Shown one piece after another: positions 1-48,367 of a stretch of 48,367 nt of DNA. Below the pieces are notes generated by a model that made no database searches, was not told the origin of the DNA, and saw only the letters and a program-made list of their open reading frames with translations. The translations under genes were made by a program, and so were the position numbers. Every line of letters begins with the position of its first letter. The first letter of the stretch is position 1. Location: assembly GCA_021890795.1 (NCBI GenBank), contig JAKKUO010000013.1:1-48367 (forward strand). The letters are read 5' to 3'. This stretch comes from Bacillota bacterium (GTDB taxonomy: Bacteria; Bacillota; Sulfobacillia; Symbiobacteriales; ZC4RG38).

Positions 1-51
1 GTGAACATGAACTTAGCATTCCCGGCCGGCCCCTGTCAAGCGAGACGGCGG

Positions 52-354
52 TCACCCATCCAGCTCCCGGACCAGCCGGGCCAGCACCGGCAGGTAGGCC
101 TTCCGGCCGAAGACCCAGCCCCGGTTGTAGACCGCGACCCGCCGCCAGACCCGGCCGGCCACCGGCGCCAGAAGTTCCAGCCGGACGATCCGGCCCTCCC
201 CCTTGTACAGGGTCTGGGGGTTGAGGCCGTAGCTCACCGGCTCCCGGGCCAGATAGGCCTCCCACCGGTACCCTTCCACCATCCCCCCGCAGGCCCCGGC
301 GGCCCGGGGCCGGATCCCGATCCCCTTCCAGGACATGGATGGCATCACCGCCAT
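52..354 (-). CDS. Hypothetical protein, 100 aa
   Basis: I do not recognise this protein. The ATG at 354 has an AAGGA ribosome site about 6 bases upstream (AAGGATATTC then ATG), which is why it was preferred to longer readings of the frame. The product is basic and aromatic-rich, with a C-terminal half reading like a small beta-rich domain (GRIVRLELLAPVAGRVWRRVAV) and ending ARLVRELDG. No signal peptide, membrane segment or cysteine pair is evident. It is divergent from the GerMN-domain gene at 462, so about 107 bp must hold both promoters. That neighbour is sporulation-linked, but this says little about the role here. The coding call rests on the ribosome site, the plausible composition and the absence of a better gene on the other strand. 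Confidence 0.5.
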   Translation of the reverse strand: MAVMPSMSWKGIGIRPRAAGACGGMVEGYRWEAYLAREPVSYGLNPQTLYKGEGRIVRLELLAPVAGRVWRRVAVYNRGWVFGRKAYLPVLARLVRELDG

Positions 355-461
355 GAATATCCTTGCCTGGTAAGGGTTATGTCCACAAACGCGCGAATTT
401 AACCAGGGCGGGGGTGAATAGGTTTCAAGACAGATGGTCTCTGCCATGGGAGGGGTGGCCC

Positions 462-1172
462 GTGCGGGTATGGGGACCCTGGCGGCGGAGCCGGCTCGCG
501 GCCTGGGCAGCTGTGGCAGGCCTGGCCATCGGGCTGGCCGCGCCCGTGACCCGGCCGGACCGTCCGGCAGCCACACCAGCAGCACCCACCGGGCCGCCAG
601 CAGCGGCTGCCGGACCGCCACCCGCCGACCCGCCGGCGTCGCCGCCGGCTCCGGCCGACCCTCCGGAGGCAGCGGCAGCCTCGGTCTTCTTCGCCTACTT
701 TGTCGACCGGCGCCAGGGCACCCTGGAGACCCAGGCGGTCCTCGCGCCCCGGCCGCTCCCTCCAGAGGAGGGGGTGGCCCTCGCCCTCCGGTCCCTCTGC
801 CGGGGGCCGACGCCGGAGATGATCCGCCTGGGCATCGGCTCCGCGGTCCCGTCGGGCTGCCGGATCCACGGGGTGGTCCGGCGGGGGAGACAGCTGGTCA
901 TCGACGCCAGTCCGGAGTTCTACCGGCCGCCTCCGGGGGAGGCGCCCCTCTGGCGGGACCAGGTGGAGATGGTCGCCGGGCAGGTCCCCGGGATCACCGC
1001 AGTGGCCTTCTTGGTGGATGGCCGGCCCCTTCCCCAGGAAGCCCTCCGGCACCTGGGGCTCCAGGGCCCCCTGCCCGTGGACGGCCGGCCGGGCCGGCTG
1101 CGGCTGCGCCACGGCCCCGCCGCCTACACCGCGGCCGGGTTCCCGGCCGGGGAGACCGCGCCCTCGTCGTGA
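462..1172 (+). CDS. GerMN-domain protein (sporulation/spore germination type)
   Basis: 236 aa from a GTG start with GGGAGGGG 7 bases upstream. The frame is open further 5' but without a comparable ribosome site. Residues about 12-28 form a hydrophobic N-terminal segment (LAAWAAVAGLAIGLAA), a signal anchor or signal peptide. A Pro/Ala-rich linker follows to about residue 75, then a GerMN domain from about 78 to 200: VFFAYFVDRRQGTLE at its start, a central EEGVALALRSLCRGPTPEM, then QLVIDASPEF and PGITAVAFLVDG. GerMN domains occur in the germination/sporulation protein GerM and in lipoproteins such as LpqB. The exact role cannot be assigned. The Pro-rich linker suggests display outside the membrane. 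It stands alone, convergent with recO. Confidence 0.8.
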   Translation: MRVWGPWRRSRLAAWAAVAGLAIGLAAPVTRPDRPAATPAAPTGPPAAAAGPPPADPPASPPAPADPPEAAAASVFFAYFVDRRQGTLETQAVLAPRPLPPEEGVALALRSLCRGPTPEMIRLGIGSAVPSGCRIHGVVRRGRQLVIDASPEFYRPPPGEAPLWRDQVEMVAGQVPGITAVAFLVDGRPLPQEALRHLGLQGPLPVDGRPGRLRLRHGPAAYTAAGFPAGETAPSS

Positions 1173-1236
1173 ACCCCAGCTCCGGGCGAGAGGTGGTACC
1201 CGACCACCGCCCGGACAAACACCAGCGGCCGGGCCT

Positions 1237-1998
1237 TTACCGCCCGGCCGTGTCCATCACCTGTTGTAGGAAGTCCAGGGACCGGAGCCGCCGCTCCAGC
1301 CGGTATTCCAGGTACTGCTCGAGAGCCCGGGCCATGCTGCTCCCCACCTCGGGGCTGTACCGGAGCACGTGGGCCCGGCGCAGGTCCCCCTCGAGGAGGA
1401 AGCGCATCGCCTCTACCGCTGCCCGGGGCAACACCCGGAGGGCACCGGCCTCCGGCGCACACCGGCGGCAGACCACCCCGCCGGCCCCGGGGCTGAAGTA
1501 GACCTCCGACCCTTCCACCGGTGCCCCGCAGGCGAGACACCCGGTGAGCACGGGCTGGAACCCCATCAGGGCCAGAAGCTTCAGCTCATAGCCCCGGAGC
1601 ACCGGCTCCACCGGCATCTCCGGGGTGCCCAACAGGCGCAGGGCGGTCAGCAGGAGCGCAAAGACCGGCTCCAGGGGCTGCCGCTCCTGGGCCATCTCAT
1701 CCACCAGCTCGCAGGCGTAGGTAGCCGCGGCGATCCGGACCAGGTCCTCCCGCAGCCCCGGGAAGGACGAAAGGATCTCCACCTGGGTGAGGGTGTCGAG
1801 ATTCCGGCCGGTGTACGCCTGGAACTGCAGGTGGTTGAAAAGCTGAGCGGCGGGGGTGAACCGGCTCTTGGGCCGCCGGGCGGCCTTGGCGACGCACCGG
1901 AGCTTGCCGTACTCCCGGGTGAGGATGTGGAGCACCTTGTCGGTGTCGTTCAGGTCCCGCACCCGGACCACAACGCCCTCGGCGTTGTAGGTGGGCAC
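1237..1998 (-). CDS. recO: DNA repair protein RecO
   Basis: 253 aa, the usual RecO length. RecO anneals SSB-coated single strands and helps RecR load RecA in the RecFOR gap-repair pathway. The N-terminal OB fold begins with the typical YNAEGVVVRVRDLNDTDKVL. The C-terminal helical domain carries a four-cysteine zinc site at about C154, C157, C177 and C180 (CLACG and CRRC), seen in many but not all RecO proteins. The GTG start at 1998 lies 3 bases after the deoC stop, so the two genes are translationally close and co-transcribed. In many Firmicutes recO directly follows era. Here mgtE and deoC sit between them. Confidence 0.95.
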   Translation of the reverse strand: MPTYNAEGVVVRVRDLNDTDKVLHILTREYGKLRCVAKAARRPKSRFTPAAQLFNHLQFQAYTGRNLDTLTQVEILSSFPGLREDLVRIAAATYACELVDEMAQERQPLEPVFALLLTALRLLGTPEMPVEPVLRGYELKLLALMGFQPVLTGCLACGAPVEGSEVYFSPGAGGVVCRRCAPEAGALRVLPRAAVEAMRFLLEGDLRRAHVLRYSPEVGSSMARALEQYLEYRLERRLRSLDFLQQVMDTAGR

Positions 1999-2001
1999 GG
2001 C

Positions 2002-2691
2002 TCAGTACCCCCGGCCCGCCCCGGACCCGCCGGTGACGATGGCCACCGAACTGCTGGCGCCGATCCGGGTGGCCCCCGCCTCTACCATGGCCACCGCGGT
2101 GGCGTGGTCCCGGATGCCGCCGCTGGCCTTCACTCCCACCTGGTCCCCGACGGTCCGGCGCATCAGGCTCACGTCCGCAACGGTGGCGCCCCCGGGGCCG
2201 AAGCCCGTGGAGGTCTTGACAAAGTGAGCCCCCGCCGCTACCGCCAACCGGCAGGCGGTCACCTTCTCCTCGTCGGTGAGGAGGCCCGTCTCCAGGATCA
2301 CCTTCACCATCCGGCCCGCCGCGGCCCGGACCACCGCGGCGATGTCCTCCTGCACCCGGTCCAGGTGGCCCGACTTGAGGGCGCCGACGTTCATCACCAT
2401 GTCCAGCTCGTCCGCGCCGGCCTCCACCGCCTGCCGGGCCTCAAAAGCCTTGGCCTCCGTCGTGGTGGCGCCGAGGGGGAAGCCGATCACCGTGGCCACC
2501 TTCACCCCAGTACCCTTGAGTTCCTGGACGCAGAGGGGCACCCACCAGGGGTTGACGCAGACCGCGGCAAAGCCGTAGTGCCGGGCTTCAGCGCAGAGCC
2601 GGCGGATCTGCTCCTCGGTGGCTTCGGGCTTCAGCAGCGTGTGGTCGATCAGCCGGGCCAGGGCCCGATCCCACTCCTGGGCGAAGGACAC
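2002..2691 (-). CDS. deoC: Deoxyribose-phosphate aldolase DeoC
   Basis: 229 aa from a GTG start. The enzyme splits 2-deoxyribose 5-phosphate into glyceraldehyde 3-phosphate and acetaldehyde in deoxynucleoside salvage. The sequence shows the class I aldolase TIM barrel: [12 protein letters not shown] near the N-terminus, [14 protein letters not shown] around residues 95-108, the Schiff-base lysine K159 in HFVKTSTGF, and a second active-site lysine K188 in [11 protein letters not shown]. It lies between mgtE (14 bp upstream) and recO (3 bp downstream) in a minus-strand run. Cytidine deaminase is encoded upstream in the same cluster, a loose nucleoside-salvage link. Confidence 0.95.
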
Positions 2692-2705
2692 TGGGCGACA
2701 CCCCT

Positions 2706-4079
2706 TCAGAGAAGATGGAGCAGAACGTAGGCAGCAATGCCGAAGTAGGTCAGCATCGCGGTGACGTCCGTCAGGGTCGTGATGAACGGCCCGGAAGCCA
2801 CCGCCGGATCCACCCCCAGCCGGTGCAGCAGGACCGGGAAGAGGGCCCCCAGGGTCTTGGCCACCGGCAGGTTCACCGCCAGGGCGAGGCCGGCCACCAA
2901 CCCCAGGGCAAGGTTCCGGTGCCAGAGGCTGGCCACCCCAAAGAGCAGGGCCCCCGCGATGGCCCCGGCCACCAGGCCCACCCGGAACTCCCGCCAGACC
3001 ACCCGGACGACCTCCCGGGGATGGATCTCCCCGGTGGCCAGCCCCCGCACCACCACCGCCAGGGCCTGGGTGGCGCCGTTGCCCGCTTCGCCGGCCATCA
3101 CGGGGATAAAGACCGCCAGAAGGCCCAGGGTGGCGGGGTCGAAGCCACTCTGGAAGAACTCAATCACCTTGCCGGCGAGCATCTCCAGAAAAAGCAGGGC
3201 CACGAGCCACGGCAGGCGCGGCCGGACCAGGGCCCAGACCCCGGCCCGGGGATCCGCGGACTCCTCGTCCGGGGCGATGGCGGACATCCGGAGGGCATCC
3301 TCGGTGGTCTCCTCCTCGAGGACGTCGATCGCGTCGTCGACGGTCACCACGCCCAGGAGCCGGTTCTCATGGTCCACCACCGGCACCGCCAACAGGTCGT
3401 ACTTGGCGATGACCCGGGCGACCTCTTCCTGGTCGGTGTCGTACCGGACCGAGACCACCCGGCGGCGCATGATCTCCATCACCAGTTGGTCCGGCCGCGC
3501 GACGATCAGGTCCCGAAGGGAGAGGACCCCCACCAGGTGGTCCGACCGGTCCACCACGTAGACGTAGTAGATGGTCTCCGCCTCCGGGGCTTGCCGGCGC
3601 AGATAGTCGATGGCCTCCTGGACTGTCATTTCGGCGTGGACCGCCACGAATTCCTTCGTCATCAAACCGCCAGCGGTATCCGGCCGGTAGTGGAGAAGCT
3701 CCCGGACCTCCGCGGCCTCCTCCGCCTTCATCTCCCCCAGGAGCCTCCCGGCCTCCTCGGGCCCCAGCTCCGCCAGGAGATCGGCGGCATCGTCCGCGCC
3801 CATCTCCTCCAGGATGTCCCCGGCCTTCTGGGCACCCAGGGCCTGGACCAGCGCCACCTGGGTCTCCGGGTCCAGTTCCCCGAGCACCAGGGCCGCCTGG
3901 GTCGCCCCCAGGTGGCGGAAGACCTGCACCCGGCGGATCTCCGGCAGCTCCTCGATCAGCTCCGCCAGGTCCGCAGGGTGGAGCTCTCGAAGGAAGGCGG
4001 CCAGGTCCCCGTTCCCGCGGGCGAGGAGTTCCTGCAGCCGGTTCAGGTTCTGCTGCTGCTCCACGTGCAATGGCAACAC
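2706..4079 (-). CDS. mgtE: Magnesium transporter MgtE
   Basis: 457 aa, usual length. MgtE is a dimeric Mg2+ channel gated by its own cytoplasmic Mg2+ sensor. Visible parts are an N-domain of helical repeats (about 1-130), a CBS pair (about 135-260, with [12 protein letters not shown] and [16 protein letters not shown]), and about five membrane helices from residue 285 to the end, including [15 protein letters not shown] and a late [13 protein letters not shown] that corresponds to the pore-lining Asp region. The GTG at 4079 is used; its GAGGGGG ribosome site is unusually close to the start, and an adjacent TTG is an alternative. Both lie inside an 11-bp hairpin arm (see the leader), so translation is probably controlled by RNA folding. 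It has its own promoter after era, unlike its neighbours. Confidence 0.95.
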
Positions 4080-4336
4080 CCCCCTCGGCCCGTTCCGGCC
4101 CGCGCCGGCACGCCGAGGGGGGCTAGGGAGCCTGTCGAAAAAGTCAGGCCCGATCCCCGTCCAAGGGCGCGATCGGCCGGTAGCCCCGGAACGAGCCTTT
4201 GGCTAGGATTTCCCGTCGGCACGGGTCGACCCGTCTATGACTCGGTCCCGGTTCCACGCCGATCACCGCCCTTTCACCTCCGGACACCCATGGACATGGC
4301 CCAGCCAGGGGGCGGCTGGGCGCACCATTGGCCTTT
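4079..4336 (-). ncRNA. Structured 5' leader of mgtE, candidate riboswitch
   Basis: Reading the minus strand downstream of the promoter at 4340-4348, the leader holds a series of helices: a perfect 7-bp hairpin (4320-4314 with 4306-4300), a short CCATG/CATGG helix (4299-4288), a junction closed by TCGGC/GCCGA (4262-4258 with 4220-4216) enclosing a perfect ACGGG/CCCGT hairpin (4234-4221), a GATC-containing helix (4178-4147), and a GCCTG/CAGGC hairpin with a U5 loop (4149-4130). Last comes an 11-bp perfect helix (4122-4112 with 4089-4079) that buries the GAGGGGG ribosome site and the first base of the start codon. Mg2+ transporter genes are often under M-box or c-di-AMP riboswitches, but the conserved motifs of those classes were not found here. 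Structure was judged by eye, without energy calculation. Confidence 0.55.
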
Positions 4337-4339
4337 CGC

Positions 4340-4348
4340 ATTGTATCA
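4340..4348 (-). promoter_or_regulatory. Extended -10 promoter for mgtE leader
   Basis: Read on the minus strand the site is TGATACAAT, an extended -10 element (TGnTATAAT type) with one mismatch in the hexamer. No convincing -35 hexamer lies 17 bases upstream, which an extended -10 can tolerate. Initiation about 7 bases downstream would give a leader of about 250 nt before mgtE. Confidence 0.5.
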
Positions 4349-4398
4349 GGAATCCCCGCCTGTGGGTACCACCTGCTCCCCGCTTTTGTAAACCGCCG

Positions 4399-5316
4399 TC
4401 AGACCCGATCGTCATACCCCAGTTCCCGGAGATACGCCCGCCGGTTCCGCCAGTCCTCCGCCACCTTGACGTAAAGTTCGAGGTAGATGCGGCTGCCCAG
4501 CAGCGCCTCGATCTCGGCCCGGGCCCGCTGGCCGATCTCCTTGATCATCTGACCCCGGTGCCCGATGAGGATCCCCTTCTGGCCCTCCCGCTCCACCAGG
4601 ATCAGAGCCCGGACGTAGACCACCCCGTTCTCCCGGGGGGTCACCTCCTCCACCATCACCGCCACCGAGTGAGGGACCTCTTCCCGGGTGAGGTGGAGCA
4701 CCTTCTCCCGGATCAGTTCCGCCATGATGAACCGCTCCGGCTGGTCGGTGACCATGTCCTCCGGGTAGTACCGGGGCCCCTCCGGCAGGCAGGAGATGAT
4801 GATGGAGACCAGCTCGTCCAGGTGGGTGTGCTCCAGAGCCGAGACCGGAATCACGTCGACCCAGTCGATGTTCTCCAGGGCTTTGTACTGGTCCAGGACC
4901 TGGTAAAGCTGGGACCGGGGAATCCGGTCCAGCTTGTTCACCACCAGGAGCGCCGGTCGCCCGGCCGCGGCGATGAGTTTCGCGATCTCCGCGTCCCCCT
5001 CCCCGGGAGGGACCGACCCGTCCACCACAAAGCAGACCAGGTCCACCTCCGGGATGGTCTCCCGGGCCACCTTGTTCAGGAACTCACCCAGCAGGTGCTT
5101 GGGCTTGTGCATCCCCGGGGTGTCCAGGAAGATCACCTGGGCGTTCTCCCGGTTGAGCACCCCCAGGATCCGGTTCCGGGTGGTCTGGGGCTTGTCGGAC
5201 ATGATCGCGAGCTTCCGGCCCACCAGGGCGTTCAGGAGGGTGGACTTGCCCACGTTGGGCCGGCCCACCAGCGCCGCAAACCCGGAGCGGAATTTCATTT
5301 TCTCCTCTTCAGTCAA
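4399..5316 (-). CDS. era: GTPase Era
   Basis: 305 aa from a TTG start. Era binds the 3' end of 16S rRNA and aids 30S subunit maturation. G motifs are clear: GRPNVGKS (about 18-25), SDKPQTTR, DTPGMHKPKH, NKLD and SALEH, followed by a C-terminal KH domain (GILIGHRGQMIKEIGQRARAEIEALLGSR split across it). The TTG at 5316 has GAGGGG 9 bases upstream and gives an N-terminus the length of Bacillus Era. The ATG at 5298 has GAGGAG only 3 bases away and is the alternative. The TTG start overlaps the end of cdd by 8 bases, implying translational coupling. It is the last gene of the yqfC operon before the mgtE promoter. Confidence 0.95.
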   Translation of the reverse strand: MTEEEKMKFRSGFAALVGRPNVGKSTLLNALVGRKLAIMSDKPQTTRNRILGVLNRENAQVIFLDTPGMHKPKHLLGEFLNKVARETIPEVDLVCFVVDGSVPPGEGDAEIAKLIAAAGRPALLVVNKLDRIPRSQLYQVLDQYKALENIDWVDVIPVSALEHTHLDELVSIIISCLPEGPRYYPEDMVTDQPERFIMAELIREKVLHLTREEVPHSVAVMVEEVTPRENGVVYVRALILVEREGQKGILIGHRGQMIKEIGQRARAEIEALLGSRIYLELYVKVAEDWRNRRAYLRELGYDDRV

Positions 5317-5806
5317 GACGCGCACCCCTCGCTCCCTCCCCGTTGCCGCCAGCGGCATCCCGGGCCGGCCCGCCGCCTCCCTCCGCCGTCGCCCCGGTCG
5401 GGACCATCTGCTGCGACCCGAAGAAGCCGGGCAACAGGTCCGCCGGGGTGGTCACCCGGCTGGCCCCTTTCAGGTTGCCCAGGATCAGCCGCATACCGGG
5501 GGCAAACTCGACCAGGACCTGCCGGCAGGCGCCGCAGGGGCTGACCGGCTCCGGGGTGTCGGCCACCACCGCCATCGCCCGGAACTCCCGGGCCCCCTCG
5601 GAGATCGCTTTGAAGATCGCCACCCGCTCGGCGCAGCAGGTGAGCCCGTAGGAGGCGTTCTCCACGTTGCAGCCCTGGAAGATCCGGCCGTCCGCGGTGA
5701 GAAGCGCCGCCCCCACGGCAAAGCGGGAGTACGGCACGTAGGCCCTGGCCCTGGCCGCGATGGCCTGCTGCATCAGCTCCGCATCCAGATCCTGTGCCCG
5801 GCTCAT
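5309..5806 (-). CDS. cdd: Cytidine deaminase
   Basis: 165 aa. It deaminates cytidine and deoxycytidine to uridine and deoxyuridine. The zinc site is visible: C58 with catalytic E60 in TCCAERVA and C91/C94 in PCGACRQ, as in tetrameric cytidine deaminases. NVENASYG lies just upstream. The start is the ATG at 5806, the second of two closely spaced ATGs, because GGAGGGG lies 6 bases before it and abuts the first. The protein carries a C-terminal tail of about 30 residues, Gly/Ala-rich and low in complexity, beyond the usual end near 130. The tail overlaps the start of era and may simply reflect read-through into the next ribosome site. Confidence 0.93.
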   Translation of the reverse strand: MSRAQDLDAELMQQAIAARARAYVPYSRFAVGAALLTADGRIFQGCNVENASYGLTCCAERVAIFKAISEGAREFRAMAVVADTPEPVSPCGACRQVLVEFAPGMRLILGNLKGASRVTTPADLLPGFFGSQQMVPTGATAEGGGGPARDAAGGNGEGARGARLD

Positions 5807-5808
5807 GC

Positions 5809-5886
5809 TCATCCCCTCCGGATCCTCAGGCACTCGGCCGCCAGTTTCCCATGCTGAACCCCCCGGCGCACGGCCGCCCGTTTCAA
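5809..5886 (-). CDS. Possible small ORF of 25 codons between dgkA and cdd
   Basis: The 132-bp gap between dgkA and cdd has one frame with strong G/C third-position bias, ending in a TGA 2 bases before the cdd ATG. Its only usual in-frame start with a ribosome site is a TTG at 5886 with GGAGG 8 bases upstream. The product is short and very basic (KRAAVRRGVQHGKLAAECLRIRRG). Coding bias extends a further 18 or so codons upstream without a standard start. It could be a real small protein, the remnant of a lost gene, or chance. It matches nothing I know. Confidence 0.25.
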   Translation of the reverse strand: MKRAAVRRGVQHGKLAAECLRIRRG

Positions 5887-5938
5887 GCGCTGGGCCTCCG
5901 CCGGCCCGAGGGCGATGGTCCCGCCGGAGATGTGGCTT

Positions 5939-6505
5939 TCACCCGCTGTCCCCGCGCCTTCGGCCGTGGAGGGCCGCCGCGGCCCCCAACCCGGCCACCA
6001 CCGCCAGCGAAATGGCCGCCTCCAAGGGACGGCCGGCGGCGTACTCCACCAGGGCGGTCCAGAGCCCAGCCAGGCCCCTTGGGGCGACAAACAGGATCCA
6101 GGCGGCTGCTACCGCGTGCAGGGCAGCCACCAGCACGGCGCCGGCGGCCACATCCTTGGCCAGCGCGGCCAGCGGGTGGTACCGGTCCCCCGCTGCCAGG
6201 TTGACGGCCCGCTCCACGGCGGTGTTGGCCAGCTCGGCCGCCATCACAAAGGCAATGGTGCCACACAGGTATAGAAGAGGCAATCCGGTCAGCCCGACAG
6301 CCCGGGCCAGGGCCAGGGCAGTGCCGGCGGCAAGGCAGTGAAAGCGCAGGTTCGGTTCCTCCCGGTAGGCGGCGAGGAACCCCCGGCTGGCATTCCAGAC
6401 CCGTTCAACGAGGGAACGTTTCGCCCCCCAGGTCGGCCGGGCCGCCCACCGGCGCTTCGCCCTTCCGCCCGCCCCCAGGGGCCCCTGTCGGGGGCTACGC
6501 TCCAT
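5939..6505 (-). CDS. dgkA: Undecaprenol/diacylglycerol kinase DgkA
   Basis: 188 aa from an ATG with GGGGGG 9 bases upstream. In Gram-positive bacteria this small integral membrane kinase phosphorylates undecaprenol (or diacylglycerol) to feed lipid carrier recycling. The family core is present: EPNLRFH near residue 50, AFVMAAELANTAVERAVNL with the catalytic/metal-binding Glu and Asn residues, and KDVAAGAVLVAA. Three hydrophobic helices cover about 57-165. It is longer than the usual 120-140 aa, with an Arg-rich N-terminal extension of about 30 residues and a further hydrophobic segment at the C-terminus (residues about 160-180). It sits between ybeY and cdd, the standard Firmicute position. 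Confidence 0.9.
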   Translation of the reverse strand: MERSPRQGPLGAGGRAKRRWAARPTWGAKRSLVERVWNASRGFLAAYREEPNLRFHCLAAGTALALARAVGLTGLPLLYLCGTIAFVMAAELANTAVERAVNLAAGDRYHPLAALAKDVAAGAVLVAALHAVAAAWILFVAPRGLAGLWTALVEYAAGRPLEAAISLAVVAGLGAAAALHGRRRGDSG

Positions 6506-6534
6506 CGCTTCCGTCCCCCCTGGCGGTGAAGAAC

Positions 6535-6557
6535 GCGGGCCGGCAGCTCCGGCCCGC
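6535..6557 (-). terminator. 9-bp GC hairpin between ybeY and dgkA
   Basis: GCGGGCCGG and CCGGCCCGC flank a 5-nt loop. On the minus strand the stem is followed by GTTCTTC, a weak U-containing tail. It could be a partial attenuator or an mRNA processing element inside the operon; it is not a strong terminator. Confidence 0.35.
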
Positions 6558-6591
6558 TAACCGCTTGCGTCCCAGCCCGGCGAGGAGCCGC

Positions 6592-7065
6592 TTACCGCAC
6601 GAGGCCCAGCCCGGCGAGGACCTCCTCAGCCTTGCCGTGCATCCGGGCCTCGTCCTCGGGAGTCTGGTGGTCGTAACCCAACAGGTGCAGAATGCCGTGG
6701 CAGATCAGGAACCCTACTTCCCGTTCGAACCGGTGGCCGTACTCCTCCGCCTGGGCCCGGGCCCGCTCCAGGGAGACCACCACATCCCCCAGGGCCAGGG
6801 GCTCCCCGTCCCCGGCGGCACGGGCCAGCTCCTCCCCTTCCAGGAGGGCGAAGGAGAGGACATCGGTGGGCCGGTCCTTGCCCCGGTACTCCCGGTTGAG
6901 GGCCTGGATCTCCGCGTCATCGACAAAGGTGATGGAGAGTTCCACGGCATCGCCCAGGTGGCCGGCGGCCAGTTCCAGGGTGCGCCGGGCCACCTGCCGG
7001 GCCAGCGCCTCCAGTTCCGGAGTGAAGGGAATTCTATCCTGCCGGTTGCTGATCAGAATCTCCAC
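6592..7065 (-). CDS. ybeY: Endoribonuclease YbeY
   Basis: 157 aa from GTG at 7065, with AAAGGAG 10 bases upstream. YbeY is a zinc-dependent single-strand RNase that takes part in 16S rRNA 3' maturation and ribosome quality control. The diagnostic HGxLHLxGYDH zinc motif appears as HGILHLLGYDH near the C-terminus, preceded by LNREYRGKDRPTDVLSF. The start overlaps the end of pgpH by 32 bases. A longer frame reading upstream would lie wholly over pgpH and has no ribosome site. Confidence 0.95.
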   Translation of the reverse strand: MEILISNRQDRIPFTPELEALARQVARRTLELAAGHLGDAVELSITFVDDAEIQALNREYRGKDRPTDVLSFALLEGEELARAAGDGEPLALGDVVVSLERARAQAEEYGHRFEREVGFLICHGILHLLGYDHQTPEDEARMHGKAEEVLAGLGLVR

Positions 7066-9277
7066 TGCGTTGGGGCTCCTTTCCCTGTCCGGCCGGCGGC
7101 GCCGGCAGTTCCCCGGGGGTAGCCCCGGCCGGGCCGGCGCTGCCCGGGTCGAGCTTGGGGTACTCAACCCGGCCGTGGTGGACTCCCTCCAGCACCCGGA
7201 CAAAGGTCCGCTTGATGATCTCCAGGTCCCGGAGGGTCAGGTCTGAGTTGGACAGCTGCCCTTGCGCCAGCCGGCTGTTCACAATCTCCTCCACCTGGGC
7301 CTCGATCTGCTCCCGGCTGAGGGGCCCCCGGCTGCGCAGGGCCCGCACCGAGGCCTCGCAACCGTCGGCCAGCATGCAGATGGCCGTCTCCTTCCGCCGG
7401 GGCCGGGGCCCCTCGTAGCGGAAGTCCTGCTCCAGGACGTGCTCCCCCGTGCCGTTCTGGGTCGCCTTGTGGTAGAAGTACGAGATTAGCATGTCCCCGT
7501 GGTGCTCACGGATGAAGTCGATGATCTCCTCGGGCAGCCGGTACTCCCGGGCCAGTTCCACCCCGTCCTTGACGTGCGCGGCGATGATCATCGCCGAGAC
7601 GTGGGGCGGCAGCCGGTCGTGGGGGTTCTCTCCGCCGAACTGGTTCTCGCTAAAGAAGAGGGGGCGCTTCACCTTGCCGATGTCGTGGTAGTAGGCCCCA
7701 ACCCGGCAGAGCATCGCGTCGGCCCCCACCGCCTCGGCTGCGGCCTCGCACAGGTTGGCCACCATCAGGGTGTGGTGGTAGGTGCCCGGCGCCTCCATCA
7801 GCACCCGCTTCAGGAGCGGGTGGTTCGGGTTGGCCAGCTCCAGCAGCTTGATCGGGGTGAGCACTCCGAAGAGGCTCTCCAGGATGGGCAGGGAACCCAC
7901 CGCGAGCACCGCGGCGAAAAGGGCCCCTACCATCACCAGGAGCACGTCGCGCCAGAAGCTGAGGTCCATCAGCGACCCGCCGGTGACCAGGTGCAGGGCG
8001 AGGATGGTCACCACCACCGCAGCCCCGACCCAGAGCCCGGCCTGAATCAGGGTGGCCCGGGCCTCCACCCGGCGGACGGAGTAGACGCCGACGAAAGAGG
8101 CGACCGCGGAGGCCGCGGTGACCAAGAGTTCGCCCTGGGTGATCACCCCGGCCAACAGGGTGAAGAGCAGGCTCATCACCAGGGCCACCCGGGTGTCGAT
8201 GAGGATGGCCAGGAGCATGGTGCCGGCCGCCCAGGGCATCAGATAGCCGGAGAAGTTCAGGGCGAGGATGGCCAGGGAACAGGTGACCAGCCCCACCAGG
8301 CCGATGATCAGGATCCGGTTCTCCCGCTCCAGGAGATCCGGCCGGTAGCGCCACAGGTAGTAGCCCATCAGGCCGACCACCAGGTACGAGAAGAGCGCCA
8401 CCCCGAGAAGTTTGAGGGCGTCCGCCCGGGGCCCGACCAGCTCCAGGTCCAGGAGCATCTGGTACTGCTCGTGGGTGATGACCTCCCCCTTGCTGACGAT
8501 CCGCTGCCGCTGCTTGACGATGACCGGCGGCACCGACTGCCGGGCCTGCTCCCGGGCTCGCTCGGTGGCCTCCTGGTCCTCCTTCAGGTTCGACCGAATC
8601 CGCTCCCGAACCAGATCCCGGGCCAGGTAGATGAGCTCCCGGCTGTCAACCCCCTCGGGCACCCAGGCGTTCTGCACCTGGGCCCGGACCGCCTCCACCT
8701 CCTCCGGCCGGATCGCCCGGCTGAGGAGCCGGAGGGCCTGGGCCACCGTCTCCGATTCGAGGCGGCGGATCGTCTCATCGTCCGCGGTGGCCAGGGCCCG
8801 GAGCTGGGACTCGGAGGCCTGGGGCAGGATGGTCCCCAGCTCCCGCATCCGCTGTTGGATCAGTTCCTGGGTCAGCGGCCCCCGGTTGGAGGTGCCCGAC
8901 TCCCCTTCTTCCGCCGGCGGCGCCACCCGCTGCCGGACCGACCGGATGTCGGCGAAGATCCGGCGCAGTTCGGCTTCCGCGGCCCCGGCCACCTCGGGGT
9001 CGATGACCATCACCGGCTGAACCCGGCTGGCAGCCTCCTCCCGGCGCCGTTCCGTCTCCACCCGGTTGATGATGTCCCGGGGTGCCTCGATGTCAACCGG
9101 GGAGACGTCTCCTTCCTGAATGTTGAGCCGGGCGGGAATCACCTGGCTCGCCAGGAGAACGGTGAGAAGCGCGCCAAAGAGGAGTCCCCAGAAGACCCGG
9201 CGGACTCCGGCGCTGCGGTAAAGGGCCCTGACCCAGGATTGGCCGAGTCGTTCCTTCCATCCGGTCCACCAGTTCAA
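7034..9277 (-). CDS. pgpH: 7TM-HD family c-di-AMP phosphodiesterase-like protein PgpH/YqfF
   Basis: 747 aa from TTG at 9277 with GGGAGGCG 6 bases upstream. The family hydrolyses the second messenger c-di-AMP through a cytoplasmic HD domain. Order: one N-terminal helix (about 28-48), a large extracellular 7TMR-HD domain (about 50-290), seven membrane helices (about 295-500), then the HD domain with YYHDIGKVKRP carrying the HD pair, PHVSAMIIAAHVKDG, and FIREHHGD. A Gly/Pro-rich tail of about 40 residues ends the protein. Its place between phoH and ybeY is the standard one. c-di-AMP control of K+ and Mg2+ transport makes the nearby mgtE leader of interest. Confidence 0.93.
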   Translation of the reverse strand: MNWWTGWKERLGQSWVRALYRSAGVRRVFWGLLFGALLTVLLASQVIPARLNIQEGDVSPVDIEAPRDIINRVETERRREEAASRVQPVMVIDPEVAGAAEAELRRIFADIRSVRQRVAPPAEEGESGTSNRGPLTQELIQQRMRELGTILPQASESQLRALATADDETIRRLESETVAQALRLLSRAIRPEEVEAVRAQVQNAWVPEGVDSRELIYLARDLVRERIRSNLKEDQEATERAREQARQSVPPVIVKQRQRIVSKGEVITHEQYQMLLDLELVGPRADALKLLGVALFSYLVVGLMGYYLWRYRPDLLERENRILIIGLVGLVTCSLAILALNFSGYLMPWAAGTMLLAILIDTRVALVMSLLFTLLAGVITQGELLVTAASAVASFVGVYSVRRVEARATLIQAGLWVGAAVVVTILALHLVTGGSLMDLSFWRDVLLVMVGALFAAVLAVGSLPILESLFGVLTPIKLLELANPNHPLLKRVLMEAPGTYHHTLMVANLCEAAAEAVGADAMLCRVGAYYHDIGKVKRPLFFSENQFGGENPHDRLPPHVSAMIIAAHVKDGVELAREYRLPEEIIDFIREHHGDMLISYFYHKATQNGTGEHVLEQDFRYEGPRPRRKETAICMLADGCEASVRALRSRGPLSREQIEAQVEEIVNSRLAQGQLSNSDLTLRDLEIIKRTFVRVLEGVHHGRVEYPKLDPGSAGPAGATPGELPAPPAGQGKEPQRSGDSDQQPAG

Positions 9278-9323
9278 GCGTCACGCCTCCCGGGCCCGAT
9301 CCCAGCCGACGGGAACCGGGGGC

Positions 9324-10355
9324 TCAGCTGCCCGGCGCGGGTGGCGGCTGGTTCCGGCCCCCCCGGGCACCGGCGACCCGGCCCGCGCCCTGCCGCCGCT
9401 CGTAGGCCTCATAGGCCTGGATGATCCGCTGCACCAGCTCGTGCCGCACCACATCCTGTTCGGTCAGGTAGACGAAGGCGATCCCCGGTACCCCCGCCAG
9501 CACGTGCCGGACCTCCACCAGGCCGCTGGGGGTCCCGGGGGGCAGGTCGATCTGGGTGATATCCCCGGTAATCACCGCCTTGGAGCCGAACCCCAGGCGG
9601 GTGAGGAACATCTTCATCTGCTCCGGGGTGGTGTTCTGCGCCTCGTCCAGGATGATAAAAGAATCGTCCAGGGTGCGCCCCCGCATGTAGGCGAGGGGGG
9701 CCACCTCGATGTACCCCTTGTCGCGGAGGCGCTCGAAGGAGTCAGCACCGAGGACGTCAAACAGGGCGTCGTACAGGGGCCGGAGATAGGGATTGACCTT
9801 CTCCTCCAGCGCTCCGGGCAAGAAGCCCAACTTCTCCCCGGCCTCCACCGCCGGCCGGGTGAGGATGATCCGGTCGACCTCCTTGTTCTTGAAGGCAGCG
9901 ACGGCCATCGCCATCGCGATATAGGTCTTCCCGGTCCCCGCCGGACCGATGCCGAACGTGATCCCGTGCTTGCGAATCGCCTCGTAGTACCGCTTCTGGC
10001 CCAGGGTCTTGGGGCGGATGGGCTTCCCCCGGTGGGTGACGACGATGACGTCGGAAAAGACGTCGGTGAGGTGGACGTCCCTGCCCTCCCGGGCCATCCG
10101 GACGGCGTAGCGGACCTCCCGCTCCGTCAGCAGGTTGCCCGCCCGCTGCACCGCCAGAAGCTCCTCCAGGAGCCGCTGCACCTGGGCCACAGCGGCCTCG
10201 TTCCCCCGGATGATCAGCTCATTGCCCCGGGGGACCAGCTTCACCGGGAAGTTATCCTCGATGATCTTCAGGTGCAGGTCGTGCCGGCCGAAAAGCGCAA
10301 GGGCTTCCTCGTTGGTCTCCCCCACCACCAGTCGCCGTTCCAGCGTCTCGCTCAA
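9324..10355 (-). CDS. phoH: PhoH family ATPase
   Basis: 343 aa. PhoH-like proteins are P-loop ATPases related to helicases, implicated in RNA metabolism; in Firmicutes phoH is usually next to ybeY. The Walker A motif GPAGTGKT is at 137-144, and Walker B/DEAQ appears as FIILDEAQNTTPEQMKMFL. The N-terminal 80 residues form a small KH/R3H-like domain (NELIIRGNEAAVAQVQ). The start is a TTG whose TGA-overlapping TTGA sequence couples it to the stop of yqfD. A Gly/Pro/Arg-rich tail follows the ATPase core. Confidence 0.95.
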   Translation of the reverse strand: MSETLERRLVVGETNEEALALFGRHDLHLKIIEDNFPVKLVPRGNELIIRGNEAAVAQVQRLLEELLAVQRAGNLLTEREVRYAVRMAREGRDVHLTDVFSDVIVVTHRGKPIRPKTLGQKRYYEAIRKHGITFGIGPAGTGKTYIAMAMAVAAFKNKEVDRIILTRPAVEAGEKLGFLPGALEEKVNPYLRPLYDALFDVLGADSFERLRDKGYIEVAPLAYMRGRTLDDSFIILDEAQNTTPEQMKMFLTRLGFGSKAVITGDITQIDLPPGTPSGLVEVRHVLAGVPGIAFVYLTEQDVVRHELVQRIIQAYEAYERRQGAGRVAGARGGRNQPPPAPGS

Positions 10356-11641
10356 ATGTCGGGATGCCCCCCCACGTTCGGCTCCTCTGTCCCCGGGGTG
10401 CCCGTGGCCGCAGGCTGGGGCCGGCCGATGGCTTCCCGGGTCTCCAACCGAATCCGGACCCCGAGGTACTCCGGGGTGCGGGTCGACACCGCCACCGCCG
10501 GCGGCCCCACCACCTGGCCGGTTCCGGGCTGGAGTTGCCAGGTGAGCCGGGCCAGGTACTCCCGCACCGCCGCCTGGACGGCCTCAGCCTCCGGAACCGG
10601 CACCCGGTGCACCCGGACCTCCTCATAGGCTACCATGTCCAATTCGACGGGTGGGAGCCAATTCCTCCACCCGGCAAACCCGGCGGTCCGGCGGCTCGCC
10701 TCCCGGTACCCCGCGGCCGGGACCGGGCCCCCCAGGAGAAGGATGTCCCGGCTCCCCCAGCGCAAACCCAGTTGCCACCGGCGCCGGCCCGTGGGCACCG
10801 GCTCCTCCCGGACCAGGGGCACCTCCAGATACCCCTCGTAGGAGCACCGGGCGACCACCTGCCCCCGGGCCACCCGGGGACCCAGGGGTTTGTCCGGAGT
10901 CGGCGGCCACTCCTGCACGTAGGGCAGGCGGATGGGCGGAGAGGTGAAGCCGTACAGGCCCCCCTCGATGAGCACCTGGCCCAGCCGGACCGCCTCCCCC
11001 TCCTGCACCCGCCGCTGCCCCTGGAAGACCACGACGGTTTCCACCACGCAGCTGTCCCGGTCCGAGACCAGGTCCACCCGCCCCGGATCCGGGGGCGGCC
11101 GGTAGGCGGTGCGTTCCAGCACCTGCACCACCGCCCGGACCCCCTCCAGCCGCACCGACGCCCAGCCCACCTCCGGCACCCGTTCCGTGAGCCGGCGCTC
11201 CAGTTCCGCCGGGCGGAGCCGGAACCGCCAGGCCCCGGGGCGGAGTCCTAGATGGTAGAGTTCGGCCTGGACCGCCCGGGGGTCCATGAGGGCGGTCCCC
11301 CGGACCTCCACCTCCCAGATGTGCCCCAGGGCCCAGGCCAGGGCCAGGGCCGAGAGCAGACACCCCCCGACCAGATAAGGCCGGCGCCGGATCCGCCGCT
11401 GGAGAAAAGGCCAGCCCCGGCGGCCCCGGATCCGCACCCGGCACCGGGCCTGCCGGCAAAGGGGGCGCAGGTGCCGGAAGTGGGAGGCCCGGATCCGCCC
11501 CCAGACCTGGCCCGGGCGCCGCCGCAGGTGCCACAGGTCCAGGCCCTCGGCCACCGCCAGGTTGACCAGGGTCTCGGGCTGGGCCCCCTCGATGGCGATC
11601 TCCAGGGTCCCGCTGAGGTACCGCCAGAGCCCGAGGAACAC
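10352..11641 (-). CDS. yqfD: Sporulation protein YqfD
   Basis: 429 aa from GTG at 11641 with AAGGAGG 7 bases upstream. YqfD is a mother-cell membrane protein of the sigma-E regulon, of incompletely defined role in spore formation. The N-terminus FLGLWRYLSGTLEIAIEG and the following ETLVNLAVAEGLDLWHLRR are typical. One membrane helix lies at about residues 88-105 (LVGGCLLSALALAWALG), and the large C-terminal region is predicted outside the cytoplasm, with a POTRA-like start (WEVEVRGTALMDPRAVQAEL). It follows yqfC by about 60 bp and overlaps phoH by 4 bases. Confidence 0.93.
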   Translation of the reverse strand: MFLGLWRYLSGTLEIAIEGAQPETLVNLAVAEGLDLWHLRRRPGQVWGRIRASHFRHLRPLCRQARCRVRIRGRRGWPFLQRRIRRRPYLVGGCLLSALALAWALGHIWEVEVRGTALMDPRAVQAELYHLGLRPGAWRFRLRPAELERRLTERVPEVGWASVRLEGVRAVVQVLERTAYRPPPDPGRVDLVSDRDSCVVETVVVFQGQRRVQEGEAVRLGQVLIEGGLYGFTSPPIRLPYVQEWPPTPDKPLGPRVARGQVVARCSYEGYLEVPLVREEPVPTGRRRWQLGLRWGSRDILLLGGPVPAAGYREASRRTAGFAGWRNWLPPVELDMVAYEEVRVHRVPVPEAEAVQAAVREYLARLTWQLQPGTGQVVGPPAVAVSTRTPEYLGVRIRLETREAIGRPQPAATGTPGTEEPNVGGHPDI

Positions 11642-11703
11642 CGGCCTGCCTCCTTCCCCGGGGAGGTGGGCTGCCCGACGGGGGCGCACAAGCCCCCTGG
11701 CGA

Positions 11704-11976
11704 CTAGCCCAGAAACTGCAGCCCCGTCACCTGGCCGGCCAGCACCACGGTATCGGCGGTGATCTGCCGGATCACCATATCGGTGCCGGTCACCGCCAGC
11801 ATCCCCTGGGGCGTCCGCAGCACCACCCGGTCCCCGGCGTACTCCACCAGGCCCCAGTGGTTCTCCACCGCCAGGTGCCGGTCCCCCACCAGGGTCACCC
11901 GGGCGAGGTCCCGGAGGAGGTCACCGGGCAAGTCCAGCAGGCTGGTAAGCCGCTCCCGCCAGTCCCTCTTGCCCAC
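11704..11976 (-). CDS. yqfC: Sporulation protein YqfC
   Basis: 90 aa from GTG at 11976, chosen because GGAGGTG lies 6 bases upstream and the product then begins MGKRDWRERLTSLLDLP, matching the Bacillus protein in register. An ATG 21 bases further up is possible. The family is short and beta-rich: DLARVTLVGDRHLAVENHWGL followed by VVLRTPQGMLAVTGTDMVIRQI. YqfC is a sigma-E-dependent sporulation protein of unknown biochemical role, normally first in this operon. Only 55 bp separate it from the divergent capA-like gene, so both promoters must sit there or inside that gene. Confidence 0.9.
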   Translation of the reverse strand: MGKRDWRERLTSLLDLPGDLLRDLARVTLVGDRHLAVENHWGLVEYAGDRVVLRTPQGMLAVTGTDMVIRQITADTVVLAGQVTGLQFLG

Positions 11977-12031
11977 TGCACCCACCTCCGGTTCCATCTC
12001 CCCCTAACGGTATGACTGAGGAGGGATCCCC

Positions 12032-13696
12032 ATGCTCCCCCGCCTCCGGGCCTCCCGGCGGCCGGCGGCCGGCCGCCGGGAGGCCAGTCCGGCCTGCCGC
12101 CTCCTGGTGCTCGCCGCCCTCGTGGTCGCCGGCTGCCGGTCCGCCGGGCCCGGCCCAGGGCCCGGCGGACCGGCGGCTCCACTTGCCGGCCCTCTGCGGC
12201 TGCTCCATCCCCCGGCCGCGGCCGGGCTGGCCCAGGGTCTGGCCGCGGAGTGGCAGGCCCGGTGGCCGGAGCTGGAGGTGGTCACCCAGGCCGCGGACGA
12301 TCCCCTGGCCGCTCTGGCGGAGGGGGCCGGGGACCTGGCCCTGACGGCCGCAGCCCCGGGCTCGGCCCCGGAGCCGGAGGCGGTGGTGGCCGCCTGGGTC
12401 TACCCCCTCGTCCCCGGGGATTACCTGGCGCCGGAAAGCCTGACGGGCGTGGCCGGGCCGCCGGGGGAAGAGCCCTCCGGCGCCCGGCCCCGGGAAAACC
12501 AGGCCCCCGGAACACTGGCACCCCTCTCCTTCCGGGACCTGGACTGGGGCCGGGTGCTCCTGCCGGTCGCGGGGGTGTTGCCGACGCCGGAGAACATCGC
12601 CTCCGGCCGCTACCCCGGCAGCCGCCCCTTCTGGCTGGTGCCGGGACCCCGGAGCCGGGGCTGGTCCGGCCCGGTCGCCCTGGGGGAGCTGCTGGCCTGG
12701 ACCGGGGAGGAGGAGCGGGTCCTGACCCGGTCCGGCCTGGCCGACCCCGGCGGCCGGCCCAGCCGGCCGGTGACCCTGGCCGCGGTAGGAGACGTGATGC
12801 TGGCCCGGGGGGTCGGCCGGCGCATCCGGGAGGAGGGACCGGCGTACCCGGTGGCCCTGGTGGCGGATCGGCTGGCCGCGGCGGACATCGCCCTGGGCAA
12901 CCTCGAATCCCCCATCGGCGTCCGGGGCCAGCCCATCCCCGGCAAGGGGATCTGGTTCCGGGCGGACCCCGCAGCGGTAGAGTCCCTCACCCGGGCGGGC
13001 TTTGACGTTCTCTCCGTCGCCAACAACCATACCCTGGACTACGGTCTGGAGAACTTCGCCGAGACCCTGGCGCACCTGGAGGCCGCCGGGATCGCGGCGG
13101 TGGGCGGCGGTCCGGACCTGGCTGCCGCCCGCCGGCCGGTGATCCGGGAAGTCGCCGGCCTGCGGTTTGCCTTCCTGGCCTACAGCCAGTTCGCCGACCT
13201 CTTCTGGTCCTGGGACGACCCCTTCCGCTTCGCCGCCACGGAGGATCGGGCGGGGGTGGCCCCCCTGGCCGAGGCCCTCCTGGCGGAGGATATCCCCCGG
13301 GCCCGGGCGGAAGCGGACGTGGTGGTGGTGACGGTCCACTGGGGCGAGGAGTACCAGAACTACCCGACGCCAGAGCAGGTGCGCCTGGCCCGGCGGATGG
13401 TGGACCTGGGGGCCGACCTGGTCCTGGGCCACCACCCTCACGCGGTCCAGGGCTTCGAGATCTACCGGGGCGGGTTCATCGCCTACTCCATGGGCAACTT
13501 CATCATGGACCAGGAACACCACGGCCCCATCACCCGGGAGTCGATGCTCCTGGAGTTCACCTGGTACCCCGGCGGCGGCCGGACAGTCCGGGTCACCCCG
13601 GTCTGGATCACCGGCTTCCGGCCCGCCTTCCTCGAGGGACCGGAAGCCGCGGCCGCCCTCCGAAAGCTGGCCGAAATCAGCGCGGCCATCCGGTAG
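12032..13696 (+). CDS. CapA-domain lipoprotein with N-terminal solute-binding-like domain
   Basis: 554 aa from ATG with GAGGAGG 8 bases upstream. The N-terminus is a lipoprotein signal: Arg-rich n-region, hydrophobic core, lipobox VVAG followed by C35. After a Gly/Pro linker, residues about 50-235 resemble a periplasmic binding domain (AEWQARWPELEVVTQ, PLVPGDYLAPESLTG, SRPFWLVPGPRSRG). Residues about 248-554 are a CapA/PgsA-type metallophosphatase-like domain: LAAVGDVMLARGV, NLESPIG, SVANNHTLDYG, VTVHWGEEYQNYPT and DLVLGHHPHAVQGFEIY. CapA proteins serve poly-gamma-glutamate export or capsule attachment in Bacillus, but many stand-alone homologues have unknown substrates. No capBC genes are nearby. 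Two very strong inverted repeats lie within its first 140 bases. Confidence 0.88.
   Translation: MLPRLRASRRPAAGRREASPACRLLVLAALVVAGCRSAGPGPGPGGPAAPLAGPLRLLHPPAAAGLAQGLAAEWQARWPELEVVTQAADDPLAALAEGAGDLALTAAAPGSAPEPEAVVAAWVYPLVPGDYLAPESLTGVAGPPGEEPSGARPRENQAPGTLAPLSFRDLDWGRVLLPVAGVLPTPENIASGRYPGSRPFWLVPGPRSRGWSGPVALGELLAWTGEEERVLTRSGLADPGGRPSRPVTLAAVGDVMLARGVGRRIREEGPAYPVALVADRLAAADIALGNLESPIGVRGQPIPGKGIWFRADPAAVESLTRAGFDVLSVANNHTLDYGLENFAETLAHLEAAGIAAVGGGPDLAAARRPVIREVAGLRFAFLAYSQFADLFWSWDDPFRFAATEDRAGVAPLAEALLAEDIPRARAEADVVVVTVHWGEEYQNYPTPEQVRLARRMVDLGADLVLGHHPHAVQGFEIYRGGFIAYSMGNFIMDQEHHGPITRESMLLEFTWYPGGGRTVRVTPVWITGFRPAFLEGPEAAAALRKLAEISAAIR
12049..12085. repeat. Perfect 15-bp inverted repeat just after the capA-like start codon
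   Basis: GGCCTCCCGGCGGCC at 12049-12063 and its exact complement at 12071-12085 flank a 7-base loop. It begins 17 bases after the start codon and codes for the Arg/Ala-rich n-region of the signal peptide. Confidence 0.85.
12138..12171. repeat. Perfect 14-bp inverted repeat after the lipobox codons
   Basis: GGTCCGCCGGGCCC at 12138-12151 and its complement at 12158-12171 flank a 6-base loop. It encodes the Gly/Pro linker directly after the lipobox Cys. No U-run follows on either strand, so it is not a classical terminator. Confidence 0.85.
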
Positions 13697-13797
13697 AGGC
13701 CCCAGCTGGGAGGCAAGCCCGACCGCGGACCAACAGCCATTCCTCAACCCGCACCCGGCCGACGCGTGAACCTGCGCCCCAGGAGGTGTCCGCTCCG

Positions 13798-14367
13798 ATG
13801 ACCCACCGCCCTCCCGACCCGCTCCCCACCCTTCCTCCGGCGGCTGCAGCCCCGACCCCCCACCCCGGCCCTGCCCCGCAGGATCGGGCCCAGCGGCTGG
13901 CCCTGGCGGAGGCCATCGCCCGCCGGTGCCAGGAGATCTGGGGAGAGCGGCTCCTGGCTCTGGGCCTCTACGGCTCCCTCGCCCGGGGCGCTACACCCCG
14001 GACGTGCTGCTGGCCCGGGCCGCCCGGGTGGACGAGCGGTGGCCCCTGGTCGCGGGGGCCTACTGCCAGGTGAAGCCCCTGCACGACTCGGAGGGCTTTT
14101 TCCGCCGTCTCCGTGAGACCGCGGCGGCGATCCCGCCGGAGCGGTTCCGCCAGGCGGTGGAGGAGGCCCTGGTGGGGGAGCTGTATCGAACTCATCGGCA
14201 AGGCCCGGAACGCCCGGGTCCGGGGCGAGGAGAGGATGGTGATGGCCGGCCGGCTCTCCAGCCCCGACGCGGTCATCGCGGTTCTCGAAGGTTTCTGGGC
14301 CGGGCTCACCGGCTGGGCCCGGCGCCACGGCTACCGGATCGACAGCCCCCAGGCGATCCCCTTCTGA
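13798..14367 (+). pseudogene. Degraded kanamycin nucleotidyltransferase-like gene
   Basis: Three pieces in two frames follow the order of kanamycin nucleotidyltransferase (ANT(4')-type). First frame: an N-terminal region with ALGLYGSLARG, the nucleotidyltransferase GS motif. About 13990 the frame changes and the segment with the catalytic acidic pair (normally DGPYSDIEM) is missing. The match resumes as YTPDVLLARAARVDERWPL and KPLHDSEGFFRRL. At about 14174 an extra base shifts the frame back to give ELIGKARNARVRG. Roughly 60-70 residues of the C-terminal domain are absent before SSPDAVIAVLEGFWAGLTGW and the terminal PQAIPF. The start codon still has AGGAGGTG 9 bases upstream. With the catalytic residues gone it cannot be active. 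The family comparison is from memory. Confidence 0.75.
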
Positions 14368-14368
14368 A

Positions 14369-14449
14369 GCCGGAAGCGAAGGCGCAGGCCGGAAGCGATA
14401 GGATCGTGCAGGCCGGAAGCAACCGTGCAGGCCGAAAGCGGCCGTGCAG
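14369..14449. repeat. Degenerate tandem repeat, four units of about 19-24 bp
   Basis: Units begin GCCGGAAGC or GCCGAAAGC and end GCAG: 14369-14387, 14388-14411, 14412-14430 and 14431-14449. A fifth partial copy (CCGAAGGAG) runs into the ribosome site of the ABC ATPase gene. It fills the gap between the pseudogene stop and that start. Confidence 0.8.
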
Positions 14450-14467
14450 CCGAAGGAGCGTGGTCCC

Positions 14468-15232
14468 TTGACCGCCACCCCTGCCATCCGCCTCATCGAC
14501 CTCCGGCGCCGGTACGGCGACTTCGAAGCCGTCCGGGGGCTGAACCTGGAGGTGCAGCCCGGGGAGGTCTTCGCCTTCCTCGGCGCCAACGGGGCCGGCA
14601 AGACCACCACCATCAAGATGATGGTGGGCCTCCTGCCCCCCACCGCCGGCCGGGTGGAGATCGCCGGATATGACGTCTGGAAAGAACCCCGGGCAGCCAA
14701 GCGGGTGATCGGCTACGTGCCGGACACCCCCATCCTCCACGAGCTGCTCACCGGCCGGGAGTTCCTCTGGTTTATGGCCGACCTGTACGGCCTGCCCCGG
14801 GCCGAGGCCCGGGCCCGCACCGAAGCGCTTCTGGCCGACTTTGGCCTCACGGACGCCGGCGACCGGCTGATCCGGGAGTACTCCCTGGGGATGAAGCGGA
14901 AGCTGGCCATCGCGACGGCGCTCCTGCACCGGCCCCGGGTGCTGCTGCTGGACGAGGTGACCAACGGCCTCGACGCCCGGGCCGCCCGGGAGGTGAAGGA
15001 CCGGATCCGGGCCTGGTCCCGGGAGGGAATGACGGTCTTTCTCACCACCCACATCCTCAGCGTCGCGGAGGAACTGGCCCACCGGATCGGGGTGATCCAC
15101 CGGGGCCGGCTCCTCTGCGTCGGCACCCTGGCGGAACTGGCCGCCCGGGCCGGCCGGCCCGGGGCCAACCTGGAAGAGGTCTTCCTCACCCTCACCGGCG
15201 ACCGGTTGCCCGAAGAGGAGGTAGCGGGATGA
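14468..15232 (+). CDS. ABC transporter ATP-binding protein (ABC-2 exporter type)
   Basis: 254 aa from TTG at 14468, with GAAGGAG 9 bases upstream. It powers an exporter with the membrane protein encoded next (4-base ATGA overlap). Walker A is GANGAGKT, the Q-loop region is YVPDTPILHELLTGREFL, the signature is YSLGMKRKLAIATALL, and the switch His lies in TTHILSVAEELAHRIG. The Walker B/D-loop reads LLLDEVTNGLD, with Val where DEPT is almost universal; the catalytic Glu is kept. The organisation resembles bacitracin- or Nat-type exporters, but the substrate cannot be read from the sequence. Confidence 0.92.
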   Translation: MTATPAIRLIDLRRRYGDFEAVRGLNLEVQPGEVFAFLGANGAGKTTTIKMMVGLLPPTAGRVEIAGYDVWKEPRAAKRVIGYVPDTPILHELLTGREFLWFMADLYGLPRAEARARTEALLADFGLTDAGDRLIREYSLGMKRKLAIATALLHRPRVLLLDEVTNGLDARAAREVKDRIRAWSREGMTVFLTTHILSVAEELAHRIGVIHRGRLLCVGTLAELAARAGRPGANLEEVFLTLTGDRLPEEEVAG

Positions 15233-16797
15233 CCGGCGGGGCAGGGGAAGTGCTGCGGACGGCCTGGTCCGTGGCCTGGTACGGCTGGCGGGCGGTCTAC
15301 AACCGTACCTTCCGGTTCTCCCGCAGCCGGCCGGGTCTGGTCTTCCAGCTCTCACAGCTGGGCCTTCTGCTCGTGGTGGCCCAGCAGGCCCGGTCGGTGC
15401 CCCCGGAGGCCGGCCGCGAGGGGCTCCTGGCCCTGATGGCGGTCCAGATGGCCTGGTTTGGCCTGATGATCGGCTTTGGCCGGGGGCAGTTCCAGCTCTT
15501 CCAGGGGATCCTCGTGCCCCTCTTTCAGATCACCCCGGCCCGGCCCCTGGCCTTTCTGGTCGGCCGGGCCCTGGAGTACCTCCCCAGCCGGGTCTGGAGC
15601 GCCTTCCTCTGGTCCCTGGCGTACTCCGCCGCGGTCCCGGGCCCCGGCCGGTGGGGGGCCTTCCTGACCCTGGCGGCGGCAGGGGCGGCCACCGGGGTGC
15701 TCGCCAGCCTCGCCGGCCTCCTGCTGGTGGTCCTCTGGGCCCGGTACTCCCCCCGCACCCTCCGCCGGGGTTCCCTCTTCTTCGGCCTCACCACCGTGGC
15801 TCTGGCCACCTGGGCGGCGATCTTCCTCGCCACCGGCGGCACCGTCGCGGACCTGGCCCTCCGGCTGCGATCCCTCCGCACCCTGGTAGCCGGGGCTGTC
15901 GCCGCCCTGGCCGGGCTACCGGGGCTGGGCATGCTGGCCGCCGCGGCCCTCCGCCCCCGGTGGGTGGAGGACCTCTACCGCACCGGCCTCACCCGGGTGC
16001 TGGAACTGGGGGAGCAGGAGGCGAGCCGGCCCGGCCGTTCGGTCTGGCCGTCCTGGCCCCAGGGGCCGGTGCGGGCGGTGGTGGCCCGGGAATGGATCCA
16101 GTGGAGCCGCTCCCGGATGACCCGGATCCAGGGCGTCATCTGGCTCTGCGGGGCCATCGGGGTCTACACGGCCGGCCGCAGCCTCGCCGGTACGCCCCTG
16201 CCCCAGGTGGTTCAGACCGTGGGCTCCCTCAGCCTTCTGGCCTGGGGCCTTGCCTACAGCCACTGGGTGGTCCGGGTCTTTGAAGCCGAGCGGGCCGGGA
16301 TCCTCCTCTACCGCCTGGCCGGGGTCCCCGCGGCCACCCTGCTGGGGGCCAAGTTTCTGGCGGTCTTCCTGCCCTCCGCGGTGCTGACGGGCCTCCCCGC
16401 CCTGATGGGCGGCCTGGCTGCGGGCCTCTCCGGACCGGACCTTGGGCGCCTCCTGGGCTGGACCCTGTTGGCCCTCGCCGCCGGCTGCCTCGGGGGCTTC
16501 GGCGCCGCGGGGGCCACCGCCGGGGAGGAGCCGCCGGAGCCGGCCCAGGCCCCGGTGGCGGACCAGATGGCCCCGCCCCAGGGCGGCAACGTCAACGGCT
16601 GGTACGTCCTGTTCCGGATGGCCGGCCTTCTCCTTCCCATCGCCCTGGTGATCTGGACGGGAAGCCGGCCGCCCGGCAGCCCGCCGGGGCTGCCGCCGGC
16701 CCTGCTTGTCAGCCTGAACCTCCTGCTGCCCTTCGCCCTCCTGGCCGGGGGCTACCAACTCATGCGCCGGCACTGGGATGCCGGCGGGGCCGGGTAG
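15229..16797 (+). CDS. ABC-2 type exporter permease
   Basis: 522 aa from the ATG overlapping the ATPase stop (ATGA). It has about ten to twelve hydrophobic segments spread over the length, with a cytoplasmic region near residues 255-285 (ELGEQEASRPGRSVWPSW) and a charged/Pro-rich loop at about 425-455. The partner of the preceding ATPase, it would export an unknown substrate. Length and two-half layout fit large ABC-2 permeases in which one chain carries two membrane bundles. No specific subfamily is recognised. Confidence 0.85.
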   Translation: MTGGAGEVLRTAWSVAWYGWRAVYNRTFRFSRSRPGLVFQLSQLGLLLVVAQQARSVPPEAGREGLLALMAVQMAWFGLMIGFGRGQFQLFQGILVPLFQITPARPLAFLVGRALEYLPSRVWSAFLWSLAYSAAVPGPGRWGAFLTLAAAGAATGVLASLAGLLLVVLWARYSPRTLRRGSLFFGLTTVALATWAAIFLATGGTVADLALRLRSLRTLVAGAVAALAGLPGLGMLAAAALRPRWVEDLYRTGLTRVLELGEQEASRPGRSVWPSWPQGPVRAVVAREWIQWSRSRMTRIQGVIWLCGAIGVYTAGRSLAGTPLPQVVQTVGSLSLLAWGLAYSHWVVRVFEAERAGILLYRLAGVPAATLLGAKFLAVFLPSAVLTGLPALMGGLAAGLSGPDLGRLLGWTLLALAAGCLGGFGAAGATAGEEPPEPAQAPVADQMAPPQGGNVNGWYVLFRMAGLLLPIALVIWTGSRPPGSPPGLPPALLVSLNLLLPFALLAGGYQLMRRHWDAGGAG

Positions 16798-16820
16798 CCC
16801 GGGCGGCGGAAGACCGGCGG

Positions 16821-16861
16821 GGCTACGCCCACGCCCCCGTAAGGCTACGCCTGCGCCCCCG
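16821..16861. repeat. Imperfect 19-bp direct repeat across the LLM gene 3' end
   Basis: GGCTACGCCCACGCCCCCG (16821-16839) and GGCTACGCCTGCGCCCCCG (16843-16861) match at 17 of 19 positions. The second copy supplies the last codons and stop of the LLM gene. It looks like a short local duplication between convergent genes. Confidence 0.75.
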
Positions 16862-17816
16862 GAAAGAGGGGCAGCACCTCCTGCCCCACCTCCTCCAGCA
16901 CCTCCCGGGCCGGCCGCCGGCCGTACTTGAGGTTGAGGGCCACGTGGTTGACGCCAATCTCCTGGAGGGTGGCCAGCAGTTCGACGAGGTACTTCCGGCC
17001 CAGGCGGTACCCCAGGTGGATCGGCCGCGGGGGCTCCTCCGGGTCATCGCTGAGGTCGATGTAAAGGGACTGGGCGAAGGGCTTGAAGGCGCCGGGGGCC
17101 GCCGCGGCGGTGGCCCTTCGCCACTCGGCGACGATCATCCGCTGGATCCCCGGAGGGCGGGGGTACATCACCCACCCGTCGCTGTGCCGGGCGATCCAAT
17201 CCAAAGACTGCTGGCTGTAACCGGTAACCAGGATCGGAAGGGTTCCTCCCTCCGGCTTGGGCACCAGGTCGGCGCCCGCCAGATGCCCCAGGGGCGAATC
17301 AATCGCCGGGAAGTGCTCCGCCCAGGCCCGCCGGATGTAGGCCAGGGCCTCCCGGAAGATCGCCCCCCGGGCCTCCCAGTCGACACCGAAGGCCGGGAAC
17401 TCCACCGGCCGGTCGCCGGAGGCCACCCCCAAAACCAGCCGCCGGCCCGACAGGATGTCCACGGAGGCCGCCGCCTTGGCCACATGGAGAGGGTGCCGGA
17501 GCGGCAGGACGATGGCCCCGGTGGCCAGGGCGATCTGCCGGGTGTGGGCGGCGATGTGGGCCAGATACACCCACGGGTCGTAGATCTGGCCGATGTCGCC
17601 GAAGTTCGGGTCCAGAAGGGGCACGTCCCGGAACCAGAGGGCCGCAAAGCCCAGCTCCTCCGCCCGCCGGGCCAGGGCCTCCTGGTCCCGCATCGTCGGG
17701 TTGCTGCCGGTAAAGGCCTCGATGGGAAAGAAGACGCCCAGGGTCAGCCGGCCGGGCTGAAACATCCGGGAAAACCCGGGATGGCCGGGTCCGGCGGCTG
17801 CCGGGTGATGGGCCAT
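16845..17816 (-). CDS. LLM class flavin-dependent oxidoreductase
   Basis: 323 aa from ATG at 17816, with GGAGGTG 7 bases upstream. The luciferase-like monooxygenase TIM barrel uses reduced FMN or F420. Typical features are LTLGVFFPIEAF at the first strand, AEELGFAALWFRDVPL, LATGAIVLPLRHPLHVAKAAASVDILSGRRLVLGVASGD (split here only for description) and a late LVTGYSQQSLDWIARHSDGWVMYP. The family covers alkane, nitrilotriacetate and F420-linked enzymes; the substrate is unknown and no flavin reductase gene is adjacent. It is transcribed alone, convergent with the preceding exporter. Confidence 0.88.
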   Translation of the reverse strand: MAHHPAAAGPGHPGFSRMFQPGRLTLGVFFPIEAFTGSNPTMRDQEALARRAEELGFAALWFRDVPLLDPNFGDIGQIYDPWVYLAHIAAHTRQIALATGAIVLPLRHPLHVAKAAASVDILSGRRLVLGVASGDRPVEFPAFGVDWEARGAIFREALAYIRRAWAEHFPAIDSPLGHLAGADLVPKPEGGTLPILVTGYSQQSLDWIARHSDGWVMYPRPPGIQRMIVAEWRRATAAAAPGAFKPFAQSLYIDLSDDPEEPPRPIHLGYRLGRKYLVELLATLQEIGVNHVALNLKYGRRPAREVLEEVGQEVLPLFPGAQA

Positions 17817-17941
17817 CTTCCTGCACCTCCGTGGGAGCGCCGCCGCACTCCGGGGCACCGGCCCCGGGGTACGGCACACTCAGATGGATCCGGTCCATGG
17901 GCTGGGCTCCGGATGAGCGGGGCCCCGGTCCCCTGCGGGGG

Positions 17942-18745
17942 TCACGACCCCGCGCCGGTGTACCGCCGGAGCCCCCGGCGCCAGACCCAGAAGGCAAAGG
18001 CCACCGACGCCGCTGCTACCACCGGGGTGAGCCAGGCGAAGAGCCCCCACTCCCCCCGGCGGACCAGGTAGGCCCCGGGATAGGCGCCCACAAAGAGGAA
18101 CGGCAGGGCCGTGCTGAGAAGCCACCGGAGCCACCGGCTGAAGATGCTCGGCGGGTACTGGCCGTACTGATTGAGGTTCCAGGCCAGGGCCATCAGCCCG
18201 GTCCGGCCGTCGGCGAAGAAGGCGGTGGCCGCCAGGGCCATGTAGATCCCCAGGTAGACCGCGGCGGAACTCAGGATCAGCCCCGCGGCCACCAGCCAGT
18301 CGACCCAGTCCCAGGCCACCCCGGCCCGCTCCCCGGCCCAGGCCATGATGGCGAGGCCCGTCACCACCCCCAGGAGCGACTCCAGCTCCACCCCCTCCAG
18401 GATCACCTGGAAGACAGGGTGGGCCGGCCGGATCAGCACCCGGTCCATCTCCCCCTTGATGACGTACTTGTCCGCCACGTCCCAGAGCCCGCCGGCCAGG
18501 GCGCCGAAGAGGGCCCCGGGGACGAGGAAGTAGCCGTACAGGAAGAAGACCTCCGCCCGGGTCCAGCCCCGGAGGTCGGGCACCAGCTGGAAGGTGACCG
18601 CGATCAGCACCACGCTCATCGCCTGGTAGGTCACTTCCGAGAGCAGGCCGACGATCAGGTCCCCCCGGTACTCCCACCGCACCTTGGCGTACTGGACCAG
18701 GTACTCCCAGTAGAGCCGGCCGTACCGGGCGAGGCTCCGCCACAT
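17942..18745 (-). CDS. ABC-2 family transporter permease (second subunit)
   Basis: 267 aa from ATG at 18745. It begins RYGRLYWEYLVQYAKVRWEYRGD, the start typical of paired ABC-2 permeases of the DUF990-like group, and has about six membrane helices. GEMDRVLIRPAHPVFQVI sits in the cytoplasmic loop after helix 2. It lies 6 bases after the stop of the other permease and completes a three-gene exporter with the ATPase at 19543. The substrate is not evident. Confidence 0.87.
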   Translation of the reverse strand: MWRSLARYGRLYWEYLVQYAKVRWEYRGDLIVGLLSEVTYQAMSVVLIAVTFQLVPDLRGWTRAEVFFLYGYFLVPGALFGALAGGLWDVADKYVIKGEMDRVLIRPAHPVFQVILEGVELESLLGVVTGLAIMAWAGERAGVAWDWVDWLVAAGLILSSAAVYLGIYMALAATAFFADGRTGLMALAWNLNQYGQYPPSIFSRWLRWLLSTALPFLFVGAYPGAYLVRRGEWGLFAWLTPVVAAASVAFAFWVWRRGLRRYTGAGS

Positions 18746-18751
18746 CGCCCA

Positions 18752-19546
18752 TCACCCCCCGTGGACGGTGAGCGCCCGGGTCGCCCGGCGCCAGACCAGC
18801 CGGACCAGGGCCCCCAGGACCACCGCCCAGATGAGGCCCCGGACCAGGGCCAGGAGCATCGGCCGCCCCCACAGGCCCCCCGCGGCGATGAGGCTCGGCA
18901 CGTAGGAGATGGCCGAGAAGGGCAGCCACTCCAGCACCGCCCGGGCCCAGGCCGGGTAGAAGGAGAGGGGCAGGTAGAGGCCGGAGAGCAGGTCCACCAC
19001 CAGCCGCCGGGCCCAGGTCAGCCCCTGGATCCGGGTCGACCAGACCGCCGCCAGGCCGACCAGGAGATTGATCTGGGCATTGAGGACAAAGGCCAGGGTC
19101 AGCGCCGCCAAGTAGGCGAGCCAGACCTTCGGGTCCATGGGCAGCCGCACCGGGAAGAGGAGCGCGGCCAGGGTGAGCCCTGGCACCGAGAAGAAGAGGA
19201 GGCGGAAAAGGGCCTCCCCCAGGGCCCCGGCCACCCGCTGCCCCAGGTACGAGACCGGGCGGAGGAGCTGGACCGCTACGGTTCCGTCCCGGATCTCGTC
19301 CGCGATCTCCCGGTCCAGGTGGTTGAAGTAGAAGGCCCGGGCCATCCACCCCACCGCCAGATACGTGGTCATCTCCGTGGGGCTGAGACCCCCGAGGTTC
19401 TCCCGGGCGCCGTAGGCCGCCATCCAGAAGAAGTAGTAGCCGCCCGTATAGATAAGGTAGGTCAGGATGCCGCTGTAGAAATTCACCCGGTAGGCCAGCA
19501 TCACCAGGAAGCGGATCCGGATCAGCTCGAGGTAGGTGGCGATCAC
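18752..19546 (-). CDS. ABC-2 family transporter permease (first subunit)
   Basis: 264 aa from GTG at 19546, whose GTGA overlaps the ATPase stop by 4 bases. A much longer upstream reading would lie wholly within the ATPase gene and was discarded. About six membrane helices are visible. The N-terminus YLELIRIRFLVMLAYRVNFY and the loop DGTVAVQLLRPVSYLGQRV parallel the second permease, so the two are paralogous and probably form a heterodimer. Confidence 0.87.
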   Translation of the reverse strand: MIATYLELIRIRFLVMLAYRVNFYSGILTYLIYTGGYYFFWMAAYGARENLGGLSPTEMTTYLAVGWMARAFYFNHLDREIADEIRDGTVAVQLLRPVSYLGQRVAGALGEALFRLLFFSVPGLTLAALLFPVRLPMDPKVWLAYLAALTLAFVLNAQINLLVGLAAVWSTRIQGLTWARRLVVDLLSGLYLPLSFYPAWARAVLEWLPFSAISYVPSLIAAGGLWGRPMLLALVRGLIWAVVLGALVRLVWRRATRALTVHGG

Positions 19547-20625
19547 CCCTGGCCCCCCTCCTCCCGGTCCGCCTCCGGTGTGGCTGCCGGGGACGGCTCC
19601 CCGGTCCCGGCGGCCTCGGCCCCCGCCGCTCCGGTCCGGTAGAGCTGCCGGACGATCTCCTCCATGGTCGGCTCCGCCACCGCCAGGTCCTTCAGCGGCA
19701 GGTGCGGCACCAGCCGGGCCAGGGCGGCGGGCACCGCGTCCGCCTCGGCCAGGTGGACGAGGCACTCCGCCTCCCCCTGGGACTCCACGGAGCACGGGAT
19801 CCCCGCCAGGGCCGCCTGTACCCGGTCCGGCGCCACCGGCTCCCGGAAGCTGAGGCGCAGGGTCCGGCCCCGGGCCTCCCGGCGGCGGAGGTCGGCCAGG
19901 GCCCCGTCATAGAGGATCCGGCCCCGGTGGAGGAGCACCACCCGGGGGCAGAGGGCCTCGATGTCCGAGAGGTCGTGGGTGGTGAGGAGGATGGTGGTGC
20001 CGTACCGGCGGTTCACCTCCCGGAGGAACTCCCGGATCCGGAGCTTGACCATGACGTCCAGGCCGACGGTAGGCTCGTCCAGGAAGAGGACCCGGGGCTT
20101 GTGGAGGAGGGCCGCGGCCAGCTCGCACCGCATCCGCTGGCCGAGGCTCAGCTTCCGCACGGGGATGTCTAAGAGCGGCCCGATCTCCAGGGCCTCGACC
20201 AGTTCGGCAAAGTAAGAGCGGAACTCCGCCTCGGGCACCTCATACATCCGCTGCAGGAGCCGGAAAGTCTCCTTGACCGCGATATCCCACCACAAGCCGC
20301 TGCGCTGGCCGAAGACCACGCCGATGGTCCGCTTGTACGCCAGCGCCGTCCGCTCGTCGTGGGGGTCGTAGCCGTTGACCCGTACCCACCCGGAGGTGGG
20401 CACGAGGATGCCGGTGAGCATCTTGATCGTGGTGGACTTCCCTGAGCCGTTAGCCCCGATGTACCCGACGATCTCCCCGGGGGCGATCCGGAGGCTCACC
20501 CGGTCCACGGCCCGGATGACGGTGTACTCCCGGCCGAAGAGGTCCCGGATTGCCCCGAGGAGGCCGGGGCGGCTCCGGTATTGCCGGAACTCCCGGGTCA
20601 GTTCGTGGGCTTCGATGGCAAGCAA
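19543..20625 (-). CDS. ABC transporter ATP-binding protein (DUF990-type exporter)
   Basis: 360 aa from TTG at 20625, with GGAGGAA 8 bases upstream. Walker A GANGSGKST, Q-loop GVVFGQRSGLWWDI, signature LSLGQRMRCELAAALL, Walker B VLFLDEPTVGLD and the H-loop TTHDLSDIEAL are all canonical. The C-terminal ~120 residues form an accessory domain (RTLRLSFREPVAPDRVQAAL) ending in a Pro/Ala/Glu-rich tail. The N-terminal insertion RQYRSRPGLLGAIRDLFGREYTVI between strands is typical of this exporter group. It is the first gene of a three-gene minus-strand operon. Confidence 0.92.
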   Translation of the reverse strand: MLAIEAHELTREFRQYRSRPGLLGAIRDLFGREYTVIRAVDRVSLRIAPGEIVGYIGANGSGKSTTIKMLTGILVPTSGWVRVNGYDPHDERTALAYKRTIGVVFGQRSGLWWDIAVKETFRLLQRMYEVPEAEFRSYFAELVEALEIGPLLDIPVRKLSLGQRMRCELAAALLHKPRVLFLDEPTVGLDVMVKLRIREFLREVNRRYGTTILLTTHDLSDIEALCPRVVLLHRGRILYDGALADLRRREARGRTLRLSFREPVAPDRVQAALAGIPCSVESQGEAECLVHLAEADAVPAALARLVPHLPLKDLAVAEPTMEEIVRQLYRTGAAGAEAAGTGEPSPAATPEADREEGGQG

Positions 20626-20688
20626 TGGGACGGTTCCTCCCTGTCGCGCGCAAGACGCGTGAGCCCGTCAGGCCTCTCCATGAGGCCG

Positions 20689-20718
20689 GTCAGGATTCGC
20701 ACAGTCAGGATTCGCACA
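20689..20718. repeat. Perfect 15-bp tandem duplication
   Basis: GTCAGGATTCGCACA is present twice with no spacer (20689-20703, 20704-20718), about 65 bp upstream of the exporter ATPase start. Confidence 0.9.
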
Positions 20719-20847
20719 GCATCGATGCTACAACGGCCGCCCCACGGTGTAAACCCTGGGGCCGGGCCCGGAGCCGGCACCAGCCGCCGGGGAACCCGCC
20801 GCGGCGAGGGGGCGGCGACCTCGGTCAAGTCTCCCGGGCGAAAACGA

Positions 20848-20875
20848 AGGCGGAGCGCCCCGTGGCGCTCCGCCT
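20848..20875 (-). terminator. Rho-independent terminator of xylB
   Basis: On the minus strand AGGCGGAGCGCC pairs with GGCGCTCCGCCT over a 4-nt loop (12-bp perfect stem), followed by TCGTTTTCG. It lies about 70 bases after the xylB stop. Confidence 0.75.
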
Positions 20876-20944
20876 CGTTGATCCCCTGGTTGACCCCGCG
20901 GCAGGGGAGACGGGCCCCCCAGGCCCTATCCGCCAGCCGACAAC

Positions 20945-22522
20945 CTATCCGCCAGTAGACAGTTCAGGGAAGATCCCCTCCAGGGCCCGGTAGCACCGCC
21001 GGAAGAGCGGCACCAGAGCCTCGTACCGCCGGGCCAGGTCCGGATCCACCGGCACCTTCTCCCCGACCCGGACCATCGCCTCGCAGGCCGCCGGCACGGT
21101 GGGATAGAACCCGCTCCCCACCGCCGCCAGGATGGCGGCGCCGAAGGCCGGGCCCTCGTCGACGGCCATCAGCCGCAGGGGAATCCCCATCACGGCGGCC
21201 ATGATCGACCGCCAGATGGGGCTGCGGGCCCCGCCGCCGGTGATCCGGATCTCGGTGGGGGAGACCCCGAGGGCCCGGATCAGGTCCAGGGAGTCCCTGA
21301 GGCCAAGGGCGATGCCCTCCAGCACCGCCCGGGCCAGGTGCCGGCGGTCGTGGTGCAGCCCCAGCCCGACGAAGACCCCCCGGGCGTAGGGGTTGGCATG
21401 GGGAGTCCGCTCCCCGGTGAGATAAGGAAGGAAGAGCAGCCCCTCGGCCCCCGGCGGCACCTCCGCCGCCTCCCGGGTAATCCGGTCGTAGGGCTCCTGC
21501 CCCGCCGCCCGGTCCTCCTCCGCCTCCCGGCGGTAGAAGGTGTCCCGGAACCACCGCAGGGAGCCGCCGGAGCTGAGCATCACCCCCATCACGTGCCACA
21601 GGCCGGGCACCGCGTGGCAGAAGCTGTGCACCGTCCGGAGGCTCCGGGGGTCCAACCCCGGCGGAACCTGGGCCGCGCCGGCCTGGAGATGGCCCGGCCG
21701 CTCGGTGGGAGCAAAGACCACCCCCGAGGTGCCGACGCTCATGGAGACCTGTCCGGGGCGGACCAGGCCGACTCCCACGGCCCCCGCGGCCTGATCGCCG
21801 CCACCGGCCACCACCGGGATCCCCGGAGGCAGCCCCGTTTCCGCGGCTGCCTCCGGGGTGACCCGCCCGGTGATCTCGGGCCCCTCGTAGACCTCGGGCA
21901 GGATCGCCGGGTTCAGTTCCAGGGCGGCGATGATCTCCTGGGACCACCGGCGGGCGCCCACGTCCAGGAGCAGGGTGCCGGAGGCGTCCGCCACGTCGGT
22001 GGCCAGGGCGCCGCTGAGCCGGTACCGCAGGTAGTCCTTGGGGAGCAGCAGGTGTGCCAGGCGGGCGTAGTGCTCCGGCTCATGGCGCCGGAGCCAGAGC
22101 ACCTTGGGCGCCGTAAACCCGGTCAGGGCAGGATTGCCGGCAATTCGCAACAGGGTCTCGGTCCCCACCCTGTCCTCGATCTCCCGGCACTCCGCCACGG
22201 TGCGCTGGTCATTCCAGAGCAGGGCGGGCCGGATGACCTCCCCATGCCGGTCCAGGAAAACCGAACCGTGCATCTGGCCCGTCAGGCCGATGGCCTGGAT
22301 CTGCCCGGGCGAAACCTGCCCGGTGACCTGGCGGAAGCACCGGACAGCCGCCTGCCACCAGTCCCGGGGATCCTGTTCGGTCCATCCCGGCCGGGGGACG
22401 TGCAGGGGGTGCTCGGCGGTGGCCTGGGCCACCACCCGGCCGGCGGGGTCCACCGCCAGGACCCGGACCCCGCCGGTTCCGACGTCAACCCCGAGGAAGA
22501 GGGGCTCGGAGACGGGTGTCAC
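20945..22522 (-). CDS. xylB: Xylulokinase
   Basis: 525 aa, an FGGY-family sugar kinase that phosphorylates D-xylulose to xylulose 5-phosphate for the pentose phosphate pathway. Typical xylulokinase motifs are LFLGVDVGTGGVRVLAVD (phosphate 1), GLTGQMHGSVFLD, LLWNDQRT, TDVADASGTLLLDV, the catalytic Asp in AGGGDQAAGAVGVG, and ITGGGARSPIWRSIMA near the adenosine site. GTG at 22522 was chosen because AGGTG lies about 6 bases before it; another GTG 9 bases upstream abuts the ribosome site. It follows the isomerase gene by about 30 bases, so the pair is one operon under the XylR operator at 23708. Confidence 0.94.
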   Translation of the reverse strand: MTPVSEPLFLGVDVGTGGVRVLAVDPAGRVVAQATAEHPLHVPRPGWTEQDPRDWWQAAVRCFRQVTGQVSPGQIQAIGLTGQMHGSVFLDRHGEVIRPALLWNDQRTVAECREIEDRVGTETLLRIAGNPALTGFTAPKVLWLRRHEPEHYARLAHLLLPKDYLRYRLSGALATDVADASGTLLLDVGARRWSQEIIAALELNPAILPEVYEGPEITGRVTPEAAAETGLPPGIPVVAGGGDQAAGAVGVGLVRPGQVSMSVGTSGVVFAPTERPGHLQAGAAQVPPGLDPRSLRTVHSFCHAVPGLWHVMGVMLSSGGSLRWFRDTFYRREAEEDRAAGQEPYDRITREAAEVPPGAEGLLFLPYLTGERTPHANPYARGVFVGLGLHHDRRHLARAVLEGIALGLRDSLDLIRALGVSPTEIRITGGGARSPIWRSIMAAVMGIPLRLMAVDEGPAFGAAILAAVGSGFYPTVPAACEAMVRVGEKVPVDPDLARRYEALVPLFRRCYRALEGIFPELSTGG

Positions 22523-22552
22523 ATCACTCACCTGCCGACCCGGGAATGTAGG

Positions 22553-23617
22553 CTACCGCCGGCTGTACTTCTCATACACCTGCCGCTCAAACTCCTCGTC
22601 CAGGCCGAGGGCCTTCCAGAAGACCCGGTAGGCGCCGACGGCGTCGGCCCGGGCCTTGGCTGCGGCCAGCTCCTCGTCGTTCATCCGCTCGGCCACCGCG
22701 AGCATGTACTCCATCTGAATGACCGAGCGCTTGACGGCTTCGACGGGATCTTCGGTGTACGGGAAGAGGTCGAAGCCCAGGTACCCGTCGTACCCGCCCT
22801 TGAGCAACTCCCGCAGGATGTCGATCTGCTGCTCGATGAACTGGGCACCCACCATGTTGTCGTCGTCGAAGGTGCCCCAGCCGGAGTTGGCGTGCTGGTG
22901 GCCCAGGAGGCCCTCCGAGAGCAGCAGGGCCGCGTACTCCCCCAGGGGCTCCCCGTTCATGATCAGGTGCTGCCAGTCCATGTTCACCCGGACGTTGGAG
23001 ACGTCGGCGCCCATCTCCTTCAGCTTCTTGATGATGAAGAGGGTCATGCCGATGTTGCGCATCAGGATGCGCATCGCGGGCTCGCTGTTCTTGTGCTCGA
23101 GGTTGAAGAGCACGCCCTTCTCCTTGGCGTAGGTGACCACTTCCGCCAGCCCTTCCAGGAAGTACCCCCAGGTGCGGGCGTAGTCGCGCTGGAATGGATA
23201 GTTGTAACCTTCGTTCCCCGGCCAGTAGATGTAGTTAGCCCCCACCGCTGCCGCCAGGTCGATCCCCCGCTTGATGTGGGCCACCGCCTCCCGGCGCAGG
23301 GCGGGATCCGGATTGCTCAGGGCGCCGTACTGGAACCGGGGGTTGGGCACCAGGCCGTAGCAGATCATGGCGATGTGATGGTCCGGGGCGAGGATCTCCT
23401 GGATCTTGGCGGCGTTGTCGTCGGTGATCTCGGTCTCGTAGTGGAACTCGTAGCCGTCGATGAGCGGCCCGAGCCCCTCCACTGCCCACTTGAGCCGCTC
23501 GGTCACGTCCCGGTTCGCCAGCTCCGGCTTGTAGCCCCCGGGCATAAACCGGGTCGGCGCGATGCCGAAAGCCCAGATGCCCACGCTGGTGCGCCAACGC
23601 TTGGTGCTGACCTGCAT
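22553..23617 (-). CDS. Xylose-isomerase-like TIM-barrel sugar isomerase, unusual metal site
   Basis: 354 aa from ATG at 23617, with GGAGGAG 7 bases upstream. Its place as the first gene of an operon with xylulokinase says it makes xylulose from xylose. It aligns by eye with the xylose isomerase fold: NYIYWPGNEGYNYPF, E174-H-K176 at the EPKP position, D214-W-Q-H217 at the EANH position, H242 in GHQHANSG where XylA has Asp, and D283 in GFDLFPY. The predicted metal set Glu-Asp-His-Asp is that of the L-rhamnose isomerase type (Pseudomonas stutzeri), not the Glu-Glu-Asp-Asp of XylA. No FHDxD signature of XylA is present. An epimerase or another aldose isomerase function is possible. Confidence 0.8.
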   Translation of the reverse strand: MQVSTKRWRTSVGIWAFGIAPTRFMPGGYKPELANRDVTERLKWAVEGLGPLIDGYEFHYETEITDDNAAKIQEILAPDHHIAMICYGLVPNPRFQYGALSNPDPALRREAVAHIKRGIDLAAAVGANYIYWPGNEGYNYPFQRDYARTWGYFLEGLAEVVTYAKEKGVLFNLEHKNSEPAMRILMRNIGMTLFIIKKLKEMGADVSNVRVNMDWQHLIMNGEPLGEYAALLLSEGLLGHQHANSGWGTFDDDNMVGAQFIEQQIDILRELLKGGYDGYLGFDLFPYTEDPVEAVKRSVIQMEYMLAVAERMNDEELAAAKARADAVGAYRVFWKALGLDEEFERQVYEKYSRR

Positions 23618-23707
23618 CCGCGATCTCCTCCCCGTAAGCCGCACTCCCGTTGCCGATGCCCGATCCCGCTCGCCGCGGGGTCAGCCAGTCGGCGCCGGTC
23701 TGAGCCT

Positions 23708-23726
23708 TAGTTTGTTGATCAGACTA
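23708..23726. promoter_or_regulatory. XylR-type operator, xylB/isomerase promoter side
   Basis: TAGTTTGTTGATCAGACTA is an imperfect palindrome with 7 of 9 base pairs around a central G. Its left half with the preceding T (TTAGTTTGTT) is identical to the half-site of the Bacillus xyl operator. A similar sequence lies before the xylR gene in this window (31076-31097). Confidence 0.65.
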
Positions 23727-23875
23727 TCTATGACTGGGATTTCGCCGGGGGAATCGAATCTCCTGCCAGGCACCGAAAAAGCCCGGATTTTCTTTGCCGG
23801 TCCCCGGCCGGACCGCCCTGGCGGATCAGGATGTTCCCGGGACAAAAATGGCCTTCTGAGGCCGCTTGGGCCTTG

Positions 23876-23889
23876 TGAAAACGCTTGCA
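23876..23889 (+). promoter_or_regulatory. cre-like catabolite repression site
   Basis: TGAAAACGCTTGCA matches the CcpA cre consensus TGWAANCGNTNWCA at 13 of 14 positions (G for W at position 12). It lies about 75 bp upstream of the GH52 gene, overlapping a possible -35 region, a place where CcpA binding would repress. LacI-family regulators other than CcpA could also use it. Confidence 0.6.
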
Positions 23890-23963
23890 GAACTAGTCAT
23901 ATGAATGACATCCGTCTTGACAGTTGAGGGCGGCTAACCCAAACTGATAGGAGAGAGACTTCG

Positions 23964-26111
<2,148 letters not shown>

Positions 26112-26133
26112 CCCGGGCACCAACCTGGCCCGG

Positions 26134-26164
26134 GGACTCCTGGGAGTTCATCAATTGGGAGTCC
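26134..26164 (+). repeat. 7-bp inverted repeat after the GH52 gene
   Basis: GGACTCC (26134-26140) and GGAGTCC (26158-26164) flank a 17-base AT-richer loop containing TTCATCAATT. No U-run follows, so it may be an mRNA stability element or an operator rather than a terminator. Confidence 0.4.
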
Positions 26165-26292
26165 ATCGACCAGGCAGAGAGACGGAACCCCGCTGCGCCA
26201 GGAGAGGAGAATGCCATGGACCCACCAGGCCCAAGACTGCGTTGCGCGAGGGACAGAACATTGGGGAACACGACACCACGGAGGTGTGGCCG

Positions 26293-27606
26293 ATGCTCCG
26301 ATGGAATCGGCGGCTAGCGTCCACCCTGGTGGTCGCCCTGATGGTCCTCGGCCTCTTGGCCGGCTGCGGCGGTGGCCAGACGGGCGACCAGACAGGCACC
26401 CCGGGCTCCTCGGGCTCGGATCAGGTCACCATCACCTGGTGGCACATCTGGCAGGGCGAGCCGGAGGCCAAGTGGCAGGCGATCGCGGATGCCTACATGA
26501 AGGAGCACCCGAATGTCAAGATCGAGATCAACGTCTTCGAGAACGAGGCCTTCAAGCAGAAGATCGCCACCGCGATGCAGTCTGGTGACCCGCCGGACCT
26601 GTTCCAGAGCTGGGGCGGCGGCAGCCTGCGGGAGTACGTCAAGGCCGGGCTGGTCAAGGACATCACCGACGAGCTGCAGAAGGACGGATGGCTGGACAGC
26701 CTCGTCAACGCGGACCTCATGAGCGTGGACGGCCGGTACTACGGCATCCCGGTCAACGTCGGCATGGTCGGCTTCTGGTACAACAAGGATCTGTTCGCCA
26801 AGGCCGGCATCCAGGAAGAGCCGAAGACCTGGGATGAGTTCCTCGAGGTCGTGAAGAAGCTCAAGGCCGCGGGGATCACCCCCATCGCCCTCGGCGCCGG
26901 TGAGAAGTGGTCTGCGGCCTTCTACTGGGAGTACCTGGCCCTGCGCCTTGGGGGCAAGGACGCCTTCATGAAGGCCTATACCCGGAATGGCGGTTCCTTT
27001 GCGGATCCTCCCTTCGTGGAGGCCGGCAAGAAGCTGAAGGAGCTCATCGACCTGCTGCCGTTCCAGGACGGGTTCCTGTCGGCCACCGTTCCGGATGAGT
27101 ACACCCTGATGGCCACCGAGAACGCGGCCATCCAGCTCATGGGGCACTGGGCGCCGTACAGCATCCGGGATAGCTCCGCCGACAAGCAGGGCCTGGGCGA
27201 CAAGCTCGGCTGGTTCCCGTTCCCGGCGGTACCGGGCGGCGCGGGTGATCCCAACGATGCCCTGGGCGGCGGCGACGGGATCGCGGTGGGCAAGAACGCG
27301 CCGCCGGAAGCCATCGACTTCCTGCGCTTCCTTTCCAAGAAGGAGAACTTGCGGGACCTGGTGGAGAGCGGGAACATCCTGCCGGCGACAAAGGGCGCAG
27401 AGGAGTACGTGCAGGACCCGTTGCTGAGGGAACTGGTCCAGACCAAGGCCAAGGCCCAGTACCTCCAGGTCTACTATGACCAGTTCCTGCCCCCGGCCGC
27501 TGGGCAGGCGGTCAACGACTACGTGCAGCAGCTCTTCGCCGGCCTGAAGACGCCGGAGGAAGTGGCCCAGGGGATCGAGGCCGCATACGCCGCTGAGGCA
27601 CGCTGA
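26293..27606 (+). CDS. Sugar ABC transporter substrate-binding lipoprotein
   Basis: 437 aa from ATG with GGAGGTG 6 bases upstream. The signal peptide ends in lipobox LLAGC (C25), followed by a Gly/Ser/Thr linker. The mature part is a cluster 1/MalE-type binding protein: ITWWHIWQGEPEAKWQAIAD, HPNVKIEINVFENEAFKQKI, YYGIPVNVGMVGFWYNKDLF, KTWDEFLEVVKKLKAAGITP, and a C-terminal TPEEVAQGIEAAYA. It captures sugars outside the membrane for the two permeases encoded next. The locus makes xylose or xylo-oligosaccharides the likely ligand. No ATPase gene is in the operon, so a shared MsmX-type ATPase elsewhere probably energises it. Confidence 0.93.
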   Translation: MLRWNRRLASTLVVALMVLGLLAGCGGGQTGDQTGTPGSSGSDQVTITWWHIWQGEPEAKWQAIADAYMKEHPNVKIEINVFENEAFKQKIATAMQSGDPPDLFQSWGGGSLREYVKAGLVKDITDELQKDGWLDSLVNADLMSVDGRYYGIPVNVGMVGFWYNKDLFAKAGIQEEPKTWDEFLEVVKKLKAAGITPIALGAGEKWSAAFYWEYLALRLGGKDAFMKAYTRNGGSFADPPFVEAGKKLKELIDLLPFQDGFLSATVPDEYTLMATENAAIQLMGHWAPYSIRDSSADKQGLGDKLGWFPFPAVPGGAGDPNDALGGGDGIAVGKNAPPEAIDFLRFLSKKENLRDLVESGNILPATKGAEEYVQDPLLRELVQTKAKAQYLQVYYDQFLPPAAGQAVNDYVQQLFAGLKTPEEVAQGIEAAYAAEAR

Positions 27607-27638
27607 GCCTGCCAGAGGGACCTGAGGGAAGTGGTCAG

Positions 27639-27683
27639 GGTACGGCAGCGGGCAACGGATAGGGCTGTTCCCGCTGCCGTACC
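27639..27683 (+). repeat. 14-bp hairpin between binding-protein and permease genes
   Basis: GGTACGGCAGCGGG (27639-27652) pairs perfectly with 27670-27683 across a 17-base loop that can add three further pairs. It lies about 33 bases after the binding-protein stop and has no proper U-run. In sugar importer operons such a stem usually protects the upstream message or partly ends transcription, giving more binding protein than permease. Confidence 0.75.
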
Positions 27684-27732
27684 TGTCTGAAAACCAAACT
27701 TCACAGGCTTCAGACTGAATGGGTGGTGCGCC

Positions 27733-28683
27733 ATGTCGCTGACAGGAACGGCTCGTTCCGGGCCGACCGCCCGAGCTTCGGGCCGCTCGTCCACCAGCCG
27801 GAACCGCAGCCTGACCATCGCACTCTTCTTGCTCCCGGCCCTGATCCTGTACCTGCTCTTCGTCCTCTGGCCCGTGGTGCAGGCCGCCAGGTACTCGGTC
27901 TACCGGTGGAACGGCCTGGGCCCCCTGGAGGACCCGGTGGGCATGGCCAACTACCTCCGGGCCCTGGCGGACCCGGTCTTCCGCAAGGCCCTCAGCAACA
28001 ACCTGCTCATCGCCGGGCTCTCCCTCCTCATCCAGTTGCCCTTCGCCCTGGCCCTGGCGCTGATGGTGGGCCGTTCCCTGCCGGGCAAGACCTTTTTCCG
28101 GACCGTCTTCTTTCTCCCGTATGTCCTGGCGGACGTCGCCACCGCGGTCATGTGGCGCTCGATCTACAACCCCCAGTTCGGCCTGATCAACTACCTGGCC
28201 AAGATGTTCGGCCTCAGGCCCCAGGCCTGGCTGAGTGACCCGGACAAGGCCATGTACGCCATCTTCGCGGTGATCACCTGGAAGTACTTCGGCTACCACC
28301 TGGTCCTGTACATGGCCGGCCTGCAGAACATCCCCAAGGAACTGGAAGAAGCCGCCCTCATCGACGGCTGCAGCACCTGGCAGCGGATCCGGTACGTCAC
28401 CCTGCCGCTTCTCGGCAGCACCATCCGCCTGAGCGTCTTCCTCTCGGTGCTGGGGTCCATCCAGTTCTTCGACCTCATCTGGATCATGACCGGCGGCGGC
28501 CCGTCCCACGCCACCGAGACGATGGTCACGTACCTCTACAAGTTCGGCTTCCAGCGTTACGCCCTCGGATACGGAAGCGCCGTTGCCGTGATCCTCTTTG
28601 TCCTCAGCCTGTTCTTCTCCCTGGCCTACCAGCGGTTTGTCATGGCCCGGGACCTGGAGGCCAGCGGGCTGGCCCGCAACTGA
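27733..28683 (+). CDS. Sugar ABC transporter permease, MalF/UgpA type
   Basis: 316 aa from ATG. After a Ser/Arg-rich cytoplasmic start of about 28 residues come six membrane helices. The EAA loop that docks the ATPase is ELEEAALIDGCSTWQRIRYVTLPLL (residues about 213-237), with the conserved EAA---G spacing. FVLWPVVQAARYSVYRWNG near the N-terminus is typical of the MalF-like partner of carbohydrate uptake (CUT1) transporters. The next gene encodes the second permease. Confidence 0.93.
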   Translation: MSLTGTARSGPTARASGRSSTSRNRSLTIALFLLPALILYLLFVLWPVVQAARYSVYRWNGLGPLEDPVGMANYLRALADPVFRKALSNNLLIAGLSLLIQLPFALALALMVGRSLPGKTFFRTVFFLPYVLADVATAVMWRSIYNPQFGLINYLAKMFGLRPQAWLSDPDKAMYAIFAVITWKYFGYHLVLYMAGLQNIPKELEEAALIDGCSTWQRIRYVTLPLLGSTIRLSVFLSVLGSIQFFDLIWIMTGGGPSHATETMVTYLYKFGFQRYALGYGSAVAVILFVLSLFFSLAYQRFVMARDLEASGLARN

Positions 28684-28704
28684 AGCGAAGGGAGGACGCC
28701 CGCC

Positions 28705-29556
28705 GTGCATGCCAGCAACGCTATCCGCAAACGCAGAGTGGACGTGGGCACGTGGCTGCGGGTCCTCATCTGTTCCCTCGTGGCCCTCGTCGTCCTGGTC
28801 CCCCTGGTCAGCACGGCCATCAACGGCCTCAAGACCCACGGCCAACTGATGGCAGACCCCTTCGGCCTGCCTTCCCCGGCCCACTGGTCGAACTACCAGT
28901 CGGTGCTGACCAACAGCCGGTTCTGGCAACAGCTTAAGAACTCGACCATCGTCACCCTGGCCACGGTGGGACTCACCCTGCTGGTGGGGAGCATGGCTGC
29001 CTTTGTCCTCGCCCGGTACGAGTTTGCCGGCCGGAAGTTCACCTTCAACCTCTTCATCCTGGGGATGCTCTTCCCCACCTCCGTCGCCATGCTGCCCCTC
29101 TACATCCTGATCCGGCAGGTGGGGCTCATCGACAGCCACTGGGGCGTCATCCTCCCCCAGGTGGCCTTCGGCCTGCCCGTCAGCATCCTCATCCTCCGGG
29201 ACTACTTCCGGGGCATCCCGGTGGAGCTGGAAGAGGCCGCGGTGATCGACGGCTGCAGCCCCTTCACCTTCTTCTGGCGGATCCTCCTCCCCCTCTCCCG
29301 CCCGGCCCTGGCCGCCGTCGCGGTGCTGAGTATGGTGGGTAGCTGGAACGCCTTCCTGCTGCCCCTGCTGGTCCTGAACGACCGGGACACCTGGACCCTG
29401 CCCCTGGGGGTCATGCAGTTCCAGGGCCAGTACACCAGCGACTGGGCGCTGGTCATGGCCTTTGTCACCGTGTCGATGCTGCCCGCGGTGATCTTCTTCC
29501 TGCTGGCCGAGCGGCACCTGATTGCCGGCCTGACCGCCGGCAGCGTGAAAGGCTAG
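28705..29556 (+). CDS. Sugar ABC transporter permease, MalG/UgpE type
   Basis: 283 aa from GTG with GGGAGG about 9 bases upstream. Six membrane helices are present. The EAA loop is ELEEAAVIDGCSPFTFFWRILLPL, and the upstream FPTSVAMLPLYILIRQVGLIDSHWG is a hallmark of the MalG-like subunit. The intergenic gap to the preceding permease is 21 bp. Together with that gene and the binding protein it forms a CUT1-type importer. Confidence 0.93.
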   Translation: MHASNAIRKRRVDVGTWLRVLICSLVALVVLVPLVSTAINGLKTHGQLMADPFGLPSPAHWSNYQSVLTNSRFWQQLKNSTIVTLATVGLTLLVGSMAAFVLARYEFAGRKFTFNLFILGMLFPTSVAMLPLYILIRQVGLIDSHWGVILPQVAFGLPVSILILRDYFRGIPVELEEAAVIDGCSPFTFFWRILLPLSRPALAAVAVLSMVGSWNAFLLPLLVLNDRDTWTLPLGVMQFQGQYTSDWALVMAFVTVSMLPAVIFFLLAERHLIAGLTAGSVKG

Positions 29557-29614
29557 CCGCCGGAGCGGTGCCCGACCCGCCGTACCCATCTACCGGCCGT
29601 GGAGGTGGCTAGGG

Positions 29615-31012
29615 TTGGAGTTCCTGCGGACCCAAGGCAAGTACATCGTCAACGAATCCGGCCAGAAGGTCTTTCTCCGGGGGGTCTGCTTTGGCGGCTG
29701 GCTCAACATGGAGAACTTCATCACCGGCTACCCCGGGGCAGAGAGCACCCTGCGCCAGGCCATCCGGTCGGAGCTCGGGGAGGAACGGTACCAGGCCTTC
29801 TTCCAAAGCTTTCTGGACGCCTTCATCACAGAAGACGATTTCCGGTTTCTCAAAGAGCTGGGGGCGACGGTCGTCCGGATCCCCTTCAACTATCGCCACT
29901 TTGAGGACGACCAGCGCCCTGGCGAGTACAAGGAAGAGGGGTTTGTCTACCTGGACCGGGCCGTGGGCTGGGCCAGGAAGTACGGCATCTACGTGATCCT
30001 GGACCTCCACGCCGCACCGGGCTGGCAGAACCAGGGCTGGCATTCGGACAATCCGTACGGGGTCGCGCTCCTGTGGGAGCACCGCCAGTTCCGGGAGCGG
30101 GGGCGCGACCTCTGGGTGCACATCGCCCGGCGCTACCGGGACGAGCCGGCGGTAGCAGGGTACAACCTTCTCAACGAGCCCAACGCCCCCTCGATGGCAG
30201 ACCTCAACAGCCTGTACCGGGACTGGGTCCAGGCCATCCGGGCGGTCGACAACCGGCACATCCTCTTTCTGGAAGGAAACGCCTACTCCCGGGTCTTTGA
30301 CGGCCTGGACGAGCCCTGGGACGACAACCTGGTCTACAGCTCTCACAACTACACCGTTCCGACCCACCGGGCCCGGACCTACCCCGGCCAGGTGGCGGGG
30401 ATCTACGCGGACCGGGCTTACATGGAGCGGGTCTTCCTCGAGACCAACCGCTGGATCCTGGAGCGGCAAGTGCCCTCCTGGGTCGGGGAGTTCGGCGCCC
30501 TCTTCGACGGCCCGGTCCATGAACCCAGGGGCGCCGACCTGGCCCGGCTGCGAGCCCTCCGGGACCAGCTCGCGATCTTCAACGAGTACGAGCAGCACTG
30601 GACCATTTGGACCTACAAGGACATCGGGGCCCAGGGGCTCCGGGTCAGCCGGGCCGATTCCGAGTACATGCGCCGGATCCGTCCGATCCTGGAGGCGAAA
30701 CGGCGCCTCGGCCTCGATGCCTGGACCTCCCGGGATGGCGGCCGGTTAATGGTCCAGATGCGGGCTATCCTGGAGATGATGATCGCGGAACTGGACGACT
30801 TCAGCCTGGATACCGAAGCCCTGGCCAAGGCCCTCGGGGAAAGGGCCGTCTACGGGCTGTTGGCCGGGGCTCTGGCCCCACTCTACGCGGCCCAGTTCCA
30901 GGACATGAGCGCCGCGGAGCTCGCAGAGATGCACCGGGAGGCGTTCCTCTTCAGCCATACCGAGGAGCGGTCCTACTTGGTTGAGGTACTGCGTGATGCG
31001 CTGAAGCCGTGA
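29615..31012 (+). CDS. GH5-like intracellular glycoside hydrolase
   Basis: 465 aa from TTG with GGAGGTG about 7 bases upstream. The clan GH-A barrel is recognisable: KVFLRGVCFGGWLNMENF, ELGATVVRIPFNYRHF, YVILDLHAAPGWQN, the acid/base E188 in YNLLNEPNAP, and the nucleophile E292 in SWVGEFGALF. WTIWTYKDIG marks the last barrel strand. About 110 further residues (355-465) form a charged helical extension of unknown role. No signal peptide is present. GH5 covers many beta-glycanase and glycosidase activities. Here an enzyme trimming branched or short xylo- or gluco-oligosaccharides is likely but unproven. It is the last gene of the plus-strand operon. Confidence 0.85.
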   Translation: MEFLRTQGKYIVNESGQKVFLRGVCFGGWLNMENFITGYPGAESTLRQAIRSELGEERYQAFFQSFLDAFITEDDFRFLKELGATVVRIPFNYRHFEDDQRPGEYKEEGFVYLDRAVGWARKYGIYVILDLHAAPGWQNQGWHSDNPYGVALLWEHRQFRERGRDLWVHIARRYRDEPAVAGYNLLNEPNAPSMADLNSLYRDWVQAIRAVDNRHILFLEGNAYSRVFDGLDEPWDDNLVYSSHNYTVPTHRARTYPGQVAGIYADRAYMERVFLETNRWILERQVPSWVGEFGALFDGPVHEPRGADLARLRALRDQLAIFNEYEQHWTIWTYKDIGAQGLRVSRADSEYMRRIRPILEAKRRLGLDAWTSRDGGRLMVQMRAILEMMIAELDDFSLDTEALAKALGERAVYGLLAGALAPLYAAQFQDMSAAELAEMHREAFLFSHTEERSYLVEVLRDALKP

Positions 31013-31040
31013 TGCCGGCGCCTCCCGGTCCCAGTACTTC

Positions 31041-31085
31041 CCATGAAGGCCGCTACCCCTTTTGCGGCCTTCATGGTATTTTGTT
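31041..31085 (+). terminator. Rho-independent terminator of the xylo-oligosaccharide operon
   Basis: CCATGAAGGCCGC (31041-31053) pairs perfectly with 31064-31076 over a 10-nt loop, 13 bp in all, and is followed by TATTTTGTT. It stands 28 bases after the GH5 stop. Its T-rich tail is also the left part of the operator-like sequence before xylR. Confidence 0.88.
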
Positions 31086-31097
31086 GAGCAGTAATAC
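31076..31097. promoter_or_regulatory. XylR-type operator before xylR
   Basis: GTATTTTGTTGAGCAGTAATAC has outer arms GTATT/AATAC and shares TTTGTTGANCAG with the operator at 23708. It lies about 195 bp before the xylR start and inside the tail of the preceding terminator, suggesting autoregulation. Confidence 0.5.
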
Positions 31098-31291
31098 AAA
31101 CGCGGCCCGCAGCACTCTCGACTTCCTGCGCTTCCGTGGACCCCAACCCCCCCGGGAACCACAGGGGCCGCCGGGGTGGAGAAGGCCCCGACGCCCTTGT
31201 CCTACCACGGCGACAGGAGTCATTCTCGTATGAAGGAACTCGCCGCGATGCTTCGTGGCCACAGGCGATACCGGGTCGGAGGAGAAGTACG

Positions 31292-32509
31292 TTGAACGTT
31301 CGCACAGGCGACCATATGTTTGTCAAGCAGCTCAACAAAACCATTGTCCTCAACACCCTGCGCCGCCACTCGCCCATCTCCCGGGCGGAGATCGCCAAGA
31401 TTACCGGGCTGAACAAGTCGACGGTCTCCGCGCTAGTGGACGAGTTGCTCAACGAGCACCTGGCCAGGGAGATCGGTCCGGGGGCATCCCAGGGCGGCCG
31501 CCGGCCCCAGCTGCTCGTCCTGAACACCCGGGCCGGGGTGGTGGTGGGCGCGGAGATTGGGGTCAACTACCTGACGGTCATCATCCAGGACCTGCTGGGT
31601 CAGCCCATCTGGCAACACCGGGCCGGCCTGCGGGATCCCCATAACCCGGAAACCACCCTGGGGCAGCTGGCGGACACCATCCGCCAGGGGCTTCAGCACG
31701 TTCCGGAGACGCCCCTGGGGCTGATGGGGATCGGCCTCGGGATCCCCGGGCTGGTGGACTACGAACACGGCCGGTTGCTCTTCGCCCCCAACCTCCGGTG
31801 GGAAGATGTCGACGTCCGGGCCTGGTTCCAGGAGCGATTTGAGGCCCCCGTGAAGGTGGACAACGAGGCCAACGCCGGCGCCCTCGCGGAGCACTGGTCC
31901 GGCGCCGGCGCCGGCCTGCAGAATGTGGTCTACTTCAGCCTGGGCATCGGCATCGGCGCCGGGATCATCATCCAGGGCGAACTCTACCGGGGTCACGGGG
32001 GGCTCGCCGGGGAACTGGGCCATACCACCATCGACATGAGCGGCCCCCTGTGCTCTTGCGGCAGCCGGGGGTGCCTGGAGGCCATGGCCTCGGAAGCGGC
32101 GCTGCGGCGGTATTTCACCGCGCACCCAGCGTACACCGCACCCATTCCCGAACCGGAACCGGGCCCCGACCACCCGGCTCCCTTTATCGAGGGGATCGTC
32201 CAGGCCGCCAAGGAGGGGAACGGGGCAGCCATCGCCGCCCTGCGGGACGTGGGCCGGTACCTGGGGATCGGCATCGCCAACGCGATCAACACCTTCAATC
32301 CCCAGCGGGTGATCATCGGCGGACCCCTGGCCCTCGGCGGCGACAACCTCTTGAACCCGGCGCGGCAGGTGGTCCGGGAGCGGGCCCTGGCCGCCCCCCG
32401 GGAGCAGGCGGAGATCACCCTCTCCGCCCACGGCCCCGATGCCTGCGCCATCGGCGCTGGCGTCCTGATCCTCGAAGACCTCTACCGCTTGCCCGCGGTG
32501 GTCCTCTGA
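31292..32509 (+). CDS. xylR: Xylose repressor XylR (ROK family)
   Basis: 405 aa from TTG at 31292 with GGAGGAG 7 bases upstream; an ATG 24 bases later is possible. The N-terminal winged helix (about residues 10-70) matches Bacillus XylR closely: HSPISRAEIAKITGLNKSTV and SQGGRRPQLLVLN. The ROK sugar-binding part follows with GIGLGIPGLVDYEHG, VDNEANAGALAEH, GHTTIDMSGPLCSCGSRGC (CxCGxxGC zinc motif) and IANAINTFNPQRVIIGG. XylR releases DNA when xylose binds. Two operator-like sites in the window, at 23708 and 31076, carry the known XylR half-site pattern. It is the last plus-strand gene of the xylose locus and is followed by a terminator hairpin. Confidence 0.93.
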   Translation: MNVRTGDHMFVKQLNKTIVLNTLRRHSPISRAEIAKITGLNKSTVSALVDELLNEHLAREIGPGASQGGRRPQLLVLNTRAGVVVGAEIGVNYLTVIIQDLLGQPIWQHRAGLRDPHNPETTLGQLADTIRQGLQHVPETPLGLMGIGLGIPGLVDYEHGRLLFAPNLRWEDVDVRAWFQERFEAPVKVDNEANAGALAEHWSGAGAGLQNVVYFSLGIGIGAGIIIQGELYRGHGGLAGELGHTTIDMSGPLCSCGSRGCLEAMASEAALRRYFTAHPAYTAPIPEPEPGPDHPAPFIEGIVQAAKEGNGAAIAALRDVGRYLGIGIANAINTFNPQRVIIGGPLALGGDNLLNPARQVVRERALAAPREQAEITLSAHGPDACAIGAGVLILEDLYRLPAVVL

Positions 32510-32516
32510 GTCGGAC

Positions 32517-32549
32517 GGCCGCCCCGGGGGATAGCCCCTCGGGGCGGCC
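32517..32549. terminator. GC-rich bidirectional hairpin after xylR
   Basis: GGCCGCCCCG (32517-32526) pairs with 32540-32549, with four more G-C pairs inside and a one-base bulge. It lies between convergent xylR and the aminotransferase gene. A short CTCTTCCTC follows on the plus strand; there is no strong U-run on either side. Confidence 0.6.
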
Positions 32550-32561
32550 GCCGGCTCTTCC

Positions 32562-33851
32562 TCAAGCCTGTTCTTCCTCAAACCGCTCCAGGCACCGCTC
32601 GAAGATCGCCAGCCCCCGGTCCAGGTCCTCCCGGCGGATGGTGAGGGGGATCATGAACCGGATGACGTTCTTGTACACCCCGGCGGAGTAGAAGAGGAGC
32701 TTTTCGGACAGGGCCAGCTCCACGATCCGGCTCACCGCCTCCGGGTAGGGGCTGCCGTCGGGGCGGACGAACTCCACCCCGATCATCAGCCCCAGCCCCC
32801 GGACCTCGCCGATGATCGGGTGGCGGCGCTGGATCGCTTCCAGCCGGCTCTTCAGGTAGGCGCCGGTCTCCGCCGCTTTCTCGACCACCCGGTCCCGATC
32901 CATCACCCGGAGGGTGGCCAGGGCCGCCGCGCAGGAGACCGGGTGGCCGCCGAAGGTGCTGCCGTGGGCCCCCGGCGGCCACTGGGCCATGATCTCCCGG
33001 CGGGCGATGATGGCGCTCAGCGGGAAACCGCCGGCCAGGGCCTTGCCCACGGTCATGATGTCCGGCACCACGCCGAAGTGTTCCGCGGCGAACATCTTGC
33101 CCGTCCGGCCAAAGCCCGTCTGCACCTCGTCGAAGATGAGCAGGATGCCGTGCCGGCGGGTCAGCTCCCGGAGCCCCTGGAGATACCCCTCCGGCGGAAC
33201 GATGTACCCCCCCTCCCCCAGGACCGGCTCGATGATCACCGCGGCCACGTCCGCGGGGGAGACCATGTGCGTGAAGAGGTGCTCGATCTCCGCCAGGTAC
33301 GGCCGGGCCCCGGTCTCCTTGTAGGGGGAGCGGAAGGGGTAGGGGTAGTTCACGTGGTAGACCCCGGCGAGGAGCGGGTCGTAGTGCTGCCGGTAGCGGG
33401 TCGAAGAAGCCGTGAGCGACGTCGCCCCCAGGGTCCGGCCGTGGAAGGCGCCCTTGAAGGCGATGATCGCCGGCCGCCGGGTGACGTATCGGGCGAGCTT
33501 CACCGCCCCCTCCACCGCCTCCGCCCCGGAGTTGGCAAAGAAAACGGTGTCCAGGTCCCCGGGGGCGATCCGGGCGAGTTCCGCCGCCAGTTCGATCGCG
33601 CTCTCGTAGTAACCGGTGGCCCCGCAGATGTGGATCAGCTTCTCCATCTGCTCCCGGGCCGCGGCCACCACCTCCGGGTGGTTGTGCCCCAGGTTGTTGA
33701 CGGCAATCCCGGAGACGAAGTCCAGGTACCGCTCGCCGTCCCTGGTGATGAGGTAACAGCCCTCCGCCCGCTCAAAGACCAGGCGGGTCGCCCGGTACAG
33801 GACAGGGGCCAGGTGCGCGTCAGCCTTCTCCAGCAGGCTCCGGCTGTCCAC
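32562..33851 (-). CDS. Class III pyridoxal-phosphate aminotransferase (GabT/ArgD-like)
   Basis: 429 aa from GTG at 33851 with GAAGGAGG 7 bases upstream. Fold-type I motifs are YLDFVSGIAVNNLGHNHPEV, FFANSGAEAVEGAVKLAR, AFKGAFHGRTLGA, the PLP-ring Asp D241 in FDEVQTGFGRTG, and the Schiff-base lysine K270 in TVGKALAGGFPLSAI. The long form with PYPFRSPYK and an EPVLGEGGY segment resembles 4-aminobutyrate aminotransferases more than acetylornithine aminotransferases. No amino-acid biosynthesis or GABA genes are adjacent, so the substrate stays open. It is transcribed alone, divergent from tenA. Confidence 0.9.
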   Translation of the reverse strand: MDSRSLLEKADAHLAPVLYRATRLVFERAEGCYLITRDGERYLDFVSGIAVNNLGHNHPEVVAAAREQMEKLIHICGATGYYESAIELAAELARIAPGDLDTVFFANSGAEAVEGAVKLARYVTRRPAIIAFKGAFHGRTLGATSLTASSTRYRQHYDPLLAGVYHVNYPYPFRSPYKETGARPYLAEIEHLFTHMVSPADVAAVIIEPVLGEGGYIVPPEGYLQGLRELTRRHGILLIFDEVQTGFGRTGKMFAAEHFGVVPDIMTVGKALAGGFPLSAIIARREIMAQWPPGAHGSTFGGHPVSCAAALATLRVMDRDRVVEKAAETGAYLKSRLEAIQRRHPIIGEVRGLGLMIGVEFVRPDGSPYPEAVSRIVELALSEKLLFYSAGVYKNVIRFMIPLTIRREDLDRGLAIFERCLERFEEEQA

Positions 33852-34104
33852 GGCAGGGCCTCCTTCGCAAGAGATTCGGCGAAGGAGAAGCAGAAGCAAG
33901 TACTGTGCCAAGAAAGGAACGGACCGGCCCGGGTTCAGCTCCCCTGCGGTGGCTGCACCGGGGACCCGACCCGCTGCTGCAGCGGCACCGCCGGTTCCTG
34001 CCTACTGCGGTGGCGGCCCGCCAGCCCCAGCCCACTGCGGCGGCACCGCCGGCCCCTGCCCCCGAACGGGTGCCCACCTCTCGGCACCGCCCGTCCCCGG
34101 GCTC

Positions 34105-34120
34105 TGCCGGATTTTCGGCG
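34105..34120. promoter_or_regulatory. Palindromic element, copy 1
   Basis: TGCCGGATTTTCGGCG matches the perfect palindrome at 34222-34239 in 14 of 16 positions. AT-rich centres and GC arms are what dimeric regulators usually bind. Confidence 0.4.
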
Positions 34121-34221
34121 CCCACCGGAGGAACGGGGCTGTCCCGGCGGCCGCCCGGCACAGGCTGCCCAAGCGGTGGCCGCACCGCAGCGCCGCACCG
34201 CCTGCCAGACGCCCAGCGCCA

Positions 34222-34239
34222 GTGCCGAATTTTCGGCAC
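34222..34239. promoter_or_regulatory. Palindromic element, copy 2 (perfect dyad)
   Basis: GTGCCGAATTTTCGGCAC is a perfect 18-bp dyad (8-bp arms, TT centre), about 127 bp before tenA. It may be an operator for the divergent pair. Confidence 0.45.
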
Positions 34240-34250
34240 CTCCCCGACAC

Positions 34251-34286
34251 ACGAAAACCGGCCTGCATACGAAAACCGGCCTGGCG
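34251..34286. repeat. Tandem 18-bp direct repeat upstream of tenA
   Basis: ACGAAAACCGGCCTG occurs at 34251-34265 and again at 34269-34283, giving two adjacent 18-bp units that differ only at their 3' ends. Confidence 0.85.
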
Positions 34287-34317
34287 GCGGGTCACCGGGG
34301 AACCGTCGCCAGACCGG
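34276..34317 (+). other. Bulged hairpin in the tenA leader
   Basis: CCGG, CTGGCG and CGG (34276-34290) pair with CCG, CGCCAG and CCGG (34303-34317), each step separated by one unpaired base. It ends 48 bases before tenA and could be a regulatory leader structure. The conserved TPP riboswitch sequences are absent. Confidence 0.45.
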
Positions 34318-34365
34318 CTCGCGTCCATCGGGGTAAAGGTCCCAATCCCAACGGGGGTGACGCCG

Positions 34366-35049
34366 ATGGAAAGCTCGGCCGGAATCCGCGAACCGGGTAG
34401 GGAGAAGGGCACAGGACGCCCGGAGGGTAGCCGGGCCCGGGAGCTGTGGGCGGCCTCAGCCCGCTGGGCAGAGGCCTGCCTCCAGCATCCCTTCGTCCGG
34501 GGCATCGCATCCGGTGACCTCCCCCGGGAACGCTTCGCCTTTTACGTCGGGCAGGATGCGTACTACCTGACCGCCTTCGCCAGGGCCTACGCCCTGGCTG
34601 TCGCCAAGGCGCCGGACCGGGACGGCATGCTCGGCTTCCACGGGCTGCTGGACGGGGCGCTGGGGGAGCTGAAGCTGCACAAGGGTTACGCCGCCCGGTG
34701 GGGCATCCGCCTCGACCCCGAACCGGCGCCGGCGACCCAGGCGTACACGGACTTCCTGCTCCGGGTGGCGTGGAGCGAGCCGGTGGGGCGGATCGCGGCG
34801 GCCATGACCCCGTGCATGCGCCTCTACGCGTACCTGGGGCAGGCCCTCCGCCCGCACCTGAACCCGGCCAGCCCTTACCGGGAGTGGGTGGAGACCTATG
34901 CCAGCGACGAGTTCGAGGCCCTGGCCCGGCGCCTCGAGGACCTGGTGGACCGCTACGATGACGGCGCGCCGGAGACGGCAGCCTACTACCAGACGGCCAT
35001 GCGCCTCGAGTACGAGTTCTTCGATCAGGCCTGGCGCTGGAGCGGCTGA
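34366..35049 (+). CDS. tenA: TenA family aminopyrimidine aminohydrolase/thiaminase II
   Basis: 227 aa from ATG with GGGGGTGA 5 bases upstream. TenA hydrolyses aminomethylpyrimidine compounds for thiamin salvage; some homologues act in other pathways. The all-helical fold is shown by HPFVRGIASGDLPRERFAFYVGQD (D64 near the pyrimidine site), the catalytic Cys C150 in MTPCMRLYAYLG, and the C-terminal Glu in RLEYEFFDQAW. The first 25 residues are a charged extension that may not all be translated. No other thiamin genes are nearby. Its 3' end overlaps the converging metallophosphoesterase gene by 25 bp. Confidence 0.9.
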   Translation: MESSAGIREPGREKGTGRPEGSRARELWAASARWAEACLQHPFVRGIASGDLPRERFAFYVGQDAYYLTAFARAYALAVAKAPDRDGMLGFHGLLDGALGELKLHKGYAARWGIRLDPEPAPATQAYTDFLLRVAWSEPVGRIAAAMTPCMRLYAYLGQALRPHLNPASPYREWVETYASDEFEALARRLEDLVDRYDDGAPETAAYYQTAMRLEYEFFDQAWRWSG

Positions 35050-35996
35050 GACCCACAAGGGGCAGGCTGCCATGCGATGAGGAGGACCTCCGGCGGGCAC
35101 AGCCAGCGGACCCAGGGCTTCGGGGTGCCCAACCCGGCGTTGACCAGGAGGCAGCCCCGGCCCAGGGGAAACCAGCCCCGATCGTAGCGCGGGAACCAGC
35201 CCTGGCCGGGAACCCAGAGGGCGCCCACCCATGGCAGGCGAACCTGCCCGCCGTGGGTATGGCCGGTGAGCACCAGGGGGATGTGCCGCCTGCTAGCCTG
35301 CCGGAGGAGGCCTTCGGCCGGGGCGTGAGCCAGCAGGAGCACGGGCAGGTCCGCCGGCGCCCCGGTCAGGGCCCGATCCAGGCGGTCCCGGCGGGTGTGG
35401 GGGTCGTCAACACCGGCGACGAAGAACCGGTAGCCGGCGGCCTGGAAAGGCTCGCCTGCGTTGGCCAGCACCCGGACGCCGCTGGCCCGCAGGCCCTGCT
35501 CCAGGCGCGGCCAGCCCGCCAGGTGGTCGTGGTTGCCCGGCACGAAGTAGACGGGCCACCGGTCGGCCAGCCGTGCCAGCAGGCGGAGACCTGCATCCCA
35601 GGGGAGCCGGCCGTCTTCCACCAGGTCTCCGGTGAAAGCGATCAAGTGCGGTTGCCACGCCAGGAGAGCCGACCAGAGCCGGGACTCGTCGATCCGGTAC
35701 ACGGGCGCGTGGAGGTCGGTCAGGTGGGCGATGCGGACGGCCCCCCTGCCGGCCCCGCCGTCGGCGGTCGGAGCCCCCGCCGGCGGCGTCGGCGAGGTTG
35801 GCGTCGGCGAGGGGGTAGCCGCTACTGCCGGCGAGATGTGCGAAGGGGCAGCGGCTGCTACCGGCGGGAGGGGCAAGGGGCCGGCACCGGGCTGCAACCG
35901 GAAAGCCCGCACCCGGAGCCACCGGGGCTCGATGCCCGCCGCCCAAACCAGCCACAGACCGGCCAGGGCGGCGCCCGCCAACAGGCCGGGGATCAC
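35025..35996 (-). CDS. Membrane-anchored metallophosphoesterase (YkuE-like)
   Basis: 323 aa from GTG. The N-terminal helix (residues 3-20) anchors the protein. A Pro/Ala/Thr-rich spacer of about 50 residues precedes the calcineurin-like domain. Metal motifs in order are HLTDLHAP, FTGDLVEDG, VPGNHDH, an HAP in LLLAHAPAEG, and TGHTHGGQVRLP. The set matches the YkuE/YaeI group, whose members act on lipid-linked or other phosphodiesters at the membrane. The substrate is unknown. It converges on tenA with overlapping 3' ends, so antisense contact of the two messages is likely. Confidence 0.88.
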   Translation of the reverse strand: MIPGLLAGAALAGLWLVWAAGIEPRWLRVRAFRLQPGAGPLPLPPVAAAAPSHISPAVAATPSPTPTSPTPPAGAPTADGGAGRGAVRIAHLTDLHAPVYRIDESRLWSALLAWQPHLIAFTGDLVEDGRLPWDAGLRLLARLADRWPVYFVPGNHDHLAGWPRLEQGLRASGVRVLANAGEPFQAAGYRFFVAGVDDPHTRRDRLDRALTGAPADLPVLLLAHAPAEGLLRQASRRHIPLVLTGHTHGGQVRLPWVGALWVPGQGWFPRYDRGWFPLGRGCLLVNAGLGTPKPWVRWLCPPEVLLIAWQPAPCGSQPLQRQA

Positions 35997-36150
35997 GGCC
36001 CAGCCACTCCCGTCCCCCGGGCCGGGTCGGGGGCCGGCACGGGAACCGTGCCGCCGTTTGCCTGACCGTACACGGCCCTTCCCCCCTCCAAGCCGGAGAT
36101 TTCAGCACCACCGTCGACGGCTGCGGCATCAGCGGTTGGAGGTGAGCGGG

Positions 36151-36627
36151 ATGCCCACACGGATCCTGCAAAACGCCCTGGAGGGCAGGGGCTCCCACGT
36201 CAGCCCCACGGACGCTCTGGACGGTCTGGACTGGGAACTCGCGGGCCGCCGCCCTCCCGGAAGCCCCCACTCCATCTGGGAGATCCTACAGCACATGATC
36301 TTCTGGCAGGACTTCTTCCTGGCCTGGATGCGCGGGGAACGCCCCTCGGTCCCTGCTACTGCCGCCGCGTCCTGGCCCGACCGGACCGCCCCGGAAGGCG
36401 CAGCCGAGTGGGAGGGGGCCGTGGCCCGCTTTCAGAAGGGCCTGGCCGAGGCCATGGCCGAAGCGGAAAAGGACCTGGAGGCCACCATCCCCGGCAGCCC
36501 GGGCCATAGCCGGGCGGACGCCCTGGTTCAGCTCATCGGCCACAACAGCTACCACCTGGGGCAGATCGTGCTCCTCAGGCGCCAGCTCGGCGCCTGGCCG
36601 CCTCCCGGCGGCGGCGACACCTGGTAG
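36151..36627 (+). CDS. DinB family protein
   Basis: 158 aa from ATG with GGAGGTGAG 5 bases upstream. DinB-fold proteins are four-helix bundles with a three-His metal site; many are thiol transferases (bacillithiol or mycothiol linked) or of unknown role. Candidate ligands are the His in ILQHMIFWQDFFL and the two in LIGHNSYHLGQIVLLRRQLG near the C-terminus. A longer reading of the frame would cross the metallophosphoesterase promoter and has no ribosome site. It is a single gene ending before a strong hairpin. Confidence 0.88.
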   Translation: MPTRILQNALEGRGSHVSPTDALDGLDWELAGRRPPGSPHSIWEILQHMIFWQDFFLAWMRGERPSVPATAAASWPDRTAPEGAAEWEGAVARFQKGLAEAMAEAEKDLEATIPGSPGHSRADALVQLIGHNSYHLGQIVLLRRQLGAWPPPGGGDTW

Positions 36628-36742
36628 GGCCGCCGTACGGCCAAAGGCTCTTGCACAAAGAGAAGCGCCGGAGAGGACCATCGGCTGGCTAGGAAGAGCC
36701 GCGGGCGATCAAAGGCCGGTGAGGACCCGGCGCAAAGGACCA

Positions 36743-36778
36743 AAGGCCGGTTTCCGCCCAGCGGCGGAAACCGGCCTT
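36743..36778. terminator. 16-bp perfect bidirectional terminator
   Basis: AAGGCCGGTTTCCGCC (36743-36758) pairs perfectly with 36763-36778 across a CAGC loop. On the minus strand it is followed by TTTGGTCCTTTG and ends the floA-associated gene at 36790. On the plus strand it ends the DinB gene, with CCTTCC. Confidence 0.85.
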
Positions 36779-36789
36779 CCTTCCACCCT

Positions 36790-37542
36790 TCAGCCGCCGG
36801 CCTCCGGCCCCGGGCCTGTCCGGGGCCTCCGCCCTGCCGGGGCTGCCCAGGCCGGCCCGGGCAGGGGGCCCCGCAGGGCTCCGCCGGCGCCGTAGCCGTA
36901 CCGGTAAGGCCGCAGGGCCCGGGGCGGGCCCAGGACCTCCGCCAGCACCACCGCCCGGGCCAGTTCCCCCCGGTTGCCGGCCAGCCGGGGGAAGCGCACC
37001 GCCCGGGTCGGCCGGCTGCCGGCCGGGGGCTGCACCTCCGTCCCGGGACCGGCGCCGCGAAGGGCGCCCAGGTCAGGACCCCCGAGGGCGGCCAGGCCCG
37101 GACCCTCTTCTCCGGGCCGCTCCAGCCCGGCGGCCGCCGACGACTCCGCCAGCCCGGCCACAGAGGCCCGGGGCGCTGCCAGGGTGCCCGGGGAAGGCTG
37201 CCCACCGGCGGGCTCGCCGACCATACCGGCGGGTACCCCAACCGGGAACGGACCTGCCGGGCCCGGAGCACCTGCCGGCCCCGGCGCTGGCGGCTGACCC
37301 ACCGGTGCCGGCGGCCGGCCCACCGGCGCCGGCGCCAGGTCCGCCGGCAGCGGCTCCACTTCCTCTTCGTCGCTCTCGCCGAAGAGGTCGAAGGGGTCCA
37401 TGGGAAAGGCTACGGGCCGGCTCCCAGGGGGCGGCTTGGGGGCACCGCTCTCTCGGACGGGTCTCTCCTTCTGCCCGCGGCGGAGGGCGCCGACGAGACC
37501 GCTAATGAGGATGAGGACCAAGAGCTCGATGAGCTCTTCCAA
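36790..37542 (-). CDS. Pro/Gly/Ala-rich hypothetical protein downstream of floA
   Basis: 250 aa. Residues 1-20 form a membrane segment (MEELIELLVLILISGLVGAL), followed by a basic stretch, an acidic patch (FGESDEEEVEPL) and about 120 residues of low-complexity Pro/Gly/Ala. The C-terminal part is conserved-looking: RFPRLAGNRGELARAVVLAEVLGPPRALRPYRY. The element AxxLxEVLGPPRALRP is one I associate with short membrane-tethered proteins of Clostridia, but I do not know a function. It is co-directional with floA, 85 bp downstream, in the place where Bacillus has yqfB. A role with flotillin or membrane microdomains is speculative. Confidence 0.7.
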   Translation of the reverse strand: MEELIELLVLILISGLVGALRRGQKERPVRESGAPKPPPGSRPVAFPMDPFDLFGESDEEEVEPLPADLAPAPVGRPPAPVGQPPAPGPAGAPGPAGPFPVGVPAGMVGEPAGGQPSPGTLAAPRASVAGLAESSAAAGLERPGEEGPGLAALGGPDLGALRGAGPGTEVQPPAGSRPTRAVRFPRLAGNRGELARAVVLAEVLGPPRALRPYRYGYGAGGALRGPLPGPAWAAPAGRRPRTGPGPEAGG

Positions 37543-37627
37543 CGGGCTCCCCCCTTCCGTGCCCCGCTCGGTCCGTTAGCAGCGGGTCGGCGGCGCCCGG
37601 CCCGGATCTCCCGGGCCGGGCACCCCA

Positions 37628-38629
37628 TCACCGCCGCTCGCCGCCGCCGGAGGAAGAGCCCGGCGATGCCTCCGGCCCGCCGGCGATGGCCTGCCGCATG
37701 CTGGTATCCGCCTGCAGGTTCTGGATCTGCAGCCAGTCCATCACCCCGAGCTTGCCCTCCCGCAGGGCCTGGGCGATGGCCCGGGGGATCTCCGCCTCGG
37801 CCTCCACCACCTTGGCCCGCATCGCCTGGGTCCGGGCCTTCATCTCCTGCTCCTCCGCCACCGCCATCGCCCGGCGCTCCTCGGCCTTGGCCTGGGCGAT
37901 CCGCTTCTCCGCCTCGGCCTGATCCGCCAGGAGCCGGGCGCCGATGTTGTCCCCCACGTCCACGTCGGCGATGTCGATGGACACAATCTCGAAGGCCGTC
38001 CCGGCGTCCAGCCCCTTGGCCAGCACCGTCCGGCTGATGGAGTCCGGGTTCTCCAGCACTTCCTTATGGCTCTTCGCGGAGCCGATGGTGGTGACGATAC
38101 CCTCGCCCACCCGGGCGATGATGGTCTCCTCCCCGGCGCCGCCCACCAGCCGCTCGATGTTGGCCCGCACCGTCACCCGGGCCTTGGCCTTCAGCTCGAT
38201 GCCGTCCTGGGCCACCCCGGCCACCACCGGGGTCTCGATCACCTTCGGGTTGACGGACATCTGGACCGCCTCGAGGACGTTCCGGCCGGCGAGGTCGATG
38301 GCCGCCGCCCGCTCAAAGCTCAGGTCGATCCCCGCCCGCTGGGCGGCGATGAGGGCGTCCACCACCCGGTCCACGTTGCCGCCGGCCAGGTAGTGGGCCT
38401 CCAGCTTGTCGACGCTGACGTCCAGCCCGGCCTTGAAGGCCTTGATCAGGGGGTTGACCACCCGGGCGGCGGGCACCCGCCGCAGCCGCATCCCGATCAG
38501 GGTGCCCAGGCCGAGCCGCACCCCGGCCGCCGCGGCCGCGATCCAGAGCCCCACGGGCACAAAGCTGAAGAAGACGGAAATCAGAAAGACCCCGAGAAAG
38601 ATGAGGAGCAAGAGACCGAGGATATCCAC
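37628..38629 (-). CDS. floA: Flotillin-like protein FloA
   Basis: 333 aa from GTG with GGGGGAG 5 bases upstream. FloA organises functional membrane microdomains. An N-terminal hairpin-like hydrophobic region (about 3-45) precedes the PHB/SPFH-like domain ([20 protein letters not shown] through [20 protein letters not shown]) and a coiled-coil Ala/Glu-rich part ([20 protein letters not shown]). The C-terminus carries [18 protein letters not shown], typical of FloA. It follows the NfeD-type gene, the usual pairing. Confidence 0.94.
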
Positions 38630-38780
38630 CGCGACTCCCCCTTCTCTTCAGACGCAAAAAGCCGACCCCCACGAGACCAGACCGGACGTAGGCAGCCGGG
38701 GCCGCCGCCCGGGCGCCCTGCCGTGGCTGCCACGGCCCACGGCCGCTGCCGCGGTCGCTGCCAGGGCCCCTGCCCGAGCC

Positions 38781-38800
38781 AGCCCCGGCTTGCCGGGGCT
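38781..38800. repeat. 9-bp GC hairpin at the nfeD stop
   Basis: AGCCCCGGC and GCCGGGGCT separated by TT, overlapping the nfeD stop codon. No U-run follows on the minus strand, so termination before floA is doubtful; it may limit read-through. Confidence 0.45.
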
Positions 38801-40256
38801 AGCCCCCGCTCCCGGAGGGAGGAGGCGCCTCCGGCCCGCCGGAGGCCGACGGCGCCTGGCCGCCCGGCGTCGCCTCGCCGCCCGACGGCGCCCCGCCGTC
38901 CGGCGGCGCCTGGCCGTCCCCGGCAGCCGGTGCCAGCGCCCTCACCACCACCCGGGTGCCGTCGACGGCCACCACCTCCACCGGGGTACCGGCAGGCAGG
39001 AACTCCCCCTCGGTCACCACGTCCACCCGCCGGTCCCCCAGCCGGGCCACCCCGGCCGGCCGGAGCGGGGTGAGGGCCTCGCCACGGGCCCCGACCAGTT
39101 CCGTGCTCGCCGCCCGGGGGGCGACGAACCCGGCCTCCCGGTCCAGCCGGCGCTCCAGGGTGAGCCAGGGGATGAACCCCTTGCGGCTGAGGAACCGGAA
39201 GAAGGCCAGGAGCAGGGCCAAGAACCCGAAGGCGGCCACGACCAGGTAGAGGGCGGCGGTCCGGGCGTCCGGGGCGATGAGGAAGATCCCCGCCACCAGG
39301 GCTGCCAGCCCGGCGATGCCGAAGATGCCAAAGCCGGGGACAAAGACTTCTATCACCAGAAGCAGAATCCCCAGGATCACCAGTCCGATTTCCAGCCAGT
39401 TGGCCGTACCCACCAGCAGGTGGGATCCGAAGAAGACCAGCAGGGCTCCCACCCCCACCGCCCCTGGCAGACCGACGCCAGGGGTCGCCATTTCCAGGGC
39501 CAGGGCTCCGAGGGCGATCAGAAGCAACACGCTTGCCACCCAGGATTGGGTGAGGAACCGGGCGGCCCGTTCCGAGGCCGTGGGCCGGTACCAGATCACC
39601 TCCCCCTCGCCCAGGCCGGCGGCCCGGAGGGCCTCCGTCAGGTTCTCCGCCACCCCGTCGGCGATCCCCAGCTCCACCGCCTGGCTGTACCGGAGGTTGA
39701 GGGGCAGGCCGGTGGTGACCCCCGGGATCTCCACCTTCTTGTCCACCATCGCCGCCGCCACCCGGACGTCCCGGCCCCGGGCCTCCGCGGTGGCCTCGAA
39801 GAGGCCCCGGACGTAGCTGACCGCCTTGTCGGAGTACGGGATCGGTTCCGCATCGCCGATGGTGCTCCCCGGCGCCATGTAGAGGTGCTGGGCCGCCAGG
39901 GCCACCAGGGCCCCCGCGGAGGTCGCGTGCCCCTCCACGTAGGCAAGGGTCGGAACCGGGGTCCGGAGGAGCGCCTCCCGCATCCGCTCCGCGGCCGCCA
40001 CCAGCCCGCCCGGCGTGTCGATCACCAGCACCAGGGCCCGGATCGCCGGAGCGCCAGCCTCGGCCCGGGCTACCGCCCGGTCGAGCATCGCCGCCAGCCC
40101 CGGGTTGATCTCGCCGGTCACCCGGAAGGCCAGGAAGGTAGCCGCTGCCTCCTCCGGCGCCGCCACCGCCGGCGGGGTGAGCAGGGACGTCGTCGCCAGG
40201 CCCGCTGCCAGAACCAGAGCGAGGACGCAGAGAAGACGGAGCATCCAACGGCGCAA
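38799..40256 (-). CDS. NfeD-family membrane-bound serine protease (ClpP class), FloA partner
   Basis: 485 aa from TTG at 40256 with GGAGGTG 5 bases upstream. A signal peptide (about 1-30) leads into a ClpP-class protease domain (about 40-215) with LVLVIDTPGGLVAAAERM, the serine-containing YVEGHATSAGALVALAA and the MVDKKVEIPG lysine region. Four to five membrane helices follow (about 240-355). A C-terminal NfeD OB-fold domain (GEALTPLRPAGVARLGDRRVDVV) and a Gly/Pro tail end it. It corresponds to the YqeZ/NfeD1b group that is encoded next to floA and acts with it. A second ribosome site and TTG 24 bases upstream, created by an exact tandem repeat, offer an alternative start eight residues longer. 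Confidence 0.92.
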   Translation of the reverse strand: MRRWMLRLLCVLALVLAAGLATTSLLTPPAVAAPEEAAATFLAFRVTGEINPGLAAMLDRAVARAEAGAPAIRALVLVIDTPGGLVAAAERMREALLRTPVPTLAYVEGHATSAGALVALAAQHLYMAPGSTIGDAEPIPYSDKAVSYVRGLFEATAEARGRDVRVAAAMVDKKVEIPGVTTGLPLNLRYSQAVELGIADGVAENLTEALRAAGLGEGEVIWYRPTASERAARFLTQSWVASVLLLIALGALALEMATPGVGLPGAVGVGALLVFFGSHLLVGTANWLEIGLVILGILLLVIEVFVPGFGIFGIAGLAALVAGIFLIAPDARTAALYLVVAAFGFLALLLAFFRFLSRKGFIPWLTLERRLDREAGFVAPRAASTELVGARGEALTPLRPAGVARLGDRRVDVVTEGEFLPAGTPVEVVAVDGTRVVVRALAPAAGDGQAPPDGGAPSGGEATPGGQAPSASGGPEAPPPSGSGG

Positions 40257-40298
40257 GGGACCACCTCCCGCGGTGCGCAAGGGACCACCTCTCGCGGT
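40251..40298. repeat. 24-bp tandem duplication covering ribosome site and start of nfeD
   Basis: 40251-40274 and 40275-40298 are adjacent 24-bp copies that differ at one base. On the minus strand each copy holds GAGGTGGTCCCTTGCGC, a ribosome site with a TTG start. Because 24 is a multiple of three, both starts are in frame. Confidence 0.9.
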
Positions 40299-40299
40299 C

Positions 40300-42522
40300 T
40301 CAGGCCTGTTCCCGATGGTCCAGCCGGTCCCGGGTCCGCTCCTGAAATTCCCGCTCCAGGGCCTCGGCCTCGGCCTCCGGCACCCGGGCCACCTCCACCA
40401 GGTTGCTGTGGAAGACCGCCCCGCCGCCCAGGTCCGAGAGGGCATCGCTGGTCAGGGCGTTGACGTTCCGGCCGCGGGGGCTCAGCCGGTTCCACCAGAG
40501 GCTGGGGCTGATGGCCACCCCGGGCCGGCTCCACTCCCCCACCCGCACCTTCAGGTAGACCTCGCCCCGGTCGTTGTAGACCCGCGCCCAGTCCCCGTCC
40601 CGGAGCCCCCGGGCTTCGGCGTCCGCCGGGTTCAGGTAGAGGGGCGGGCACTGCTCCCCGGCCATGTGGGAGGGCAGGTTCGCAAAGGTGGTGTTGAGGA
40701 AGTGGTGCGCGGCCGGGGTGATGAGCTGAATGGGGTACCGCCGGTAGAGTTCCGGCGCCCCGTCGGGGGACTCGTGGGGCGGGATGTAGGCCACGGTGCC
40801 CGGCAGCCCCGCCCGGGCCAGGGCCTCGGAGTAGAGCTCGATCTTCCCCGAGGGGGTGGCAAAGCCGCCGTCGGCAAAGGGGGTGGGGCTGCGGTCGAGC
40901 TTCAGCCACTTCTGCCGGCGCAGGAGGTCCAGGGCCGCCTCCGCCTGGGCCCGGCCGCTCAGGTGAGGCGCGGCGGCCGCCGCGGCCGCGCTCCCCTCCA
41001 GGGCCTGGAGGATCAGCTCCTCGTCGCTGTCCTGGAAGCACGGGTCCGTAAAGCCCATGGCCGCGGCCAGCCGCCGGAAGAGCTCGGTGTTGGGCACCGC
41101 CTCCCCCAGGGGCGGGATGACCGGCTCCGCCAGCATCACGTACAGGTGCCAGTAGGACCAGTACAGGTCCAGGTGCTCCAGCATGGTGGTGGCCGGCAGC
41201 ACCACGTCGGCGTACCGGGCGGTGTCGGTCATGAGCTGCTCGTGGACCACGGTAAAGAGGTCTTCACGAAGGAGACCCTGGATCACCCGGTTTTGGTTCG
41301 GCGCCACCCCGGCGGGGTTGCTGTTGTAGACAAAGAGGGCCATCACCGGCGGATCCCGGAGTTCGGTGAGGGCCCAGCCCAGCCGGTTCATGTTGATGGT
41401 CCGGGGCCGGGGCTCGGGGAGGAGGTCCGGCCGCTCCAGGGCCTCGTAGTTCCACCGGTACGAGCCGCTGTTGGAGAGGAGCAGCCCGCACCCCGGATAC
41501 CGCCAGGCGCCGGTGAGGGCCGGGAGGATCGCCAGGGCCCGGATGGCCATGCCGCCGCCGGAATGCCGCTGCATCCCGTACCCGCACCGGATGAGGGACC
41601 GGCGCTCCTCCCCGTACATCCGCCCCAGCCGCCGGATCGCCTCCGCCGGAATCCCGGTCACTTCCGCCGCCCGCTCCGGGGGCCAGGTCAGGACCGTCTC
41701 CCGGAGCCGGTCAAAGCCCACGGTATGCCGGTCGATGTATTCCTGGTCCTGGAGCCCCTCGGTCAGGATGACGTGCATCATCCCCAGGGCCAGGGCCGCG
41801 TCGGTCCCCGGCCGGGGCGCCAAATACCAGTCCGCCAGCCGGGCGGTGCCGTTGTTGTACGGGTCGATCACCACCACCGTGGCTCCCCGGCGCCGGGCCT
41901 CCTGGAGGATGGGCGCCTGGTGGACGTTGGAGCTGACCACATTGAGCCCCCAGACCAGGATGAGCCGGGCGCCCCCGGGGATATCCTCCGGGTCCGGCCC
42001 CATCCGCTCCCCGTAGGTGTACCGGAGGGCCGCGGTCCCCGCCGCGGAGCAGATGGTCCGGTCGAGAAGCGATGCCCCCAGCTTGTGAAAGAACCGCCGG
42101 TCCATGGAGCCGTACCCCAGGAGCCCCATGGTCCCCGCGTAGGAGTACGGCAGCACCGCCTCGCCGCCGTACTGCCGGACGATGGCCTTGAGCCGGCTGG
42201 CAATGAGGTCCAGGGCCTCGTCCCAGGTGATGCGGACGAACCGGCCCTCCCCCTTGGGCCCGACCCGCTTTAGGGGGTAGAGAACCCGGTCCGGGCTGTA
42301 GATCCGCTCTTCGTAGTGGTTCACTTTGAAGCAGACAAAACCGCGGGTGACCGGGTGCTCGGGATCGCCGGCCACCCGCACCACCCGGCCGTCCCGGAGG
42401 AAGACCCGCAGCGCGCAGGTATCCCAGCAGTCGTGGGGGCAAACGGAGAAGCGGACCTCCGTCCCGGGCTCCGGGGCCCGGGCGCTAGCGGGACGCTGAG
42501 GCCGGTGCGCCGGTGCAGCCAT
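40300..42522 (-). CDS. Molybdopterin-dependent oxidoreductase, catalytic subunit
   Basis: 740 aa from ATG with GGGAGGAA about 7 bases upstream. The protein belongs to the DMSO reductase superfamily with bis-MGD cofactor. An N-terminal [4Fe-4S] site is shown by C28, C32, C36 and C64 (CPHDCWDTC and GFVCFKVNHYEERIYSPDR). The likely Mo ligand region is DRTICSAAGTAALRYTYG (C158/S159). FVYNSNPAGVAPNQN and VLPATTMLEHLDLYWSYWH are typical of the middle domains. The C-terminal MGD-binding domain starts near YPIQLITPAAHHFLNT. There is no Tat signal, so it is cytoplasmic. No iron-sulfur or membrane subunit gene and no Mo-cofactor gene is adjacent. The reaction is unknown; this branch includes many uncharacterised members. 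Confidence 0.9.
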   Translation of the reverse strand: MAAPAHRPQRPASARAPEPGTEVRFSVCPHDCWDTCALRVFLRDGRVVRVAGDPEHPVTRGFVCFKVNHYEERIYSPDRVLYPLKRVGPKGEGRFVRITWDEALDLIASRLKAIVRQYGGEAVLPYSYAGTMGLLGYGSMDRRFFHKLGASLLDRTICSAAGTAALRYTYGERMGPDPEDIPGGARLILVWGLNVVSSNVHQAPILQEARRRGATVVVIDPYNNGTARLADWYLAPRPGTDAALALGMMHVILTEGLQDQEYIDRHTVGFDRLRETVLTWPPERAAEVTGIPAEAIRRLGRMYGEERRSLIRCGYGMQRHSGGGMAIRALAILPALTGAWRYPGCGLLLSNSGSYRWNYEALERPDLLPEPRPRTINMNRLGWALTELRDPPVMALFVYNSNPAGVAPNQNRVIQGLLREDLFTVVHEQLMTDTARYADVVLPATTMLEHLDLYWSYWHLYVMLAEPVIPPLGEAVPNTELFRRLAAAMGFTDPCFQDSDEELILQALEGSAAAAAAAPHLSGRAQAEAALDLLRRQKWLKLDRSPTPFADGGFATPSGKIELYSEALARAGLPGTVAYIPPHESPDGAPELYRRYPIQLITPAAHHFLNTTFANLPSHMAGEQCPPLYLNPADAEARGLRDGDWARVYNDRGEVYLKVRVGEWSRPGVAISPSLWWNRLSPRGRNVNALTSDALSDLGGGAVFHSNLVEVARVPEAEAEALEREFQERTRDRLDHREQA

Positions 42523-42587
42523 TCTTCGGTTCCTCCCGTTGGGCGGAATCTCTGCCTACTGTCGATCTCCACCCGCTATGGGGCGTC

Positions 42588-42606
42588 ATCTGCGCTCACC
42601 GCAGAT
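42588..42606. repeat. 7-bp hairpin upstream of the molybdoenzyme gene
   Basis: ATCTGCG and CGCAGAT flank a 5-base loop, 66 bases before the start. It might be an operator or leader stem. No known Mo-cofactor riboswitch sequence was recognised. Confidence 0.3.
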
Positions 42607-42684
42607 CTCCGCTGCTTTACGAGAGATGGATTCGTAATCGTTGACAGATACCCTCCTGGCCCGCGCGGGGACCCGAGAAACGAC

Positions 42685-42712
42685 AGGCTCCGAACCCGTG
42701 GGTCCGGAGCCT
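42685..42712 (-). terminator. Terminator-like hairpin after pstB
   Basis: AGGCTCCG pairs with CGGAGCCT, and ACCC with GGGT after one mismatch. On the minus strand it is followed by GTCGTTTCTC. It sits 45 bases after the pstB stop. Confidence 0.6.
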
Positions 42713-42756
42713 CCTCCTCTGGATCTGCATGGGTTTTGCCCGAACCGGCCTGAGTC

Positions 42757-43506
42757 TTACCCGAACCGGCCGGTGAGGTACTCCTCGGTCTTCTTCTCCC
42801 GAGGGTTCGCGAACATCTCCCGGGTGGGCCCCATCTCGATCAGCCGGCCGTTCAGGAAGAACGCCGTCTCATCCGCCACCCGGCCGGCCTGCTGCATGTT
42901 ATGGGTGACCAGGACGATGGTGTAGCGGGACTTCAGTTCCAGGATCAGGTCCTCCAGTTTGGCGGTCGAGATCGGGTCGAGGGCCGAAGCCGGCTCGTCC
43001 ATCAGGATCACCTCCGGCTCCACCGCCAGGGCCCGGGCGAGGCAGAGCCGCTGCTGCTGCCCGCCGGAAAGGGAGAGGGCGCTGGCGTGCAGCCGGTCCT
43101 TCACCTCGTCCCAGAGGGCCGCCTGCCGAAGGCACCGCTCCACCAGCTCGTTCAGGTTGCCCCGGTAGCCGTTGATCCGGGGGCCGAAAGCGACGTTCTC
43201 GAAGATCGACTTCGGAAACGGGTTCGGCTTCTGGAAGACCATGCCGATCCGGTACCGGATCTCCATCGGGTCCACATCATCGTCGTAAATATTCCTTCCC
43301 TTAAAGCGCACCTCGCCGGTGACCCGCACCCCGGGCTGCAGGTCGTGCATCCGGTTCAGGCACCGGAGCAGGGTGGACTTGCCGCAGCCTGACGGGCCGA
43401 TGATCGCGGTGACCGCCCGCTCCCGGATGTTCATATTGACGTCGTACAGGACCTGGTGCTGCCCGTAATACACGTTCAGGTTCCGGATCTCAAAGGCGTT
43501 GCCCAT
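42757..43506 (-). CDS. pstB: Phosphate ABC transporter ATP-binding protein PstB
   Basis: 249 aa, the usual PstB length. It drives high-affinity phosphate uptake through PstCA. Motifs are [19 protein letters not shown] (Walker A), [18 protein letters not shown] (Q-loop and the PstB-specific PNPFP), [29 protein letters not shown], and the H-loop [20 protein letters not shown] at the C-terminus is characteristic. Four bases separate it from pstA. It ends the operon: there is no phoU after it, and a terminator-like hairpin follows. Confidence 0.96.
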
Positions 43507-43510
43507 CGGC

Positions 43511-44383
43511 CTACCACTCCGCCTTCTTCTGGTACTTGTTCCGCAGCCAGATGGCCACCGCGTTCAGGCTGAGCAGCACCGCCAGCAGCACGACGATGCC
43601 GGCGGCGGCGAGCTGCTGAAAGGCCGGCTGTGGGCGGGCAGCCCAGTTGAAGATCTGAATCGGCAATACCGAGAAGCCGTCGAGGGGATGCCGGGGCAGG
43701 AAGGTGATGAAGGCCCAGGCGCCGATGGTGATCATGGGCGCCGTCTCCCCCAGGGCCCGGGAGATCGCCAGGATGACGCCGGTCATAATGCTCCCCGCCG
43801 CGGTGGGCAGCACCACCGTCCGGATCACCTGCCACCGGGTGGCCCCCAGGGCGTAGGCGCCGTGGATGAGGGAGACGGGCACCGAGCGTAGGGCCTCCCG
43901 GGTTGCCACGATGATCACCGGTAGGACCAGGAGGGTCATGGTCAGGGCGGCGGCCAGCACCGAGCGGCCCAGGTGCAGCCCCCGGACAAAGATCGCCAGG
44001 CCCAGGAGGCCGTAGACGATGGAGGGGACCCCCGCCAGATTCGCGATGTTGGCCTCGATCAGCCGGGAGAGCCAGCTGTCCCCGGCGTAGAACTCCAGGT
44101 AGACCGCTGCGGCCACTCCCAGGGGCAGGGCGATCAGCGCGGTCAGGCCGATCACCCAGAGGGAGCCCACCAGGGGGACCAAGATGCCGGCCCGCTCGGG
44201 GATCCGAGAGGGATAGCTGGTGAGGAACTCCCACCGGAGCCACCGGGCGCCGTCCCGGACCACGTCCCAGAGGAGGACCACCAGGGTCAGGAGGCTAAGG
44301 GCGATGGCCAGCAGGAAGACCGCCGCGAAGATCCGGTCCAGCCGCTGCCGGACCCGGCGCCGCCGCTGCCACTCCCCGGTCAT
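43511..44383 (-). CDS. pstA: Phosphate ABC transporter permease PstA
   Basis: 290 aa from ATG at 44383, whose ATGA overlaps the pstC stop. Six membrane helices carry PstA features: [24 protein letters not shown] in two parts, [22 protein letters not shown], and the EAA-like loop [39 protein letters not shown] near the C-terminus is the conserved PstA/PstC element. It pairs with PstC to form the channel. Confidence 0.95.
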
Positions 44384-45318
44384 GCCCGCACCCCCTCCTG
44401 ATACCGCCGGACCACCCACCGGGCGAAGAGGTTCATCGCCAGGGTGACCAGGAAGAGGGCCATCCCCACCGCGTAGATGCTGTAGTACTCGACGGTGCCG
44501 TAGCCCACATCCCCCTGGCTCACCTGGACAATGAAGCCGGTCATGGTCTGGATCGACTCCAGGGGGTTGAGGGTGAGCTTAGGGGTAGAACCCGCCGCCA
44601 GGGCGACGATCATGCTCTCCCCCACCGCCCGGGAGACCGCGAGGATGATAGCGGCGACGATTCCGGAGAAGGCCGCCGGAACCACCACCTTGAGGGCCAC
44701 CTCCAGCCGGGTGGCACCCAGGGCGTAGGCCGCTTCCCGAAGGGACCGGGGCACCGCCACCATCGCGTCCTCGCTCAGGGAGGAGACCGTGGGGATGATC
44801 ATCACCCCGACCGCGATGCAGGCGCTGAGGGCGTTGAAGACCTCCAGGTTCTCGATGTACCGCCGCAGGAGGGGCGTGATGTAGGTAAGGGCAAAGTACC
44901 CGTAAACCACCGTCGGAATGCCGGCGAGGATCTCCAGGAGGGGCTTCACGACCCGCCGCACCCGGTCGGAGGCATACTCGCTCAGGTAGATCGCGCTGCC
45001 CAGCCCCAGGGGGACCGCGACCAGGGCGGAGCCCACCGCAACGAGAAAGGTGCCGTTTAGCAGGGGCAGGATCCCGAAGTGCTTGGGCGTGAAGAGGGGC
45101 GTCCACTTGTCATCGGTCAGAAACTCCCAGAGGGAGACCTGCTGGAAAAACTGCACGGTGTCCACCGTCAAGGTGAGGACGATCCCTACCGTGGTCAGCA
45201 CCGACACCAGGCCGGCAAGCAGAAGGAGCCGGGCGATCCACCGCTCCCGCCGCTTCTGGGCGTCCCGCCACCGGGGGCTCACCCGCAAGTCCCGCCCTTC
45301 GGCCACTGCGTTGGCCAT
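44380..45318 (-). CDS. pstC: Phosphate ABC transporter permease PstC
   Basis: 312 aa from ATG at 45318 with GAGAGGTG just upstream. A basic cytoplasmic N-terminus of about 35 residues is followed by six helices. Marks are [42 protein letters not shown], the loop [22 protein letters not shown], and [20 protein letters not shown]. The gene lies 72 bp downstream of pstS and overlaps pstA. Confidence 0.95.
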
Positions 45319-45390
45319 ACGCACCTCTCCCTGTCGTTCCGTAGACCGAGTCACACCGGGGCGTACCCGTGCCCGCAGCCCAGGTCTTGG

Positions 45391-46329
45391 TTATTGAATT
45401 TTCTTTAAAATTTCGTCGTACTTCTCCTGGGGCAGGGGAGTGTACCCGACCGCCGGGACCAGCACCGGCGCGTACTTCAGATAGAATTCAACGAACGCGC
45501 GGACCTCCGGCCGCTCCAGGGCCTTCCGGGTGGGGTAGATATAGACCGGCCGGGCCAGCGGATAGGTGCCGTTCTGGATGGTCTCATCGGTGGGCTCGAC
45601 GCAGCCCTGGCCCCCATCCACCGCCAGCGCCTTGACCGCCCCCCGGTTCTCCACGTAGTAGGCATAACCGAAGTAGCCCAGGGCCCCCCGGTCGCCCATG
45701 ACCCCCTGGATCAGGAGGTTGTCGTCCTCCGAAGCGGTGTAGTCCGTCCGGCTGGCCCCCGCCTGCTTGTTGATGTGCTCCGTGAAGTACTCGAAGGTGC
45801 CGGAGTCGGTGCCGGGACCATAGAGCTTCAGCTCCAGATCCGGCCACTCCGGCCGGACCTGGTTCCAGCGCGTCACCTTCGAGTCGGGTTTCCAGATCTC
45901 GTGGAGCTCCTCCACGGTGACGCAGGTAGCCCAGTCGTTCTTTGCATGGACCGCCACGACGATGCCGTCGTAAGCCACCGGGATCTCCACATAGCCGAGG
46001 CCGTTCTTCTCCACCGCCTCGGCCTCCTCAGGCCGGATCTTCCGGGAGGAGTTGTTGATGTCCACCTCGCCCTTTGTCCACTTCTTGAAACCGCCGCCGG
46101 AGCCGGAGACGCCGATGGTCACCCGCACCCCGCGGTGCTCCCGCTGAAACTCCTCCGCCACCGCCTCGGTGATGGGGTAGACGGTGGAGGAGCCGTCGAT
46201 CCGGATCTCGCCCCGGAGTTCCGATCCGCTGGACGGAGCCCCTCCCTGGCCACCAGGCCCGCCGCACCCGAAGAGCACCAGAGAGAGGGCCGTCACCATC
46301 GCAGCGAGGACCCGAGGACCCTTCGCCAT
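45391..46329 (-). CDS. pstS: Phosphate-binding lipoprotein PstS
   Basis: 312 aa. The lipobox LVLFGC gives a lipid-anchored Cys at residue 22. The mature protein has the phosphate site motifs IDGSSTVYPITEAVAEEF and VSGSGGGFKKWTKGEVDINNSSR, the GTDSGTFEYFTEHI segment, and a C-terminal YPLARPVYIYPT. It supplies phosphate to PstCA. The gene is first in the pstSCAB operon and is preceded by a three-repeat PhoP box. Confidence 0.95.
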   Translation of the reverse strand: MAKGPRVLAAMVTALSLVLFGCGGPGGQGGAPSSGSELRGEIRIDGSSTVYPITEAVAEEFQREHRGVRVTIGVSGSGGGFKKWTKGEVDINNSSRKIRPEEAEAVEKNGLGYVEIPVAYDGIVVAVHAKNDWATCVTVEELHEIWKPDSKVTRWNQVRPEWPDLELKLYGPGTDSGTFEYFTEHINKQAGASRTDYTASEDDNLLIQGVMGDRGALGYFGYAYYVENRGAVKALAVDGGQGCVEPTDETIQNGTYPLARPVYIYPTRKALERPEVRAFVEFYLKYAPVLVPAVGYTPLPQEKYDEILKKIQ

Positions 46330-46451
46330 AGTGGTTCATAACTCCCTTCGCTCCAGACGCCCCGCATGCCCAGACGTCCGGCTCGCACGGGGCAGGTTGC
46401 CCACGTCCGGACCGCCGTGCGGAGACTCCGCTCCTAATCATCCCGGATGCT

Positions 46452-46479
46452 CGTTAAGGAACCGTTAAGATCCCGTGAA
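46452..46479 (-). promoter_or_regulatory. PhoP (Pho) box upstream of pstS
   Basis: On the minus strand TTCACG, TTAACG and TTAACG occur at exact 11-bp intervals. PhoP of Bacillus binds TT(A/T/C)ACA repeats separated by 5 bases, so number, spacing and orientation agree, with G for A at the last position. The box lies about 120 bp before the pstS start. Confidence 0.75.
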
Positions 46480-46584
46480 GTTTCGACGGATCGGAAAGGA
46501 CCGCCTCCGGACAGGACCGCCTCCGGACAAGCGCCAGCCCCCCTACCGTCAGGAGCCGGGCCCGGGCCCGGCTCCTGGCGGCGA

Positions 46585-46776
46585 TCAGCCCTTCTCTTCC
46601 CCTTGCTCCCCCGCCGGCTGCACCGGCCAGATGGTCACCTCCGCCCGGTCCTTGAGCCGCACCACGCTGGGGCACTGGCAGAAGGGGCACCGGTGGGGCA
46701 GGTACCGTTCGAGGGCGAAGAAAGCCCGATCGCAGTCGACGCACTTGTAGGCATGCACGGGAAAACGTTCCGCCAT
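46585..46776 (-). CDS. Small zinc-ribbon protein, 63 aa
   Basis: The ATG at 46776 has GAGGGGTG about 6 bases upstream. Cysteines at 12, 15, 30 and 33 (KCVDCDRAF and HRCPFCQC) form a CxxC-CxxC zinc ribbon like those of FmdB-type or rubredoxin-like short proteins. The C-terminal part is beta-like (RLKDRAEVTIWPVQP) with an acidic tail. The function is not known. It stands alone, upstream of pstS in the same direction, but is separated from it by the Pho box, so it is probably a separate transcript. Confidence 0.75.
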   Translation of the reverse strand: MAERFPVHAYKCVDCDRAFFALERYLPHRCPFCQCPSVVRLKDRAEVTIWPVQPAGEQGEEKG

Positions 46777-46785
46777 CCAGCCCAC

Positions 46786-47035
46786 CCCTCTCGGACGCCA
46801 GGTCTTCAGCGGCTCTTTTCGCCCTGCCGACCTCCCTCACCTGCTCTCCGGTCCGGTTTCGCCCTGGGGGGCACCAACTCGCGGGCCATGAGGTAGGATG
46901 ACACCCAGCGGAGACCGGGCATCCTTCACCGGGCATCACTACCGTACGCCGCCAGGGGGGCGGGATGTCACGCCCTTCGCATCCACCCGCATAGGCTGGG
47001 GTTTAGGTCTGGTCCATCGATGGAGGGATGGGCAG
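46786..47035. other. Intergenic region before the YheC/YheD gene
   Basis: 250 bases between divergent genes. It must hold both promoters; I see no clear hexamers, repeats or coding frame. Confidence 0.4.
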
Positions 47036-48367
47036 GTGCGGGGAAGGCGAATCGCCCTGGTGCTCCCGGGGAGCCGCGCCCTGGCGCATCCGGAAGACCA
47101 TCAGGAGGGCGGCGTCCCGGCGCTGGCGGTGGCGCCGGACGTGATGGCAGGTCTGGACCTACGACCGGGGCAGCAGATCCCTCTCTCCTTCGGGCAGCGG
47201 ACCGTGGCAGTGGCGGTGGCCAGTGCCCAGGACCTGCCGCCGGGAACGGTGGCACCGTCCCAGGAGGCTGCGACCCGGCTCCTGTTGCCGCAGGTCCCCA
47301 CCGCCGGCCTCTTCCGGGGCCCGCAGGGGTTGCGGCTCGGCCCCCTCGTCGCCCTGCAGATCTCGTCCCAGAAACTTGAAAACCTCCTGGCAGGCCAGGA
47401 GGATACGGACTACCGGCGGTACCAACGGTACGCGGAGGAACTCGCCGCGGTGCTTTGCTTTTTCCGGGTGCAGGACGTCGACCTCACCCGGGCGGAGGTC
47501 CGGGCCTACCAATTGAGTCCCAGTGGATGGCAGCCCCAACTCCTCCCCCTCCCCCGGGTGGTTTACGACCGGTGCTTTGGCCCCGACGGGCGGGCCGAGT
47601 CCCGGAAGATGCGGCAGGTGGCGGACCGGGCGGGGATCACGGTCGTCAACCGCCCCATCAACGTCCCCAAGCTCACTGTCTACACCCTGGTGGAGGGGGA
47701 CCCCAACCTCCGGCCCCTCCTGCCGGTCACCCTGCCCCTCAGCCGGGAGAACCTGCTGATGATGGCCGCGCACTTCCCGGTCCTCTACCTGAAGCCGGAC
47801 AACCTGCACAAGGGCAAGGGCATCTTCCGGCTGGAGCGCCGCAGCCGCGGGTGGGCGATCCGGCCCAGCGACTCCGGCGGGGTGCCCGGGCCCCCCGGCA
47901 TCCCCGGCCCGGTGGAAGCGGTCCTTGACCTGCTGCCCCCCGGGCGGCCCTACCTCATCCAGGAGGGCATCCCCCTGGCCACCTACCTGGGCAACCCGTA
48001 CGACTTCCGTGCCCTGGTGCAGAAGGACGCCGGGGGCTGCTGGCAGGTCACCGGCCTGGTGGCCCGGATCGCCCCGGAGGAGGGGGTTGTGACCAGCCCC
48101 CGGAGCGCCCGACAGGTGGCGTCGGCCGAGCGGGTGCTGGTGCACTCCTTCGGGCGCCGGGGCCGGGAGATCCTCGAAGAGCTTACGGCCAGCGCGGTGC
48201 GGATCGCCCGGTGTATCGACGCACACCTGGGCCCGTGCGGGGAACTGGGGCTCGACCTGGGGGTAACCCGGGCAGGGGCCATTCAGCTCCTTGAAGTGAA
48301 CGGCAAACCCCTCGGTGGCCTCGGCCATCGTCCGCTGGGCCGAGGCCGGCAGCGTGGCGACCAACAC
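47036..48367 (+). CDS. YheC/YheD family spore-coat-associated ATP-grasp protein (partial, runs off window)
   Basis: At least 444 codons from GTG at 47036 with GGAGGG 8 bases upstream; no stop occurs before the window ends. Bacillus YheC and YheD are endospore coat-associated proteins with an ATP-grasp-like fold. An N-terminal beta-rich part is followed by PRVVYDRCFGPDG, VNRPINVPKLTVYTLVEGDP, then the ATP-grasp-like YLKPDNLHKGKGIFRLERRS, YLIQEGIPLATYLGNPYDFRALVQKD, and near the end ELGLDLGVTRAGAIQLLEVNGKP. After that motif the coding signature moves to the next frame at about 48311 (SVASAIVRWAEAGSVATN, all codons G/C-ending), so the true end is probably frameshifted or the base count in the CCCC run is wrong. 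Confidence 0.85.
   Translation, partial: MRGRRIALVLPGSRALAHPEDHQEGGVPALAVAPDVMAGLDLRPGQQIPLSFGQRTVAVAVASAQDLPPGTVAPSQEAATRLLLPQVPTAGLFRGPQGLRLGPLVALQISSQKLENLLAGQEDTDYRRYQRYAEELAAVLCFFRVQDVDLTRAEVRAYQLSPSGWQPQLLPLPRVVYDRCFGPDGRAESRKMRQVADRAGITVVNRPINVPKLTVYTLVEGDPNLRPLLPVTLPLSRENLLMMAAHFPVLYLKPDNLHKGKGIFRLERRSRGWAIRPSDSGGVPGPPGIPGPVEAVLDLLPPGRPYLIQEGIPLATYLGNPYDFRALVQKDAGGCWQVTGLVARIAPEEGVVTSPRSARQVASAERVLVHSFGRRGREILEELTASAVRIARCIDAHLGPCGELGLDLGVTRAGAIQLLEVNGKPLGGLGHRPLGRGRQRGDQH

Follow-up and report, generated by a model that had tools for sequence, protein, structure and literature searches.

Gene neighbourhood and promoter

The window is the whole stretch of DNA that we analysed, a 48,367-nucleotide contig (JAKKUO010000013.1 of assembly GCA_021890795.1) from a Bacillota bacterium. 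At 22553..23617, on the minus strand, it carries a gene for a candidate xylose isomerase, whose ATG at 23617 follows a GGAGGAG ribosome site by about 7 nt and whose stop lies at 22553. The product has 354 residues and matches the TIM-barrel family AP_endonuc_2 (PF01261) in Pfam. The original prediction had given the same, correct coordinates, the gene being read from the minus strand, and had placed it directly before a xylulokinase gene. This also held, as xylB (20945..22531, minus strand) lies 21 bp downstream in the same direction. Its product scores 551.9 bits against TIGR01312 (cut-off 380.25), whereas rhamnulokinase models gave at most 63 bits.

Divergent from the candidate isomerase gene, on the plus strand, lies a gene for a GH52 beta-xylosidase (23964..26111; PF03512, E-value 7.5e-159). 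This is followed on the same strand by genes for a sugar ABC transporter substrate-binding protein (26092..27606; PF01547), two sugar ABC transporter permeases (27733..28683 and 28705..29556; both PF00528), a GH5 family glycoside hydrolase (29615..31012; PF00150) and a ROK regulator with an N-terminal winged helix (31136..32509; PF00480 plus HTH), which is a candidate XylR.

A XylR-like palindrome, TTAGTTTGTTGATCAGACTAT, is located at 23707..23727, 90 bp upstream of the isomerase gene and between it and the GH52 gene. Its left ten bases equal a half-site of the Bacillus subtilis xyl operator TTAGTTTGTTTGGGCAACAAACTAA (PMC12034463), while its eight-base half-sites are 5 bp apart, compared to 9 bp in the B. 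subtilis operator. The palindrome is imperfect, and therefore a repeat-tool search at the promoter returned no inverted repeat before a pattern search detected it. Allowing at most one mismatch, the pattern occurs once in the whole genome. Since a reversed control pattern was likewise found once, the count by itself is weak evidence, and the argument depends on where the site lies. At locus L104, ATAGTTTGATGATCAAACTAA is found 38 bp ahead of the orthologue (71% identical), in the interval that separates it from a divergent ROK gene. The product of that ROK gene is 52% identical to the ROK regulator in the window. A looser palindrome with more mismatches lies about 42 bp upstream of the family gene in Thermoanaerobacter wiegelii.

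Active-site residues

Residues E174, K176, D214, H217, H242 and D283, all listed in the original prediction, are present and align with the metal-ligand positions of XylA and L-rhamnose isomerase. The alignment also matched W15, H59 and W132 to XylA W16, H54 and W137, W16 and W137 being the two tryptophans in XylA numbering. D251 and D253, absent from the earlier list, match the remaining XylA M2 ligands D255 and D257. In XylA, M1 is bound by E181, E217, D245 and D287 and M2 by E217, H220, D255 and D257, next to a catalytic lysine and H54 (PMC11194214). The M1 set of XylA is thus Glu-Glu-Asp-Asp, as originally proposed. The Glu-Asp-His-Asp set attributed to L-rhamnose isomerase likewise agrees with the literature on E. 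coli-type residues (PMC10987364) and with four L-rhamnose isomerases that scored above the cut-off.

By this alignment, M1 in the window protein would be held by E174, D214, H242 and D283, and M2 by D214, H217, D251 and D253, with K176, E179, H59, W15 and W132 as further active-site residues. The protein resembles XylA of classes I and II in its position before xylB, in its fold (Z about 35 for class I), in Lys176, His59, Trp15 and Trp132, in the two-metal layout and in the M2 residues H217, D251 and D253. It differs from XylA at M1, where Asp214 replaces a Glu and His242 an Asp, a set that it shares with L-rhamnose isomerases of the Pseudomonas stutzeri and E. coli types. The eight metal and lysine positions, together with W15, H59 and W132, were invariant in 60 of 60 relatives that came from many phyla and were 49-88% identical to the window protein. 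This invariance indicates that the residue pattern did not arise by chance.

Relation to known isomerases

The 354-residue protein passed no NCBIfam equivalog cut-off. It scored 74.9 bits against class I XylA (TIGR02631, cut-off 447), 37.3 bits against class II XylA (TIGR02630, cut-off 533) and 74.4 bits against L-rhamnose isomerase (TIGR02635, cut-off 531), while epimerase models gave at most 26 bits. Family members are mostly 332-365 residues long, compared to about 385-440 for XylA.

The phylogeny called for in the original prediction was inferred in a careful tree. The family forms its own clade (support 100/99), and a starred branch (99/96) sets class I and II XylA apart from the rest. 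L-rhamnose isomerase is the nearest clade, at 90/86, which is below star level. An AU test rejected a clade made up of the family and class I XylA only (p 0.0005), whereas a clade of the family and both XylA classes was not rejected (p 0.11).

Structure prediction and superposition, also proposed originally, were carried out with AlphaFold2 (pLDDT 92.9, pTM 0.90; model without metals). In VIA-align, over about 320 residues each, this model matched 3ktc with a Z value of 37.1, class I XylA with 35.5 and L-rhamnose isomerase with 34.3. The last two values are too close to tell XylA from L-rhamnose isomerase. Identity to the P. stutzeri L-rhamnose isomerase was about 20% over the structural alignment. 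The structure 3ktc, a putative sugar isomerase of Pectobacterium from structural genomics, was the best PDB match in both sequence (98 bits) and fold (Z 37.1, 24% identity). Unlike the window protein, it has an Asp aligned to His242. We know of no functional test of 3ktc. Its relatives in our phylum sample form their own clade and mostly lack a close xylB homologue alongside.

The Glu-Asp-His-Asp set is not limited to the family. It was found in the four above-cut-off L-rhamnose isomerases and one close relative, and in all 16 of the 3ktc-like proteins that we read; in 3ktc itself, the third position is aligned with an Asp. XylA has Glu-Glu-Asp-Asp, and another clade has Glu-Glu-His-Asp. From these sequences, a His at the third M1 position is the more widespread state in this region of the superfamily, and Asp is the state of XylA. 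As the 3ktc-like clade carries the same set, Glu-Asp-His-Asp says little about the substrate, and we rejected it as a pointer to rhamnose.

The Glu-Glu-His-Asp clade is a second uncharacterised group, with open frames of 385-427 residues (L067:6686-7882(-), L187:6402-7682(-), L188:6380-7534(-) and L189:4395-5600(+); also L066, L190, L191 and L192). Its best model is TIGR02631, at 98-102 of the required 447 bits. It adjoins xylB in several genomes without class II XylA, and possibly represents another xylose isomerase lineage.

Isomerases in the source genome

The source genome, that of a heat-loving compost bacterium, measures 2.79 Mb and has an estimated completeness of 100%. A search for a canonical xylA elsewhere in this genome, as the original prediction had proposed, returned no protein above the cut-off of either XylA model, and a hidden canonical xylA was therefore rejected. 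We also rejected a FucI-type XylA-II, since the genome contains no FucI-type isomerase or PF02952 match. L-rhamnose isomerase above the cut-off was likewise absent from the genome. One other AP_endonuc_2 protein is encoded on a different contig and is far from the XylA models. The gene in the window is thus the sole xylose isomerase candidate in the source genome, and it lies inside a xylose operon.

Distribution and linkage to xylB

Scanning genome contigs yielded 153 relatives of the window protein, of which 80 were kept. These come from Bacillota, Chloroflexota, Actinomycetota, Dormibacteraeota, Planctomycetes, Elusimicrobia, Acetothermia, Sumerlaeota and a few others; most are metagenome bins, and isolated outlying phyla may therefore stem from errors in binning. 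The closest relative, in MAG ZC4RG38, is 99% identical. Plasmid records held only distant relatives, at most 35% identical among the matches listed, and the annotated ones were labelled TIM barrel protein or sugar phosphate isomerase/epimerase.

A XylB homologue was found in the examined flank of 58 of the 80 relatives, and in 45 of these 58 it lies no more than about 400 bp downstream and is read in the same direction. The other 22 loci, some of them with full flanks, had no XylB in the examined flank. Our phylum sample comprised 398 genomes. An intact family gene was present in 14 of them, in one case split across contig ends, and every one of the 14 carried an above-cut-off XylB, which 99 of the 398 genomes had overall (p 1.7e-9). 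Within these 99, the family and class II XylA overlapped once where 5.2 cases were expected (p 0.009). Both p-values overstate independence, because the genomes are related. Canonical XylA above the cut-off was absent from 47 of 50 family genomes, although missing sequence may explain some of these cases, several of the genomes being incomplete metagenome bins. Of the other three, two have class I XylA and T. wiegelii has class II. For class I XylA, the search covered the family genomes and a few neighbours among the 398, with none above the cut-off in 19. A genome of the same class as the source organism (G327) has a class I XylA beside xylB, and G341 encodes a full RhaI as well as a family member next to xylB.

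Both isomerase forms occur together in T. wiegelii Rt8.B1 (L134:7995-11886), where the family gene, a canonical class II xylA and xylB stand in tandem in one direction. The family gene ends 35 bp before the class II xylA, and xylB lies about 17 bp further on. A recent acquisition as a step towards replacement, redundancy, or a different substrate could each explain this tandem. In two Actinomycetota MAGs (G443 and G445; loci L175 and L177), the family gene adjoins xylB, and a class I XylA is encoded at another place in the genome. Such pairs may reflect redundancy or a difference in substrate.

Other neighbourhoods were also observed. In Rubrobacter taiwanensis (L139:1890-14668), a ROK gene, importer genes (assigned partly by position and by a 40% permease match), GH5, the family gene and xylB, then GH3 and GH2, follow each other in one direction, and no GH52 was seen at this locus. 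The likeness to the window suggests that the gene unit has moved between phyla. A subgroup 62-66% identical to the window protein (L107, L108 and L109) has no xylB in the examined flank, and in all three a M24 metallopeptidase gene directly follows the family gene. A PfkB-type sugar kinase gene, not xylB, follows the family gene in a Euryarchaeota MAG (L179:7995-10001). At L048:8569-10148 (G183, same class as the source organism), the family gene is cut to residues 186-353 and the divergent ROK gene to residues from 133. These remnants lie 63 bp apart, and xylB remains. A single deletion appears to account for the loss of both 5' ends and of the intervening region. G183 is predicted to be a natural loss mutant that is unable to use xylose.

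Function of the candidate isomerase

The data make it highly probable that the gene encodes the organism's working D-xylose isomerase, a lineage-distinct enzyme that has replaced XylA. This reading follows from its neighbours (xylulokinase, GH52, ABC importer, GH5 and ROK), the XylR-like site and the lack of any other known isomerase in the genome. It also follows from the xylB linkage, the absence of XylA from most family genomes, the confidently predicted fold and the invariant XylA-type catalytic and metal positions. Counting against it are the tree, which places the family nearer to L-rhamnose isomerase, the XylA-bearing T. wiegelii and Actinomycetota genomes, and the 22 loci without visible xylB. 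The T. wiegelii tandem and these 22 loci keep us from a firmer statement. The original prediction that a non-orthologous enzyme has taken the xylose isomerase role is thus favoured by context and by XylA absence, but the protein is a distant homologue within the same TIM-barrel superfamily and not an unrelated fold.

We infer the metal binding, chemistry, substrate and regulation as follows. Xylo-oligosaccharides would be imported by the ABC transporter and cut to xylose by the GH52 beta-xylosidase. The isomerase would bind two divalent metals in one site, M1 at E174, D214, H242 and D283 and M2 at D214, H217, D251 and D253. H59 would assist ring opening of the sugar, and O1 would be polarised by K176 and M2. 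D-xylose would then become D-xylulose by a metal-assisted 1,2-hydride shift, and XylB would phosphorylate the D-xylulose. The XylR-type ROK protein would act as a repressor via the palindrome at 23707-23727.

The original prediction had also raised an operon for another aldose, which context and XylA absence make much less likely than xylose. Such an enzyme would act on a sugar whose ketose XylB accepts, most plausibly turning D-lyxose into D-xylulose, or would isomerise a broad range of pentoses, xylose being a side substrate. Its Glu-Asp-His-Asp set is common to broad-specificity L-rhamnose isomerases, and in T. wiegelii a canonical xylA sits in the same operon. However, the source genome would then have no known xylose isomerase despite its GH52, XylB and XylR-like site. 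In addition, 47 of 50 family genomes lack canonical XylA, and D-lyxose is rare in nature. We therefore consider this explanation unlikely. An epimerase or accessory step, for example a ketopentose epimerase, with xylose handled by an undetected isomerase or an oxidative pathway, is very improbable. Many AP_endonuc_2 proteins are epimerases, but the window protein differs from the epimerases with one metal in that it retains the two metal sites of XylA together with its lysine and its ring-opening histidine. The fold search was led by 3ktc, XylA and L-rhamnose isomerase, and the low epimerase scores point the same way.

That an L-rhamnose isomerase stands beside xylB by chance is extremely improbable, even though the metal set is the same, TIGR02635 is the best or near-best NCBIfam match and the nearest clade is L-rhamnose isomerase. 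The score lies far below the cut-off, the family is a separate starred clade, and the neighbouring kinase is a xylulokinase and not a rhamnulokinase. Linkage to xylB recurs in 58 of the 80 loci, which largely refutes this explanation, and G341 has a full RhaI in addition to its family member. A rhamnose operon was rejected on kinase identity and linkage.

A precedent for the preferred reading, replacement of XylA, is XylA-II of Clostridium acetobutylicum. This FucI-family protein replaces XylA before xylB, which a knockout, its complementation and an assay have established (Gu et al. 2010, PMC2873477). Both cases have a different protein in XylA's place before xylB. Unlike the window protein (PF01261), XylA-II belongs to an unrelated family (PF02952). 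Species with both xylose isomerase forms are also on record (Gu et al. 2010, PMC2873477), which T. wiegelii parallels.

Significance

We think it fairly likely that the clade is a third TIM-barrel xylose isomerase lineage with a mixed Glu-Asp-His-Asp site, spread over many phyla (Bacillota, Chloroflexota, Actinomycetota and others) and replacing XylA in most carriers. Its metal and acid preferences may differ from those of industrial glucose isomerases. A literature search, which covered mostly freely accessible papers, found no description of a third xylose isomerase class or of the family in Rubrobacter, Thermogemmatispora or T. wiegelii.

Because the family genes stay below the cut-off of every curated xylA model, pathway tools would miss a probable xylose isomerase, an annotation gap that recognition of this lineage would close. 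Few enzymes are used in industry as much as xylose isomerase, which serves in the conversion of glucose to fructose and in xylose fermentation by yeast. If our reading is correct, a separate lineage, represented here by the enzyme of a thermophile, in which one acidic M1 ligand has become a histidine, would provide a new scaffold. It would also be a natural experiment on how substrate and metal preferences depend on the metal site. One enzyme has probably been replaced by another at a key step in the use of plant sugars, and many distantly related microbes also appear to convert xylose with this XylA relative.
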